DNA of 64,000 nt from Trichosporon coremiiforme (Eukaryota; Basidiomycota; Tremellomycetes; Trichosporonales; Trichosporonaceae). Where the stretch lies: positions 1,203,956 to 1,267,955 of the forward strand of contig BCJJ01000002.1 of NCBI GenBank assembly GCA_039545355.1. The letters run 5' to 3'. Shown here one piece after another: positions 1-64,000 of the stretch. The notes under the pieces are model-generated. The model was not told where the DNA came from and searched no databases. It was given only the letters and a program-made list of their open reading frames with translations. The first letter of the stretch is position 1, and each line of letters begins with the position of its first letter. The position numbers and the translations under genes are program-made.

Positions 1-189
1 CCGAGAACCGCGTCACCCGCGCCGAGGACGGCGTCGCCGATGGATCACGGTGGAGCAGGAGGGGCAGGAGAGGGGAGCAGAGCGGGAACAGCGACGCCGC
101 CGAGACCTCTGCCTGTCCGACCAAGGAAAGCGCAGAACCTCGAGAGCGTTTTGTTCATGAAGAAGAAGAAGCCCGTTAAACGGCCATAG
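1..189 (+). CDS. C-terminal tail of an unknown protein (cut by window start)
   Basis: Frame 1 is open from the first base to a TAG at 187-189. It encodes about 62 residues rich in Pro, Ala, Gly and Arg and ends in a basic KKKKPVKRP tail that resembles a nuclear localisation signal. No domain is recognisable and the start lies outside the window. The next gene ends convergently at 653, which suits a 3' end here. The alternative is a chance open frame in GC-rich DNA. Confidence 0.4.
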   Translation, partial: PRTASPAPRTASPMDHGGAGGAGEGSRAGTATPPRPLPVRPRKAQNLESVLFMKKKKPVKRP

Positions 190-652
190 GTCTGTCCAAG
201 GGCGGCAGCCCCGACGTCGGGTTGTGGGAAGGGGTTAGACTCTGAATTGTGGATCCTGGACATCAGGACATGGCATAGTTTTTCGTTTCATATCACTCGC
301 ACATTGCATTTGCATTAGTTTGGGCGGCGGAGAGGGAGAGGGTAGGATTGGGAGTATAGGAAGTGTACATGTATCATAAAACTTGCATTTTCATCGGCTT
401 GATCGTCTATCTGGGTGTATTACAGTATGATCGCGCCGTCGTCGAGTCCGTCACATCGTAAGCTACTCTGTACAGTGTCCATTCGTCTGCTGGTCTTGAG
501 CTCCTGCCACCTTCCATCTTCCCGGCCACCTCACCTCACTACCATCATTCCCTAGCAACCCCCAATCTCCGTTCAGTCAGAGACAGAGAAGAAAGAGACG
601 GGAACGAAGACAGGGACGATAACCGAGGCGGCTCCGAGGGCGTGGCTCGTGG
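190..652. other. convergent intergenic region
   Basis: This lies between the 3' ends of the partial gene on the left and the PalI-like gene on the right. It presumably holds both 3' UTRs. I see no gene or clear repeat in it. Confidence 0.5.
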
Positions 653-2014
653 CTAGTAAGTGCTCTGGCTCTTCGCCTTCGAGGCCCGCGTGCCCTGGAC
701 AGCGCACAGGAACGCGAGCACAGCGGTGCCCTGCTCTGTCAGTTCAACAAGAAAATGGACAACTTACACATCCGCCGACTGAGAGCCAGAACAGCGTCCC
801 GATGTGGCCCGAGAGTGCGCCCTCGGACACGTCCCAGATGCGCGCGCGGAGGACCTGATGTCAGCATAGGACTGCAATGAGATAGCAGGAGGGAGGCGCA
901 GTAAAGGGAAGGAGACGGGAGAAGGGGGAGAAGGGGGAGAAGGGAGCCGGAGATAACGCACAAGGACAATGGCGAGGTTGACGCCGAACGCGGTGACGGC
1001 CGCAAACTTGGCGAGCACGATTGGAATCAATGCAAGCTGTGTGCGCTGTCAGCTGGGCTCATCACGTCGGCAATCCGAAGTCCACGTACCACAGCGAGGA
1101 GACGACGGCGCGTAACCCAACCCAGCAACCAGATCACGGCGGCGATCCCAGCCAGACCACCAGCGAGCGGATTCAGAATCAACGCAACAGACAGCGCACG
1201 GTAGCGGTTCGGTTTGTCGACGCTGATGCCGGGCAGATCGGGGAAGGGGTAGCCGAGCGCGGGGGTGGTGCAGTTCTTCGCGAGGGAGCGGCTGGGAGTT
1301 AGCTATACTCGGATGAAGGGCCAGCTCGTGTGGCCGAGCTGGCGAGGAGAGAAGTCTAGACGGCCGGGGCGGCTAGGCATGTGGCGGAGGGCAGTGGCCC
1401 GCTCCGCCGCAGTCTCAACACTGAGGCAACGGATCTCGCAGCCCGGCGCGGGCCCGGCACGATGTGCCTGGCACTCGCGCAACTCTGCTCCGCCCTTCGC
1501 CCTGGGTTCCCAATGTCCGCTATCCTCCTCATCTCGCCCTTCCTTCTTTGCACCTAGACCACCTTTTAGCAGCCCCTCACAGCCCCTGCGGAGCTGCTCA
1601 GGCTGCTCGGTGTACTTACTCAAACTGATAACAAATACCCAGCACGCCAATCTGGACAATCGTCTCGCCCCCTTTGGCGAGAACGTTGAGCTGCTCGACC
1701 TCCTGCGCGTACTGTGCGGCGTCGGGCTGCAGCGTGACAGAGATCAAGTCCCAGTCCTTGTTCACGGGCGCGCCGACTGTGGCCAGGACGTAGAGCGCGG
1801 TCGCGGCGACTGGGTGTTAGCTTTCGTTCATCACCAGCACAGCTGTGCGACATGGATTGGTTGGAGGTGGAAAGACATGGGGGTGTGGTGGAGAGCAAGA
1901 GGGAGGGGACAGGGCCAGAGGGGAGACGAGTGAGAGACAGTTAGAGGCAGCCTTGCAAGCTGCCAGGGACCCACGCAGGAAGAGCAGCGCGAGGGCCGAG
2001 GCGCCGTGACGCAT
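653..2014 (-). CDS. SUR7/PalI family tetraspan membrane protein
   Basis: Six exons join cleanly in frame: 2014-1975, 1809-1620, 1291-1090, 1036-962, 854-768 and 730-653, giving 223 aa. Four hydrophobic segments are visible at about residues 5-25, 110-135, 145-172 and 185-215. A roughly 85-residue loop between the first two holds two Cys and a GYPFPDLPG patch. This is the topology of the SUR7/PalI (Rim9) family. PalI/Rim9 acts with PalH/Rim21 at the plasma membrane in the ambient-pH pathway, and SUR7 relatives sit in eisosomes. The short protein without a long cytosolic tail leaves the exact subfamily open. Intron 2 (1619-1292) is long for this genome. The sixth exon uses the second of two nearby AG sites, because only that keeps the frame and gives a C-terminal STY end. 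Confidence 0.72.
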
Positions 2015-3036
2015 TGTCGCTACTTCTTCGATTGAGAGATGGCGAGGTGGTGGTCGATGTTAAGAATCGAGGTTGGGGCTGTGTGGCTGTGAAGTACGAG
2101 GTTGTGACAATGAGCCAGGAAGCCAAGAGGGGCAGCGGCGGGGCTGAGTGAGAGTCAGAAACTCGGTGTGAGTGTGCGACGTTGGGGACGAAGAAGAGAA
2201 AATCTGAAGATCCACAGATCGAGGTTATATGTGTTCGAAGTCTCCCTTCGGGAAGGCGCGAGGACGAGTTGCCCCCCTCGCAACTTCGCATCAACGACAT
2301 CTGACTACGCCCCCGTCACGTCGCCCCCGGCGCACGGAATACACGCTGCGCCCTTGGTCACGTCCTTCTAGCCGTCGCCAGACTCCAGTCTGGAACGTGA
2401 AGCGAAGCCACTGTGTCATCGCCTCCAGCCTCCGTTCCAACAATGCTTAACAGCAGGACGGCCAGCATGCGACGCGGCCTTTGCACCCGCCGCGGGTCTC
2501 GACTTTGAGACTACTCCCAACCGAAAGGGTGAACGGGAGGCTGGTTTTCGAGAGACTGCTGTTATTGTCTGTCGTGAGCAACTAAGGCTGGGCGTAACGA
2601 TGGGCAAGGGGATCTGCTCTGCTGCGGTAAGTGGTTCATGGCACGTCCGCTCATCACCTTTCAAGGCGCCGGGCACGTCACACGGGGCGATGGGCGCGGG
2701 GCGCTATGCATGAGTGCTTGCTTGAGCGGTGCTAGTGTGTATGACTTGGGGCGCACGTACGCGTCCCGTCTTGGGCGCAGTGCATGATACTGCGGGGCTG
2801 CGGGGCGGGGCAACGCTGCTGCCAGCTGGGCTCGGCAATTGCCAAACTTTTGCTGATAAAACTCGCAGTCCGGTCCCCGCAGGGACTGTGCGGTCATGTC
2901 GCTATGGCCATGGACGAGGCGGAGCCTCATCGCTCCGTGGTGCGGACAGCTCTGCCCGGCCAGTGATGGCCGGTGGTCCGTCCTGACGTCTGGATCGTTT
3001 GACGTACTTCTCTTCCCCTTTGACGGCTGCGGCTCC
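2015..3036. other. intergenic region upstream of the PalI-like gene
   Basis: About 1 kb lies between the start of the PalI-like gene and the stop of the Hal3-like gene, both on the minus strand. The small open frames here have no recognisable domain or splice pattern. It probably carries the PalI-like promoter. I see no repeat. Confidence 0.5.
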
Positions 3037-4562
3037 TCAGACCCACCACTTCTCCTTAATGGGTATGATGGGGTACACCGACGGAGTGCTCGCGTCGCCG
3101 AGCCTCTCGCGTTCCGCCTCCCTCTTTGCCGTCTCCCAGCTCGGCATCGTGAGGTCGACCTCTGCTCTTCCCAAGCCCGTCGTGCGGCCGGTAGCAATCG
3201 GCGCCAGGTTCTGCCAGTGCATCTGGCCCGGGACGAAGCCTCGCTCAAAGTTCTCCGGCGCGCTCTGGTGCCACAGCGGCGCAAAGCCCTGGAACACAGT
3301 CGGAATGGCGGGATCCTCCCTGCTCCGCTTCCTTGCGCCGCCAGGCGAGGATTCGCACGTGGCGTGTGCCGACGAGGGGCCACAGCCCGTCTCGGCTCCC
3401 TCCGCCATGGTGGACTCGGACTGCACTTGCTCGGCCAGCTTGGCGAGGTGCGCCTGCTGCTGACGCATGTTGAAAAAGGTCGCCATGTCCTGCACGCTGA
3501 TGAAAATGTCTTGCCAGTCGGTCATGCGGCCGCGGTTGTCGTCGCGGCACTGCGGGCCGACGACGACGTACCCCGCCTGCTTCGCCGCCTCTACATGGCG
3601 CCGCGTCCACGCGTTGCTGAACATGTCGGCCGGCATGGATGGATAGATCAACACCGGCTTGTTCGGCGCGATGGAGCGGAGAAGGCGCAAAGGCAGCGTG
3701 TTGCAAGCACCGATTGAGAGGGAAGCCAGGAGAGAGGCAGAGCACGGAGCGAGGAGGAGCATGTCGGCCCACTGCACGAGGCGAGAGGGGAGCGGTACCT
3801 GCGAGTCGGTCCACTGCCGTCAGCTTAGAACGTGGCTACTCTAGCTCACTTCGTCCGAGTCGTCATCGTCGTCAGTCCATATCCGCTTGACGCCTCTCGG
3901 TCCACTGCTGGGGCACTCGGCGAGCCTGGCATCGACATCCGCCTGCGAGACGTGCTTCAGACCCTCGCGGCTGGCGACGAGCTGCACGTCGATCGATGGG
4001 TCCTGGCGTCAGTACGGCAATCAGTAGCACCGGTGTTGGGGAAGGGGAAAAACATTGGGGACGGAAGGCAGCTCACGAAGTAGATCAGGCTAGCACAAGC
4101 ATCATATCGCGGAAGACTACCGGCTCTACCCGCAATACCACGGCTGTTGGGCACAGCCACAGCCATGCAACCCGGAGTAACTACGCGCCGCGAGGCCCCG
4201 CAACGGACAGGTAGCAGAGCTGTCGTGTAATGCCTCCCCGCGAAGGTTAGACTACCTAACAGCCCATCTCCACGCAGACACTATCGGTAGCCCCAGCCTT
4301 TGAGACATGGCTAGCTTCGGATAGCAGCGACTGGGATGATACTCACCTTTGACAGAGCCGCGGTCAGCTCCAAGATCGAGTTGCCCGCGGCGGCCCCGGC
4401 GACGAGGAGGAGGATACGGAATACGCCGTCTGGTACACCTGGCCGCTCGAGGGCGTCGGTTGCAGCGCTCGGGCCTGGGCCGTTCATGTCGACTTGGCCG
4501 AGGCCGGTCATGTCAGCGATGGCAGAATCGCGGGTGGTGCTCGTGCGGTCTTGGTCGTCCAT
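3037..4562 (-). CDS. Hal3/PPCDC-like flavoprotein, possibly non-catalytic
   Basis: Three exons (4562-4347, 4002-3850, 3813-3037) give 381 aa. The core matches the flavoprotein fold of phosphopantothenoylcysteine decarboxylase (third step of CoA synthesis) and its moonlighting relatives Hal3/Vhs3, which inhibit the phosphatase Ppz. Seen are LLLVAGAAAGNSI (flavin-binding start), IDVQLVAS, QWADMLLLAPCSASLLASL, the PSMPADMF region and QCRDDNRGRMTDWQDI. In characterised PPCDC a His lies shortly before the RRWAD stretch and an Asn in PAMN; here the aligned stretches read PSRLVQWAD and PSMP, so both seem lost, while the Cys is kept. A regulatory or hetero-oligomeric role is therefore plausible. The N-terminal 45 residues are disordered. 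The 27-nt GT...AG stretch at 3798-3772 is read as coding because it restores the family alignment. Confidence 0.75.
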
Positions 4563-5179
4563 GACATGTCCACCATGTCCATGGCCGGGGAAGTCGGGCA
4601 GGGAGGGAGGAAGTTGAACGGGCAGGACCGGACAGGAAAGGAAAGGAAAGGAAGAGAGAGCGGGGCCGAGCTTGATCCTCGAAAGTGACCTTCCCCGCTG
4701 ATGTCGGGCGTTCCTTGGTTTATCGATGACGATATGTACGGTGGGTCAGTCTTGTGATGGCGGCCGATTAGCGAATCGGCCTTGCATTCCCACGATGACC
4801 CGAGTTCTGCCCCGCACACGCCGCACACGCCGCATACGCTGAGGCTCCACGCGCTCTACGCGCTCTACGTGTGCCAGGTACGATCAACCAGAACCGGCTC
4901 TGGATTTTTTTCAGAGCCAGTTAGTTACTCGGACATCTGACCGGAGCCCTTGGTGCCGCCCTTGTGGCTTAATGGCTGTCCCTGCCGCTGTGCCGGTCAT
5001 CAGCTGAGGCTCACCCAGCCTGAGCGCCTGGAGCCAGGGCCGGGAGGGCCGATGACTATCGAAAGTGCGCATCAGACAAGCCAAAGCGTGCCGGACGGAC
5101 CGGAATCCCTGCGAGCCTCCTGACAGTCCTCATTGTGCCGTATGGTGAACCTCAATTGTAATCAGATATTTGCTTCCGC

Positions 5180-5186
5180 TATATAT
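5180..5186 (+). promoter_or_regulatory. TATA-like element upstream of the elongase gene
   Basis: The sequence reads tatatat, 268 bp before the elongase ATG at 5454. It would fit a core promoter with a pyrimidine-rich 5' UTR. There is no direct evidence of a transcription start. Confidence 0.35.
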
Positions 5187-5340
5187 CTGTCTTCACGTTG
5201 ATTTGACTGTCAGATCCGATCTACACACCCACGAACCGCGGGAGCATATTTTCCACCACTAGCGCTTAGACGCGGCCTACATTCGCCGCGCTCCGTCCAA
5301 ACGTCTCCTCCCTTATTTCGAGCTGGGTCATCATCTCTGT

Positions 5341-5440
5341 CTCTTTCTCTCCAACCTCCCTTTCTCCTTCCTCCTCCTCCTCCTCCTCCTCTTTCTTCGT
5401 TTCTTTCTCGCAGACCCTCCTCCCCAACAGCGGAAGCCGC
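5341..5440 (+). repeat. pyrimidine-rich 5' UTR tract with (CTC)n microsatellite
   Basis: The + strand is almost pure C/T just before the elongase start, with a run of seven CTC/TCC units at about 5371-5392. The tract ends tttctcgcag near 5412, so it could also be the 3' part of a leader intron. Such tracts are common in highly expressed basidiomycete promoters. Confidence 0.5.
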
Positions 5441-5453
5441 TCACTCCTTCGCA

Positions 5454-6801
5454 ATGGTTTCTCTTCCCTCCCCCGGCCACGGGCCGCTCATCACCGCCAT
5501 CAGGTCGACCTGGAACGCGCTCGACCTCCCTCACCCTCCTGCCGAGCTCGTCGAGTGGATCCGCGGCGCCACCCCTCTCTCGACCAACAAGGAGGTCGTC
5601 GTTGCCATTGCGACCTACTTCATTGTCATCTTTGGCGGCCGTGAGCTTATGCGGTGAGTACTGAAAAGCAGGCGTGATTGCCCGGATGTTGGCTTCAATC
5701 AAGTAAACAATGGCACCGACTTGTGTCTTGTGCTGTTTCACAGCCGAGACCCATGCAACGCGTCTACACGCGTCAAACTGTGTCGGCCATGACCGGGAGG
5801 ACAGATAACACTGTCCCCGCTGTCCGCGGAGCGTTTGACGCGCCGTGCGAACCTTCCTGCGCAGAGCCGAGCTTGGGACAAAAAGTTTGGATTGCTCGTG
5901 GAATTCGTATCGGCATCGCTCCACATTATGGCCGTTTACTCCACCGCGGGCAAACGCGTAAACAAATGCTGACGATCACAGCAACCGCGAGCCCTTCAAG
6001 CTCAAGATCCCCTTCCAGATCCACAACCTCATCCTGACGACTGGATCGGGTCTTCTGCTTGCCCTCATCCTTGAGGAGATGTGAGTTCGGCTGACGTGGC
6101 GGCGCCAATTCATGGCGTTCGTCCATCGATCGCTGGATCTTTTGGCTGACTGGTCCAGCGTCCCCCTCTACCTCAAGAACGGCTTCTACTGGAGCATCTG
6201 CAACCATGGCTCGTTCACCAAGACTCTCGTCACCTACTACATGATCAACTACTACATCAAGTACGTTGAGCTCATCGACACTGTGTTCCTGGTCCTCAAG
6301 AAGAAGCCTCTTGGTGAGTAATTGTTGGCGTTCCGGGGGGTCCGGCCGCCGGGAAGCGATAGAACGAAGGCTAATCTTGCAGCCTTCCTCCACGTCTTCC
6401 ACCACTCTGCTACCGCCGTCCTCTGCTACACCCAGCTCAACGGCGAGACCTCGGTCCAGTGGGTCGTCATCTCGCTCAACCTGCTCGTCCACGTCCTGAT
6501 GTACTACTACTACTGGGCCACTGCCGGCGGCCGCAAGATCTGGTGGAAGAAGTACCTCACGACGATGCAGATCACGCAGTTCATCATCGACCTCTTCATC
6601 GTCTACTTTGCCACGACCAACCACTTCTTCACCAAGTGGGGCATCAACCTCCCCTGGGTCAAGGACTGCGCCGGTGCCGAGTCGGCCGCCACTTTCGGCT
6701 GCGCCATCCTCACCTCGTACCTCTTCCTCTTCATCTCGTTCTACCGCAAGACCTACAAGGGCGGCGCGAAGAAGGTCAACGGTGCCAAGAAGACCAACTA
6801 A
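5454..6801 (+). CDS. fatty acid elongase, ELO family (3-ketoacyl-CoA synthase)
   Basis: Four exons (5454-5653, 5982-6080, 6159-6313, 6383-6801) give 290 aa. The ELO-family signature is complete. KYVELIDTVFLVLKKKPL precedes the histidine box HVFHH at about residues 155-159, followed by several membrane segments, MYYYYWA and MQITQF. ELO proteins condense malonyl-CoA with long-chain acyl-CoA in the ER, the first step of very-long-chain fatty acid elongation for sphingolipids. The C-terminus ends in a Lys-rich tail (KKVNGAKKTN), consistent with ER retention of the dilysine type. Introns have GTGAGT donors and GCTGAC or CTAAT branch sites; the first is 328 nt. Which yeast ELO paralogue it matches cannot be decided from sequence alone. 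Confidence 0.95.
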
Positions 6802-7195
6802 GCGCGCGAGCGCAGCGAGCGGCGAACCAGGCGAACGAAGTGAGCCGAGTGAGCCAGCGAGTGGAGCGCGTCAGTCTCTGGTCTCTGACTGGAGTTTGGT
6901 GCGTGTCCAGACGGCGGAGTGTACGGCGCGGCGGCGGATGATCTAGGCAGTGTGCCAACGAAAATGCGGGGTCTGCACGTATTCTCGGACTTCGGTCCTC
7001 TCCCCTTATTCTTATCTTCGAACCTCCCCCCAATCCTCTATCTAACCCCTCCCGCGATAAGCAAATATTATAGATCATAGCGACCGGTTACGCAGCTTAG
7101 AGCGGCCGTATGAATTCGCTACGTAATACATTGCGGCATGGGAGCAGTCCACTAATCTTCTATCTACTGATTTATACGGGAGGGCCCTCGTCCTG
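6802..7195. other. convergent intergenic region
   Basis: Both flanking genes end here. Just after the elongase stop there is a purine-biased stretch of agcgagc/gaacgaag units (6803-6870), including one copy of the partly palindromic GAGCGCAGCGAGC motif. I see no gene. Confidence 0.5.
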
Positions 7196-8426
7196 CTAGA
7201 ACTTGGGGGATCCAGAGAGCGGCGTCCCAGTGAGTGCCTGGAGATCGTTCGTGTCCCGAACAAGGAAATCCCACCACGCCATACTGAGCGGGATGGTCGC
7301 GAGATGCCAAAGCGAATGCGCGTCAATAGCTCTCAGGATGGGCGGGAAATCGAGCAGTTCGAGACTCATAGCGGCGGTCGTGAGGAGGGTCAGAATCGCC
7401 GGGGTGAAAGCCCCCTTCGACCTCTTGCTCTTCATCGGGTTCCAGTTAGGTCCGTAGGGCCACGGCCATCCCACCTGCCTCCTCTTCATTCTCAGTGTTG
7501 GAAACTTGATCACAAAGGAGAGAGACCACATGATCCAGAGCAAATTGCCAATCGTGCCCAGGACCATGGCGACGGCGACGTGGTACCCGTAGGGGAAACG
7601 GGGGAGGGAGGAGACGTAGATGAAGTGGCTGAGGACGAAACCGCCGATGAGGAGGCAGAGCAGGTTCCGCAGAAGTGGCTTGGACGAGGAGGAGGAGGGA
7701 GTCTGGAGCCCGAAGATCCGGAGCAGCGCGTACAGTAGCATGTAGGCTACTGTTATCATGGCGCTGAAGTAGTCCAGTTTCTCGGTCCAGGGGACGTCTG
7801 CTGTCAGCTACTGTATGCACATGCACATGCAGTGCGCCTCTGCGTCTCTGTGTCTCTGCGTCTCTGCGCCTCTGCGCCTCTGCGCCTACTTCCGCCCTCT
7901 CTGTCGCCCGTCTTCTCTTCGTCAACGTACCTCGCGTGTGGAAGACGGAGCTCCACAGCCAAGTGTTCATCTGGATCCACGCCGCTGCCTTCAGCCACGG
8001 TTTGAGCTGGTTCGAGTCGGGGATCCTCTTCTCGAGCATCCTGAGCCCCTTCCAATGCACCCAGAGGTTGCCCAGCGAGAACAAGACGGAGAAAGGCTCC
8101 TGAATCCCGAACATCCGCCAGAAGGCCCATTTCCCGAAGAACTGATGATGCTTGAGTTCGCCGTCGTCACTGAGGTTGGTGACGGTGTGTGAGCACTGAT
8201 AGGCGCAGTCGGAGGCGCAGGTCCAGCCCAGTAGCCGAAGGATGACGGACAACGAGCAGGGCTCAGACTCGCAGGACGTGACGCAGGATCGGAAGATCTC
8301 GAGTCTGTCTCCGCTAGACGCCGAGGCGAGGCTGAGTAGTCCTAGCGCCGCGACGACGTAGAGCAGCGCCCTGCTCCGTGTTCGTAGTGTCGGTGCCCGG
8401 GAGACCATCGAGACCATCGAGACCAT
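7196..8426 (-). CDS. PER1: PER1/PGAP3-like GPI-anchor lipid remodelling protein
   Basis: Two exons (8426-7931 and 7797-7196) give 365 aa. An N-terminal signal peptide (LLYVVAALGLLSLASAS) is followed by a Cys-rich luminal region with many paired Cys (residues about 45-85). Next come the family motifs WPFxR-like KWAFWRMFGIQEP and NTWLWSSVFHTRD, split by the intron, then TEKLDYFSA and about six membrane segments ending at SLWHLATIPLSMAWWDFL. PER1 in yeast and PGAP3 in animals remove the sn-2 acyl chain of GPI anchors after attachment to protein, in the ER or Golgi; the family belongs to the CREST hydrolases with conserved His and Asp. HTRD and HSLWH are present. Three MVS repeats at the N-terminus make the start ambiguous (8426, 8417 or 8408). 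Confidence 0.92.
7798..7930 (-). repeat. PER1 intron with tandem CTCTGCGC-type repeat
   Basis: The single PER1 intron contains an irregular tandem array at 7837-7887 on the + strand, built from tctctgtg, tctctgcg and cctctgcg units. The intron has a GTACGT donor and a CTGACAGCAG acceptor. It is a likely length-polymorphic site. Confidence 0.6.
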
Positions 8427-8795
8427 CGTGCCGAGCGGTTTTGAAGCTAGTGATCAGCGATGAGCGAGATGTGAGAATGAAACGTTGTTGACAGAGCGGC
8501 ATGGGCGAGGGCGTGCCTACGAAGTCTCGGCAGGGTGTCCGTGTATGGCCGGTGATATCCGCCTGGTACGCCTGGGTCCATGACGCGTACTCCTTTGCGT
8601 GCAACGTGAAACCCGACGAGGAGGGTGCGGGACCTGATTACGCCATGTTACTTACGCCAGCTGATAACTGTCCAAGCCACGTTCAGGTCCTTTGCCATCG
8701 CTACGTACCCGACTTTCGCTCGCTGCCAGATACTTTGGCTTTGTTGCGCTCGTGAGACCGACCGACCTTCGCTCGCTGCGTTCGCTCCCGCCACG
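8427..8795. other. divergent promoter (PER1 / phosphodiesterase)
   Basis: 369 bp separates two divergent starts. It contains a copy of the inverted-repeat-like motif gctcgctgcgttcgctc at 8771-8787, shortly before the phosphodiesterase ATG. I see no TATA box. Confidence 0.5.
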
Positions 8796-10816
8796 ATGGA
8801 CCGCCGATCTCCATCACAGCTCTCCCCGCCCCCGCGACGGACCCAGTTCGACGTCGAGGACGCAGACCCGGATGAGACGTCTGAGCACGCGACGCTCCTG
8901 CGCAATGTCCGGCAGGCGAAGTCATTGCGCCCGGGAGGCGTTGTCGTCGGTGGTTACAAGGTGAGTTTGCAAGCCCTACTACCTTCCCTGTCTCCTGCTC
9001 TGCATCTTGTCCTTCAAACTACGCTCGGAACATTACTACTCTTGTCGAAGCTCTGCAGAGGCAGCCAACTTCATCACAACACTCTTTGACACACTCATTA
9101 AGCCATACGGCCAAGTCTCCCCCGCCGTCTGATCAACCCTAACACGCAGCTGCCGCGGCCACACGTCCTCGTCCTCGCGGTCCCGTTCGTCGTGCTCATC
9201 CTCATCGTCGCTTTCCACCGACACGAGGAGAAGGTCGCGCGCAGTCGTCCACTGTTGAGCAACGGGACGCATTCGTTCTATCCGACGACACTAGTCGTTT
9301 CGCTGGACGGTTTCAAGCCAGCTTACCTGACCGAGAAATCGCACTTCGTCCCGAATATCCTGGCGTTGGGCAAGGAGAAGGGCATCAGAGCGGAGAGCAT
9401 GCAACCGTGCTTCCCCTCTCTGACATTTCCGAACCACTGGTCCCTCATGACAGGGCTATACCCCGAGTCGCACGGCATCGTTGCGAACGATTTCTGGGCC
9501 AAGGAGCTTGATGAGGAGTTCCACTTCAACCACCCCAACTCGCTCGATGGGCGCTGGTGGGGTGGCGAGCCGCTGTGGGCTGTGGCCGAGAAGGCGGGAA
9601 GGAAGGCGGCCAACGTCATGTGGTAAGTCGAGCTTGGCGAGCACTGGCGAAGCTGACACTCCAGGCCGGGACCACCGTCAGTTAGCACGGGCGCGTCGCC
9701 GAGCTTCTTCGTGCAGTACAAGGTGAGTTGGCGGCTGTTCACGGTAACTGACAAGGCAGAAAGTTAGCCCATACGAGAAACTCAACACGCTGCGGCACTA
9801 CTTCGACATGTCGCCCGAGGACGCCCCATCGCTAATCTTCAACTACATGCCCGAGGTGGACCAGGGGGGGCACCGTGGTGGACCCGAGTCGAGCGACGTC
9901 GAGTCAGCTCTTCGCGTCGTGGACGGTTTCATCGGCGACGTCGTGTCTGAGATAGAAACGCGCAACCTGACACACATCGTGGACCTGATCGTGCTCTCCG
10001 ACCACGGCATGACGGGTCTCAGCAAGAAGCGGATCATATTCCTCGACGACGTGCTCGAGAAGGACTTTGCGCGCATCAAGCACAAGGACGGGTGGCCGAG
10101 TTTCGGGCTGCATTTCGGCGAGGACGGGGACATGGAGCCGGTCATGGAGCGCCTGAAGGCGGCGAGCACTGGCGAGAAGAGGCTCAACTTTACAACATAC
10201 ACGCCGGCGACTATGCCGGAACGATGGCACTTTAGTCATGGACCAAGGATCGCACCAGTATACCTCGTCCCGGACCTGGGGTGGATCATTACGGACCACG
10301 TGAGTCGCGAGCGCAGCGAGCGAGAGGGCGTGCGCGCGAGCGAGGCCAGCTGCGAATGTCCGGAACTGACGGTTCAGGAGGAGTACGAGCGCTACGAGCG
10401 AGGCAACAAGATGGTGAAGGGTTGCCATGGATTTGGTAAGTTTCGGAGTCCCGTGTCTTTAGCTGACAAACAGACAACAGGGAACCAGACATGCAGGCGA
10501 TCTTCTTTGCCCGGGGTCCCTTTGCGTCCCGTCTCCGCGAGACTGTCGCGAGCACGAACGCGACAAAGGTCAAGGGGTGGAAGTCTATTGACCCGCCGAT
10601 TCTTGAGCGTGAGTGCGCCGACGGTCGCAGACCGGAGGCTTTCTGCTGGCGCAGCACTGACAAACAGCCTTCCGCAACCTCGAGATCTACGATCTGGTCC
10701 TAAGGTTACAAAACATGCGTGATTTTGCTGGACCCACAAACTCGTCAAAGATATTCTGGGACGCGTACCTCGAGCCGCCTGTTCCGGTCAAGGGCGCCGT
10801 GCCCGCGGAAGAGTAG
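8796..10816 (+). CDS. type I phosphodiesterase / nucleotide pyrophosphatase (ENPP family), membrane anchored
   Basis: Seven exons (8796-8960, 9150-9622, 9665-9722, 9760-10299, 10378-10435, 10474-10608, 10668-10816) give 525 aa. A cytosolic N-terminal stretch of about 58 residues is followed by one membrane anchor (VLVLAVPFVVLILIV, about 60-77), so it is a type II protein. The catalytic set of the ENPP/alkaline phosphatase fold is complete: VSLDGF (metal Asp, about 108), LTFPNH (nucleophile Thr, about 147), DQGGHRGGP (Asp and His), LSDHGMT (Asp-His) and HGFDN (His). The family cleaves phosphodiester or pyrophosphate bonds of nucleotides or lipids, here in the lumen or outside the cell. The acceptor at 10473 was chosen because it gives HGFDNREPDMQ, which matches the family. 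Intron 10300-10377 is 78 nt, has no stop and is a multiple of three, so retention would add 26 residues. Confidence 0.92.
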
Positions 10817-11690
10817 GGGGATAGGGGCAATCTTGCATTAGAGAAAGGGAGGAGCTTTTTGTTGTATTCATTCCTAGAGTCTATGGGACACTCTTCACGA
10901 TCTTGACCTCGTCCAGGTGCCACCGTCTCAGAAGACAAATGGCTGGGAGTGATAGTTGGGAAGCGACGGCAGAGGAAGTAAGTGGCACATCGCTGCTTTC
11001 CCACGCGCCCACCCCTCACCGCCATCACTGTAACGGCACCGACAATGGCGGGACTCCAATGTCGAACGATACCGAGACTGTCGGCATACTCGTGCTCATA
11101 CCTCATCACGCACGAACCATCTCATGACAAAGGGTCACTACGCCGTGGCTATGCGTGGCTATGTGTGGCTCCGATCACACCCCAGTACCATTGTCGTGAC
11201 GACATTGTCAGCGATCGCTTCGTTCATGTCCGCTTCTTTCCGCTCATGTCCGCTCATATCGACGAGACGTACCTAATGCCAGCGTTGTGTCGGAGTGAGA
11301 CGGAGCCGTGTTCTACGCCCATTGTCCGCTCCTTCTTATCTTCATTGTGATCGGTTCCTGCTCCTCGCCGATGCCTCACGCGATCACTGACTCTCCGGCT
11401 TGCTCCGCTCACGTCATCATGTCATCATGTTGCCCCCATCTGCCTTTCGCCACCCACCGGGTTCATGCCTATGCTACACTCAGTACCAATGCCCCGCCCT
11501 CGCGACTCTTTAGCATCATAGTAATACATCGATTAACACAAAATATAGACGGAGGTATATGGAGACACGTCGACTTGCACGAGACCATAAATACCTGGCC
11601 CCGACCTCGAGAGTGCGGGGCTTACCAAAGAATGTAATAGACAGTAATGTGAGGGGAGGAGAGATGCGAACGCAAGACCTAATGGACGAC
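10817..11690. other. convergent intergenic region
   Basis: About 870 bp lies between two convergent gene ends. It has no open frame with a recognisable domain. There are short direct repeats such as gtccgctcat around 11228-11252. Confidence 0.5.
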
Positions 11691-14600
11691 TTAGTTGTCG
11701 CTGTACTCGACGTCCTTGAGGAGGCCACCGCGGTCGTTACGCTCGATCGCGCGCATCGAGCGGCCGTACCAGCCCTCGGTCTTGCCGCGGATCGCGTTGT
11801 AGATGGGCGGACCGGGCTCGTGCGAACTGACGTCGTCGTCGTGGTTGAGCGCCGACTTGTCGAGGATTGCCGTCGGAGAGGACATGACGTCGAACTCGGT
11901 CGTGCTGCTCGGCGAGATAGTGTCGGAGCCAGGGCTGGGCTGGAAGCGCCCGCCGCTCGTCTCGACGTGCAGGCCCCGAGAGAGCTTGGACATGCGCGAG
12001 TTCTTCCACTTCTTACCCTCGCCCGGAATTGTGTTGATGCTGTCGAAGGGGTTCGAGACCTTCTTGTCGTCGGCCTCGTCGAGCTCGGCGGCAACGTCCG
12101 AGGCGACGTAAGGGTACAGACGGGCGAGGTCGCCCTGCGTGCTGCGGCAGAACTCCTGCACACCGTGCGCGCGGAGAAGCATCGTCTGCGACTTCGCGAA
12201 CAGGCTGTACGGCGTGTAGACGAAGGGAGCGGGAGGCTTGTCAGACTCGCTGCGGCCAGACCTGACAACGGGCGCCTGGACGCCAGAGGCGCGAGACTGG
12301 ACGGGAGTCATGCGCGCCTCGGGGGCGCCGAGCACGACCTCGAGCATAATCATCTGCGCGGGGACCTTGTCGTCCTGGTCGGACGTGGGCAGGTCGAGGA
12401 TTTCGGGCGAGAGGCGGGCAATGTTCTGCAGGTCCGGCCAGCAGCGGAGCGCGGTGGTTAAAGCCTCGATGGCGACGGCGATGGCCGCTTGGAACTCGTA
12501 CAGCGCCTCGTCGAGAGACATGGTGGAGCCGTTGTCGGACGCCTCGGCCTCCTGCACAGCGTCGTTGCACTTCTGGAGCACTTCCGCCATGCTGAGGTTG
12601 GCACATTCTCGCACGAATGTGCGCATTGAAGGCGACAGCGGGTAGCCGACGTCAGGGAGACGGTAGGCGGGGATCTGATGACGGGCAAAGTTGTAGACGA
12701 GGACGTCCAGACCAGAGTCACCAGCGGGGCGGACACCGAAGAGACCGAGGTAGGCACCACCGGTCTGAACGACGGGGCGGGTGCCACGCTTGGCGTACGT
12801 CTTACAGGCAGACAGGAAGACGTCCATCTCCTGCTTCGAGACACCCATGTTGTCGGCGAGCGTCTTAGAGAAGAAGCGGGTCTCGGTGAGACGGTATCCT
12901 CGGGCGAGGTACGAGTCGATGTTATCGGACGAGACGCCAACAGTCTTATCGCCCGAAGGAGTGTCATGCGAGGCCGGGACGCCACTGCCGATCGTACGGA
13001 CGATGAAGAGCATGACACCCTCCGAGTTGTGCAGGTTCAGGGTGATACCGTGGATGGACGACTCATCGTCCGCTCTGATCGGGTTGCCCTTCTCATCGAC
13101 GCCCTTCTCCCGGTTGTCCTTCTCACGGGTGCCGGTCGTAAGCACACGGTCGAACATGACGCCGAGCGACTCGATCGACAGGTCGAGCTGGTGGGCGAGG
13201 AGCACGAACGCCTCAACGAAACGCGAACGGAACAGGAGCTGCTCCCACACGCTGCGGTTCATCGAGCGATCGGACGTGGGCGGGGCCTCGGCCTTCTTGC
13301 CACGGGTCGTGATCTCGCGGAGGATGCGAGGGACGAAGGGCGTGATGACGGGCCAGTTGAATGAGAGCTGGTACAGCCACTGGAAGGTGGGGCGACGGGG
13401 GTCCAGCTCACCGAGGACGCGAGCGAGATCGGCGTCGGTCTGGATGATCTGCATGGGGATCGTACCGTCGTGACGCACGAGGAGCTTGCCGGTCTCATCG
13501 AAGGCGGCAGAAGCGACGACAATGTGCCGAGCGCGGTTACGAATGTCACGACGAATGAGCCAATCGATGATGGAGATGCCGACTGAAAGCAGAATGATGC
13601 ACGCGCACATGACGGAAATGGCTACCGTCAGACGGATCGACTGCCGGTCATCCGTGGCGATCGCATTGTAGTCGACGCCCTGCTTGATGTAGTAGCTCGC
13701 GCCGCCGAGACCGAGGTAGTGCATACCACACACGGCGGCGGCCAGGAAGATGGCACAGAGACCGCGCTTCCAGAACGAGTCCTGCCACTGCTCACGAAGT
13801 CGGAAGAAGAGACCGAACGCGACGGTGGCGGCGACACAGGCGAGGATGAGCGCGAACACGACCGTGACGGCCGTGTAACGGACGTCGAGGTAGGGGAGCT
13901 TGAACGCCGCAGAATAGTGCATGAGACCGACTGAGACAGGGTCAGCACATTGTGGTCGGAACCATGCGGTCGCTTGCCGCCTCTATTGCAGGGAAGACAC
14001 TCACTAGTGAGACCAACAATGATACCAGAGATGAGACCACGCCACCAAATAAATTCCGCTTCCGAAGCGAGGAACCAGAAGGCAAACGAGGTCGCGATCA
14101 AAGGAATAAACAATGACATGACAGTCATTCCCGCCGAGAACTGCATGTACCATTGTACTCCATTCTTCTCGGGGGTCGCCTGGAGTCGGATCGAAATCAT
14201 GGAGACGAAGTGCATACCCCATACCGCGACGGCTGAGAAACAGACGGCGGCAAGGAGTAGAAGAATCAGGTTTCGGAAACCACGGGGCGACGTGCGGCGG
14301 CCCAGGACGAGGAGGGTCGCATACGAGCCGAGGATGGACACAAGGATGGACGCGACCAGGACGCCGGCTTCGGGGCGAATGGGGACGGCGCGTCGGTTGT
14401 CGGCGTACCATTCGGCCAGCTCGACCTTGTCTGCGGATGTCAGCGTCTTGTCTCGCGGATCTCGTGATTGCGAATTCGGCGGGCGCGGCCTGGTGAGGAA
14501 TGCAATGCCCTTCTGTCTGTTGCACCGAGCCTTCTGTGGGTGCACCATGTGCTATCGCACCGCAGTCGCGGTAGAAATGCACGCTGGCACGTCTGTACAC

Positions 14601-14793
14601 CGAGTTACCGTCCGAAATGCTGTGTGCAGTACCGTTGACGCCGTCTTCGGTTCGTGCACAAGCAGGCGGTGTCAATGTCAGTGCACACACCAGCCTGGCC
14701 ACAAGTACAGTGCGCGTGCAGGATTTCGTGACAGCAAAGGATCGTGAGATACTCACTACCCCAGAGGTCGTTAGGGGGCCACTTGGACCACAT
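11691..14793 (-). CDS. MHYT-domain integral membrane sensor protein
   Basis: Three exons (14793-14757, 14430-14005, 13930-11691) give 900 aa. The N-terminal third has about seven membrane segments. MHYT-type motifs sit at the ends of segments: GMHFVSM, LMHYSAAF and GMHYLGLG. The MHYT domain was defined in bacteria, where it is proposed to bind copper and sense gases, usually fused to GGDEF/EAL output domains. Here the long cytosolic C-terminal part (about residues 290-900) has no such output domain that I recognise. It is partly ordered (FVEAFVLLAHQLDLS, FLSACKTYAKRGTRPV) and ends in a Ser/Pro-rich tail. The first exon is only 37 nt and the first intron 326 nt. The identity of the domain is well supported; function is inferred only from the bacterial family. 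Confidence 0.88.
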
Positions 14794-17700
14794 GACGGGC
14801 GATTAAGGCGTCGGCGGCGGTGAACAAGCGTCAAGCTACCGTCGGGAGGCGCTTCGATGCGTAAGTTTTCAGAAATTGGAAGGAGTGAGGGAGAGAGATA
14901 TTCAGGTCGAGATGAGGGAGAAGGTGAGGCGGTGGCGGCGGCGCGATAGAGTCGGTCTTTGAATGGCCGAGTAGCTTAGCAAGGACAGACAAGCTTTTGG
15001 CTTGTGCACGGCAGAGCTAGTGGAAGGAGGGTGGGTGGGTGTTGCGGCTAACTCTTGGTGTTGGCGATGGAGTAAACGTCAAGAATCAAGGTCGCAGCAG
15101 CAAAGACTGTGGTCGTTGCAAGTGACTACCGTCGTGAGTCGTGATCTCGGGTGCAGGGTCCGTGCTTCGTCGTTCTCAGAACAAGGAAGGGCCTGACAGA
15201 GATGGCGTTTGGAACAGAATTTGGGTAAACGCGGTACAGTCGTGTCGAATTGATCGTTCGCTGGAACTGGGATTGACGCCGAGATCCGAGTTTGTGCTGA
15301 ATTGCGGTCGGGCCGTCGGGGGGAGCGATGATGGGGGAGTCGAAGTGCGAGGAGTCGGGAAGACAAGGCTCTCAACTTACCAAGCAAGATAAGAAGATGT
15401 GAAGGATAGGAGATGAGGAGAGGTGAGGTGAGACGAGTAGTGAGATAGGATGAGAGTTCTCGATCTCTTGGGTGAGGACGGAGGGTGAAGCCTAGGTGCA
15501 TGCTGCAGTATTGCCGGCGTAGTGCAGGTCAGCTGGAGAGCCGAGTGCCTGGCGCCAGGCTAGGCTGGTGGAAAAAGTGAGGCAGGGCAAGGCGCGCAGG
15601 GCCGTGAGGGCGCAAAGATAGGGCTCTGGCAGAACTAACGATTCCAAGCCCCCTCTGCATCGTCTCTGAACTCCCTCGATCGGGCATGATACCCGAGGAA
15701 CGCGAAGGGCGTCGACCGCGAGGCCAGAGCATGTAGCTGTAAGAGCTGCACACACTGCACCCTTGACCCCTGTCAGGGCCCTAGAAGCCCTCCCCGTGTG
15801 CCTTCCCTTGGCCCTGGCATCCCTGCGCATTCCAGGCCTGCACCTGGCATCGAATGAGTGTTCCGTTACTAACTGGATTCCATCGAACGCCTCTTGCATA
15901 ACACTCGAGGCCTTTGTACCGCTATCCGATTCTCTCACTCTTGCTCGGACCACAGCTGATTAACAACGGCTACATTCCCACGCCAGCCGCCATAGCCCCG
16001 CGTCCCGGCCGCCTGATCGCGAGATTGCCGCCCCGCTAATCACTCAAGCCGGTTAGACCGTCCTATCGTGCGCACTGGGTCGCAGCTGGTGTGCGCTGAA
16101 TCGCGAATCGTCCGCCTGCTAATCGCACAAAGCGCAACAAGCAGATGGCCAGACATGCCAGCTGTCGGACAGGTACGCGCAACCCCAGATTCACTCAGAT
16201 CCGTGGCCCAGAGCCCCGGAGAGCTTGGAGAGAAGGCAGAAGCGACCAAGACAACGAACAGTGGGACGCGAAAACGGTGGGACGTCGAGTGGTGGTCCGT
16301 GTCGCAGATTGAACATTCAGACCTCCATTATCGGCAACCAGGATGAAAGACAGCGATCGGCCAGATTGTGTCCGCCGGTCTGCCGCCAGCCGCCAGGCCG
16401 TTGAGCAATGAGAACAAGCAAAGTCGCCGCAAACTTCCTTTGACGTTGGAGGGGTGCTTGATGCTTCTTCGGGAGCACAGAAGCCATGACGCAGACCGAC
16501 GACGCCCCCGTAAAGGTTCCATGGGTAAGAGGAGCCGTTTGCGATCACTTGACATCATGGCATCAGTACGGGAAGGGGTCAGAACGAGGTTCTGCCGTTT
16601 CTGGGCTTCTGGGTGTGTGGTAGTTCTGGCCGTTCTGCGACTGCGGATGGGCGTGCGCCGTGCCGCTTGTGGTTGTGCGCGTGCGTAATGCTATGGGTCG
16701 TGCGGCCTTTTCGGCGACGCAGATCGATTACGGATTGCCTAATTGCTATCTGTTTGGAAGTCTTTGGAGCATCCAGGGATCTTGGAGCGAGCGTCCTTGG
16801 TTCTTTGGAGCCGTCGCGGCCCGGCGATCCTTCAGTTGTGTCACTGTTCGAGTTCGGCTCTCCGACACATCTGAGACTGCGCGCAGTCTGCAGCCGGTGG
16901 GCGGTGAGACATGAGACAACTCGACACGCTGGATTGCTCCCCTCCCTTCCTGTGTCTCCTCTTTAGCTCCGTGGATTGGGGTGGCGGACGACTCCGATTT
17001 CGCTTCGCCGCGGCGCCGGTGCGGCGAAGTCGACAATGTGGCAGTGGAGAGCGTGACGGTACTGCAGTTCGGTGCGGAGGAAGGTGATGCTTGGTGCGAA
17101 GCTCGGTGTCTCCGGGACTAAGTGCACAGCAGCTGAGGAAGCGGCGTGCTCTGCTCATGCTCACGTTGCACTGCGCCACCTTGCAGCGTGCTCTGGTAGA
17201 AGCTATGGAAAGCATTCAGTATGCAGAGGTACGCGCTCTCGCTAGGCTTGCCGGAGGTCCGGCATCGCCCATCCTTATGGCATGTCGTATGCATTACAAC
17301 ATGTCGTAGCTGCGCGTCGTAAGCCGGCGTTACCTGCAGCACTTGGCTTTCGTCAGCGCATACGGACGGGGACACACTCCAAGACCCTGGGCAGGGCTGG
17401 CTGTTCTATCTGAAATTGCTGCAAAGTGCAAAGTTCACCATGCACCCACTGCTCTCTTACGGGTTGCAGTGGTGAACGCTGCAGTCGAGAAATGAGGGAA
17501 GACATGCAAAGTGGCCAACGTGCCTGCGAAATAAGAGTGCGTACGTGCCGTCATCCTGCGACTCGTCCCTTTGCGGCCCTGGGCGCTTGGAGGGCCGAAC
17601 CCCTGGGCCGGCCTTGCTCCTCGCCCCCCCAACACGAGTTCTCGACCAGAGAGCACCGAGCGCGCGCTTACAGTACGTCTATGCCCGGAGTAATGCACCT

Positions 17701-20700
17701 CTTATGGAGCCTGGCCTGGCCGACTAGGACACCGTCTGGCTCACCGTCTGGCTCAGCCGCCGGTGTTGGACACCAATCCTGGAGCGTTGGAGGCATCCTT
17801 TCATTATCCCACTCCACCCTCACCCCCGATTCTTATCCAAGAGCATCGCAGCAAATCGTCTGATATACCAGTCGTGGGACACAGAACGGGTGGGATCAGC
17901 GTGCCCCGTTCCTTGTCGTACGTCCTGGCACTGTCATGTAGTCTCGGCGACGGCTCGGCGTAGCGGCGTGGCAGTGGGGCTTTGCGTACTCTCCATCGCC
18001 CGGCGGTCATCAGCGAGGGGGAAATCGCACATCCGTCAGACACACCAGCGTGCCGTCGTACTCTTCCTTTTCCGCCGCGAGACACATCAGCGTCTGTGAG
18101 ATACCTCAGCAAGTGGCTCCGCAAGGACCGCGAGGCCCGCAAGTTTTCGCGCAATTCAGCGGAAGAACCAGTGTCACCGGCCCAGATCCACTCCAGGAAG
18201 AATATGCCGGCATCGTTGATGGGACATGTGCTATTGCTCCCGGTTAGCACCCGGGCTACAATTGACGCCCATCACGAGAAAACACCGTTCCAGCTGCCTT
18301 TTGGATCGAAACGACGCGAAAATATGGAGAGAGGGGGTCGTGGAGTAACGCTTGGCACACTGAGAGAATGCAAGCACCGAGGCCCCGAGGCACACGAAGG
18401 CACGCTTACGACCACGAGCCCCTGGCGTTTCCTCCGCAAGGCGAACTTTATTTTGCTTGCGAGAGCGTATTCCTCGTATTCCTTCTCGCCGTTCGCCGCT
18501 GGCATGATCCGTTCCCGTCTGTTGCGTCTGCTTCTCACCCTACCCATGCTGCATGGCACCCTCTTGGCCCTCGTCACTCGACCCAATGGACATTGCCCAA
18601 AACGTGAGACGTACGCAGAGCAAGGCCCTGTCTTTCGCCCGAAACAGTCCGGTTGACGTCAGCCTGCCTGTCGCCCCGGACAAGCTGGAGCAAGGATTGC
18701 AAGCATCTTAAGGAGATTTTGGCTCTAGCTTCGCCGATTGGGACTCGTGTGTGCCGATCGTTCTTGAGGACAAATGAGAGACGGGGCGTCATAACTTCTG
18801 GTGCCAAAAGGGTGAGCGTGAGGACCAGCAGCGTGGAGACGCTCATTAAGGTACGGCTGCGGGCTCCAGTGGTCGACCGAGCTGGGCTCGTCACTGCTGA
18901 CTCTCGTGTGTAGGCGTGCATCGTATGGTGCCGAGGGGTCGACATGAACGCACGCACAAGTGTAGGAACGCACGTACACCATCTGTCCATGTGCTCCCGG
19001 TGCCGAGCCGCTTACTAATACAGCCTCCGGAACACCACACCCAAACTGCTCTTGCGTCAGTGCACACAGACACATGTCGTCTGCCTGCCAACAATTCTCC
19101 TCATGCTTGCATCAGGCTAGCGCCCAACGTATGACGCCGCGATAGCGCGGCAAAACTAGCCAGCGGGCGTGGCGGGCCAAGATAAGATTTGGGTGCAGCT
19201 CAGGCACGTCAATGCATCATAGCTTGGCATTGCCTCAATTGGGAGGGACACCCGGTGCGCGGAGGGACCGGAGGGATCTACCGGACCGAGAGCTTTTGCT
19301 CTCAGCATCAGCAAACCAGCGATGGCCTATGATCTGCTCGCTGGACCGAGAGGAACAGAGCGTTATGCACCCGTCGACGGGCCCTCGGTGTCATCAATTC
19401 GAAGTCGGTGATCTGGCCCGGCATTCAGCGCGGAAAGCCTGTCCCGTACCTCGCATTTGGCGGACCTTATAGATCCTGGTCTAGCGCTCTCCGGACACGC
19501 GAGCTCACACAGCTCACGAACAGTGTGTCTCGCAGAGCATGTGCTGCGTGCATGGCTAGGGCGAACTGGTCACGATACGGGCGCCTGCACCGCCGCGGGT
19601 GCACCAGCACCGGAGAAGGCGGGGACCTGGGCACCGGGAGGAGCCGGTTAGTGTTGGCCGCTCCGAGACAGACACGCTGTATCAGGCCGTCCTGTGAAGC
19701 CTGTCGTTGAGCGCGTAAGGTCTGGTGTATCAGAAATACGTCGTTACGTACGCTGCCAGCCTCATCTCAGACGCTTCTCGCCGTCGCCCACCTCGCATTA
19801 TCTCGGTGCAGCAGGTGCGTCGGGTGCATTTGCGCGCTTCGGGCACCCCAGGCCAGACCACTCCGTCCCTACGTGCTGTGAGGTAACCCGGTGCTTGTTG
19901 GAACGCAAGTCGGCGTTGCATCGCGTCAGCATCTCGTAATGGCGATGTCTTCCGCGGTCAACCCCGCACTTGCCCTAGCAGGGAAGCCTAAATTGTTCCG
20001 AACCCAAAGCCGGATGTGAGGAGCTCAGTATGCATATTCTGCTTCCTCTTCCCGCCTCTGCACTCGCCGAAATGCATAAGAAGAGGCGTTCGTGGTTGCG
20101 CCGGGCTTCGTCAGATGCGTGGCACTTGTCTGCAATATTGTGGTGCTAGCTGACGCTAGACGCAGATGATACGGCTAATCCTCCGTATCTGTACCTGTCC
20201 GACGAGCTGAGGCGACAGGGCTCACAACGTTGGCTGACGGGGCTGAAGGGCTGACCTGACGGACAGGGAGGCAAGTAGATCTGTGGTCAGAGACCGGTCG
20301 CCACACGCGGGCGGTGGTGGCAGGATCGTCTGGCTGACGGGAAGTACTGAAGCCATGTGCGCCGACTGGCTACTGCGAAGCCACAAACAGCACGACGAAT
20401 GACATCCGTGACCGACATGACGGACCCCCAGGACTTGCAAGACTGACCCACAGAACTCAGGATTGACGTGCAGCAGACCAACGCCGAGTATTGAACCCCA
20501 GGAGCGACATCTAGGAGCTGGATCATCGCCCAGGGCCGGCGCTCAGGACACCGAGACCGTTGAATGGCCTACCGTTCGGCGAGCTCCACCCGCAGTCTTG
20601 CACCACGCGCGGCGTCGCTTGGACCCCCGCTCGCCGTCGAGCCGCGGTACCGCCGCCGAGTGCGCCGGCCTCTCGGGTCCGCGGCCCACCTGCGGCGCAC

Positions 20701-22524
20701 GTCCCAGCCTAACAACAAGGGTCTATGAGCTCACCGCTCACTGGTGCATCGACAACCTGAGCCATTAGGGCCCTCCGTCAACCCTTTCCCGCAGCCCGCT
20801 CACCCTGTCGGCGCCGACCGCACCCATTCTGCGCTCATGACCATACCAGGGCCCTCGTCCAGTCGTCGCCGGGTGGTACCAAACTCGACTGGTGAGTGGT
20901 GTCAGACCTTCGCGCCAGTCAGACCCAGGCGCGCGCTAACTCGATACAGCGACCTCGATGCCCTAAAGGGAGTTTCCGGCAATTCCGGGGGAATGCTAGA
21001 CAGAGAGATGAATTGCGCCGGGCCGGCGCGATGGGGTGCGCGCCGAGTGGGTCTGGCGGTCTGCGAACGGGCGCAGTCACAAGACCGACCTGGTTTGACC
21101 GGTGACATAAACGCAGTCGCGCGAGTGAGTCCTCACTGACACTTCGGCACCACACATACCACAGGACGGAGGCTGTACCATGGTCTAGTGACGACGACCG
21201 TCAGTGTCCAGCTGCCAACCGACAGCTCCGGCGAGACCGGCGCCCCGGCTTGCGATGAAACCTCAATGTATCCAGTTGGCCCCAGGTTTCACCTAAATAG
21301 AAGGAGTGAGACCCGGAGTCCACCGGCGTCGTACGCTATTCCATAGCTGTTCCAGGCGTTCCAGACGGTTTCGTACGCAGCCTCGACAGTCCCCTGGACG
21401 GCTACCAAAGCTTTTGCCCGGCGGCCCAGCATGTCATGCGACCAGCCGGATCCTGGTCGTCACTGACTCACCCAGCGTGTACGTTGCCGAGAGGACAACC
21501 CGTTCTGGTAAGCTGGGTCTGTCGGATGTGTCTATCGAGGCTCGTCCATTGTGGCGGCCGCGCTCCGAAATGAGTGCCGGCTCATGTTACCTTAACCGCA
21601 GGACGTTCTCGGTGCACTTCGATCGGTGCCTACCCGTCTGATTAATTACCCAGTCGACCGTGGAATGAATCGAACGCGGGCATTCTGGAACATGACACGT
21701 TCGCGGGCGGGTGTTGCTGTATTGTGCCTTCCGAGCGCTGGAGCGAGGCAAGCGAGGAAACATCCTGCGGGTGGCATTGGGCGTTCCCGCTTATTTCGCG
21801 ATTCCGCACCTACTACCTGGACTGCTTCCTGTAGTCAGCTGAGCGACGAGCTCGACGCCACCGTAACGGCTGCGTAACCCACTTTCAAGACATCAGCGGG
21901 TGTTTGGCAAGTCGTCTTCCTCCTACCCACAACCCTATCGAAGCATTCTTCTTCGACACATTCAGAGACATGGAAATGCTCCGGCCTCCGATGTTCGTCG
22001 TAAGCCAGGTTACTTGCCCGTATACCGGCATCCGGCAGGTAATTCATTAGTTTCCAGAGTCCCGTTTCCTCTTTCCACCTCGTTACGTTGCAGCATTCAA
22101 CACATCCCACTGTTGGTATATTCCGAGCCAGACAGTTCCAACTCAACGGGAAGCTGCAATCAAGGTCGGAACCAGGGTTGGACATGAGCCTGGCTGAACC
22201 CGGCTGAACCGCGGGCAGGAAATGCAACCCGATGGTGCTGGTGGCTGCAGGTTTGTGGATGTTCCAGGTCCGCTCTCCTCCTGCCCCACGAGTGCGGATG
22301 TACAAGGCCCCCCTTCCTCTGCCTTGAAGAAAATCTCTTCTGCGCGGAGATCGTCCACTTCTCCATTTCTCTAGCTCCGTATCTCCCACGGTGCCCTCTC
22401 CATTGCCACCGAACCTCCACTCCCACGTGACTGATCTGACCGATATGACGAACGGCGCAGAAAGTTCAGGCTGCAGCGAGCAATGAGCAGCTGACCGGAG
22501 CAAAGCTACTAAGCACTCACACTC
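14794..22524. other. 7.7-kb gene-poor region
   Basis: This is the longest stretch of the window without a convincing gene. Open frames of up to about 220 codons occur on both strands, but none has a family motif, coherent splice sites or sustained codon character. Strong GTGAGT donors are rare here compared with the genic parts; one pair of intron-like signals at 20891-21164 is described separately. I found no tRNA, rRNA, long repeat or transposase-like motif. It could hold long regulatory DNA, noncoding RNA, a decayed element or a centromere-like region. Confidence 0.6.
20950..21124 (+). other. possible isolated exon flanked by intron-like signals
   Basis: A 175-nt open stretch is preceded by a 59-nt intron-like segment (GTGAGT at 20891, GCTAAC, ACAG at 20949) and followed by a 40-nt one (GTGAGT at 21125, CACTGAC, ACAG at 21164). 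After the second, the frame ends within eight codons at a TAG. The upstream frame is open back to about 20761 but has no ATG, so at least one more exon would be needed. The peptide is not recognised. It may be a real small gene, a remnant or chance. Confidence 0.25.
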
Positions 22525-23909
22525 ATGCTGTCCCGAACGATACGAGTACCGCCACGGCGCCTAGGCTGCGCGTCGAGGAGGTCACTCTCGGTCAAGGCCA
22601 ACACCCTCGTGTACCCTACTCCCGTGGCCGTTGAGGCCTGGCTCGGCACGGTGAAGAAGGACGCCGTGCTGCTGTACTCGCTCAGCGCGAATCTGGGTAA
22701 ATGGCAGAACTACCTCCCCATGGTGCAGGGGTTTGAGAGTGAGTGTACTTCTGAGCCGGCACTCTCCGCACAGCTGCGTTATCGGTTTACCGAAGCTAAC
22801 TCTCAGGCGTCGGCAGCTTCCATCACTCTACCCTTCCTTCCCTCTCCCTCGCCGCGTTCGAGCGGGACGTGTCGTCTGAGGCATCGGCGTTTTACACTCC
22901 CCTCAGTGGACGAGGACACGCAGAGGTCGGGCGCTGGCATCGCGTCGGCACGGACTGGGGTGCCGACAAGAGTGGCTCGGAAGTCGGCTCTCTCGAGGCT
23001 CTTCTGGCGCAGAAGGGCTGGAACGGTGTCTGGGACGGCTCCGGAGTTGCGCAGGGCTTCCCCCCTTCCGGCACCCCTTCAACGGCAGGAGAGGTCAGCG
23101 GCGGAAGTCGGGACGAACTCAACGTCGACGCGGAGACCTCGGCTGTGCTCTGTCTGACGGACGCGAACCCGGGCCCCGTGCTTGCGCGCCTTAACCAGAG
23201 GCTGATCCGGACGGTTGGACTCGTGAGCGCTCCGACGCCGTTTGTCACTGGCTCGACGCACACGCTCTGGTGCAACAAGGACCGATACGAGAAAGGCACT
23301 GTTGGCGTGCAGCTCCGGTCACGGCCGCAGGTCGCGGTCCGGTACGGCACGCAAGCGCTGGGCGCGCCGATGATGGTTGATTCGTGAGTCTTCTGCTGCT
23401 GACGCAGCTTCGATTATGGCATCAAGCTAACACGCAGAGCCCGGGGCAACCTCCTCCTTTCGTTCAAGGGTGCCTCCTCGAACCCGACGCAGACGCTCAT
23501 CTCCCTCCTCCAAGTGAGGGACCACGGCAAGCCGCGCACAGGGTTGGAGAAGGACGAAGACTTCTGGCTCGAGATCAGCGACCCACACTCTGACGCTATC
23601 CGCGTCGTGCGCATTCTGTCAGGCGACCCGAGCCGCGGCGCGCTGAGCCTCGACACAGACATCCCGCTGAACGAGGGCCAGATGGTTCAGTTCCAGCAGC
23701 GTGCTCAGAAGGCGGCAGAGCCTCTGGCCCCGCCCGCGGGAGCTACGATCCGGTTTGGAGCCCTCGAGAAGAAGGACACGTACGAGGCGCCGCCGCCTGA
23801 GATCGGCGAGGGACAGACGAATGGATTCCTCGCGTGCAGCGAGGAAGGGTTCATTCTAGGACGGGATATTTGCACGATTCCAGGGGCGGCTGTGACGTGT
23901 GGGTGGTGA
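22525..23909 (+). CDS. FIST-like domain protein, probably mitochondrial
   Basis: Three exons (22525-22738, 22807-23383, 23438-23909) give 420 aa. The N-terminus (MLSRTIRVPPRRLGCASRRS) is Arg-rich and free of acidic residues, typical of a mitochondrial presequence. The rest resembles fungal proteins annotated with a FIST domain: an early VEAWLGTVKKDAVLLYSLS strand-helix unit, a central Gly-rich part, and a C-terminal NGFLACSEEGFILGRD segment. FIST domains are ligand-sensing modules in bacteria; the fungal function is unknown. The domain call is from general resemblance, so it is moderate. Reading frame and splice sites are well supported. Confidence 0.68.
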
Positions 23910-24012
23910 GCGAGCTCCAGTTCGCTCTTGGGGTGAGAAGTATGGAGGGGATATGTACGAGTACGTAGACTGCAGACTCTAGAAGATATGCATACAACAG
24001 TAGATCAACACA

Positions 24013-25108
24013 CTAGTCACCGAGCTTCTCGCGGATCCGCTCCACAACGTCGAGATACGCCTCCGTCGCCGGCGAGTCGGGGAACGCGTCGAGGTAGCTC
24101 TCGCCCTTGTCGCAGAGCTGGCCGATGCGAGGGTCGAGGGGGATGCGGCCGAGCAGCTCGAGTCCGAGTTCCTTGCACATCGCCTCGGCGCCGCCTGATG
24201 TCAGCTTGTTCTTTCAATGAGCTACAGCTGGACACCTACCTGTCGTCGGGCGGAAGATCTGGCTCTCGCCCTTGCAATTCGGGCACACAAATCCGGACAT
24301 GTTCTCCACGACGCCGATGATGGGGATGCCGACCTTTTTGCAGAAGTCAATCTCCTTGCGCACGTCCTGAAGCGCGACCTCCTGCGGCGTTGTGACGAGC
24401 ACTGCACCGTCGATCCCGCCCTGCTTGAAATACTCGACGATGCTGAGGTGCTCGTCGCTCGTGCCCGGCGGCGTGTCGACGACGAGGTAGTCGAGGTCGC
24501 CCCACGAGACGTCTTTCAGGAACTGCTTGATCAGGCCGTTCTTCTTCGGTCCCCGCCAGATCACAGCGTCGGACGCTGAGGGAAGGAGAAAGCCGATCGA
24601 CATGACGGCAAGGTTCTCGGCGGCATACGCTGGCTCCCATCCCGACGCGCTTGTGCGGATCTGCGCGCCCTCGAGTCCAGTCAGAAGAGGGATCGAAGGG
24701 CCACAGATGTCAACGTCCATGATTCCCGTCTCCAGCTCAGTGTCCGCTGCCAGCGCCCAGCCGAGCGCGGCAGTGAAAGTGGATTTGCCGACGCCACCCT
24801 TACCGGACAGCACGAGGATCTTCTTGCCGACATGCGAGAGCCGCTCAGCGATGAGGGGGATGTCGGGGTCTGGCGGCGGCGGCCCCGCAGCACACACTGC
24901 CTGGTTGGGACATCCTTCGCACGCATCGACCTTGCCCGCCTGCTCGGACGAGGGGCCCTGCTTGTCAGCTGTGGGTGGTCTGAGGTAAGCTTACAGGACA
25001 GTGCTCGGGGGCGTCCTCGGGCGCGTCCGCTGGCTTCTCGGTCGGTTTCTCAGCCTTCGGAGGCTCCTGTACTGATAGCGAAGACATGCCGTTCTGCACG
25101 CCGCTCAT
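24013..25108 (-). CDS. NBP35: cytosolic Fe-S cluster assembly scaffold NBP35
   Basis: Three exons (25108-24995, 24957-24240, 24194-24013) give 337 aa. NBP35 is a P-loop ATPase of the Mrp/NBP35 group that, with Cfd1, assembles 4Fe-4S clusters for cytosolic and nuclear proteins. The N-terminal cluster ligands form C-x13-C-x2-C-x5-C, and the second-exon acceptor was chosen because only it gives this spacing. The deviant Walker [21 protein letters not shown] and the C-terminal CPNC pair that binds the bridging cluster are all present. Length fits the family (about 330). The preceding minus-strand gene (COA8-like) ends about 340 bp upstream. Confidence 0.96.
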
Positions 25109-25450
25109 AGTCGATGGTGGAAAAAGTTGGAAAGACGAAGTTACAGAGAAGGCGAGATTGATCAGCAGCCCCGTATATGCTGGTGGCGGCCAGGCACGCA
25201 ATCTCGACTCGCCGCCCAGCTTGTATGACGGGACCAATATTCGTAATCTGCAGACTTCCGAGAAATGCACGAGCTCTTTATCAGATAGCGACGCGCTCCG
25301 AGAAGAACAGGCAGAGTGGTATAGTACAATGCATATGTGTACTGTGCAGCCTAAGACTATGCTAGCCATACTGATGCTTGCGATGCTAAAAATGCTAATT
25401 TGTTGCGCCGTCCGAGATCTTCCTCGTCGTCCCTCCTATCTACGATGTCC

Positions 25451-26261
25451 CTCTGAAGATTAGTTTCTAGCCAAGCGTAGCCTAACTTACATGAGCGTTT
25501 CTTCCAGCCGCCCGCAAGGTACACCTTGGCCTGCATCTTGATGCCGATCCAGACCTGGCGCCACCACTCCTCGACCCACGCACTCATGCGGTCCCGGTTC
25601 CCAACCTGCCAGTCGCGGTAGAACTGCGTGAGCACGGCTTCCCTCTTCGCGAGGTCCTCGGGTGTTGGGGGATCAGACGGGTTCAGCGCGGCCAGACGCG
25701 CGTCGCGCTGAGCCTCGAACGCGAGATTCGTCGTTGCCTGGGGTCAGTTGTGAACCTCATTCGCACAGCTCGTAACCATCTGATCGCACTGTGTCTCGAC
25801 CGTCGCAACGGGGCCCAGCCTGCGACACAACACATCCACAGAGAAAGACACATACCCAAAATCGGTGGTTCTCCATATCGACGCGCTCCTTGTGCATCTT
25901 GGTCGACATCTGCAGTTCATACAGCTTCTGTTCGGACGGCTTGAGCATTGGAAACTCGGACGCAGAGTACGGCGAGTTGCTCGGCTTGTAAAGCGGCGTC
26001 GCGTAGATTATCGGGCGAATGTTCGACAGCGGGTCAGGCCTGAAGTCAGCTTCTATCCGCCTTACAGCTGGATAGCCATGGCAGTTGTGTCTTCCTCGAG
26101 CTGTCGAAGTGGCAGTTACACCAGGTCGATGAACAGCCGCGGCCAAAGGACACTCACGGAGCAACGAGGTCAACCTCGCCTGGCTGGTACCGCTTGCGCG
26201 CCTTCGGGGCGGATGCGGCGCCCTCGGCGATCTGGAGTAATCGCCTGGTCGGTCTCAGCAT
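25451..26261 (-). CDS. COA8/APOPT1-like cytochrome c oxidase assembly factor
   Basis: Exons 26261-26158, 26039-25856, 25737-25491 and 25452-25451 give 178 aa. The N-terminus MLRPTRRLLQIAEG is a likely mitochondrial presequence. The core follows the COA8 (APOPT1) family: PPDPLSNIRPI, then LKPSEQKLYELQ, ENHRFWQATTNLAFEAQRDA, and a C-terminal FYRDWQVGNRDRMSAWVEEW with WIGIKMQAKVYL. COA8 protects and assists complex IV assembly in the matrix. The 38-nt last intron (25490-25453) splits the TAG stop as T|AG. Without splicing the frame would run about 30 codons further to 25357. The split-stop model is preferred because the donor, the CTAAT branch and the CAG are all good and family length is matched. 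Confidence 0.8.
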
Positions 26262-26863
26262 GGTCTGTTGATGAAGGCGGATCGTCAAATCGAAATCTCG
26301 GTTGAGCTCAGCAGCAAGCATTCCCGGGTGGTCAGCGTGGGAGACTTGGCCACCACTGTCTGCATCTCGAAGCTGTTACGTAAAAATCTACATCACGTGC
26401 ACAAGAGGACGGCCTGAGCTATGGCCCTGGCCCAGCACTCCAAATCTACGTCAGATGGCTGATCTGCGGTGTAGCGGGGCGGGGCGTGCGATTTGCGACG
26501 ATCAAAGGCAAAACTTTACCAGTCGCCAAGATATGCATGTGCAGCTTGCCGGTGCGACTCCGGCCGCTTCCACATGCCCACCGTATCAACTAATCAGGCG
26601 TATTCTTGTTATTGTTCAGTGACTAACCAATGCTAGGCATCTGTATGGCCACTCATGTAATCAGGCTATTCAGCGCGGTGCGGAGTAATAGCGGGGCCAT
26701 GCAATAGTCACTGGTCTGGGCGGTGGAGGCCGGCGGGACTGGGCAGGGTCACCTGCCACTGGCTTGTACCTGCCGGACTGGACTGAACAGCCTCGCATGA
26801 ATTTGAATCGCGACTCTTGCCCCTTCTCTTCAACAACACACAAACTCACCACCAGCAGGAGCA
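26262..26863. other. divergent promoter (COA8-like / MATE)
   Basis: 602 bp separates two divergent starts. The MATE ATG is preceded by a C/A-rich stretch (cttcaacaacacacaaactc). I see no other feature. Confidence 0.5.
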
Positions 26864-28951
26864 ATGTCCTCCCCGACAAATCGATGGGCGGCTCGCAATG
26901 CCGCCCTCACTATCCAACCTCCCCACGGCCGCCGTCCAAGTGGTATCTCCACGAGTCCGATCTTTGTTGGCCGGACTGGCCCTCCGCCTTCGAACCGCCC
27001 GCAGAACCCGACAATGGCGAGGCCGCAGCACGGTCGGACGCCTTCGACTAGTGCGATGCCGCAGCTGCCAAAGACGTCGACTGCGCGGAATACTCGCCGG
27101 CCGTCGGCTACGGCGGCGCCGCATGCAGGAGCAGCGGTTGGATACGGCTCCACCAGCCCTACGACTACGACGCATCCGGCGGGCGGCGATGGCGTCACGT
27201 CTGCCGGCGTCGGTGCCGTCGGAGGCACGGGATCGGCAGTTCAGAACGGCGTCGGCAGCGAACAGACACCCCTCATCCCCCGTGCCCCTAAGCTGCACAC
27301 CCTCGACGGTCTCAACAAGCCCGCGACGACTTGGACAGAGTTCGGCGTCCTCTGCCGATCGTCGGTACCGCTGTCGGCTGGTCTCGCGCTCGAGAACGCG
27401 CTCAGCACGATCAACATTCTTGTTGTGACGACGCTTGGTGAGTCCCTTGGACGGGCGGTGCCGCTTGGCGCATGGCACATGACCCCTGGGCCGTGCGTGT
27501 GTGCATGTGTCCAACCTGTGGTCGAATGTTCGGTCGCTCGACCCCGATTGTGATGATCGCGAAAGCTAACCTACAGGCGCTGAAGCGCTCGCCGTCACCG
27601 GCAACTCGTCCCTCCTGATCATGGTCACCGGCTTCCCGCTCCCGCTCGCTCTCGCGGCCGCGTTCACGACGCTGGCGGCGCCGCTGTATCCCCAGCCGGA
27701 ACACAGGAGCCATATCGGTCACATTCTCCTGCGCACGCTCATGCTGTCGATGGTGCTTGCGCTGTCTGTCGGTATCTTCTGGTGGAATATCGGTCCCATC
27801 CTCAGGGCACTCGGCCAGCCGCACGACCTTGTCGAGGGCATGGTTGTGTACATGCGTTGGGCTATCCTGGTTCTCCCCGCGCTCGGCCTGGTCGAGACGA
27901 TGAAGTCGTTCATGCAGGTTCAGAGTGAGTAGAATGAGAAGGGCGAGCGAGATGTCCAGCTGTCATAGCCTCGTTAGCCGAGCAGAGTTAATTCACGTCT
28001 GGATGTTGCTAACCCATCGCAGACATGATGGCCGCCCCGCCCCTGATACTGCTCTGTCTCCTGCCCGTGCACACCGGCATCGCAATCTACCTCGTGCACC
28101 ACACGTCCATGGGCGCCGCCGGAGCTGCGGTAGCGACTGCAACGACACTGTGGCTCGACGGCATTCTCATCGTTCTGTTGGCGTCGCGCACCCGCGCCCG
28201 CGAGTGCTGGGACGGCTTCAACTCGGCCGCGCTTCGGGACTGGGGACCCGTGCTCTGGCTCGCGGTCCCCGGTGCGCTCATGTTTGGTTCGGAACTGTGG
28301 GCGTTCGAGGTCATTGCGCTTCTGGCGGGTCGCCTGGGCCACATCGCCGTCGCCGCGCAGGCCGTCATCTCGACGCTCGACAACCTAGTCGCCATGGTCC
28401 CGTACGCGATCAGTATCGGCATCGCGAACCGTGTTGGCAACCTGCTCGGTTTTGGTCTGCGCGCGATCAAGCGTGCGAAGCGTTCTGTCCGCGCCGGGTT
28501 CCTCCTCGAGGTGCTCGTTTCCGGTACGACTGGCCTGCTGGTCCTGATCTTCCGACACCAGATCGCCAACTTCTTCACCTCGGACAAGGAGGTCGCGGAC
28601 GAGGCGGCGCGTGCGGCTGTCTTTGTTGCCAGTTATCAGATCTTCGACGGACTGCAGAATGTCGGTGCCGCATGCCTGCGTGCCTTTGGCCGGCAGAACG
28701 TGGGATCGATCATCCACTTCATCGGGTACTACGTCGTCGGACTGCCCATTGGCGCGTGGCTCGGTATCACGAAAGGATGGGGCCTGGCTGGTCTCTGGGC
28801 CGGCGCGGCGATCGCGCTCGCTTGCACGTCTAGTGCAGAGCTGGGCGTGGCGTTCTCGATCAACTGGGAGGATGAGGTGCTCAAGGTCCAGATGAGGGAG
28901 ATTGAGAGCGATGACGAGGAGGAGGAGGAGGAGAGTGAAGATGACGCGTGA
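26864..28951 (+). CDS. MATE family multidrug/toxin extrusion transporter
   Basis: Three exons (26864-27437, 27577-27924, 28023-28951) give 616 aa. After a disordered, Pro/Thr/Gly-rich N-terminus of about 150 residues there are about twelve membrane segments in two related halves. Typical elements are SVPLSAGLALENALSTINILV near the first segment, a GAEALAVTGNSS loop, and in the second half VAAQAVISTLDNLVAMVPYAISIGIANRVGN. That last stretch is the hallmark conserved loop of eukaryotic MATE proteins. The family exports organic cations or metabolites in exchange for H+ or Na+ across the plasma or vacuolar membrane. The C-terminus is an acidic run (DDEEEEEESEDDA) encoded by a GAG microsatellite. 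The substrate cannot be told from sequence. Confidence 0.94.
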
Positions 28952-30354
28952 GCCGATCGGGCCCGTGATGATCTGCGCTGAAGAACATGAACAACAGACT
29001 TGGCACTGGACAAGTCCCCAGGCCTCTGGTAGCATCTCAAACGTCATACATCCTACATCCTAGAAGTGTCATTTCCATGTATCTCCATTCACTACGTCCT
29101 TTGCGTCCTCTGGTCATCACTCAACGACGCGACGACGATTCGCATCAGGTGCCTACTGCTGGGTTCGCTAATCTTATCCCCAGGTCCGATCCAACCTTCC
29201 CCATGAGCCACGGTGAGGTCATCCCATTCATCCCACTCGGGAATCACCCGCGAATCCACAACTCACCCACATCGTCGCATCCCCGGAGCTGCGCATGTTC
29301 TCAGAAGGTCATGAGGACAGAACATGTAGCAATCGAATTGGAAGAACAATTAGAACAACATTGCACGCTGCGCTTATCAGCTCGGTGTACCGTCCCCCTG
29401 GCGCCCTGGGGGCATGGCTCGGTCGATTCGGCTGACGTCGACCGCCTTGACGTCAGTGAACACCGACCACTTCGACCCCGCTATGGCGACGCCGAACGAA
29501 CACCGAGGCGAGGCCCGCCCACAGCCCGCCCACACCGAGCAACGCGCGATCGAGCGGATACGTCTCCCTGCCCAGCGCCCGCCCCCGGGTGCTGAACACG
29601 TTCGCTGCATGCTCACTACACGCTCATGCTCGTATACGACACCAACAACGCGCACGACCCCCAGCGGCGACGATCTCTTCGCCTCATTTGTAGTTTGTTA
29701 GCTCGGATCGGGTGCCGAAGCTAACAGCCGCGGCTATGGCATTCCGACATCATGCGTCAGGTTTAGCGTGCTTGGGCCCGTCAATTCTTCCGTATTGCTT
29801 GGTCGCGTTGGGCGGGTCGTGTCCTGCCGTCGCCGACCTGTTTGGGTCTTGTGCTCCGCGCTGCTCTTACTGACACTTCCCGTGCCGCTCGTAACGAAGG
29901 GGTGAAGGGATGTGAAGACGCGCTGCCTCAGAGGCTCAGTGTGACAACAAGTCGTGACATAGGTATCCCTCCCCCCACCAGGGGGCTAACAAGAAATGGG
30001 GATAGTACTAAAACGATGCAAGGATTAATGCTAAAGGTCTTATGCTGGCGTGGCGAGGCGTGGGCGTGAGATAATGACAACTGGAGAGACAACGTGGGCG
30101 ACACAAGAGAACATTAGGCAACGATGCGGGGCGTGTTGGCTGAGAGGTCAGCGATGTCCGTTGTGGAAGCGAGTAGTGGGGATCTGCCATGTTCACACGA
30201 CCGACACAGTCATACACTACACACGACGCACACAGCCGGTGCACCGGTGTCAGCATCGACCGGACCGAGGTCGCAGCGTACGTGCTCAAGACACCTGGAT
30301 TCGGCGTGTACAGCGTATAGTGGTGGGCGACGATCAGTGTGATGACGACAGGCT
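28952..30354. other. convergent intergenic region
   Basis: 1.4 kb lies between two gene ends. A 92-codon minus-strand frame at 29377-29655 lacks support and was rejected. I see a C-rich patch at 29967-29985 and no clear gene or long repeat. Confidence 0.45.
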
Positions 30355-31017
30355 CTACGTCACTCTTAAAAGCACTCGAGCTCGAGGCAGGCTGTAAGGC
30401 GGCGGAAACTCACCCGGCAGCATATGTCCCTTTGCGATGCTTTCCTTCTCGGCGCTGACGTAGAGCTTCATCGTGAACTCGTAGATTGCCTGCGAGTACT
30501 GGGCCAGCTTTGAGAGCTCGGCCTGGTCCGCGTCGGCGGGCACGGCGTCGAGCGCAGTCCCGCTCGGCGCGTCCTGGACGACCGTCTCCTCGCCCTCGAC
30601 GCCGGCGCGTATCTCCTCGACGACGTGGTGCTGGAGCTCGCGCTCGCCCTCCTCGGCTGAGGCCGTCTCGACGGCATCTGCCTCCTCGGTGGGCTGCACC
30701 TCTAGCCGCTTCGCCTCGGGCTCGGAGACGTCGGTCGCGTCGGGCAGGTCTTTCGGCGACTGACTCGGGGACGCGACTTCGACCTCTGGCGGCGTGGACT
30801 TGGACTGCAGCGTCTGGACGCTGTTCGTAGACGTCGTGGCGCACTCGCTCAGCGCGGGCGGCGAGTCGTAGTTGTCCTCCAGCTGAGACTTGGCCAACGC
30901 CGCAGCGAGCGACTCGACAGGCTCAGTCGTGGCCTGCTTCGGTGGTGGGGACGCGGCGGCGGAGCGCGGCGTCGGTGTCGAGCTCACGCTCAGGTCCTTC
31001 GGCGACACGTAGGGCAT
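30355..31017 (-). CDS. hypothetical disordered acidic protein
   Basis: A 220-codon frame starts MPYVSPKDLSVS and is rich in Ser, Pro, Thr, Glu and Ala, with SPKDL repeated twice (near residues 5 and 85). Its only ordered-looking part is the C-terminal AELSKLAQYSQAIYEFTMKLYVSAEKE, likely helical. No family is recognised. A good GTGAGT donor lies in frame 18 codons before the stop, but the nearest AG is only 22 nt away, so it may lead to a further exon I cannot place. The 3' end is therefore uncertain. The strong coding-like codon pattern argues that it is real. Confidence 0.5.
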   Translation of the reverse strand: MPYVSPKDLSVSSTPTPRSAAASPPPKQATTEPVESLAAALAKSQLEDNYDSPPALSECATTSTNSVQTLQSKSTPPEVEVASPSQSPKDLPDATDVSEPEAKRLEVQPTEEADAVETASAEEGERELQHHVVEEIRAGVEGEETVVQDAPSGTALDAVPADADQAELSKLAQYSQAIYEFTMKLYVSAEKESIAKGHMLPGEFPPPYSLPRARVLLRVT

Positions 31018-32957
31018 GTGGTTGGACGATATGACGGCGACGGTGGCGGGGCGGCGGCGGGGTGCGGCGTGACGAGTAAGCCGGGAAAGGGCGAGATAAA
31101 CGAGGGGTAATTGGTTGATTAGTCAAGCGAGCGGACTGGCTGGCTGGTGGTGGTCGTGTGTCGATATGATGTCGGGTCGACGATGCAACCGATGCAGACT
31201 GAGTTGCAGAAGGAAGATTCAAAGTAAACAAGAAAGGTAGATGGGAGTAAGAGTATGAGTAAGAGATGTGTGGAGAGAGAGATATGAGGAAACAGGAAAA
31301 TCAGTGACGCCCGGCTCTGTTGGGTGCAGTGCCGCCAGTTCAGTGATCGACATGTCAGACTGATCACTTGGCAGGGAAGTGCTACAAGGCCCTTGGGCCA
31401 ATAGCTGGGGGCGGATGATGATGTCAACGGCGCACCCCCTCATCTCTCTCGCTGTGCTCACGCGCTCGCGCTGTCTCGCGTCTCTCCCCATCCTAGCCAT
31501 CCTAAACCCCCGCCCGACGCCCGTAACCCCGCGGTCACCCCGACCCTCCGACGCCCGAGCAGGCCGAGTATCGTCATCGACACTGAGTCTTCCCCCGCAC
31601 CGCGCCCGCGTCCTCCGACGCCTCGACGCCCCCTCCATCCTCCGCCTTTTCTCTTTTCAACCGACTTCGGCCAAACATTCGCCAGTTTCTCATGCATCAA
31701 TGCAACCCATGCATCATCAGTCTTGGATCTCTCTGGTCATGGCCGGGGCCTCGACTCGGAATTTGTCTCTGAACCTGCCTCCCAATATGGTATGACCGAA
31801 CATGCATCGCGAGACACGCCATGTCCGTCACAGGCACTGACTCATGGGAGGCAGGAGGCATGCATGGAACGTCGAGAACTGGAACAGTTGTCAACAAACA
31901 CCCAGATGAGATGGGAAAGGGCAGGCATGTGGGTGTGGGTTTACAGAAGGCGAAAATCTGCATCCCGCCGCTCTCGTCATGCCGGGAGCCAAATCTGACA
32001 AGAGCCCAAGTCGAGGCCATTAATGGCCATTAATGCAGATCTGCTCGCGTCCTATTGTGGTCCACAGCAGATCGAGCAGATCGAGCAGATCTCACAACAA
32101 CTGCACACGCACATGACTGTGCAGCACAGCACCTGTGGCCACTCGTCTCGAGCACAAGGTGCAAATCAGATACGCAGACATGACATCCGGTGACTCCCAG
32201 CTGACATGCAGGTGGCACGTGAACAGCTGACAAGGGGACACTGACGTCTTTCCCGTAAACAGGTGACCCACTTCGGCCTCGGAAGCTCGCGTCCCTTGTC
32301 CCTTGTCCCCCGTCCCTTGCCCCCCCCCCCCCCCCCTGCCTGTGCTGGACCTACCTACGCATCCGGCGCAGACCGCTGAGAATGGATGGATGCGGAGCTT
32401 CCACACCCAGTCCAGCCTGGCAGACATTTCTACTTCCGAGAATTATTCCTAGCTACCCGGAACTGGTTCCGGGGTGTGCTTCATATGTCGCTTCGCGGCG
32501 CGAGGACGCGCTGTTCGTGATAGCGTTCGCCGCTCGGTATATCCAAGCGAGACCGCGGCTTGTGACGTGATGCAAGTGCAAGCGAGCCGGGAGGTTTTGT
32601 ATCACGTTGCATAGTGTCCATTTGGGTGGGTATATCTGCGTCCTGTAGCGTCCGCCATGCTCGGCACGTTCACTAGGACGCTGGGTAGGCTCGCTACCAG
32701 TACTGCGTCAGATCCGGGTGAATGCCGTCGCGCGCGCGCAGAAGCGCAATGACTGACGCCGTCTCGGAGAACTTGTCGTTAGCCCTGCTCTGCAATCGCG
32801 CCCCCACTTTGTCCCGCCGTCGACTCAGTCTCGACACAAGCTCGTCTACGTCAGCTCGCTAAGATGCGGTGCCTCATGACGACGATAAGACCTTTCGTGC
32901 CAATGGCAGACACTCGACGCTGGGGTCCCCACTCGACTCGGCATCCTGGCGCTGAGC
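31018..32957. other. intergenic region with low-complexity tracts
   Basis: 1.9 kb lies upstream of the disordered-protein gene. It holds pyrimidine-rich and purine-rich stretches (about 31210-31300 and 31560-31660) and a C homopolymer listed separately. Small open frames have no domain support. Confidence 0.45.
32320..32336 (+). repeat. poly-C homopolymer
   Basis: Seventeen consecutive C follow several gtccctt units (about 32291-32318). Its length may be uncertain because of sequencing error. Confidence 0.85.
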
Positions 32958-34605
32958 CTATCTGCCCTTGTCGTCGTCACCAGCGTTCACAATGTGGAGC
33001 ATGTTCGCGGAACGGAGTCCACCCGGATCGTATCGACTCTGTTCCGCACTCTTCCCGACTTCTAATCACAGCTGACCACCCAATGTGACTTACCCCGTTA
33101 CCTACGAAGACGCCTGCGCGCCTCGCAATCTCCATGTTGACGCCAGCGCGCTCGACCCCGTCGATGCCAAAGTCGCCCGCGCCAGCGTATACCTCGTTCC
33201 AAGCGTCGCTCAGCAGCCATCTCCGTACGTCCTCAACCCAGCTTGACTCGCCAGCGGGATTCGGGACGAGGTAGATCGTTCTCAGCAGGGGATGGTTCTT
33301 CCGCATTCGCCGGGCGCGATGCACGATCGCGGTGTAGTCGGGTCGACACTTTGCGACGTACACGCCCAGCCGTGTCGCCTCCACTGTCTCCGGCGGAGGG
33401 GGCACGTTCTCGTTTCCAGGGTGCGAGGGAAGGCGGTTGAAGCCGAGGAATGGTCTGCGGGTCAGCTTGACATGAAGGGGGAGGAAGCTCAACTGAGGGC
33501 GGCAGGCGTTACTCACTCATTCGCTAATCCGGCCTGTGTGCATCGCTCAAGCCACTGCTCGCCATGCTCCAGGTGCAGAACGAGGATGTGCTTGAACGTC
33601 TCCGTCTTTTGCAGGCCCTTCGCCGTGGCGCGCAAGTCCAGGTTGTACTTCGGGTACGCCTTCGCGAGCGACGGGATCATGTCGTTCACGAGCGACAGCA
33701 CGCTCCGCGCAAACGTGAAGTACCGCAGCGTCGGATGCTCGATCAGCGCCGGCGCGAGTGTGAGCGAATGCGACGTCTTGAGGTGTCTGCAGGTCAGCTC
33801 TCGCCATATGGACGCACAAGCTCGATGTGAGTGAGGAGGACGCCAAGACTCACTTCCGGTCAAAGATCTCGCCCCGCACATGCAGACACCGCGCCGTCAC
33901 GTTCATGAGCTCGGCGTGTGTATACGACGTCGCAACGCCACCGCCGGTAGCGATCACATTGCCGTCATTCGTCGTCATCGAGACGCGGTATACAGCCTCC
34001 TCCTCCTCAGAGCACACCTTGCGGTACTGCGCCAGTCTGGAGCGTCAGCTAAGGGGAAGTCTCTCAGCTGTGCACGCACGATATAGCCTTTGGCCGGCTC
34101 GACAGCTCTTCGAAACCCGACACGACTGAGCCAATGTACGCCGACATGGGCGCCTCCGTCATCCGCGGCTTTGGGAACCATTTGGACGTGTCTTCCTCAT
34201 CCTCGACCGGCAGGCTCGGGTACACCAGCGAGCGGTTCGACTCAAATGCGAGGTGGTAGTTCAGCCTATTCATTAGCTCAGTAACAATCAACGAGCTCAC
34301 AGGAACTGCTGCAGCATGCGATCTTGGCCTGTACATCAGCTCAGCGTTTGGGATTCGAAGCTGTACCTTCTGACGGCAGAGTAAGGTCGAACCTGCGCCG
34401 AGTTAGTGTATAGCCGCGACATAACTTACAAAACGTATCGTCCGTCTGGGTCCGCACCCTCTGAAGCCTTCTGCTCCTCGGCCCATTCCTCGGCGTATGG
34501 TATCCGCTGGCGTAACGGGGCCCGGAGCGAGAGGATGCCGATGATTGAACCGATGAGGACGAGCGGGAGCAGCACTCGCAGCACTGGCCGTGACGGGTAG
34601 AGCAT
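32958..34605 (-). CDS. O-fucosyltransferase-like (POFUT-type) glycosyltransferase
   Basis: Eight exons (34605-34430, 34392-34367, 34328-34301, 34265-34080, 34036-33854, 33786-33517, 33454-33094, 33050-32958) give about 440 aa. A single N-terminal anchor (VLRVLLPLVLIGSIIGIL) suggests a type II Golgi or ER protein. The pattern fits the fungal GDP-fucose O-fucosyltransferase-like family. DRMLQQFLLNYHLAFESNRS corresponds to its GxxNQ-type start region, YVAKCRPDYTAIVHRARRM to the middle and MEIARRAGVFVGNG to the C-terminal G-N motif. Exons 2 and 3 are only 26 and 28 nt. The last exon is the weakest: its AG at 33051 was chosen to give an in-frame SANMLHIVNAGDDDKGR end, which resembles the family C-terminus. 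The substrate is unknown. Confidence 0.68.
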
Positions 34606-36209
34606 TGTCGTCGGAATTGATCTTCTGTCTTCCTCGCTGTCGTCTAGGTGTCGTTCCGATTCGCGGCGCTAGCACGCCGAGGTCTGTCGTTAAGGAGAGT
34701 CAGGACGAGATGCGAGGGAAGACACGATGTTGAATTGTTGAAGCGTGTCCCGTTGCCGGCGCGTGCTCGCACACAAGGGTGTGTGTCGATCCTAATGGAT
34801 GGCCGCGGCCGATCGTCGTTGCCTTCTGTGAGCGCCGTCGAACTGTGGGACAGAGTGGGTGTGGAATGTGATGGCGAGCGCGTCAGCTGAATCAGTGCGC
34901 TTGAGTGAAAAGTCTGGCTCGGAGCTTGAATACGCGCGTCTCCGCATCTCGGCGACCAAGAGGGAATGGACGGCATGCGACCGTCATGGCGTCCTGGGAC
35001 ATAGGGACATCGCTCGGCAGCATTTACTGCGGCGCAGGCGGTGATGAGGAGGCGTGCTTGCAGGCGCTGCCGGCGCGTAACGGCGGATGCCGCTGGCTCG
35101 GAACCAGGTCATCGAGCAATGAAATGAGGAAGAAGAACGTGCAGATTTGAAGTGCAGCAAGAGCAAACGAAAGGAAGGCATTCGCTGTGGCGCAGGCGGC
35201 GCAGAGGGCGCTCGTGGCTGAGTTGTCGCCTGTGGTGGTCTCCTGTGAGCGGTGGGTCGAGGGTGACTTTCCTCCCTGACAGAAGCTCAGCATGCAATGT
35301 CCTTCGTGCAAGCACGCATCGCGGACACAGCTTCAAGGATAGCTGAGACAGGTGAAAGCTTAGTACGGCGGTGCTTGGAACGGCGACGCAGGTCCGTATC
35401 CGGACTCATGGTGAACTCCGGATGCGGAGGAGCATGGCTCCGACGTCCGCTGGAAACCTGCTGAATGCATACCACCTCTCACGGCGCATGATGCAAGGCG
35501 ACAAACGCATCGTCAGCGCGTGAGGCGCTAGCCGAGTTGTTCCAACGTGCAAGCATCTGAAAGCCAAAGTTGCACCGCCTCGGCATCCTGGTGCCAAACA
35601 ACGGGAGACTCGGCGTACTGCGACAGTGGAGACCCACCACTTTCCCACTCTACTGGGTCGTTTCGAACTCCTAACATCACCGTAGCTGGCCAAGAACATA
35701 GACACAGACACATACGCGTCGTGTCGTCGGTCCGGATCCCGGAGGAGCTACGGGGCAATGGGCTGCAGCAGGGCACCTTATCAGCGACTGTTGTGGGAAC
35801 TAGTTGGATTCCAGTTCCTCAACGCACTTGGGTCTGCCGCCTTTGAGGCACACGGCTGGTGGGTTAGCTTGGTTCATGTGGCGGAATGGAATTAGGCCCT
35901 GTAGGCTGGCACCTGCTACTCCACGATTCATCGCGGCTCTGCGCGCGGAGCAATGTCGCAATGTCGCAATGTCGCAATGTCGGAGACGGAGGGGTATGTA
36001 TTCCCACTCCGAGCACCGCAATGCATCCTGTGTGCGTATCACGGGGGTCCGACTCGTATGCGTTGCAAGAACGCTAAGGGTATAACTCGTTGGGCCAGGA
36101 GACGCAGGTCCGTCCAGTCGCGAGGCAGAGCGGCATAGAACCCCCACCCCGCACTCCGACAGCAATTCCTACCAAGTGCCAAGAGTCCACGGAGCACCCT
36201 TCATCCGCC
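34606..36209. other. divergent intergenic region
   Basis: 1.6 kb separates two divergent starts. It contains an 8-nt tandem repeat near 35951-35983 (listed separately). I see no supported gene. Confidence 0.45.
35951..35983 (+). repeat. 8-bp tandem repeat (caatgtcg)n
   Basis: The unit caatgtcg is repeated about four times without interruption, 227 bp upstream of the tetraspan gene. Confidence 0.8.
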
Positions 36210-37108
36210 ATGTCACCTCGCTTCGTCCCCGCACAGCTTGCGCTGTCGTGGTCAACAGTCCTGCTGTCGCTGCTCGTCATTGGCTTCGGCGTTGGCACTA
36301 TCGTGTGGGAAGTCGACAGACAGGAGCGCTGGCATGTCAAGTCTTTCGCCGAGGGCATCATCTTCGCGACATGGGGCGGTTACCTTCTTGTCTGGTACAT
36401 CCCCTGGTAAGTCATCCTGACCTCGACAGCTGGGGTTCGTGCTAACAGCACAGCTTGATTGTCTCCCGCCGGGCGTGGACAACCAAGTGGTTCAACTGCA
36501 TGATCACTGATGCCGTGTGGCTTGGCCTTAGCGTCTGCTTCGGCATTGCGGACATCGCGGTTTGGAGCGGGCACAAGCACAAGATGAACGGCTTCCTGGT
36601 CGTGACGGGTGTCCTTGGCTGCATCCTGTTCGCCGTGCAGGTGACGCAGCTCCTGTTCGAAGTCATCGCCGTGCTCGTGCATCACGGCGGCAGCAAGGAT
36701 GTCTGGAAGCTCTCTTTCCACGACCTCTTCGCGTACCCCAGCGACCACCGCGAGACCGTGCGCGACCCCGAGTGGATCGAGCGCTACGGGCGCAACCCCC
36801 GCCTTGGCCGGTATGCGCAGAACGACGAGCCGCTCTCGCCCACGAGCTCGTTCGAGCTCGACACCAACGGCCACAAAAAGGTCAAGGACCGCAAGGACCT
36901 CAAAACGCCGGCGTCGTTGCTGAAACACGACTACTACGACTACGCCTACCCTTACGACAAGAAGGGGAAGCTGACGAAGGAGAAGTCTGGTAGCAGTAGT
37001 GGAAGCCACGGCAGTATCAGGGGCGACAAGAAGGCGATCGGGGCCGAGCGCGAGCTGTACGCGCACTACGCTGAGAACAAGGTCGTGCCGTCGTACACTT
37101 CCCACTAG
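36210..37108 (+). CDS. tetraspan membrane protein, MARVEL-like topology
   Basis: Two exons (36210-36406 and 36454-37108) give 283 aa. Four hydrophobic segments occupy about residues 8-32, 45-66, 80-102 and 112-140, followed by a 140-residue hydrophilic C-terminal tail with a Tyr-rich patch (DYYDYAYPYDKK) and a Ser/Gly stretch. The layout resembles MARVEL-domain proteins of fungal membranes, but no specific family motif is recognised. The start at 36210 gives a short N-terminus before the first segment; the frame is open further upstream but without membrane character. Confidence 0.7.
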
Positions 37109-38017
37109 ACGTGGTCCACCCTCATCTCCCACTCTTCACCCGTTCACAATCCCCACCACCCACGTAAAACCGCAATCTAGTCGGAGCGATCGCAACGCAC
37201 CCCATGTAACAATAGCAACGCGTGAGAAGACGGATAGCAGAACAATGCAGCACGCAAAACCCCACGCACACATGGTGCACGTCTGAAACGCATTTTGGCG
37301 ATCTGGGGATCCAGCGATCTCGGCGACTGGAGTCGAGCCTGTGTGGGTGTGGCGGCGTTCCAGAACATGCGATCTGCGCCGGCTCCGGACGGACTGACGC
37401 TGCACTGACCGTTCTTCACCTTCCTCGCTGCGAGCACAGACCTAGTTTCACTCTGATAACGCGATTGTCTCTGGGTGACGCACCATGAGGTCATAGAGGC
37501 TTCCAACACGCGGCACAGAAGACTACTTCACCATGAGGTCGGGTTGCCCGACGAGCCTTAACTGAGGCGAACACTGCGGAGAACAGCAAGAACACACCAG
37601 ACCTACCGGCAGTCAGCAGACAAGACGCTTCAAGACAATGTGACGCGGGGCGCCAGTGCACCGTGTGGAGTCGAGAGTGCGACTGACTGTCGTTCCTTCC
37701 TCCCACTAAAACTGTTGCTGCCTTTCGCGCATTCCCGACTCGACCACTTGCGCCCTCGCACTTTCGCAGTCTGTCACACAGCGACACCGTCGCAGCCCCT
37801 CCATGCGCCTTGTGCACCATGCATCCGTCCGTCGCTTCTGTCCCATCGAGACATCCACGTCGGCAGCCTTCGGCCTGATGCCTTCCTTTATAAGGACTTG
37901 ATCCTCTTCACTTTGTCTACTCACTCACGCCCACACTTCCCTCGCCACAACTGCTCACTACCCTTCCTCACTTTCACACCACTGTCACCTGTTCTCAAAC
38001 AACTAGGCGTACTCAAG
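37109..38017. other. intergenic and promoter region of the microexon gene
   Basis: 909 bp lies between tandem genes. The last 250 bp is C/T-rich on the + strand with a TATA-like site (listed separately), typical of a strong promoter and leader. I see no gene. Confidence 0.5.
37887..37894 (+). promoter_or_regulatory. TATA-like element of the microexon gene
   Basis: The sequence tttataag lies 124 bp before the ATG at 38018. The DNA that follows is pyrimidine-rich (cctcttcactttgtc). Confidence 0.45.
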
Positions 38018-40080
38018 ATGGGCCTGTTTTCCAAGAAGTCATCAGACAGCGTCAAGGAGGCTGCCGATGCCGTGCGCAAGCTCAGCATGAGCGACGCCAA
38101 GTCCCAGCCGGCCGCCGAGGCTCTCAAGGCCGAGACCATCACTGAGGCTCCCAAGGCTGAGGAGTTCGTCGCCGCGCAGACCATCAAGAAGGAGAAGGGT
38201 GAGTATGCATCCGTTGTAGTCCCAGCTACACAATGCTTTCAGGCAGTTGACATCCAGCCAACCCCGTCGCTGAGAAGAGTACGTTCTGGTCATCCCAGCT
38301 AAAAGTATCCCGCAGCAAGCTGACAAGCAGTCGAGCCCATCGCCTATGAGAAGTGTGAGTCCCCACCACTGATGGGCTACCGCTGGACGGTTGAGCTGAC
38401 CAGCAGTTGAGGCGGTTCCCGTTGAGAAGGGTGAGTCCACCGCTACCGGGCGGAGGACAGCGTGGCAGTACAGACAGCAGAGCTGACGGCCAGCCGAGCC
38501 TTCGACCAAGGAGCAGGGTGGGTTATGATGAAGCAGCTCCCAAGATCCGGCAGCTCAAGCTGACGGCCAGCCGAGCCCGCTACTACTGCGGAGGGTGAGC
38601 CACTGCTTGCAGATGCCGCACTTTTTGGAGATCTGACACGCAGCTGAGCCGGTCTCTGCCGAGAAGAAGGGTGAGTGCCCTATGGCAGCTCCGCAGAGGC
38701 GACAGATACACAGCTGACTCTCAGCCGAGCCCGTCTCCGAGAATAGTGAGTCCTCCAGCCAGCTCCGCAATCGTGGTACACAGAGCTGACGATCTGCCCC
38801 GCTTGTCTCCGAGAAGAGTGAGTCCCCACCTGCCAGCTCCACAATTGGGGCATGGAGCTAACAGTCAGCCGAGCCTGTCCCTCAGAGGAGTGAGTCTCTT
38901 TCGAGCCAAAATTCCGCAATTCTCGTACGGAGCTGACCGCAGCCGAGCCCGCGGCCTCCGCTGTCGCGGAGTGTGAGTCCCTTAGAACAGACAGCAAGCA
39001 AGCAACCTTTGATCTGACAGCAGCCACTCCCGCTGCCGAGGCGGCCGAGGAGAAGCGTGAGTCCCTCCCGTTTGATAATTGCGTATCTTGCCTCAAGAGC
39101 TGACACTCAGCCGCCCCCTTCGTGGAGAAGCGTGAGTCCGCGCATCTAGCTCCCCATCTTCCCTGTAGCTAACGTCCAGCTGAGCCGGCTGTGGCGAAGG
39201 AGTGTGAGCCTTCCCTACATTCTCCTCTAGCCCGACTGAGCTGATCACAGCCGCCACCAAGGACACCGACGACGTCGAGACCCCCAAGGCCACCACCGAG
39301 CCCGAGGAGACTCCCAGCCTCCATGCCGCTTTGTCCGGCACCGGCGCGCTTGCCGCGTCGATCGTCCTCCCCTCGCTCTCTGTCCGTGACGACGCCTCCA
39401 GCACCCACGCGACGACTGGTTCTGAGCCCCCCGAGATGCCTACGCCTATCGTTGCCGTCGAGGCGGGTGCGCCCCTCACCCCTGCGCCTTCGGCGCCCAC
39501 CACGCCCGCCAAGGTCAAGTCCGCTGAGCCTGAGCCTGCGGTGCCTGGGCCCAAGACCCCCGCCAGCCCTACTGCTGTGAGCGTCGCTGAGAGCGTGGCG
39601 GCGGCTGCGGCCAAGGACGAAGAAGGGATTCAGGTCAAGCCTATCGAGATTATGACCAACACGGGTCTGCAGGCGCCCGATCAGACCGCCAGCGACGCCG
39701 TGGCCCAGGCTGCGGAGATAAAGGTCGAGACCAAGACCGAGACCAAGACCGAGACCAAGACCGAGACCAAGACCGAGACCAAGACCGAGGTCCAGGAGAT
39801 CAAGGAGGACAGCAATGATGAGCAGTGGCAGAACGTCGACAAGCTCGTCCCCTTAGACCCTGTTGCCCTGCTCACTACTCCCCCCGCTGAGCAGGCTTCC
39901 ACCCTCGTCTCCGCGGCTGTCGCTGGTGACATTAAGGACGAGGACGATGAGCAGGAGACCGCCACCGCTGAGGAGAAGGCGAGGCTCGCCGAGTACGAGC
40001 AGGGCCTCAAGAAGCACGAGTCCGAGCTGCGCGAGCACGAGCAGGTCGTCGAGACGCACCGTCCCGAGTCATCCGCTTAG
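38018..40080 (+). CDS. unknown disordered protein encoded by a tandem microexon array
   Basis: The first exon (38018-38198) encodes MGLFSKKSSDSV and a charged helix-prone stretch. It is followed by small exons at 38258-38278, 38331-38354, 38407-38430, 38494-38517, 38571-38594, 38644-38670, 38725-38745, 38869-38889, 38943-38972, 39024-39056, 39111-39131 and 39180-39203. The terminal exon is 39251-40080. All junctions are phase 1, so each small exon adds 7-11 residues of the type (A/T)EPVSEK, for example ANPVAEK, AEPVSAEKK and TEPVPQR. A further unit at 38797-38817 (TPLVSEK) has TG instead of AG before it and is left out, giving 434 aa. The terminal exon is Pro/Glu/Thr-rich, carries ETKT repeats and ends in a charged coiled-coil-like helix (EEKARLAEYEQGLKKHE). 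No family is recognised. Because exons are symmetric, skipping any of them keeps the frame. Confidence 0.78.
38199..39250 (+). repeat. tandem exon-intron repeat array (13 units)
   Basis: Units of roughly 65-100 bp each combine an intron (GTGAGTCC... GAGCTGAC... CAG) with a 21-33 nt exon beginning CCGAGCC or similar. Several introns also share an internal agctccgcaatt-like segment, which shows that exon and intron were copied together. One unit has lost its acceptor AG (38795-38796). Confidence 0.85.
39727..39789 (+). repeat. 12-bp tandem repeat coding for ETKT
   Basis: The unit gagaccaagacc is repeated five times plus a partial copy within the terminal exon, giving ETKT x5. The units are nearly identical, which suggests recent slippage and possible length variation. 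Confidence 0.85.
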
Positions 40081-40297
40081 ATCGTAAGTTTTGGTCTTCG
40101 GCTGGTGCTAACTTGTCCCAGACTCGCCTCGTCAGGACGGCCATGTAGGTAGCTCGCATCTGCAATTTCTGACCTGCTTCCAGAGCTTCGTCCCGACCCG
40201 TGTTCCCGTTCAACCTTCCAGCGCACGCTCTGTTCGTGCTGCTCGCTTCGCTCGCTAGTAGCTGTATATCTTTCATCTATGCATGACTATCCTATCT

Positions 40298-42587
40298 TTA
40301 AACCATGAGGAGGGAGGAGAGGGTGGCCTCGGTTCCGACGACGTCGAGGGCCTGCTGGACCTCGAGCCGGCGGCGGGCCTCCCGGAGCCAGTCCTCGGCG
40401 AGTTTCCTCGGCCATCCGCGGAGGTTGTTGATCTCGCGGGTGGCGGCGTCGAGGTCCTTGTTGGCGAGGGCCCACTCGGCGCGGGCGATGTGGGCGTCGA
40501 CAGAGTCGCCCTCGACGAGGCCGGCCTGCGGGCGGAACATGACCTTGGAGAGGACGTTGGAGGCGACGTGCGAGCCGACGCCGGCGTGCTCGGGCGCCGG
40601 GACGAGGGCGGCCTCATGGATTCGTGGCGCGACAGAGTTGGCGAACCACGACGCGAGGTACGGGAACGACTTGACGCCGGTCTGGGCGATGCCCGAGGCC
40701 TCGAGCGAGGCAAGCGTCGCGTTCACGATCTTGTTGTCCGCGACGGCGTGCGCGTCGCCCGTCAGAGCGTGCAGAACACGGAGCTCGTCGTCGAACGCAA
40801 TGTCGCCGCGCTCAGCCTTCGACTGGACGGCACGGAGGGCGGACCAGATCTTGTGCAGGCGCACGTTGTCGTCGAGAACGGCAGAGTTGTCAAGCGTGAT
40901 GCGCTCGAGCTGCTTAAGCGAGGTCGTAAGCGCCTCGAGCTTGGCGAGACGGCCGCCACGCTCAGTCTCGACCTGCGCCTTGATGGAGCGGAGCCATCGG
41001 CGCTGGAGCTCGATACCCTGCGAGACGACCTCGTCCTTGAGGCGCTGCTCGATCACCTTGCGTTGCTCCTCGAGCTCGCCGTCGAGGACAGTGCGCCAGC
41101 TGTCGACCATCTTCTGGCGCTCCTCCTCCCAGTTCTTCTTGAGGTTGTCCTCGTCGCTCTTCCACTTCTGCTCGACCTCCTGGAGCTTGTTCTCGAACTT
41201 GGACGCCTGGTCGGCGACAGTCTTCTCGAGACGCTCCTGCTCCGTCTTCTTGACCTCGGAGATACGCGAGTTGAGGGCAGAGAGGTCGCCCTGAGCCTTC
41301 TCGAGGATACGCGAAGAGTCGGCGGAGGGAACGCCCTTGCCAGACGAGAGCGAGTTGGTCAGGGAGTCGATGGTAGCGGCGAGCTGGGCAATAACGGGCT
41401 CCTCACCGGCGATAGCCTTGACCTTGGGAACAAGGAGGGGGAGCTTCTCACCTGCCTCAGCAGCCTTGGGCTTGGGGGGAGGGGGGACGTAGAATCCGGG
41501 AGGGGGCTCGTAACCGACAGGGAGCTTCTCACCCCAGAGAGTCTCGTTGGAGTGGTCGGGCTTCTGGGGCTGGACACCTTCGGTCGTAACGGCACGGGGG
41601 CGAGCGGTGTCGGGGTAGTACGCGGGGTTGGTGAGAACGGCGCCGGTGTCGTGCTTCTCCTTGACGGTGTCGGCGGTCTCCTCAGCCTTGTCCTTGATAG
41701 CTTCCTTGAAGTCCTTGGCGTCCTGCTTGATCGACTGGCCAGCAAGCTTAGCGTTATCAGCGGCGTCCTTAGCGGCAGCCTGAACCTGCTGGGCGATCGA
41801 GTCGGCAGAGCGCTTCGAGGAGTCGGCGGCGGTCTCGGCGCGGCGCTTGGAAGCCTCAGCAGCGGACTCGGCGCGGTCCTTGGCGTCCTCAGCCTTGCCC
41901 TTGACCTCCTCAGCCTTCTCCTTCACCGAAGCAGAGAGCTCGCTAGCCTTCTCCTGAGCCTGGCGAGCAAGCTCCTGAGCCTTGTCGCGAGCCTCGGTGG
42001 CGGCGTTGCTGAGGACGCGCTGCAGGCCGGTGATCTTGTCCTGGAGAGCGTCCTTGGCGACGTGAGCCTCACGGGAGATCTCGTCTCCGGCCGACTTCGC
42101 CTTGGCCTCGGCGTTCCTGGTGGCAGCCTCGATCTTGCGCTGCAGGTCCTCGTCCTTGTTACCACCACCGGTCCACTTGGCGATCTGCTTCGTGATAGTG
42201 CCGGGGCCGAACTCCTCCCAGTTGTTGGCGTCGGCGTAGTCGGCCATCGCCTCACCTCCGGGAACCTTGACGAAGAAGTCGCGGTAGGGCTCAGACCTGG
42301 TCGAGACATAGGCGGAAACGGGGTAGAAGATGAGGCCGCCGATGACGACGTAGCGGACGAGCTTGCCGAGAGCGCCTCCCTTCTTGGGGTTGGGAGGGAT
42401 CGTGGCCGAAGCAGCCTGCGCGGTAGGAGGAATGTTCTGGCGGGCGGGAGCCGAGACGTTCAGAGCCTGTAATGTAGTGTGAGCGGGTGCATGCGAATCG
42501 ATCGGAGAGTCGGGCTATGATACTTACGCGCCTCTGAACGAGGGCCCTCGGAGCCCGGGCAGGAACATGCCTGAGCTGGCCGTACAT
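40298..42587 (-). CDS. MIC60: MICOS complex subunit MIC60 (mitofilin)
   Basis: Two exons (42587-42528 and 42466-40298) give 742 aa. The N-terminus MYGQLRHVPARAPRALVQRR is a mitochondrial presequence. It is followed by a single inner-membrane anchor (VRYVVIGGLIFYPVSAYV, about residues 50-68), a long Ala/Lys/Glu-rich coiled-coil region (about 95-230 and 330-470) and a Pro-rich linker (PPPGFYVPPPPKPK). The C-terminal mitofilin signature includes GDIAFDDELRVLHALTG, GIAQTGVKSFPYLASWFA and INNLRGWPRKLAEDWLREAR. MIC60 shapes crista junctions and tethers inner to outer membrane. Length is slightly above the fungal average. A 729-codon open frame runs antisense through the whole gene and is judged an artefact. 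Confidence 0.96.
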
Positions 42588-42897
42588 TTTTAAGGAGAGT
42601 GGTGGTGCGAAAGTCGGCTAACTAGTGATCGTCACTCATGACATCGCCGGCAGCGTCGGACACAGCGAGCGCCCGGACCAGACCCGCACCCTCCCGCCCG
42701 TCGCCCAGCGTACGGCGTTACGGAGTTATCGGGTCAACTCCTGGTCGACGTCGCGTGCCCGGACGTGTGGCACTCGCCGCGTGTTTAACACCCTGAGCGT
42801 CATGTTTTCGAGAGGTGGAGGTGCGCCGCTACATGGTGTCTGCAATCTGGGGATCAGCCACGATCGAGTTTGCGTTCCTACATACCTTTCGATCACG
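42588..42897. other. divergent promoter (MIC60 / URM1)
   Basis: 310 bp separates the two starts. I see no distinct element. Confidence 0.5.
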
Positions 42898-43391
42898 ATG
42901 GCGACGGCAGCGGTTGGACAGTCGAATGGGCTGGGATACACGAAGCCGAACGAGGCAGCCGTGGAGGCTCTCGCGCAAGTGCCCAAGAGCAAGGGCGCTG
43001 ATGACCTCGAGATCAAGATCGAGTTCGGGTACGTTCAGCTGTCCTGACTCGGTTCATCAGCTGACAGCACAGCGGCGGCTTGCACCTCATCTTCTCCCAG
43101 AAGCCCAAGCACACCATCTTCATCCCGAAGACTGCCCCGGACGGACGACCGGCGGACGTGCGCTTCCTCATCTCCTGGATGAAGGACAACCTGGTCAGCG
43201 AGCGCGAGGAGATGTTCATCGACGGCGAGGGAGTGTGAGTTGCCAGGGAATCCGACTGGAAACTGACCCTCAGGCGACCTGGAATCCTTGTCCTCATTAA
43301 CGATGCTGACTGGGAGCTCGAGGGCGAGCTCGAATACGAGCTGAAGGACCGGGATGAGATCGTCTTCATCTCGACTCTTCACGGAGGGTAG
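42898..43391 (+). CDS. URM1: ubiquitin-related modifier URM1
   Basis: Three exons (42898-43028, 43073-43234, 43274-43391) give 136 aa. The fold signature of Urm1 is clear: [42 protein letters not shown], and the C-terminal [13 protein letters not shown] ending in the Gly-Gly needed for thiocarboxylation. Urm1 is activated by Uba4, donates sulphur for 2-thiolation of wobble uridine in tRNA, and can be conjugated to proteins under oxidative stress. An N-terminal extension of about 30 residues ([16 protein letters not shown]...) is longer than in yeast Urm1. Confidence 0.95.
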
Positions 43392-43793
43392 ACGGTTATC
43401 AAAGGCGGCCTTATCTTTGCTTCTGGAGTCGCTTTAGTTGTAAGCGGCCCAGACAGTTGAGACAGCGTTACTAGGTCTAGCCTTAACTGGCAGCACGTTC
43501 CGCATCCTTCCTTCCTCATTATTACAGTTACCTTAGCATCGGTCTCTCATATCATTGTATGCACTACTATTCTGGCACTGCAGGCGGTCCTCTGAGCAGT
43601 CCACACAATCTGCATACTGTGGTCCTGCATCTACTTCAACAGTGGACTACGGAGGAAGGTCCATTACACACTCGATGACATCTGCGGCAGCATCGTGGCA
43701 TGTGCATGGGGCTCCGACAGCCTCCCTCTCGGTCACCTCCACTTTATTGGTCCTTTCCGTCGCTTCCTGCTAATCTGCAACACCCAAACCACC
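43392..43793. other. intergenic region (URM1 / eIF2D)
   Basis: 402 bp lies between tandem genes. I see no distinct element. Confidence 0.5.
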
Positions 43794-45850
43794 ATGTTCA
43801 AGAAGGCGCTCGCTCACCAGTCGAACGCGACGCCGATCCGCTCCTCTGCGCGGCGGCAGCTCCTTCAGAGCATCTACGAGCAGTACCCTGCCTTGAAGGC
43901 AGGCTGCGTTGCGGAGGGCGAGACGGGCGTGACCGAGAAGGAGCTCGGCAAGCTCCTCCTGCCGGACAGCGTGTGGAGCGCTACGTTCGAGACGAGCGGG
44001 GGCGTCGAGGGAGTAAGTTGTCCGAGCCTTCTGAACTGACGCGCAGACTGTCTACAGCAGCCCGAGCGGGGACCCACTGTGGCTCTCCTTCGGACGCGGG
44101 TCGAAGGAACTCGTCCCTACTTGTGAGCAAGTGTTGAGGCTCAGCTGACAGCAGTGTACACGCTCGCCGGGATGCCGTTCCCGCCCATGCCGGTACTGCA
44201 GCTGCACCACCCCCTTCCGCCGCCGCTGTTTACGGGCGCACCGCTCTTCCTCCCCGCAGTGCGCAACATGGCTACGCCGTGGAAGCTCCCGGAGGTAGGA
44301 GAGGGGGACGTCGTCGGACTCGTTAGCGATACGGAGGGGGATGGGCGTGTCAGCTTCGTTGGTGTCGCGCGGGTCGTCGCTCGCGGAGGACTGAGGGACC
44401 AGCTTGAGCGTTTGCTCCGGCATCGCGCAGAGGGCGTTGACAGGGACGAGGGCAAGTTCGCGGACATTCTGTGTATCATCGACGATCAGTGAGTTCTCCA
44501 AGGGGTGTTGAACTGTTGAACTGACCCCAGCCTCTGGGAGAGCGGGAGCAAGCCCCCTCTACCGTCGTTCCCTCTCCCGGCGCCCGCGAAACCGCTCGTT
44601 CCTCCGCCAGAGAGTGAGGCGCGTCCGCAGGAAGACGCAGCGGACGAGGCCGCTGAGGCAGTCGCCGAGCTCACGGTCGAGGACAAGGGCGAGCCGCTGA
44701 TCCCGTCCGAGGTGTCGACGCTCCTGACAGCGGCGCTGATGCAGACTCTTTCCTCTATCTCACCCTCCCAGCTCCCGCTGCCGAGTTCGCAGCTGTACAG
44801 TGCGCACATCCTGCCGAACCGGCCGGCGTACATCCCCCCAGAGCGGAGGGACGACGTCGTCATCGCGCGCAGCGAGTGGAAGAAGCTCGCCAAGTGGATG
44901 AAGGAACTGAACAAGGATGGCCTGCTGAAGACGAAGGAGACCAAGGGCGAGGTCGTCGTGACGAGGTAAGCTACGGGCTTAGGTGAGCTATAGCTAACGG
45001 CAGCTTCGAACCCGCACACCCTGCGATCCAGGCCCACCGCCCCTTCAAGACCATCGCTGAGGACGACACAAAGACGGCGAAAAAGGCAGCGCGCGAGGCC
45101 GCCACTGCCGAAGTCGCGGGAACGACCGTGAACAAGCGCGGCGCGCGCGAGCTCGCCGTCGAGGAGATGTGGAAGCCGACGGGCTCCGGTATCGCCTTCT
45201 GGGAGGCGTGTGGATTCGAGTGAGTCGCTCCGCTTACAAACTATAGTCTCATGGCGAGCTGGCGGCAATCTTCTTCAAAACTAACAGTCCAGCAAGAGCA
45301 ACAGCCACCCCGCGAACACGCTCAAGCCCGCGTTCGACGCCTACGTGACCAAGCACGGGCTGGTCGGGCGCGACTTCCGCACGATCACGATCGACGAGTC
45401 CCTGGCCGCTGCGCTAGGCAAGAGCATGTCCCCCGGCGACAAGGTGAACAGGGACGAAATCATGCGCCGTCTGCGTAATGGCGTGGGGTGGAGTGTCTCC
45501 GTCGGCGGCGTTGTCAAGTAAGCCAGCTTTCTTCGGGACATGTGAGCTGATAGAACAGAAAGGGCAACCTCCAGCCCGTGACCATGTGCGTCAAGACGCG
45601 CCAGGGCCGGAAGCAGGTCACGCTCGTGAGTGGGCTGGAAGGGTTCGGCGTCGACATCGACGAGTTCGCCGACGAGCTGAGGCGCCTTTGCGCCGGCAGT
45701 GCTTCTGTCCAGCCGCTGTCTGGCGCCAGCCCCAAGCTCAACCTGAAGGAGGTGCTTGTGCAGGGCAACCAGACCAAGCTCGTGTCTGAGGCTCTTGTCG
45801 CGCGCGGCATCCCCAAGCGCTGGATCAAGGACGAGGGCAAGAAGAAATAG
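43794..45850 (+). CDS. TMA64: eIF2D / TMA64-like translation factor
   Basis: Seven exons (43794-44012, 44047-44122, 44155-44488, 44531-44965, 45004-45219, 45293-45517, 45559-45850) give 598 aa. The domain order fits eIF2D (ligatin, yeast Tma64). An N-terminal MFKKALAHQSNATPIRSSARRQL segment is followed by a PUA domain with VYTLAGMPFPPMPVL and MATPWKLPEVGEGDVVGLV, a winged-helix part with LLTAALMQTLSS, a SWIB-like region around NTLKPAFDAYVTKHGLVG, and a C-terminal SUI1 domain (QPVTMCVKTRQGRKQVTLVS, KLVSEALVARGIPKRWI). eIF2D helps release tRNA and mRNA from 40S subunits after termination and can deliver tRNA without eIF2. All exon joins keep the frame. Confidence 0.95.
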
Positions 45851-45912
45851 ACATTAGCAGAGGCTGTATATGCATACTTGTCATCTATCACAGTATCCTC
45901 TATCAGTGGTGA

Positions 45913-48900
45913 CTAGTTGCTCTTGAACATGTGCTTGAGGCGGCGGAACGGCCCTTCACGATGGTGTTCCCCCTCCTTTGCCTCCACCTTTTCCCTTTCC
46001 TTCTTCTTGGCCCTCTCGTCCGCGCGGATTCTAGCCGCATCGGACATGAGCTCGTTCCCGTTCCCGCCCAGCATGGTTGCCATCACGACCCACAGGCTGA
46101 GCGGGTGCGAATGGCTCGCGGGGCTGTCGGCCATGCCGCCTAGGAGCGCGAGACGGCGGCCCTCGGGCTGTGGTGTCAGCTAATCCAAGGGGAACAGGGA
46201 GCTTACCAAATCACGTCTAGACACTATGGCGGACGGGGGCGGCGCCTCGCCGTTCAGCGCCCATCCCCACGTACTTCCCAGGAGGTCTGTGTCGTCGCCT
46301 TCTGGGAATCCCTCGGAGGAGGAGGATGATCCCGAAGTGCTATCCCGGTCGTCCTCGTGTTCTCCGTGGTGATGCTCGTGCTCGGTTTCAGCGGGCTCGT
46401 CGGGCATCGACGACTTGATGTTCTCGCCGACCGAGACCCAGTTCTTCCTGATGCGTTCTGCGTCCTTATTCTTCGCCTTCTTCAGGTTGCGCTTGCGATG
46501 ACGAGCTACGCGTTTTCGCACACGGTGGAACTTGCGGTCACACTTCGCCTGTCCCTCGATGTACCGCATTGCCGGGCCCTCCTTGATGTAACCTGTCTCT
46601 GAGAGTGGCATCGTGCACGCTGGCAGCTGTTCCGCCGGCTCGAGTCCACGCACGTTGCCGCTGAAGTCAACGCGCTGCCGGATCATATTCCCGTCGGCGA
46701 AGGGCTGGAGTCAGCTATCAGGTGGCAAAAGAGGCTTACGCTCGGTCCGGCGTAAATGCCAGGCCAGCCGCAGGTGCCCGGCTTGTAGTGGTGCGCCCTG
46801 TCCTTGGGCTTGTTGTCGCCCGGGGAGCCGTCAGTCCATGATGGCCAGAGCATGGTCGACATGCGCGAGAAACGCAAGGTCTGCCGCTTGTCCTCGACCT
46901 TGACCTGGCGCAGGCGCTCCGTGATCATACTCGGGGACGGCATCTGCGAATCGTCCACGGGACTACTCATCTCCTGCGATAGTCCCGACTTGGGCGTCTC
47001 GACCAGCGGCTTGGTGATGAATCGTGTCTCTTGCACAGCTCTCCTCTTCGGCACGTTCGAGTCGCCTGTGTCGGCACGGGGCGTACCAGGTTCAATGTAC
47101 GTCACTGTGTCTGTTGTCATCGTCTCCTGAGTTCCCCGTCCTGGCGTCTCTGTTCCCGGCGTATCTGCCGGTGTAGATTCTTCGCTGGGCAAAGCGCCCG
47201 GTGCTCGTGGCGTGACGTAGCGGCAGAATGTGGCGATCGAGCGGTATGCGCCCCTCGCAGGCTTCGTCATGCTGAACAACGTCAAATCGTGTCCGACACC
47301 GTCGAAGACCTGCAGGTGCACTTCGGTCGGCTTGTGCTTCTCCTCAATGCCCTTCATTGATGGAAGAAGATCGCGGACGTCATCTCGAAGAGGATACTCG
47401 TCCGGCCGAGCGGCTTTATGGGCACTGGTGTCAGCTAGAATGGACTACCCTAGTAGCATACCAGTAGATGATCTCGTCGCGGAGCACCTCGTCGTCGCCG
47501 GCGAGGATGTACAGCGGTGGCAGCCCGCCAAGATACCCGAGAATGGGGCTGATCCAGGGGTGGCAAAGCTGCCCGTTGGTGCAGTACAGCTGGATCTGGG
47601 TGTCGACGACGACGGGCTCCTTGTACACATCCATCTTGATGCCACGGCCGACCTGCGCGAGGGTCGAGTTCTCGGCACCCATACTCCGCGGCTCGAGGTG
47701 CCAAAAGTTCTCGCTCGGGTTGATGCATGTCTGGTTGTGCGGTCCCTTGCTATCGGCCTTCCCGCACTTCTTCTCTTTTTCCTTTTCAGCAAACAAGTCG
47801 TGTAGCTTCCCACTGGCATCGGGGTCGCTGGTGTGGATCGACATTCTTCGCACCTGCTTGCGGGTACTGAAACGGCCGCCGTCGCTTTCACTGACATGTT
47901 CTTGATGCGGGTGCCGCATCTTGTGTACGGCCTCCTTCACCCTGATCGAGATGTTGTTCTGCATCTCTGCCGTGAGCTGAGTAGGAGGTGGAGGCCATAG
48001 TGAAGACGGTTTCTGGAGTCAGCTCGCGGTGTCTCTGTGGACATACGTGAATGAAACTGTACGCAGGGATCACGTCCTGTCGTCAGCTAGTCTATCTAAA
48101 GCGACGGTCTCACCGTATCAGTGTTCTCCAAGATGCTGGGGAAGCTGTGCGTCAGATCCGACCACTGCATGTCAGTAGGCACCTCACATCTGCACTTACT
48201 GGGCTGATCAGCACTGCTCCCGCTGGCAGCTCCAGCCCAGGTGTGTCACGGAGAATTTGGAGTAGAGCCCAGGTCAGGCCGCCGCCCGCCGAGTCACCAG
48301 CGATGATGATCTCCTTCGGGTTGACTGGCCGGTGAGGAGCATCCTTAGGGGGATTCACCAGATACAGGTAGGCCGCAAGGACGTCCTGGATCGCGCAGGG
48401 GAACGGGTACTGTGGCGCTTCTGCGCAAGATCAGCTACGTTACGTTGCGGCCGTCGCTCAGCCTTCGAAACCTACTTCGGTAATTGACCGCGAAGCATCG
48501 GCCGTGCATCTTGCGCGCAAAGCGCCAGATAGTGTACCGGTGGGTGTTGATAGATCCCCAATAGTAGGCTCCGCCGTGGACTAACGTCAGTGCTAGGCCA
48601 TTTGCGAAACTCACTGTACAACATGCAGCGCAGCTTGTCCATCTCAGGAATGACTGTAGTGTCGTTAGCGTCTCCCCACAAAGCAAGCCCTTGGGCACTC
48701 ACAGCCAGAGTCAAGCTCATCAACGCCTTCGGGCGCCGCCTGCGCTTCTTTCTCAACTAGCTTCTTAGGCGAAGTGCTCGTTCTCTTGGATTCCTGGCGC
48801 ATCTGGTGCTTGTGCCGCGTCTCCTCCCTCTCGGATCGCCTGTACTCGTCCTTCATGACGATCCACTCTGCTTCCACACCGTGGCCAGCTCGCACTTGCC

Positions 48901-49413
48901 ACCACTTGGAGCCTCCAGCGATCTTGTACGCCATCTCCTCACCGCCAAAGGCTTTGATCAAAAAGTCGGCCGACTGGCTGAGGCTCTGTTGCGGAATGAG
49001 GAGCCTGTGTATCGCAACCCATGGGGGTGCGGGCGTGCGAGTCGCTCCAAACTTCTGCAGGGATGCACATGTGTGACTGCGTGTTAGCCTCCAGCACTTT
49101 CACAGAGCCCACTCACTCATTCGCAATGTTGAGGAAGGTCTCGACGGTCAGCGCGACACAAAGAGAAAGAGCTCACTTTGCCGATCTCGAATGCTGGACG
49201 TCAGCTATGCAGGAACAGCTTCCAAGCTCACCTTCATCATACATGAGGTCTTCTGACCCGGCTGTTCGCTTGCCCTCTGCGTCTTTCTTCTTCGGCGTGA
49301 GGTAGTGTTCGAGGAAGGTCGCAAAAACAAGCGGCCCCGCTGTTCCGTCAGCTGTGGAGGATGATCGGTGACTAACCCATGGCGATGACCTGAGGCGCGA
49401 GTCCGTCCGGCAT
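45913..49413 (-). CDS. large alpha/beta hydrolase (HSL-like, alpha/beta-hydrolase-3)
   Basis: Fourteen exons give 997 aa: 49413-49377, 49339-49232, 49193-49177, 49139-49117, 49076-48703, 48653-48615, 48580-48476, 48420-48200, 48164-48114, 48076-48047, 48012-47462, 47424-46740, 46704-46207, 46167-45913. The hydrolase core carries the oxyanion motif HGGAYYWGS, the nucleophile elbow GDSAGGG, the acid region LAGDDEVLRDE and the His motif GVGHDLTLF. This is the hormone-sensitive-lipase class that hydrolyses esters or acylglycerols. A Lys/Arg-rich insert lies between residues about 125 and 185. The core is interrupted by an insertion with a Cys pair (KKCGKADSKGPHNQTC). A C-terminal extension of about 350 residues is Ser/Thr-rich and basic (KFHRVRKRVARHRKRNLKKA). 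Exon 3 is only 17 nt. The substrate is unknown. Confidence 0.88.
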
Positions 49414-49788
49414 GATGGCCGAAGGAGCTTGTTGTTGCGGTCTGACGAGTTGCTGAGGCCGTGCTTCAGAGAGAAAGAGAGATATGAGATGGATAGGGTT
49501 CGGAAAGTAAATACAGGAATGGTAAGATAACCCGACACAGAGGCATCTGAATGGCCTTGCTCTATCGGCCTCGCTCCGCACGCTCGGTGACGTCTGCTTC
49601 CCATCTCTTGAGATCTCACTACTCCTCGGCCATCTCCTGGTCCGGGGTCTCCGGACACCCACGTGGCACACGCATCATCATCGGCGGCATCAGCCACCCC
49701 TGACGCACTGCACGCCCAGCGTAGACAATCCCGGCTCTCAGTTATCCATTTAGTCAGCTATCTCTCTCGCATCAACAATCTATACACC
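49414..49788. other. divergent promoter (hydrolase / DOA1)
   Basis: 375 bp separates the two starts. I see no distinct element. Confidence 0.5.
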
Positions 49789-52512
49789 ATGGCCAAGCAG
49801 TATCAGCTAGCTTTCACTCTACACGGACACTCCTCCGACGTCCGAAACCTCTGCGTGCCCAACACCAAGGAGTCCGTCCTCCTCTCGGCGTCGCGGGATG
49901 GCTCGGCGATCGCCTGGGGACCCGGGTCGACCTCCAAGGACTGGGACGCCAAGGTCAGAGCCGAGGAGCTCGAGAGGAGATTCGTGAGCTGTGTGACGGC
50001 GGTGACGAACGGGGGTCAACGTAAGCTGCGTGTATTCCCCGCTATAGCTAACAACCCAGGGTACATGGTCACCGGCTCGTCATCAGGCATGCTGTCGAGC
50101 TACCCCCTTCCTCCCCTTGAATCCCAAGACGCGACACTCGACGCCCCGACACTCGAGCCGCAACACACCGTCATTGAGCATCGCAAGAATCTCTGCTGCA
50201 TCGACGCCAGCGCAAACGGGCTTCTCGTCTCCGGAAGCTGGGACAACACCGCCATCGTGTGGAGAGACTTCAAGAAGGCCGTCCACATCGAGGGCCATCA
50301 GCAGGCTGTCTGGGCTGTCCGCTTCGTTGGTGAAGACCGGATACTGACTGGTAAGCTGCTAACCACCTGATTCAGCTGACGCGCAGCCTCTGCGGACAAG
50401 ACGATCGTTCTACACTCGATCAACGTCGCCGCTGGCAAGTCGAAACCGCTGCAGAAGTACTCGGGACACACTGATTGCGTTCGTGGCTTGAGCTTGACGC
50501 CTGACGGAAAGGGTTTCTGGAGCTGTGGTAACGACGGCCTCGTCAACCTTTACTCCTTCGACAAGCCTTCCCCCATCCAAACGTTGTCGGGCCACACTTC
50601 GTTCGTGTACTCGGTGACGGCCTTCCCTGATGGCTCCGGCGCCATCAGTTCCGGCGAGGACGGTACTCTCCGCGTGTGGTCTAGTGAGCTTATCTTGCAT
50701 TCCTGCTTAGCTGACAACAGCTTCTGAACTGGTTCAGACTATTCCCCACCCGTCTCTGTCTCTTTGGTCCACTGCTATCGCGCCCATCCCCGGCTCCTCA
50801 AGCTATTACATCATCTCTTCCTCGGCCGATTCGAGCATCCGGTTCTTCAGCAATGAGGAGCAGTCCATGGCTCCCCAGAAGGACAGGGAAGACTGGGACC
50901 ACGAGGTTGCTCAGCGCAAGCTCGACAAGTGAGTTATTGGTTCGGAACGGTCGAACTGACAGTCAGGAGCCAGGTCGGCGACGTCAAGCGATCAGACCTT
51001 CCTGGTATGGAGGCCCTGGGACGACCAGGTGAGTTGACTAATGGAAGCGAGTCTAACTCTCAGGCAAGAAGGACGGACAGGTCATTATGATCAAGAACAA
51101 CGATAATGTCGAGGCGTACCAGTGGTCCGAGGCGAACACGACGTGGCAGCAGATCGGGCAGGTCGTCGATGCGATCGGCTCGGGCCGAAAGCAGCTGTAC
51201 GACGGGCAGGAGTACGACTACGTCTTCGACGTAGACATCCAGGACGGCGTGCCTCCGCTGAAGCTGCCGTACAACGTGACCGAGAACCCGTGGACGGCGG
51301 CGCAGCGCTTCCTCGAGAAGAACGAGCTGCCCTCTGGCTATGCAGAGCAGGTCGTTGACTTCATCCAGAAGAACACTGGCGGTGTGCAGCTCGGCACTGG
51401 CGGCGGCAACGACACCTACGCCGACCCTCTGACCGGCGGATCGCGTTACACTGGCGCCTCGACTGGCGGCGGCAACCAGTCCTGGGGCGGTGACCCGTAC
51501 ACGGGCGGCGGTGCGTACTCGACGCAGTCCGCGCAGCCCTCCGTCCGCGTTCTGCCCGTCAGGACGTACCTGTCGTTCAAGAAGATCAACCCACAGGCGG
51601 CGCTCGGCAAGGTGAACGAGTTCAACGAGGCGATGAAGTCGTCGTCACCTGATCTGGTGCTGAGCGCCGCCGACGAGGCATCACTGAAGGCTGTTGTCGA
51701 CATCCTGACCGCCGATCAGCCGGCGAAGAAGGAAAAGTGGCAGCCTGCCGCGCTTCTCTCTGCCGCCGTCAAGTGGCCCGAGGACAGGCGCTTCCCTCGT
51801 GAGTTGTGCTTCGGACGGTTTTGAACTGACATCAGTGATTGACCTCATTCGCGCCGTCGCTCTCCTGTCGCCCGCGCTTGGTTCGGTCGCCACTGTCCCT
51901 ATCGATCTCCTGCAGGCTGCCGGATGGGGCGAGCCGTGGAACGCGAGCAAGCCGCGCGCGACGAACCAGCTGCTCGCGATGCGCGCTCTTGCTAACCTCT
52001 TCAGCACGGCGCAGGGCCGTGCGGTCATGGCCGCGGCAGGACAGGCTGGCGTGCTGGCGGAGCTGCGTAGGGGTAGGCAGTGGGACCAGGTCGGCAACGC
52101 AAAGCAGCCGCTCGCCACGATTGCCCTTAAGTGAGTTTGGCACGCCTTTCGACAATTGACACCAGCTACTCAATCCTCGCGCTTGACGGTGGGCTCAAGG
52201 ACGCGAACGGTATGCTGGCTCTGATCAACCACGTAAGCTTTCATGAGTTGGTATCTTTAGCTGACACCAGATCCTCGACAACGAGACCACAGATAGTGAG
52301 ACGATCTACCGCGCCGGTGTCGCGCTGGGCAACCTGGTAAGCTCTCTTGTTCTTGGGTTGAAAGCTGACATCAGCTTTCGTCTCCTGCCACTGGCTCGCT
52401 CCCCGTCGGCGACGTGCAGAACGCGAAGAGCCTCCTTCTGACCCGTGCCAGCGCGTTCGGCGAGAAGCGCCTGACGGACCTCGCGCTTGAGGTTAGCCAG
52501 CTCGCGTCGTAG
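49789..52512 (+). CDS. DOA1: DOA1/UFD3/PLAA-like ubiquitin-binding Cdc48 adaptor
   Basis: Ten exons (49789-50020, 50060-50350, 50387-50683, 50721-50928, 50967-51028, 51064-51798, 51836-52130, 52166-52232, 52271-52336, 52375-52512) give 796 aa. Seven WD40 repeats come first (LHGHSSDVRNL, SGHTDCVRGLS, SGHTSFVYSV and others). A PFU domain follows (GQEYDYVFDVDIQDG, AAQRFLEKNELPSGYAEQV), then a Gly-rich linker (GGGNQSWGGDPYTGGGAYS) and a C-terminal PUL domain of Armadillo-type repeats (RALANLFSTAQGRAVM). Doa1 binds ubiquitin through PFU and Cdc48 through PUL and works in ubiquitin recycling and mitochondrial quality control. Exon 4 starts at 50721, giving TSELVQTIPHPSLSLW as in the family. The intron at 51029-51063 is only 35 nt. 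Confidence 0.96.
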
Positions 52513-52641
52513 GTTTGATTAGCTTTAGAAGAAGGAAGTATTAGAAGTCTCGAGAAAACAGGTACATGCATAAGGTACATCTAGGCCTTGGCCGAAATCT
52601 ATGAACAGGAACAGGCTGGGAGTGCATCACTCAACCAGCTT

Positions 52642-53862
52642 TTAGATAGCGCCAGCGGCAACGGCGGCGTGGGCGGAGCGCTCCATCCCGGTCGTGTTGC
52701 CCTTGGCAGTGAGCGAGTCGAGAGGGTTGAACTGGTCGGTCGAGTTCTCGTACTCCCACATGTCGAGGGCGACCTGGCAGGACTCACGGACGACGAGAGG
52801 GGCGTCCTGCTTGACGGCCCACTCGCGCAGGATGGCGAGCACACCGCCCTCAGGCAGCGGCTCGTCGTCCTTGCTCATGTCGGCGTCGGTGCCATCGGAG
52901 GCAATACCGCCGAGCGCCTCGGCAGCCTCGTGACGCACCATGTCCTCCTCCTTGTCGTCCTTGAGGACCTTGAGCAGGCTGGGAATCGAGTGCGGGGAGC
53001 AGAGCTGGCCGAAGATGTACGCGATCTCGTGCCTAAACAGAGCAGAGTTGTCGCCGAAACCCTCAGCCAGGGCGCGGACGGCGTCGCGCGACGCGCCGCC
53101 ATAGTCGCGCAGACCGAACATGGCGCGGTAGCGCTTGAAGAGGGGCTGGGACTCGTCAAGGAGCACGGCCTTAAGCTCCTCGACCGGCTTCTTCTCGGAC
53201 GACGGGGCGGGGTCGATGGTGGGGTAGTCCGGGTTCGGGACGCGCGCGAGGCCCTCGGGGGTGTGGTCGTACTCGATCTTGTCGACTGCGATCTCGCACG
53301 TCTCCCGAACCTCACGGGCGGGGTCGTTCAGGTGCGAACGGAGACAGGCGAGCGAGGACTCGTCGGAAATGGCACCGAGAGCCTCGGCGGCCTCGTGCCG
53401 GACCATCGCGCAATGCTTGCCATCGGGGTTGTTGAGGACGTTCTCGAGGATCGGAACCGCGGTTGAAGACTTAAGCTGGCCGAGAACGTACGCGAGCTCG
53501 TGCTTCAGGAGCGGGGAGGGGTCCTCGAGGCCTGGGCGTTAGCTTCTAGGCAAAGTTGAACAGCTAGTGAAGGCGGCCCAGCTCTGCACCCAGAGGAAGG
53601 ACGCTCCAACGTGACCGGAATAGAGTAGGGAGTAATGCGGGATGTGGAATGGGAGACAACGGTCTGAATGGGAGAGACAACGATCTGGTAGCCTTCCGAT
53701 GGCAGACTCACCCTCAGCAATAATGTTGATGACCTCGTCACCACCAACGGCCTTCAGCATGAAGAGCGCGCGGAAGCGCTCGTGCAGCTCCGTCTTGCCA
53801 GAGGTGTTGAGGAGCGTGGCGCGGAGCGCCGCCATCTGCTCGGGCGTGACCTGGACGGACAT
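52642..53862 (-). CDS. LIA1: deoxyhypusine hydroxylase
   Basis: Two exons (53862-53712 and 53531-52642) give 346 aa. It is built of HEAT-like repeats in two halves, with the four iron-binding His-Glu pairs: LLKHELAYVLGQ, MVRHEAAEALGAI, LFRHEIAYIFGQL and MVRHEAAEALGGI. The halves are joined by the usual linker (DPAPSSEKKPVEELKAVLLD). The enzyme completes hypusine formation on eIF5A. Length is as expected. The C-terminal Ala-rich tail (SAHAAVAAGAI) is not part of the catalytic fold. It shares a 287-bp promoter with the SelO gene. Confidence 0.97.
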
Positions 53863-54149
53863 TTTGATGGTTGGGTGAAGTTATCAGATAACAACAGCCA
53901 TCCACCTGTTGATCCTCCCCCACGCCGTGGCGGGTGGTCGAGGCGTTGCAAAAATCCCGGCGACGAGCGTGGGAGACTTGGCATCGGGTTTTGCCACCCG
54001 ACCATTACGAGACCATGACATTACCGCTCCAAGCCGCCGGACCCTGGAAGAGTGGAGGCCGTCTCACGCCGCTGCGGGGGAACGGTCATGGTTACTAATC
54101 TCGCTAGACCAGCACCTCCGGTGACGGCCAAGTCGCAACTACACACTTC

Positions 54150-56339
54150 ATGCGCTTGACAGCAATCATGTCCTCCGCGAAGACGCTGAAGCCGATCCAC
54201 CGCCTTCCCCTAGCACGGCAGACGCTGCAGGGCGCCCTCTCGCAGCTGCCGCTCGAGGACCAGCCCTCCGCCCAGCGTATCAGCACTACCTTTTCCCCTA
54301 CGACGAAGGGAGTTTGGGCGCGCACCCTCCCGCTGTGGGACAACTGGCCAATCCGAATTACGAAGGAGGATGCCCTTGCCCTTGGCTGTGATGTCGACAA
54401 GGGCGAGAAGATCAGCGCCGAAGCCGTCCTGGGTAGGTGGGACCTGCAGCCCGGCGAGAAACAGGACAACGGCCTCGAGCTGAAGAGCTCGCCACACAGA
54501 CTCAAGATGGCCCCCGTCCTCCTCGGCCTCTGCGAGAAGACAGTGCAAGACTGCTTCCCCGAGCTCGACGTTGGTGACGCCGCCAAGGCGGACGCACCGA
54601 CAGACGTCGAAGGTGGCGACGAGGCGAGGCAGGCGCTCGTCAACGTGCTGAGTGGGAGGAAGGTGCTCGAGGGCGAGAAGTACGTGCCCTGGTCGACACG
54701 GTACTGCGGGCATCAGTTTGGTGTCTGGGCAGGCCAGCTCGGCGACGGCCGCGCGATCTCGGTCCTCGAAACGGAGGGGCCGAACGGTCGCCAGGAGATT
54801 CAGCTGAAGGGCGCAGGCCGGACACCGTTCGCGCGCGCGGCTGACGGTCTCGCCGTGCTGCGTTCCAGTGTGCGCGAGTACCTTGGTTGTGAGGGTGAGT
54901 GTTCTCTGTCGATGTTTAAGCTTCGTTCTCTTCGTCGTGTAAGCTGACTTCAGCCGTCAATGCCCTCGGTATCCCCTCAACACGGGCGCTGGCGATCCTA
55001 ACCTCTCCCGTCCGTGTCATGCGCGAGCAGGGCCCCGAGCCCTCCTCTCTTATTACCCGTGTGGCACCCACTTTCTTGCGCATCGGGCACTTCGAGGCGA
55101 TGAACCCGGGCGAGGCAGCGAAAAATTCGCACCAGGTTTTCTTTGGAGGTGGCTGGAAGTCCTCGGTCGAAGACGAGGCGGACAAGAACGACGCTCTCGG
55201 TGGTGAAGGCTCCCTCGACGGGCTGCGCGACCTGACCCTGTGGGCAAAGGAGGTCATGGGGATGAAGGACGCGACGGTGAACGAGTGGTTCATCGACGTT
55301 GTGCGCCGCAACGCCGAGACTGTCGCGCAGTGGCAGGTGTACGGGTTCATGCACGGTGTGCTGAACACGGACAACATCAGCATCATGGGTCTCACGATTG
55401 ACTACGGACCGTACGCGTTCATGGACGTCTTCGACCAGAACCACATCTGCAACCATTCCGACCCCGGGGGTCTGTACAGCTACAAGGGCCAGCCGGAGCG
55501 GGTGCTCTTCGCGCTCGACAGTCTCGCGTCCTCCCTCCTTCCCATTCTAGGATATGAGGCGCAAAACGGCAAGATCCCCGACGCGGGGTGGGGCGAAAAC
55601 GCGACCCCGGACGACTTGCGCGGCTGGGAGGCGGCGGGCCTCGAGTCTATCAAGACCTGGAGCGATCTGTACAACCAGATCGAGAGCATGGCTGAGCGCT
55701 CCGGTTGGCAGAAGCGCTTCGGCCTCCCGTCGTACCGCGACACAGACGACCGCGACATCGTCAAGGACTTCCAATACCTGCTGCACGGGTACGACATTGA
55801 CTTTGGCGCTGCGCTGCGCCAGCTATCCTTCTTCCGCACCTCCAAGGCAGACGACAAGGAGTACCTCAAGGCCCAGGCGAAGCTGTGGATCAAGCAGGCG
55901 ACGAACGACCTAATGCCCGACATCGTCAGCCGGACCGAGGAGGGCATTGTGGCCTGGCTCCAGACGTACGCGAAGCGCGTGAACGAGGAGAAGGAACAGT
56001 TCGACGAGGAAGAGCGCCTGAAGAAGATGCAGGAGGCCAACCCCCGCTTCGTCCTCAGACAGTGGGTGCTCGAGGACACGATCAAGAAGATGGAGGACGC
56101 ACTCGAGAAGGAGGACGTGCCCGAGGCGCGTCGCGTGCTCCAGCGCGTGCTTTATGTGAGTTAATTAGCCGCAAGCGACAACTGACAACCAGCTCTCGAC
56201 CAACCCCTTCAAGCCATACGGCGAGGACAAGGACGGTGTCATCGCTGAAAACCTCTCGGGCGAGGAGGCGGAGCAGGCCACTCTCTGTGGCCTGGGCCCC
56301 AAGAGCATGCTCGGGTTCCAGTGCAGCTGCAGCAGTTAG
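54150..56339 (+). CDS. SelO-family protein adenylyltransferase (Cys form)
   Basis: Three exons (54150-54894, 54954-56155, 56193-56339) give 697 aa. The SelO pseudokinase-fold enzyme transfers AMP from ATP to protein side chains and in yeast (Fmp40) responds to oxidative stress in mitochondria. Present are RYCGHQFGVWAGQLGDGRAI, EIQLKGAGRTPFARAADG with the inverted ATP site Lys, VLRSSVREYL, and GFMHGVLNTDNISIMGLTID with the metal-binding Asn-Asp pair and DYGPYAFMD. The protein ends CSCSS, where animal SelO has CSUSS, so the selenocysteine is replaced by Cys. Two starts are possible (54150 or the MSSAKT Met at 54168). Confidence 0.95.
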
Positions 56340-56432
56340 AGATGGCCAGCAGACAAGAGTAGATCAAGTCGTAGAGCGATGATGCAGCCTTAAGAGTACA
56401 GATATGCATGGGAACACGGGGCTGAATCTACA

Positions 56433-57678
56433 CTAAACCACACGGCGCTTGCTAGGCGACCGGGAGCGCGATCTCCTCCTCTCGTGTCCGCGGTCGCGGT
56501 CGCGGTCGTCATATCGCGATGAGCCGCCGTAGCGGTCACGCTCTTGGTCGCGGTCGTCATACCGCGACGACCCTCCATAGCGGTCGCGCCTGTCGCGGTC
56601 GCCGTACCGGTCGCTGCGATCGCCGTACCTGTCTCCTCCGGCGGGCGGGCGGTCGTCGTAGCGCATCGCTGGTCCGCGGTCGCGCGGGTCCTCGGTGACC
56701 TCGCCCGCCTCGCGCTTCGGGTCGTCCGGGTGGCTGCTGATCGGGAACGGGGGCACGCGGCCAGGCGGCGGGCCCGGCGGCGGTGCCGCAGACGGAGGTG
56801 GACCCGTACGCGGCGGGCCGCGCATGCGCTCCTCGGCCCACTGGGCCATGAGCTTGCGCAGCTCGTGGAAACCGAGGTGCATCTTTCCTCCGAAGTGGTC
56901 CGCGAGACGCTTGTCCGAGTCGAGCACCGAGAGCATGGCACCACAGATCTCGCACACGCGCAGCTTCTGATGTCCCGAAGCGCCGGCGTTCTCGTCCAGG
57001 ATCTTCAGCTCCTTCTCCTTGTCCGTCTTGAGCTGCTTCAGCGCCTCGACGGCCTCGAGCCGCTCCATCGACTCCTCGATCTTGCCCGCCTCACCGAGCT
57101 TCTCGATCTCCTCCGTTCCGTTCTGTATCGAAAGCTCAATCTCGCCAATCTCCTTCATCAGGTCGATCGTCTTCCGGTTCTCCTCGGGCGTCTTCTCGAG
57201 CTTGCGTTGCGACGCGCGGATGCGCCGGTCGCACTCTTCCACATACTGGTAGATGTTCGCCTCGTGCTCCTGCTTGAACTGCAGGATGCGCGGGTCGTTC
57301 GGCGTAGCGGCCTGCGCCTCCTTGAACTGCTTGAGGATGCGCTCGCTGTGCGTCTTCGGGCACGCGCCAAGGTCCATTTTCTGAAACGTCAGTTTCGCAC
57401 GCTTCCATAGTAACTCACGGTGTTCGAAAATGTGTCGTGCAGACAGGTGCCGAAGAGGTAGTCGCGGCACACCTTCGCGTCCCACCAGTCCAGGTTTGGC
57501 GGGTTGAATCCCATCGCCTCGGGACCCATCATTTGCTGTTGGCGGGATCGAAATCAGGACAAAGGAAGGTAGAGTTGGAGATCGGGGAACAAACGCGCGC
57601 GGTCAGCATCGAGCTCACAGAAAAGACTGGGGGACTCACCTCGAGCAGCTTGCGCTGCATCTCTGCCATCTTACCCAT
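56433..57678 (-). CDS. LUC7: LUC7-like U1 snRNP splicing factor
   Basis: Three exons (57678-57640, 57535-57419, 57380-56433) give 367 aa. The first zinc finger (CCCH type) spans the second intron: VCRDYLFGTC...ACPKTH. A long helix (about residues 65-170) with EEIEKLGEAGKIEESMERL is followed by a C2H2 finger (VCEICGAMLSVLDSDKRLADH...KMHLGFH). The C-terminus is Pro-rich and then RS/RD-rich with RYGDRDRRDRYGGSSRYDDRD repeats (about 285-360). LUC7 proteins sit in U1 snRNP and influence 5' splice-site choice, which matters in a genome with many short introns. Confidence 0.95.
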
Positions 57679-58211
57679 TTTTGCACTCGTCTCCTACTCG
57701 GTTACGGGCCAGAGGCGTGTAAGGGCGAAGTAATCCACGTTGAAGGCGAGTCCGAGATTGTTGATGCAAGGTGAGCAGCGCCGGTCAGTCGCTGGCCGCC
57801 GAAACCGAATTTGCTCCCGCTCCTCCATCCAACAGCCGTGCCTGAAATCGACACCGAGGAAGGCGTCATGGCGAGCAACGGCGTCAGCGAGGTTGACAAT
57901 ATACAGTTGATCTTGCTAATCACCAAGATGCTGTCTATGGCCCGCAATCACTCTCAAGTTCAATACCACCGGTATGCTAATTCCAGATTTGTCAACGCAA
58001 ACTGCTGTACCTCAGCGAACGACTCTCTTGTCCTGTTCCAGAGCACCTGCTGCTCTCGTGTGCACAACGATCGAGCATACATTCGACGGTTGGGAGCCTT
58101 TCCACCCCGGATACAAGAACAAAAACCACTGAAACCTATTGACTTCTGACGTTTGTGTCTCACGACACCCGACAACCTTCCTCTCGTCTCCGGCTTTCCA
58201 CTAGCGTGCGC
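57679..58211. other. intergenic region (LUC7 / aquaporin-like)
   Basis: 533 bp lies upstream of LUC7. I see no supported gene or repeat. Confidence 0.5.
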
Positions 58212-59635
58212 TCACACCGACGCTTTCTCGAGGTCGACGGTACCGCCGCTGGAAGAGACCTTTCCGCCAGTGAGGACGCGGGACAGCATTCCCTGGCGCG
58301 TGTCGGTCGAGCGCGCGGTGAGGATACGGTTGAGATGCGCCTCCTTCTCCTTCTCCATCGCGACGTGGGCCTGGATCGCGTGCTCGGTCGGGGGACGGAT
58401 CGAGTCCGAGAGCCAGAACGTCTGGATCGCGGCACCAATAATCGTACCGACAATGTTTGTGAAGGTCGCCTCAGCGGTCATGCGGGCGGGGAAGACGCCA
58501 GTGCCCCAGAAACAGGCGGCGGCGAAGCGCGCACCAAGGTCACGGGCTGTGTTGAGTGCGATGCCGTTGCCGGCGAAGCACGCGACGGCGCCGAAGAAGC
58601 CGAGCGCGATGAAGATCGGGACCATGGGCGGGGTGACGAAGACGTTGCTCGGGTCGAGCACCTGGAAGACGAGGATGGCGAGGGCTGCGCTCGTGAAGAT
58701 CTCGTTCATGAAGACGTAGCCCATGGAGCTGTAGCTGGGAGGGTAGATCGCGAACGCACCGGAAGGACCAGCGGAACTGTAAATCATCGCCTCCTTACCA
58801 GCCGCGATCAGCTTGGCTGTCATCTCTGTGAGCTGCGGGCGGTACTGCCCATACACAATCAAGCCACCGAGGAAAGCACCGAAAGTCTGAGCGATGATGT
58901 ACTGCGGGACCTTACGCCACGGGAAGCCCTTGAAAAGCGCGAACGAAATGGTGAATGCAGGGTGCAGGTGGCCACCAGAGTTAGGACCAGCAACGAGGAT
59001 ACCGACAACGATGCTGCTTGTCAGCAGTGATCAACGGAGGCCCCGGTGGTGGTTCGGTCCCGACCACATGAGCGTGTCCAGGCACTATCTCGTAATTATG
59101 GAGCGGTGCACTCACCCGACACCGTAGCACATGGCGACGGTCAAAAGAGTTCCTCCGGCATTCGATGCCTCAGTCGTAATCATGGCCGCAGTGGCACCAA
59201 AGCCGAACCAGGTGTAGAAGAAGACACCACTTAAGGAACGTCAGTGTCGTCACATGGAGACAAGATGGTGCCAACTTACATCATCTCGCCGAACATCTCC
59301 TGGAGCCACTTAGGGCGGCGGGCCTCCCATGCTGTGAGCCAGCGGGGAGGCGGCGGCCGTTCAGGCAGGCGCGGCTGGGGATGGGTGAGAAAGACGTCGT
59401 TGACGCCGACTGGAATGTTAGGTGGGTTCGATCATTATGAAGTTTGGTCATTGGCGGCCGCAAGAGTAACGGCCGTATGGGGCTAAAACAGCGAGAGTTC
59501 TTTTTATGGACTCGCCTTCAGCCGCGACGGCCTGACCGGCCGAGCGGGCACCGGGGCTGCCGCCGAAGAACACATTGCGCTCCTGCACTTACCCTCGAGG
59601 TCTCCCGGTTCACGGTGTCCGCGTTGGTGAGCCAT
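58212..59635 (-). CDS. aquaporin/aquaglyceroporin-family channel with altered NPA boxes
   Basis: Four exons (59635-59593, 59409-59280, 59229-59116, 59013-58212) give 362 aa. Six membrane segments follow a 55-residue N-terminal tail. The MIP fold is clear: FFYTWFGFGATAAM (segment 1), AGPNSGGHLHPAFTIS with the first box HPA instead of NPA, GKVxQ-like KVPQYIIAQTFGAFLGG, and FAGNGIALNTARDLGARF with the second box NTA instead of NPA, followed by the expected Arg-Asp. The C-terminal tail is cytosolic. Altered boxes are known in some fungal and plant MIP subgroups and can change selectivity. Transport of water, glycerol or another small solute cannot be decided. The exact acceptor of exon 4 has two in-frame choices one codon apart. 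Confidence 0.9.
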
Positions 59636-62082
59636 GTCGATGTTGTTCGTGTTGCTAACTCGAAGCTAGTACGGAGCAGGTGGAAGTTCTTGGATCCCAG
59701 GTGTGACGGCACTTTATACTCTTGCACACCTATGCTTTCCTGTGCGACTACCTGACAGCAAACAGCCCACCTGGAGGACGATACCGCCCCGCAGCAGGCA
59801 GAGAGGATCTGCGCGTCTGGACCGCACCCCGCGCGGCACGAGCCTCTTCCTGCGTTGCCCCACAGATGAGGCTGCCCGAGTGGCCGGGGTGGAGACGAGG
59901 CCGACGGTACGCGGGCAAGTGCGCATTCAGTGGGTTTATTGCGTCGCTGTTCAACGCTGAATGCCGAGCCCACGAATAGGCTTCGGCATCTGCACGGCAA
60001 GTTTTGACCGACATGCGGAGACGCACAGCCATACACGATGTTCATGAAGACGACGAACGAAAGAGGACAAAACGAGAGGCGTCGGCCAACAGCGGTTCCA
60101 ATAAGAACAACTGGATCTTCGGGTCCCAATATAGAACACTGAACATACCGTGGAATGCCGACGCGGTAGAGGCGCTCTGTCGTGTTCCCCCCTCTGCCGT
60201 CGTCATGCGCTGCGCTTGCCGCTTTCGCGCACCACAGTAGACTCGTGAGACCATGTACGACTGACCCAGATCCCGTCATGTGGGCTTCCTCCGGCACCGG
60301 ACAGGCACTCAGCCTTCAAAGGGCACTTGCGCGAATGGATATCGGCATTTCCGGCGGAATATGACGGCGGACGCGCAAGTCCCCCACCACAATGCCTGCA
60401 ATTCTTTGCACCGTATTTTCTGTTTGCCCAGACAGTGGACCTCGCCGCCGTTCCCAAATTAGCCTCGTTTGGTATGGTGCAGGAGCGATGGCAGGTCATG
60501 ACAGCCCGTGCCAGCCCATGCTGGCCCTTATGACAGGCTTATGACAGGCGAAGATCCTTATCCTAAAGGGTCATTAAGCCCGGCGCGGCCTTGTCGTCTG
60601 CTTGCCGAGGGAACCGACGCTCTACGCCAATTTGCACGCTGCACGCGCCGCAGAGTCTTCATGATTGTTGCACTATGCGCTCCATCTGCACGCTCAAAGG
60701 GGGGCAGACGACGCTCGACTCGCTATAAAAGCACGGCATCCGGATTGCAATGCCGTTGGTATTCCTGGGGCTGAAGGACACACGCTCCCATGAGCTTTGC
60801 AGACTGCCGAGGAGCGGGGCCGTCGGGCCCCGTGGCGCCGACATTCCGCACCGGGGTAGGCGCAGTGTCTATTCAGCGTGCGTTGTTGTCGCCCACTTCT
60901 TGTCGAACGTCGCAGCTGATGCCCTCGTGAACAGCTGCAGTGGGCCAGCTGACTCAGCTTCTGACACGATCGTGCTCTCATAATGGAAACGTTGAAGGAT
61001 GTTGACAACTCTGCTCCTGGTGCCGTCCGGGGGCGCTGATGTCCGCCGGTCTCATGACCAGCAGTGGGCGTCTGATCGAAAAACAGAGCTACCCGGTACC
61101 CGGGCTTTGCGACTGTACTCATACGAATCGACTGCACGCACTTCGACCTCAGTCAGCCATAAGCGTGGTGATTCTTCAGGCCGTGAACGGACAGTGCGAT
61201 CACGAGATCTGCCTGTTCAATAGTGGGGCATTCCTCAGACGGAGGGGCCCGAGACTTCGGCGGCGACTCGGCCGCTCCTCGCTTCCGCCCTTATCATTCT
61301 TGCTTGCCATATCCTCCGGACACCCGGAGCTAACGACGTCCAGACCTCGCGATGATCTTAGCCGGCAGGTTGTTATCCGCGCTATTGGCTGGACACCCTA
61401 TCCTCGGTCGCCTCCGCACCACGCAACCTGCCCAATCTTCTCGGTGACCCCACCTCCACTAGCATCGTTTGTCACCAGGCACGAGTTCACAAACAAGTTC
61501 CAACTGCCGCACAATAATGCACCCCGACTATGTACATTCCCCTGTTCTCCTGCTAGGTACCGCGTCAAACTGATTTTGAGGTGGCTACACCGACATAGCT
61601 CGGATGGCTCTCCTCTGGGTACTCTGACTCCCCAGCTCGTCAGATCTCGGGCCCTCCTCATTAACATTCCACGTTCCAGCGTAGTCACTGCTGCTTCTCC
61701 CCTGGAGACGACTTCGAACCCATGACTGGAAGAGTTCAAAGCTTGGCCGGTACTCCGAAAGTGCATCGTCGCGTGCATTCGCCACGACAACACCTACGCC
61801 CAGCGATGCTCACCAACGCACTCGATGAATGATGCGGGGCAGGTCAGCTAGAAACTAAGGCAAGTGCCACTTGACGCCGATCGAACTGCGAAGGGCGCAC
61901 GGCCACGCCCTCCGTGCTCATCCTGTGCGTTCTTCGCAGGACCTGCCTGTGCCCTCTTCCTTCGCCGAGGCTTGCGTGTGTGTGCCTCGTCGACGCAGAC
62001 AACCTCGTCGCTATCACAGATCTCGTTCCCAACGTGTCCAACAAACTTTTCGCCGCCTCGGCAGATCACCCTCAACTCCACC
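59636..62082. other. 2.4-kb divergent intergenic region
   Basis: No gene with recognisable domain or splicing is seen. A TATAAAA at 60725 lies 24 bp before an ATG that opens 77 codons (60750-60983) of unconvincing sequence. The 229-codon frame at 61039-61725 also lacks support. It may hold long regulatory DNA. Confidence 0.45.
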
Positions 62083-62946
62083 ATGCCGCTCCAGCTGCCA
62101 AGGCCGCTCCGACCACTCCAACCAGTCCTCTCGTTCTTTCACTGGCAGCTCCTCGCCGCGCTAGCCGTGGCCTGGTTCGCAAGCTACCCGCCCCGACAGA
62201 CATGGCGCATGCTCCGCGCGGTGGCTCCCTACGTCTACATAGGAGCAACGTGGACGCTATACTACGTCAACATGGGTGCGCTGCTTGTGTACGTGTATAC
62301 CTCTCTCGCAGCTCAGGGTGCCGCGGTCCGCGCAGCCAGTCGGGTCAAGAAGCTCGCAGCGGCCAACTCGACTTCCGACGAAGCTTTACTCCTAGCAGCG
62401 CAGAAAATGCTCGAGGCTCTCGAAGAGGTCACGAAACTAGCCGCCCGCAGTGCGGCGCTCACGCTGGCAGCGAATGTCGACGTCGCGATTGCCGTCTCGG
62501 ACAAGAAGGCAGCGGCATGGAAGACGTGGGCTGCGCAGCTGGCTCTTCTCTACGCCGGGTGGAAGGTGGCTCAGGCTTGGGGGCAGACGGAGGTGACGTG
62601 GGGTTCTCTGGCCAAGATTCCGGAGGTGGGGCGAGTGACCTCTCTGGTCTTTGCTTGGTTGTGCGTGTGGCTCGCGGGAATGAGGCTGGGCATGGGAGTC
62701 GTGTGGCATCTGGGCCGCGATGTGCGGAAGTCGGTGGACTGGGAGTTGGAGCCTGAAGTCGATGAGGGTGCGGATGGTACTGAGCCGCTCGTCGTGAAGG
62801 CTCCGGAGGGCGAGAAGGCGAACGAGGCCCCGGAAGCGCCAATGACAGACATGGTGCCGGTGGTTGAGGCGGTGACACAGACTGATGAGATGGCGGAGGG
62901 TCAGAACACGAGCGTAACAGAGGTGTCTGTGATCACCTCGTCATAG
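62083..62946 (+). CDS. membrane protein of unknown function
   Basis: A single exon encodes 287 aa from the ATG in the context ccaccatg at 62083; the frame is open further upstream but without coding character. Four to five hydrophobic segments are seen (about residues 18-35, 43-75, 145-165 and 185-215). An Ala-rich helix (about 85-140) lies between them, and an acidic C-terminal tail of about 60 residues is rich in Glu, Val and Thr. No family is recognised. Neighbours give no clue. Confidence 0.62.
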   Translation: MPLQLPRPLRPLQPVLSFFHWQLLAALAVAWFASYPPRQTWRMLRAVAPYVYIGATWTLYYVNMGALLVYVYTSLAAQGAAVRAASRVKKLAAANSTSDEALLLAAQKMLEALEEVTKLAARSAALTLAANVDVAIAVSDKKAAAWKTWAAQLALLYAGWKVAQAWGQTEVTWGSLAKIPEVGRVTSLVFAWLCVWLAGMRLGMGVVWHLGRDVRKSVDWELEPEVDEGADGTEPLVVKAPEGEKANEAPEAPMTDMVPVVEAVTQTDEMAEGQNTSVTEVSVITSS

Positions 62947-63489
62947 TAGAGTAGGACGGAGCCATAGAGGCGATGAAGGGGGTGCCCCGAGCCTGCGGAT
63001 GTGGTGGGAGGTTCGTAAGCATCGGCCATGCCCGCTCGAGAATCAGTCGACTGCTTCGTAGACGACCATGGGCACAGGGAGTGATGTTGTAGACGAGAAA
63101 TACTACGCAAATCGTCTTCCGCAAGTTAAACACGACAAAAAGCTCTGCTGCTTGAGGAAGTGAGGGAGGCACAAGAGATAAGGCGAGGAAGGCGCTCCGT
63201 CCGCGACCGCACACTGCTCGGTCACTGCCGGACCGCCTACTTGCGCGAGCACATCGTGGCAAGCCCTCCGAAGCGCACGCACAGTGAGTAGAGCACTCCA
63301 GCATAAACTGCATACGGGACATCTGTTGCCTCACCAGGCTCACAGTGGCATCCGGTTCCGGGCTGCGGGCCGATCGCGTACACTTAATCCTCGGCCACTT
63401 CCGATCGCTTCCCTCGGCCGGTTTTTTAATCCTCCGCGTCTCCCACCACCCATCTTATAACGTTACATCATAAGCAAGCAAGCCCCTCG
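62947..63489. other. intergenic region upstream of the zinc-cluster gene
   Basis: 543 bp lies between tandem genes. It is C/T-rich close to the next start (63395-63460). I see no other feature. Confidence 0.45.
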
Positions 63490-64000
63490 ATGCCGCCGTC
63501 GATCTCCGCTTCCGCTTCGGCGGCTGCGCCGGCGCCGTCTTGCGATCGTTGTCGGGCTAGGAAGGTGAGTTGTTTCTCGGTGCTTACTGGTGGGGGCGCG
63601 GTGGAGCTCGGAGGGTTTCCGCGCCTTGTTGACGCCGAGGCAACTAACTTCGCTCCGGCGTGACTTCGGCGTCACTTCGGTTCGTCCATTGCTCGTGAAG
63701 TGCCTCCGAGTGCCCGCCGAATGTCCTCAGCGAGTTACTTGTCGCCGAATCGAGGAGTGGGGAGCGGCGATGAACTATGGAGGGAACATAGTCGCTGACG
63801 GCAGGTGAAATGCACGCCCTCCGAGATCTCGGACCGATGCCGAGCTTGCTTGAAGCAGGACAAGAACTGCACATTCACATACGTGCACAAGAAGCCTGGT
63901 CGTCCACTGGGGAGCGCGAAGAAGCGCACTCCTCTGTCGCCGGCGCGGACATCCCCTGCCGCTCCGACCATGCCCACCACTTCCACCATCACTGCTCCGA
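63490..64000 (+). CDS. Zn2Cys6 fungal transcription factor (5' part, cut by window end)
   Basis: Exon 1 (63490-63564) and exon 2 (from 63805 to the window end) are joined by a 240-nt intron that splits the zinc cluster. The joined cluster is C-x2-C-x6-C-x8-C-x2-C-x6-C: CDRC, RARKVKC, then CRACLKQDKNC. This is the binuclear zinc DNA-binding domain found only in fungi. A basic linker (KKPGRPLGSAKKRT), which is AT-hook-like, follows. The rest of the protein, including any regulatory domain, is outside the window, so the target pathway is unknown. Confidence 0.9.

Follow-up and report, generated by a model that had tools for sequence, protein, structure and literature searches.

The window, i.e., the whole stretch of 64,000 nucleotides of the Trichosporon coremiiforme genome that was analysed, carries on its forward strand a gene that runs from an ATG at 38018 to a TAG at 40080, a reading that was confirmed by direct inspection and modelling. 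Exon 1 (38018-38198, 181 nt) encodes a product that starts MGLFSKKSS; a signal peptide is not evident by eye in the N-terminus (MGLFSKKSSDSVKEAADAVRKLS), and MGLFSKKSS resembles what we take to be an N-myristoylation signal. The last coding exon (39251-40080, 830 nt) is acidic and of low complexity and ends in the TAG stop codon. Between these two exons lie 12 intact microexons of 21-33 nt, each of which is a multiple of three in length and of phase 1 (i.e., its first base is codon position 2), as well as one damaged unit (38797-38817), for a total of 13 units placed in the array. When the damaged unit is skipped, the predicted product has 434 residues; a Pfam search with this product identified no family at E<=0.001.

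The microexons upstream of the damaged unit are located at 38258-38278 (21 nt, encoding ANPVAEK, with the weak and unusual branch TTGAC in the first intron before it and the donor GTACGT after it), 38331-38354 (24 nt, IEPIAYEK), 38407-38430 (24 nt, FEAVPVEK), 38494-38517 (24 nt, AEPSTKEQ), 38571-38594 (24 nt, AEPATTAE), 38644-38670 (27 nt, AEPVSAEKK), and 38725-38745 (21 nt, AEPVSEN); those downstream are located at 38869-38889 (21 nt, TEPVPQR), 38943-38972 (30 nt, TEPAASAVAE), 39024-39056 (33 nt, STPAAEAAEEK), 39111-39131 (21 nt, PAPFVEK), and 39180-39203 (24 nt, PEPAVAKE). The introns, with the damaged-unit interval set aside, measure, in order, 59, 52, 52, 63, 53, 49, 54, 53, 51, 54, 48, and 47 nt. 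The damaged unit has TG as its acceptor dinucleotide and an intact donor, and is probably skipped, which yields a single intron of 123 nt (38746-38868). Tandem Repeats Finder reported a 72-bp unit, present in 1.9 copies, that covers part of the array.

An earlier sequence-only reading had described this region as an array of twelve good exons of 21-33 nt plus one damaged copy, with introns of about 45-65 nt and with all junctions in phase 1; direct modelling bore out the coordinates and the description, the introns range from 47 to 63 nt (123 nt for the one that takes in the skipped damaged unit), and phase 1 applies to 12/12 intact units and recurs in a second copy of the gene (10/10). The same reading had proposed a 7-residue (A/T)EPVSEK unit; while a repeated unit is indeed present, it is degenerate and ranges from 7 to 11 residues, with (A/T)EPVS found exactly in only two of the 12 units and with one residue off in one other.

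The last exon also includes a 12-bp coding tandem repeat (39726-39789, 5.3 copies) that encodes ETKT units and that is, by alignment, mostly absent from the second copy. Past the stop codon, a possible 3'UTR intron (40084-40121, forward strand) begins 3 nt downstream of the stop, and a possible second one (40145-40183, forward strand) lies 23 nt beyond the first; in the second copy, the region after the stop codon has comparable but weaker intron sites, with the AG farther from the branch.

A search of the genome (42.0 Mb in 134 contigs) with the array DNA, using a method that passes over very common words, identified two copies of the gene only, i.e., the window copy and a second copy on the minus strand of contig C4 (806582-804832). 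In the second copy, 10 microexons are present, with lengths of 21-33 nt that are all multiples of three and with phase 1 throughout, and the predicted product has 396 residues. The first 23 residues are identical in both copies, the ATG used as the start codon in our model is conserved in both, and the last exons share the C-terminal block LKKHESELREHEQVVE; the peptide AEPVSAEKK of the sixth window microexon is also identical in the second copy, and the second-copy unit that best matches the damaged unit has a normal AG acceptor. A neighbouring gene, named MIC60/mitofilin by Pfam, is kept beside both copies, and its two versions are identical at 608/648 residues and at 265/338 fourfold sites. 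The two arrays thus differ in unit number (13 in the window, 10 in the second copy) between syntenic flanks. Hybrid genomes are among those reported in Trichosporonales (PMC12820176), and the paired, syntenic, and diverged genes found here would fit a hybrid origin, in which case the two copies would be homeologs.

Chance does not readily produce such an array. The region was shuffled 1000 times with its dinucleotides preserved, and the longest chain of acceptor, microexon, and donor then had a length of 0 in 811 shuffles, 1 in 185, and 2 in 4, while the longest chain in the real region is 7; the array reads as chains of 7 and 5 because the damaged unit interrupts it. As the chain detector lets exon length float and takes AGs inside the exon in several units, only chain counts were used. 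When both strands of 20 sampled 10-kb stretches (40 strands; 19 stretches selected by position and one for its pattern hits) and the other strand of the window were scanned, no chain reached a length of 3, and microexon arrays thus appear to be rare (0 in the 20 sampled stretches). A scan for exons of 3-45 nt across 285.5 kb (the window, the second copy, and larger stretches, as well as loci on contigs C12 and C6 that were included because patterns pointed there) found chains of at least 4 introns only in the window, in the second copy, and in the C12 and C6 methyltransferase loci described below; when the window and the 20 sampled stretches (264 kb) were each shuffled twice, no chain of at least 4 introns was seen.

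Whether exon symmetry depends on the way in which the exons were delimited was addressed by a frame-blind parser, which used splice-signal profiles from 58 array introns with no frame rule and no reward for lengths divisible by three; as its training introns come from the same arrays, the parser is dependent on the first gene models. In the two copies, it recovered 6+5 and 10 internal exons, respectively, and 21/21 of these are multiples of three, as compared to 9/24 introns (p=4e-6, a value that treats units as independent, though they descend from one another, with exon length varying from 21 to 33 nt). The symmetry of the array exons is real. By our own definition of an array (at least 3 consecutive exons shorter than 51 nt, all multiples of three and of one phase), both copies of the gene carry one, with 12/12 and 10/10 units. 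A frame-constrained predictor with a coding-length bonus recovered all 10 microexons of the second copy, with an upstream ATG as the start (503 residues), one of several gene ends that it placed elsewhere than our models do; the frame in this copy stays open farther upstream of the conserved ATG. In the window copy, the predictor retained the first intron and read the array partly in another frame. We prefer the model with 12 microexons over this path, given that the second copy keeps the frame of that model.

A genome pattern search also led to a second gene with an array. This gene, on the minus strand of C12 (81596-80583), encodes a lysine methyltransferase (Methyltransf_16) and has 20 microexons of 3-21 nt, which sit between PKQSFKTFLYD and EGRITLLEEQ and in which exons of 15-21 nt strictly alternate with exons of 3-6 nt. 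Its counterpart on the minus strand of C6 (126671-126075) has 12 microexons of 3-24 nt, with the alternation broken once; the Methyltransf_16 domain was identified at E=2.7e-11 with this C6 copy as the query, hand-joined and with one short exon missing. All 32 microexons (20 + 12) are multiples of three, the introns are 35-55 nt long, and exons are as short as 3 nt. Each array can be read through in only one of its three frames, and this frame joins the same conserved protein segments on both sides in both copies. The frame-blind parser found 34/34 exons (including, in each copy, a 33-nt exon that precedes the array) to be multiples of three, as compared to 12/36 introns (p=4e-10), and the frame-constrained predictor reproduced both arrays. 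As in the window gene, unit number differs between the copies (20 and 12). As modelled here, symmetric microexon arrays occur in at least two unrelated genes of this genome, each of which is present in two copies with an array in both.

The array introns share a stereotyped 3' end, AGCTGACNNNCAG. AGCT is found at the branch in 51/58 array introns, as compared to 10/34 putative ordinary introns, and the distance from the branch motif to the intron end is exactly 6 nt in 45/58 array introns. Candidate hairpins between CAGCT near the donor and AGCTG at the branch, with stems of at least 5 bp, are present in 32/58 array introns, while approximately 14/58 would be expected from shuffled cores, and in 11/34 putative ordinary introns; these counts are suggestive of an intron hairpin. 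Intron cores within one array have a mean identity of 0.48, near the 0.45 of shuffled cores.

Introns of this form are not confined to the two array genes. Among the pattern matches listed (100 of 323 and 100 of 150 places, such that further loci of either kind may exist), six more intron-dense loci share the array-intron form; these are located on C22, C1, C8 (two loci), C12 (a second locus on this contig, at 443-445 kb), and C11. In runs of at least 4 introns at these six loci, only 26/66 short exons are multiples of three, a share that differs strongly from that in the two array genes (p=1e-14), and frame-constrained models of the six loci yielded no long protein recognisable by eye. The six loci were treated as a separate and possibly non-coding class, and they illustrate that, in this genome, a series of tiny exons is not necessarily coding or symmetric. 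The largest (C22:559900-565000, forward strand) has many very short non-symmetric exons with no recognisable reading frame, as well as 58 AGCTRAY branch-like sites between 560.0 and 565.0 kb, as compared to 5 on the other strand; a DNA search found no second copy of this locus, which perhaps gives rise to a non-coding RNA whose precursor contains a large number of mini-introns. At the clusters on C1, C8, C12 (443-445 kb), and C11, mini-introns are mostly 34-47 nt long and the short exons are non-symmetric. The same intron type also occurs on the minus strand of C68 (9.2-9.4 kb), in a gene that by eye resembles an FG-repeat nucleoporin and whose first exons are split in two short exons.

Comparison of the two copies of the window gene indicates which features of the array are kept. 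With 13 window units (the damaged one included) paired against the 10 units of the second copy in an order-preserving manner, nine pairs were obtained and four and one units, respectively, remained unpaired; an identity matrix likewise shows several units without a clear partner in the other copy. Across the nine pairs, mean identity is 0.72 for exons and 0.56 for intron cores (p=0.006), with 0.45 for shuffled cores. In the five gap-free pairs, differences number 13, 10, and 10 of 42 at codon positions 1, 2, and 3, respectively, with no third-position excess; ten 21-nt units show 17, 11, and 20 differences of 70 at the three positions, a weak third-position excess. This even spread of differences over codon positions leaves selection on the exact array peptide without support. 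Unlike the array, the last exon does show peptide-level constraint, as judged from identities of 0.80, 0.85, and 0.67 at the three codon positions and from 173/240 residues identical between copies; its fourfold sites are identical at 66/109. The residues encoded by the array are 56% (window) and 53% (second copy) P, E, V, and K, with a net charge of -12 and -9, respectively. This composition suggests that the stretch is disordered, and the likeness in composition and charge suits a spacer whose make-up would outweigh its exact sequence.

We consider it very likely that this is a real coding array, i.e., one in which a unit was duplicated in tandem within a disordered, PEVK-like linker. The fuller explanation, which we hold to be probable, is that a protein-coding gene carries an array of symmetric microexons that grew by duplication of an exon-intron unit, that is mostly included in full, and that encodes a disordered spacer. 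Under this explanation, the array would gain and lose units by tandem duplication of an intron of approximately 50 nt with an exon of approximately 21 nt, growing via unequal exchange or slippage; gains and losses would be tolerated, as symmetric units leave the reading frame intact and the residues that they encode belong to a disordered spacer. This spacer, with its high share of P, E, V, K, and A, would link a possibly lipid-anchored (perhaps myristoylated) N-terminus to the acidic C-terminal part of the protein. Splicing would follow intron definition, with each short intron serving as the unit of recognition and the introns being removed one by one during transcription; most mRNAs would carry most units, with occasional skipping or retention adding length variants. 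Selection would act chiefly on frame and splice signals and on rough composition and length, and less on the exact peptide.

The principal alternative for a coding array is that the units are mixed combinatorially, with up to 2^12 = 4096 combinations and with a pool of spacer lengths as the function; the sequence-only reading had likewise suggested that a very large family of protein lengths could be produced. It is correct that all junctions are of phase 1, so that every subset of units remains in frame; skipping, which is the simplest fate of the damaged unit, also goes a little towards showing that skipping is tolerated, and several splice sites are atypical (the first-intron branch TTGAC, the donors GTACGT and GTGGGT, and the last-intron branch CTGAT). 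However, a large isoform family is unsupported so far, as a uniform phase results from duplicating a single symmetric exon-intron unit in tandem even if all exons are always included, and as later indels in coding exons would be filtered to multiples of three regardless of whether an exon is skipped, such that alternative splicing cannot be argued from symmetry. In Cryptococcus neoformans, moreover, intron retention is reported to dominate alternative splicing, with few exon-skipping events (PMC5006051); if this species, presumably a relative, is a fair guide, a combinatorial function becomes less likely, and we regard it as unlikely here, though not far-fetched. The same report describes retention-dependent regulation, which could favour an array that serves mainly expression, with serial short introns setting mRNA output by retention or splicing-coupled control and with the peptide as incidental. 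Retention would introduce an in-frame stop in 8/13 window introns, though in only 4/11 introns of the second copy, and the array peptide shows little third-position excess; against this, both copies adhere strictly to the frame and resemble each other in charge and composition, which suggests that the product matters to some degree, and a role primarily in expression is distinctly unlikely.

Two further explanations concern the origin and the status of the units. Repeated insertion of introner-like elements could have cut an existing coding sequence into microexons, and the stereotyped array introns, with their AGCT branch and 6-nt spacing and with a form common to other intron-dense loci, are what such elements might leave behind; insertions would, however, be expected in all three phases rather than in one, the exons of the window gene are themselves repeats, and it is exon plus intron that changes in number together between the copies, leaving this explanation only a slim chance. 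A single long intron spanning 38199-39250, or the skipping of this stretch en bloc, with the units as relics, is highly improbable. While a direct join of exon 1 to the last exon would stay in frame, each unit being divisible by three in length, and while intron cores and microexons have diverged, relics would drift out of multiples of three; all 10 units of the second copy keep both their splice signals and lengths divisible by three, though only 66/109 fourfold sites of the last exon have remained identical.

The closest architectures to this probable coding array are found in schistosome micro-exon genes (MEGs), aphid bicycle genes, and the PEVK region of titin; the likeness is one of design, and we claim membership in none of these groups. 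Schistosome MEGs are described as having 10 to 20 very short exons in series, mostly multiples of three (PMC10526429); in that account they are genes of an animal parasite with introns of 0.1-5 kb and secreted products, while the window gene is fungal and has introns of approximately 50 nt, i.e., 47-63 nt and one of 123 nt, rather than the long introns of MEGs. Aphid bicycle genes have many small internal exons, nearly all of which "start with codon position 2", and the number of microexons exceeds 100 in a relative, megacycle (PMC9168663). This is the junction type found in 12/12 intact units of the window gene, without implying membership; bicycle genes encode putative secreted insect effectors, and their exons are, in the part of that account on which we draw, not described as short-peptide repeats, unlike the window array. 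In the titin PEVK region, numerous short exons of repetitive sequence, with a high content of P, E, V, K (and A), have been duplicated and lost in evolution (PMC6469411). Titin, as presented there, is a giant muscle protein with more than 100 exons and documented splice isoforms, as opposed to the 12 intact microexons of the window gene, and the 56% and 53% of P, E, V, and K in the two copies fall short of the approximately 70% of titin PEVK, with no Pfam family found; at most, the window array works like a PEVK spacer.

With regard to fungi, the metallothionein TmMT of Tremella mesenterica has 10 small exons of 63-105 bp and introns of 48-204 bp (PMC4755600) and is, like the window gene, a fungal gene with small exons for a protein built of repeats; its exons are approximately three times longer, encode metal-binding units, and are not called microexons in the portion of that report considered here. 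Xlr2 of Trichoderma virens contains a single fungal microexon with regulated inclusion, and the same source notes that reports of fungal microexons are few and that such exons had previously been tested experimentally only in S. pombe (PMC11121469); Xlr2 thus uses one microexon as a switch, while the window gene has an array. Among the open-access papers listed in our searches, we found no fungal microexon array. The suggestion of the sequence-only reading that no described fungal gene has this design holds within these listings; the design is nevertheless not singular, as a second such gene occurs in the same genome and parallels in animals are known.

This would be a fungal case of symmetric microexon arrays, of which a few animal examples are known. 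More tentatively, and on balance doubtfully, this lineage may habitually grow "splice-level minisatellites" in the disordered linkers of unrelated genes, under pure intron definition, with protein length shifting by whole units in evolution and, via skipping, within one cell; if true, such minisatellites would have exons down to 3 nt and introns of 35-55 nt in proteins as different as a PEVK-like protein and a lysine methyltransferase. Genes with 10-20 exons of 3-33 nt and introns of 35-69 nt would also provide a strong natural test of the minimal exon for intron definition, and the presence of two copies per gene with unequal unit numbers makes array growth and the tolerance of unit loss directly measurable. 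Finally, both titin PEVK exons (PMC6469411) and plant microexons (PMC8831610) are reported to tend to escape ordinary annotation; since ordinary annotation tends to miss microexons, more arrays of this kind may exist in published fungal genomes.
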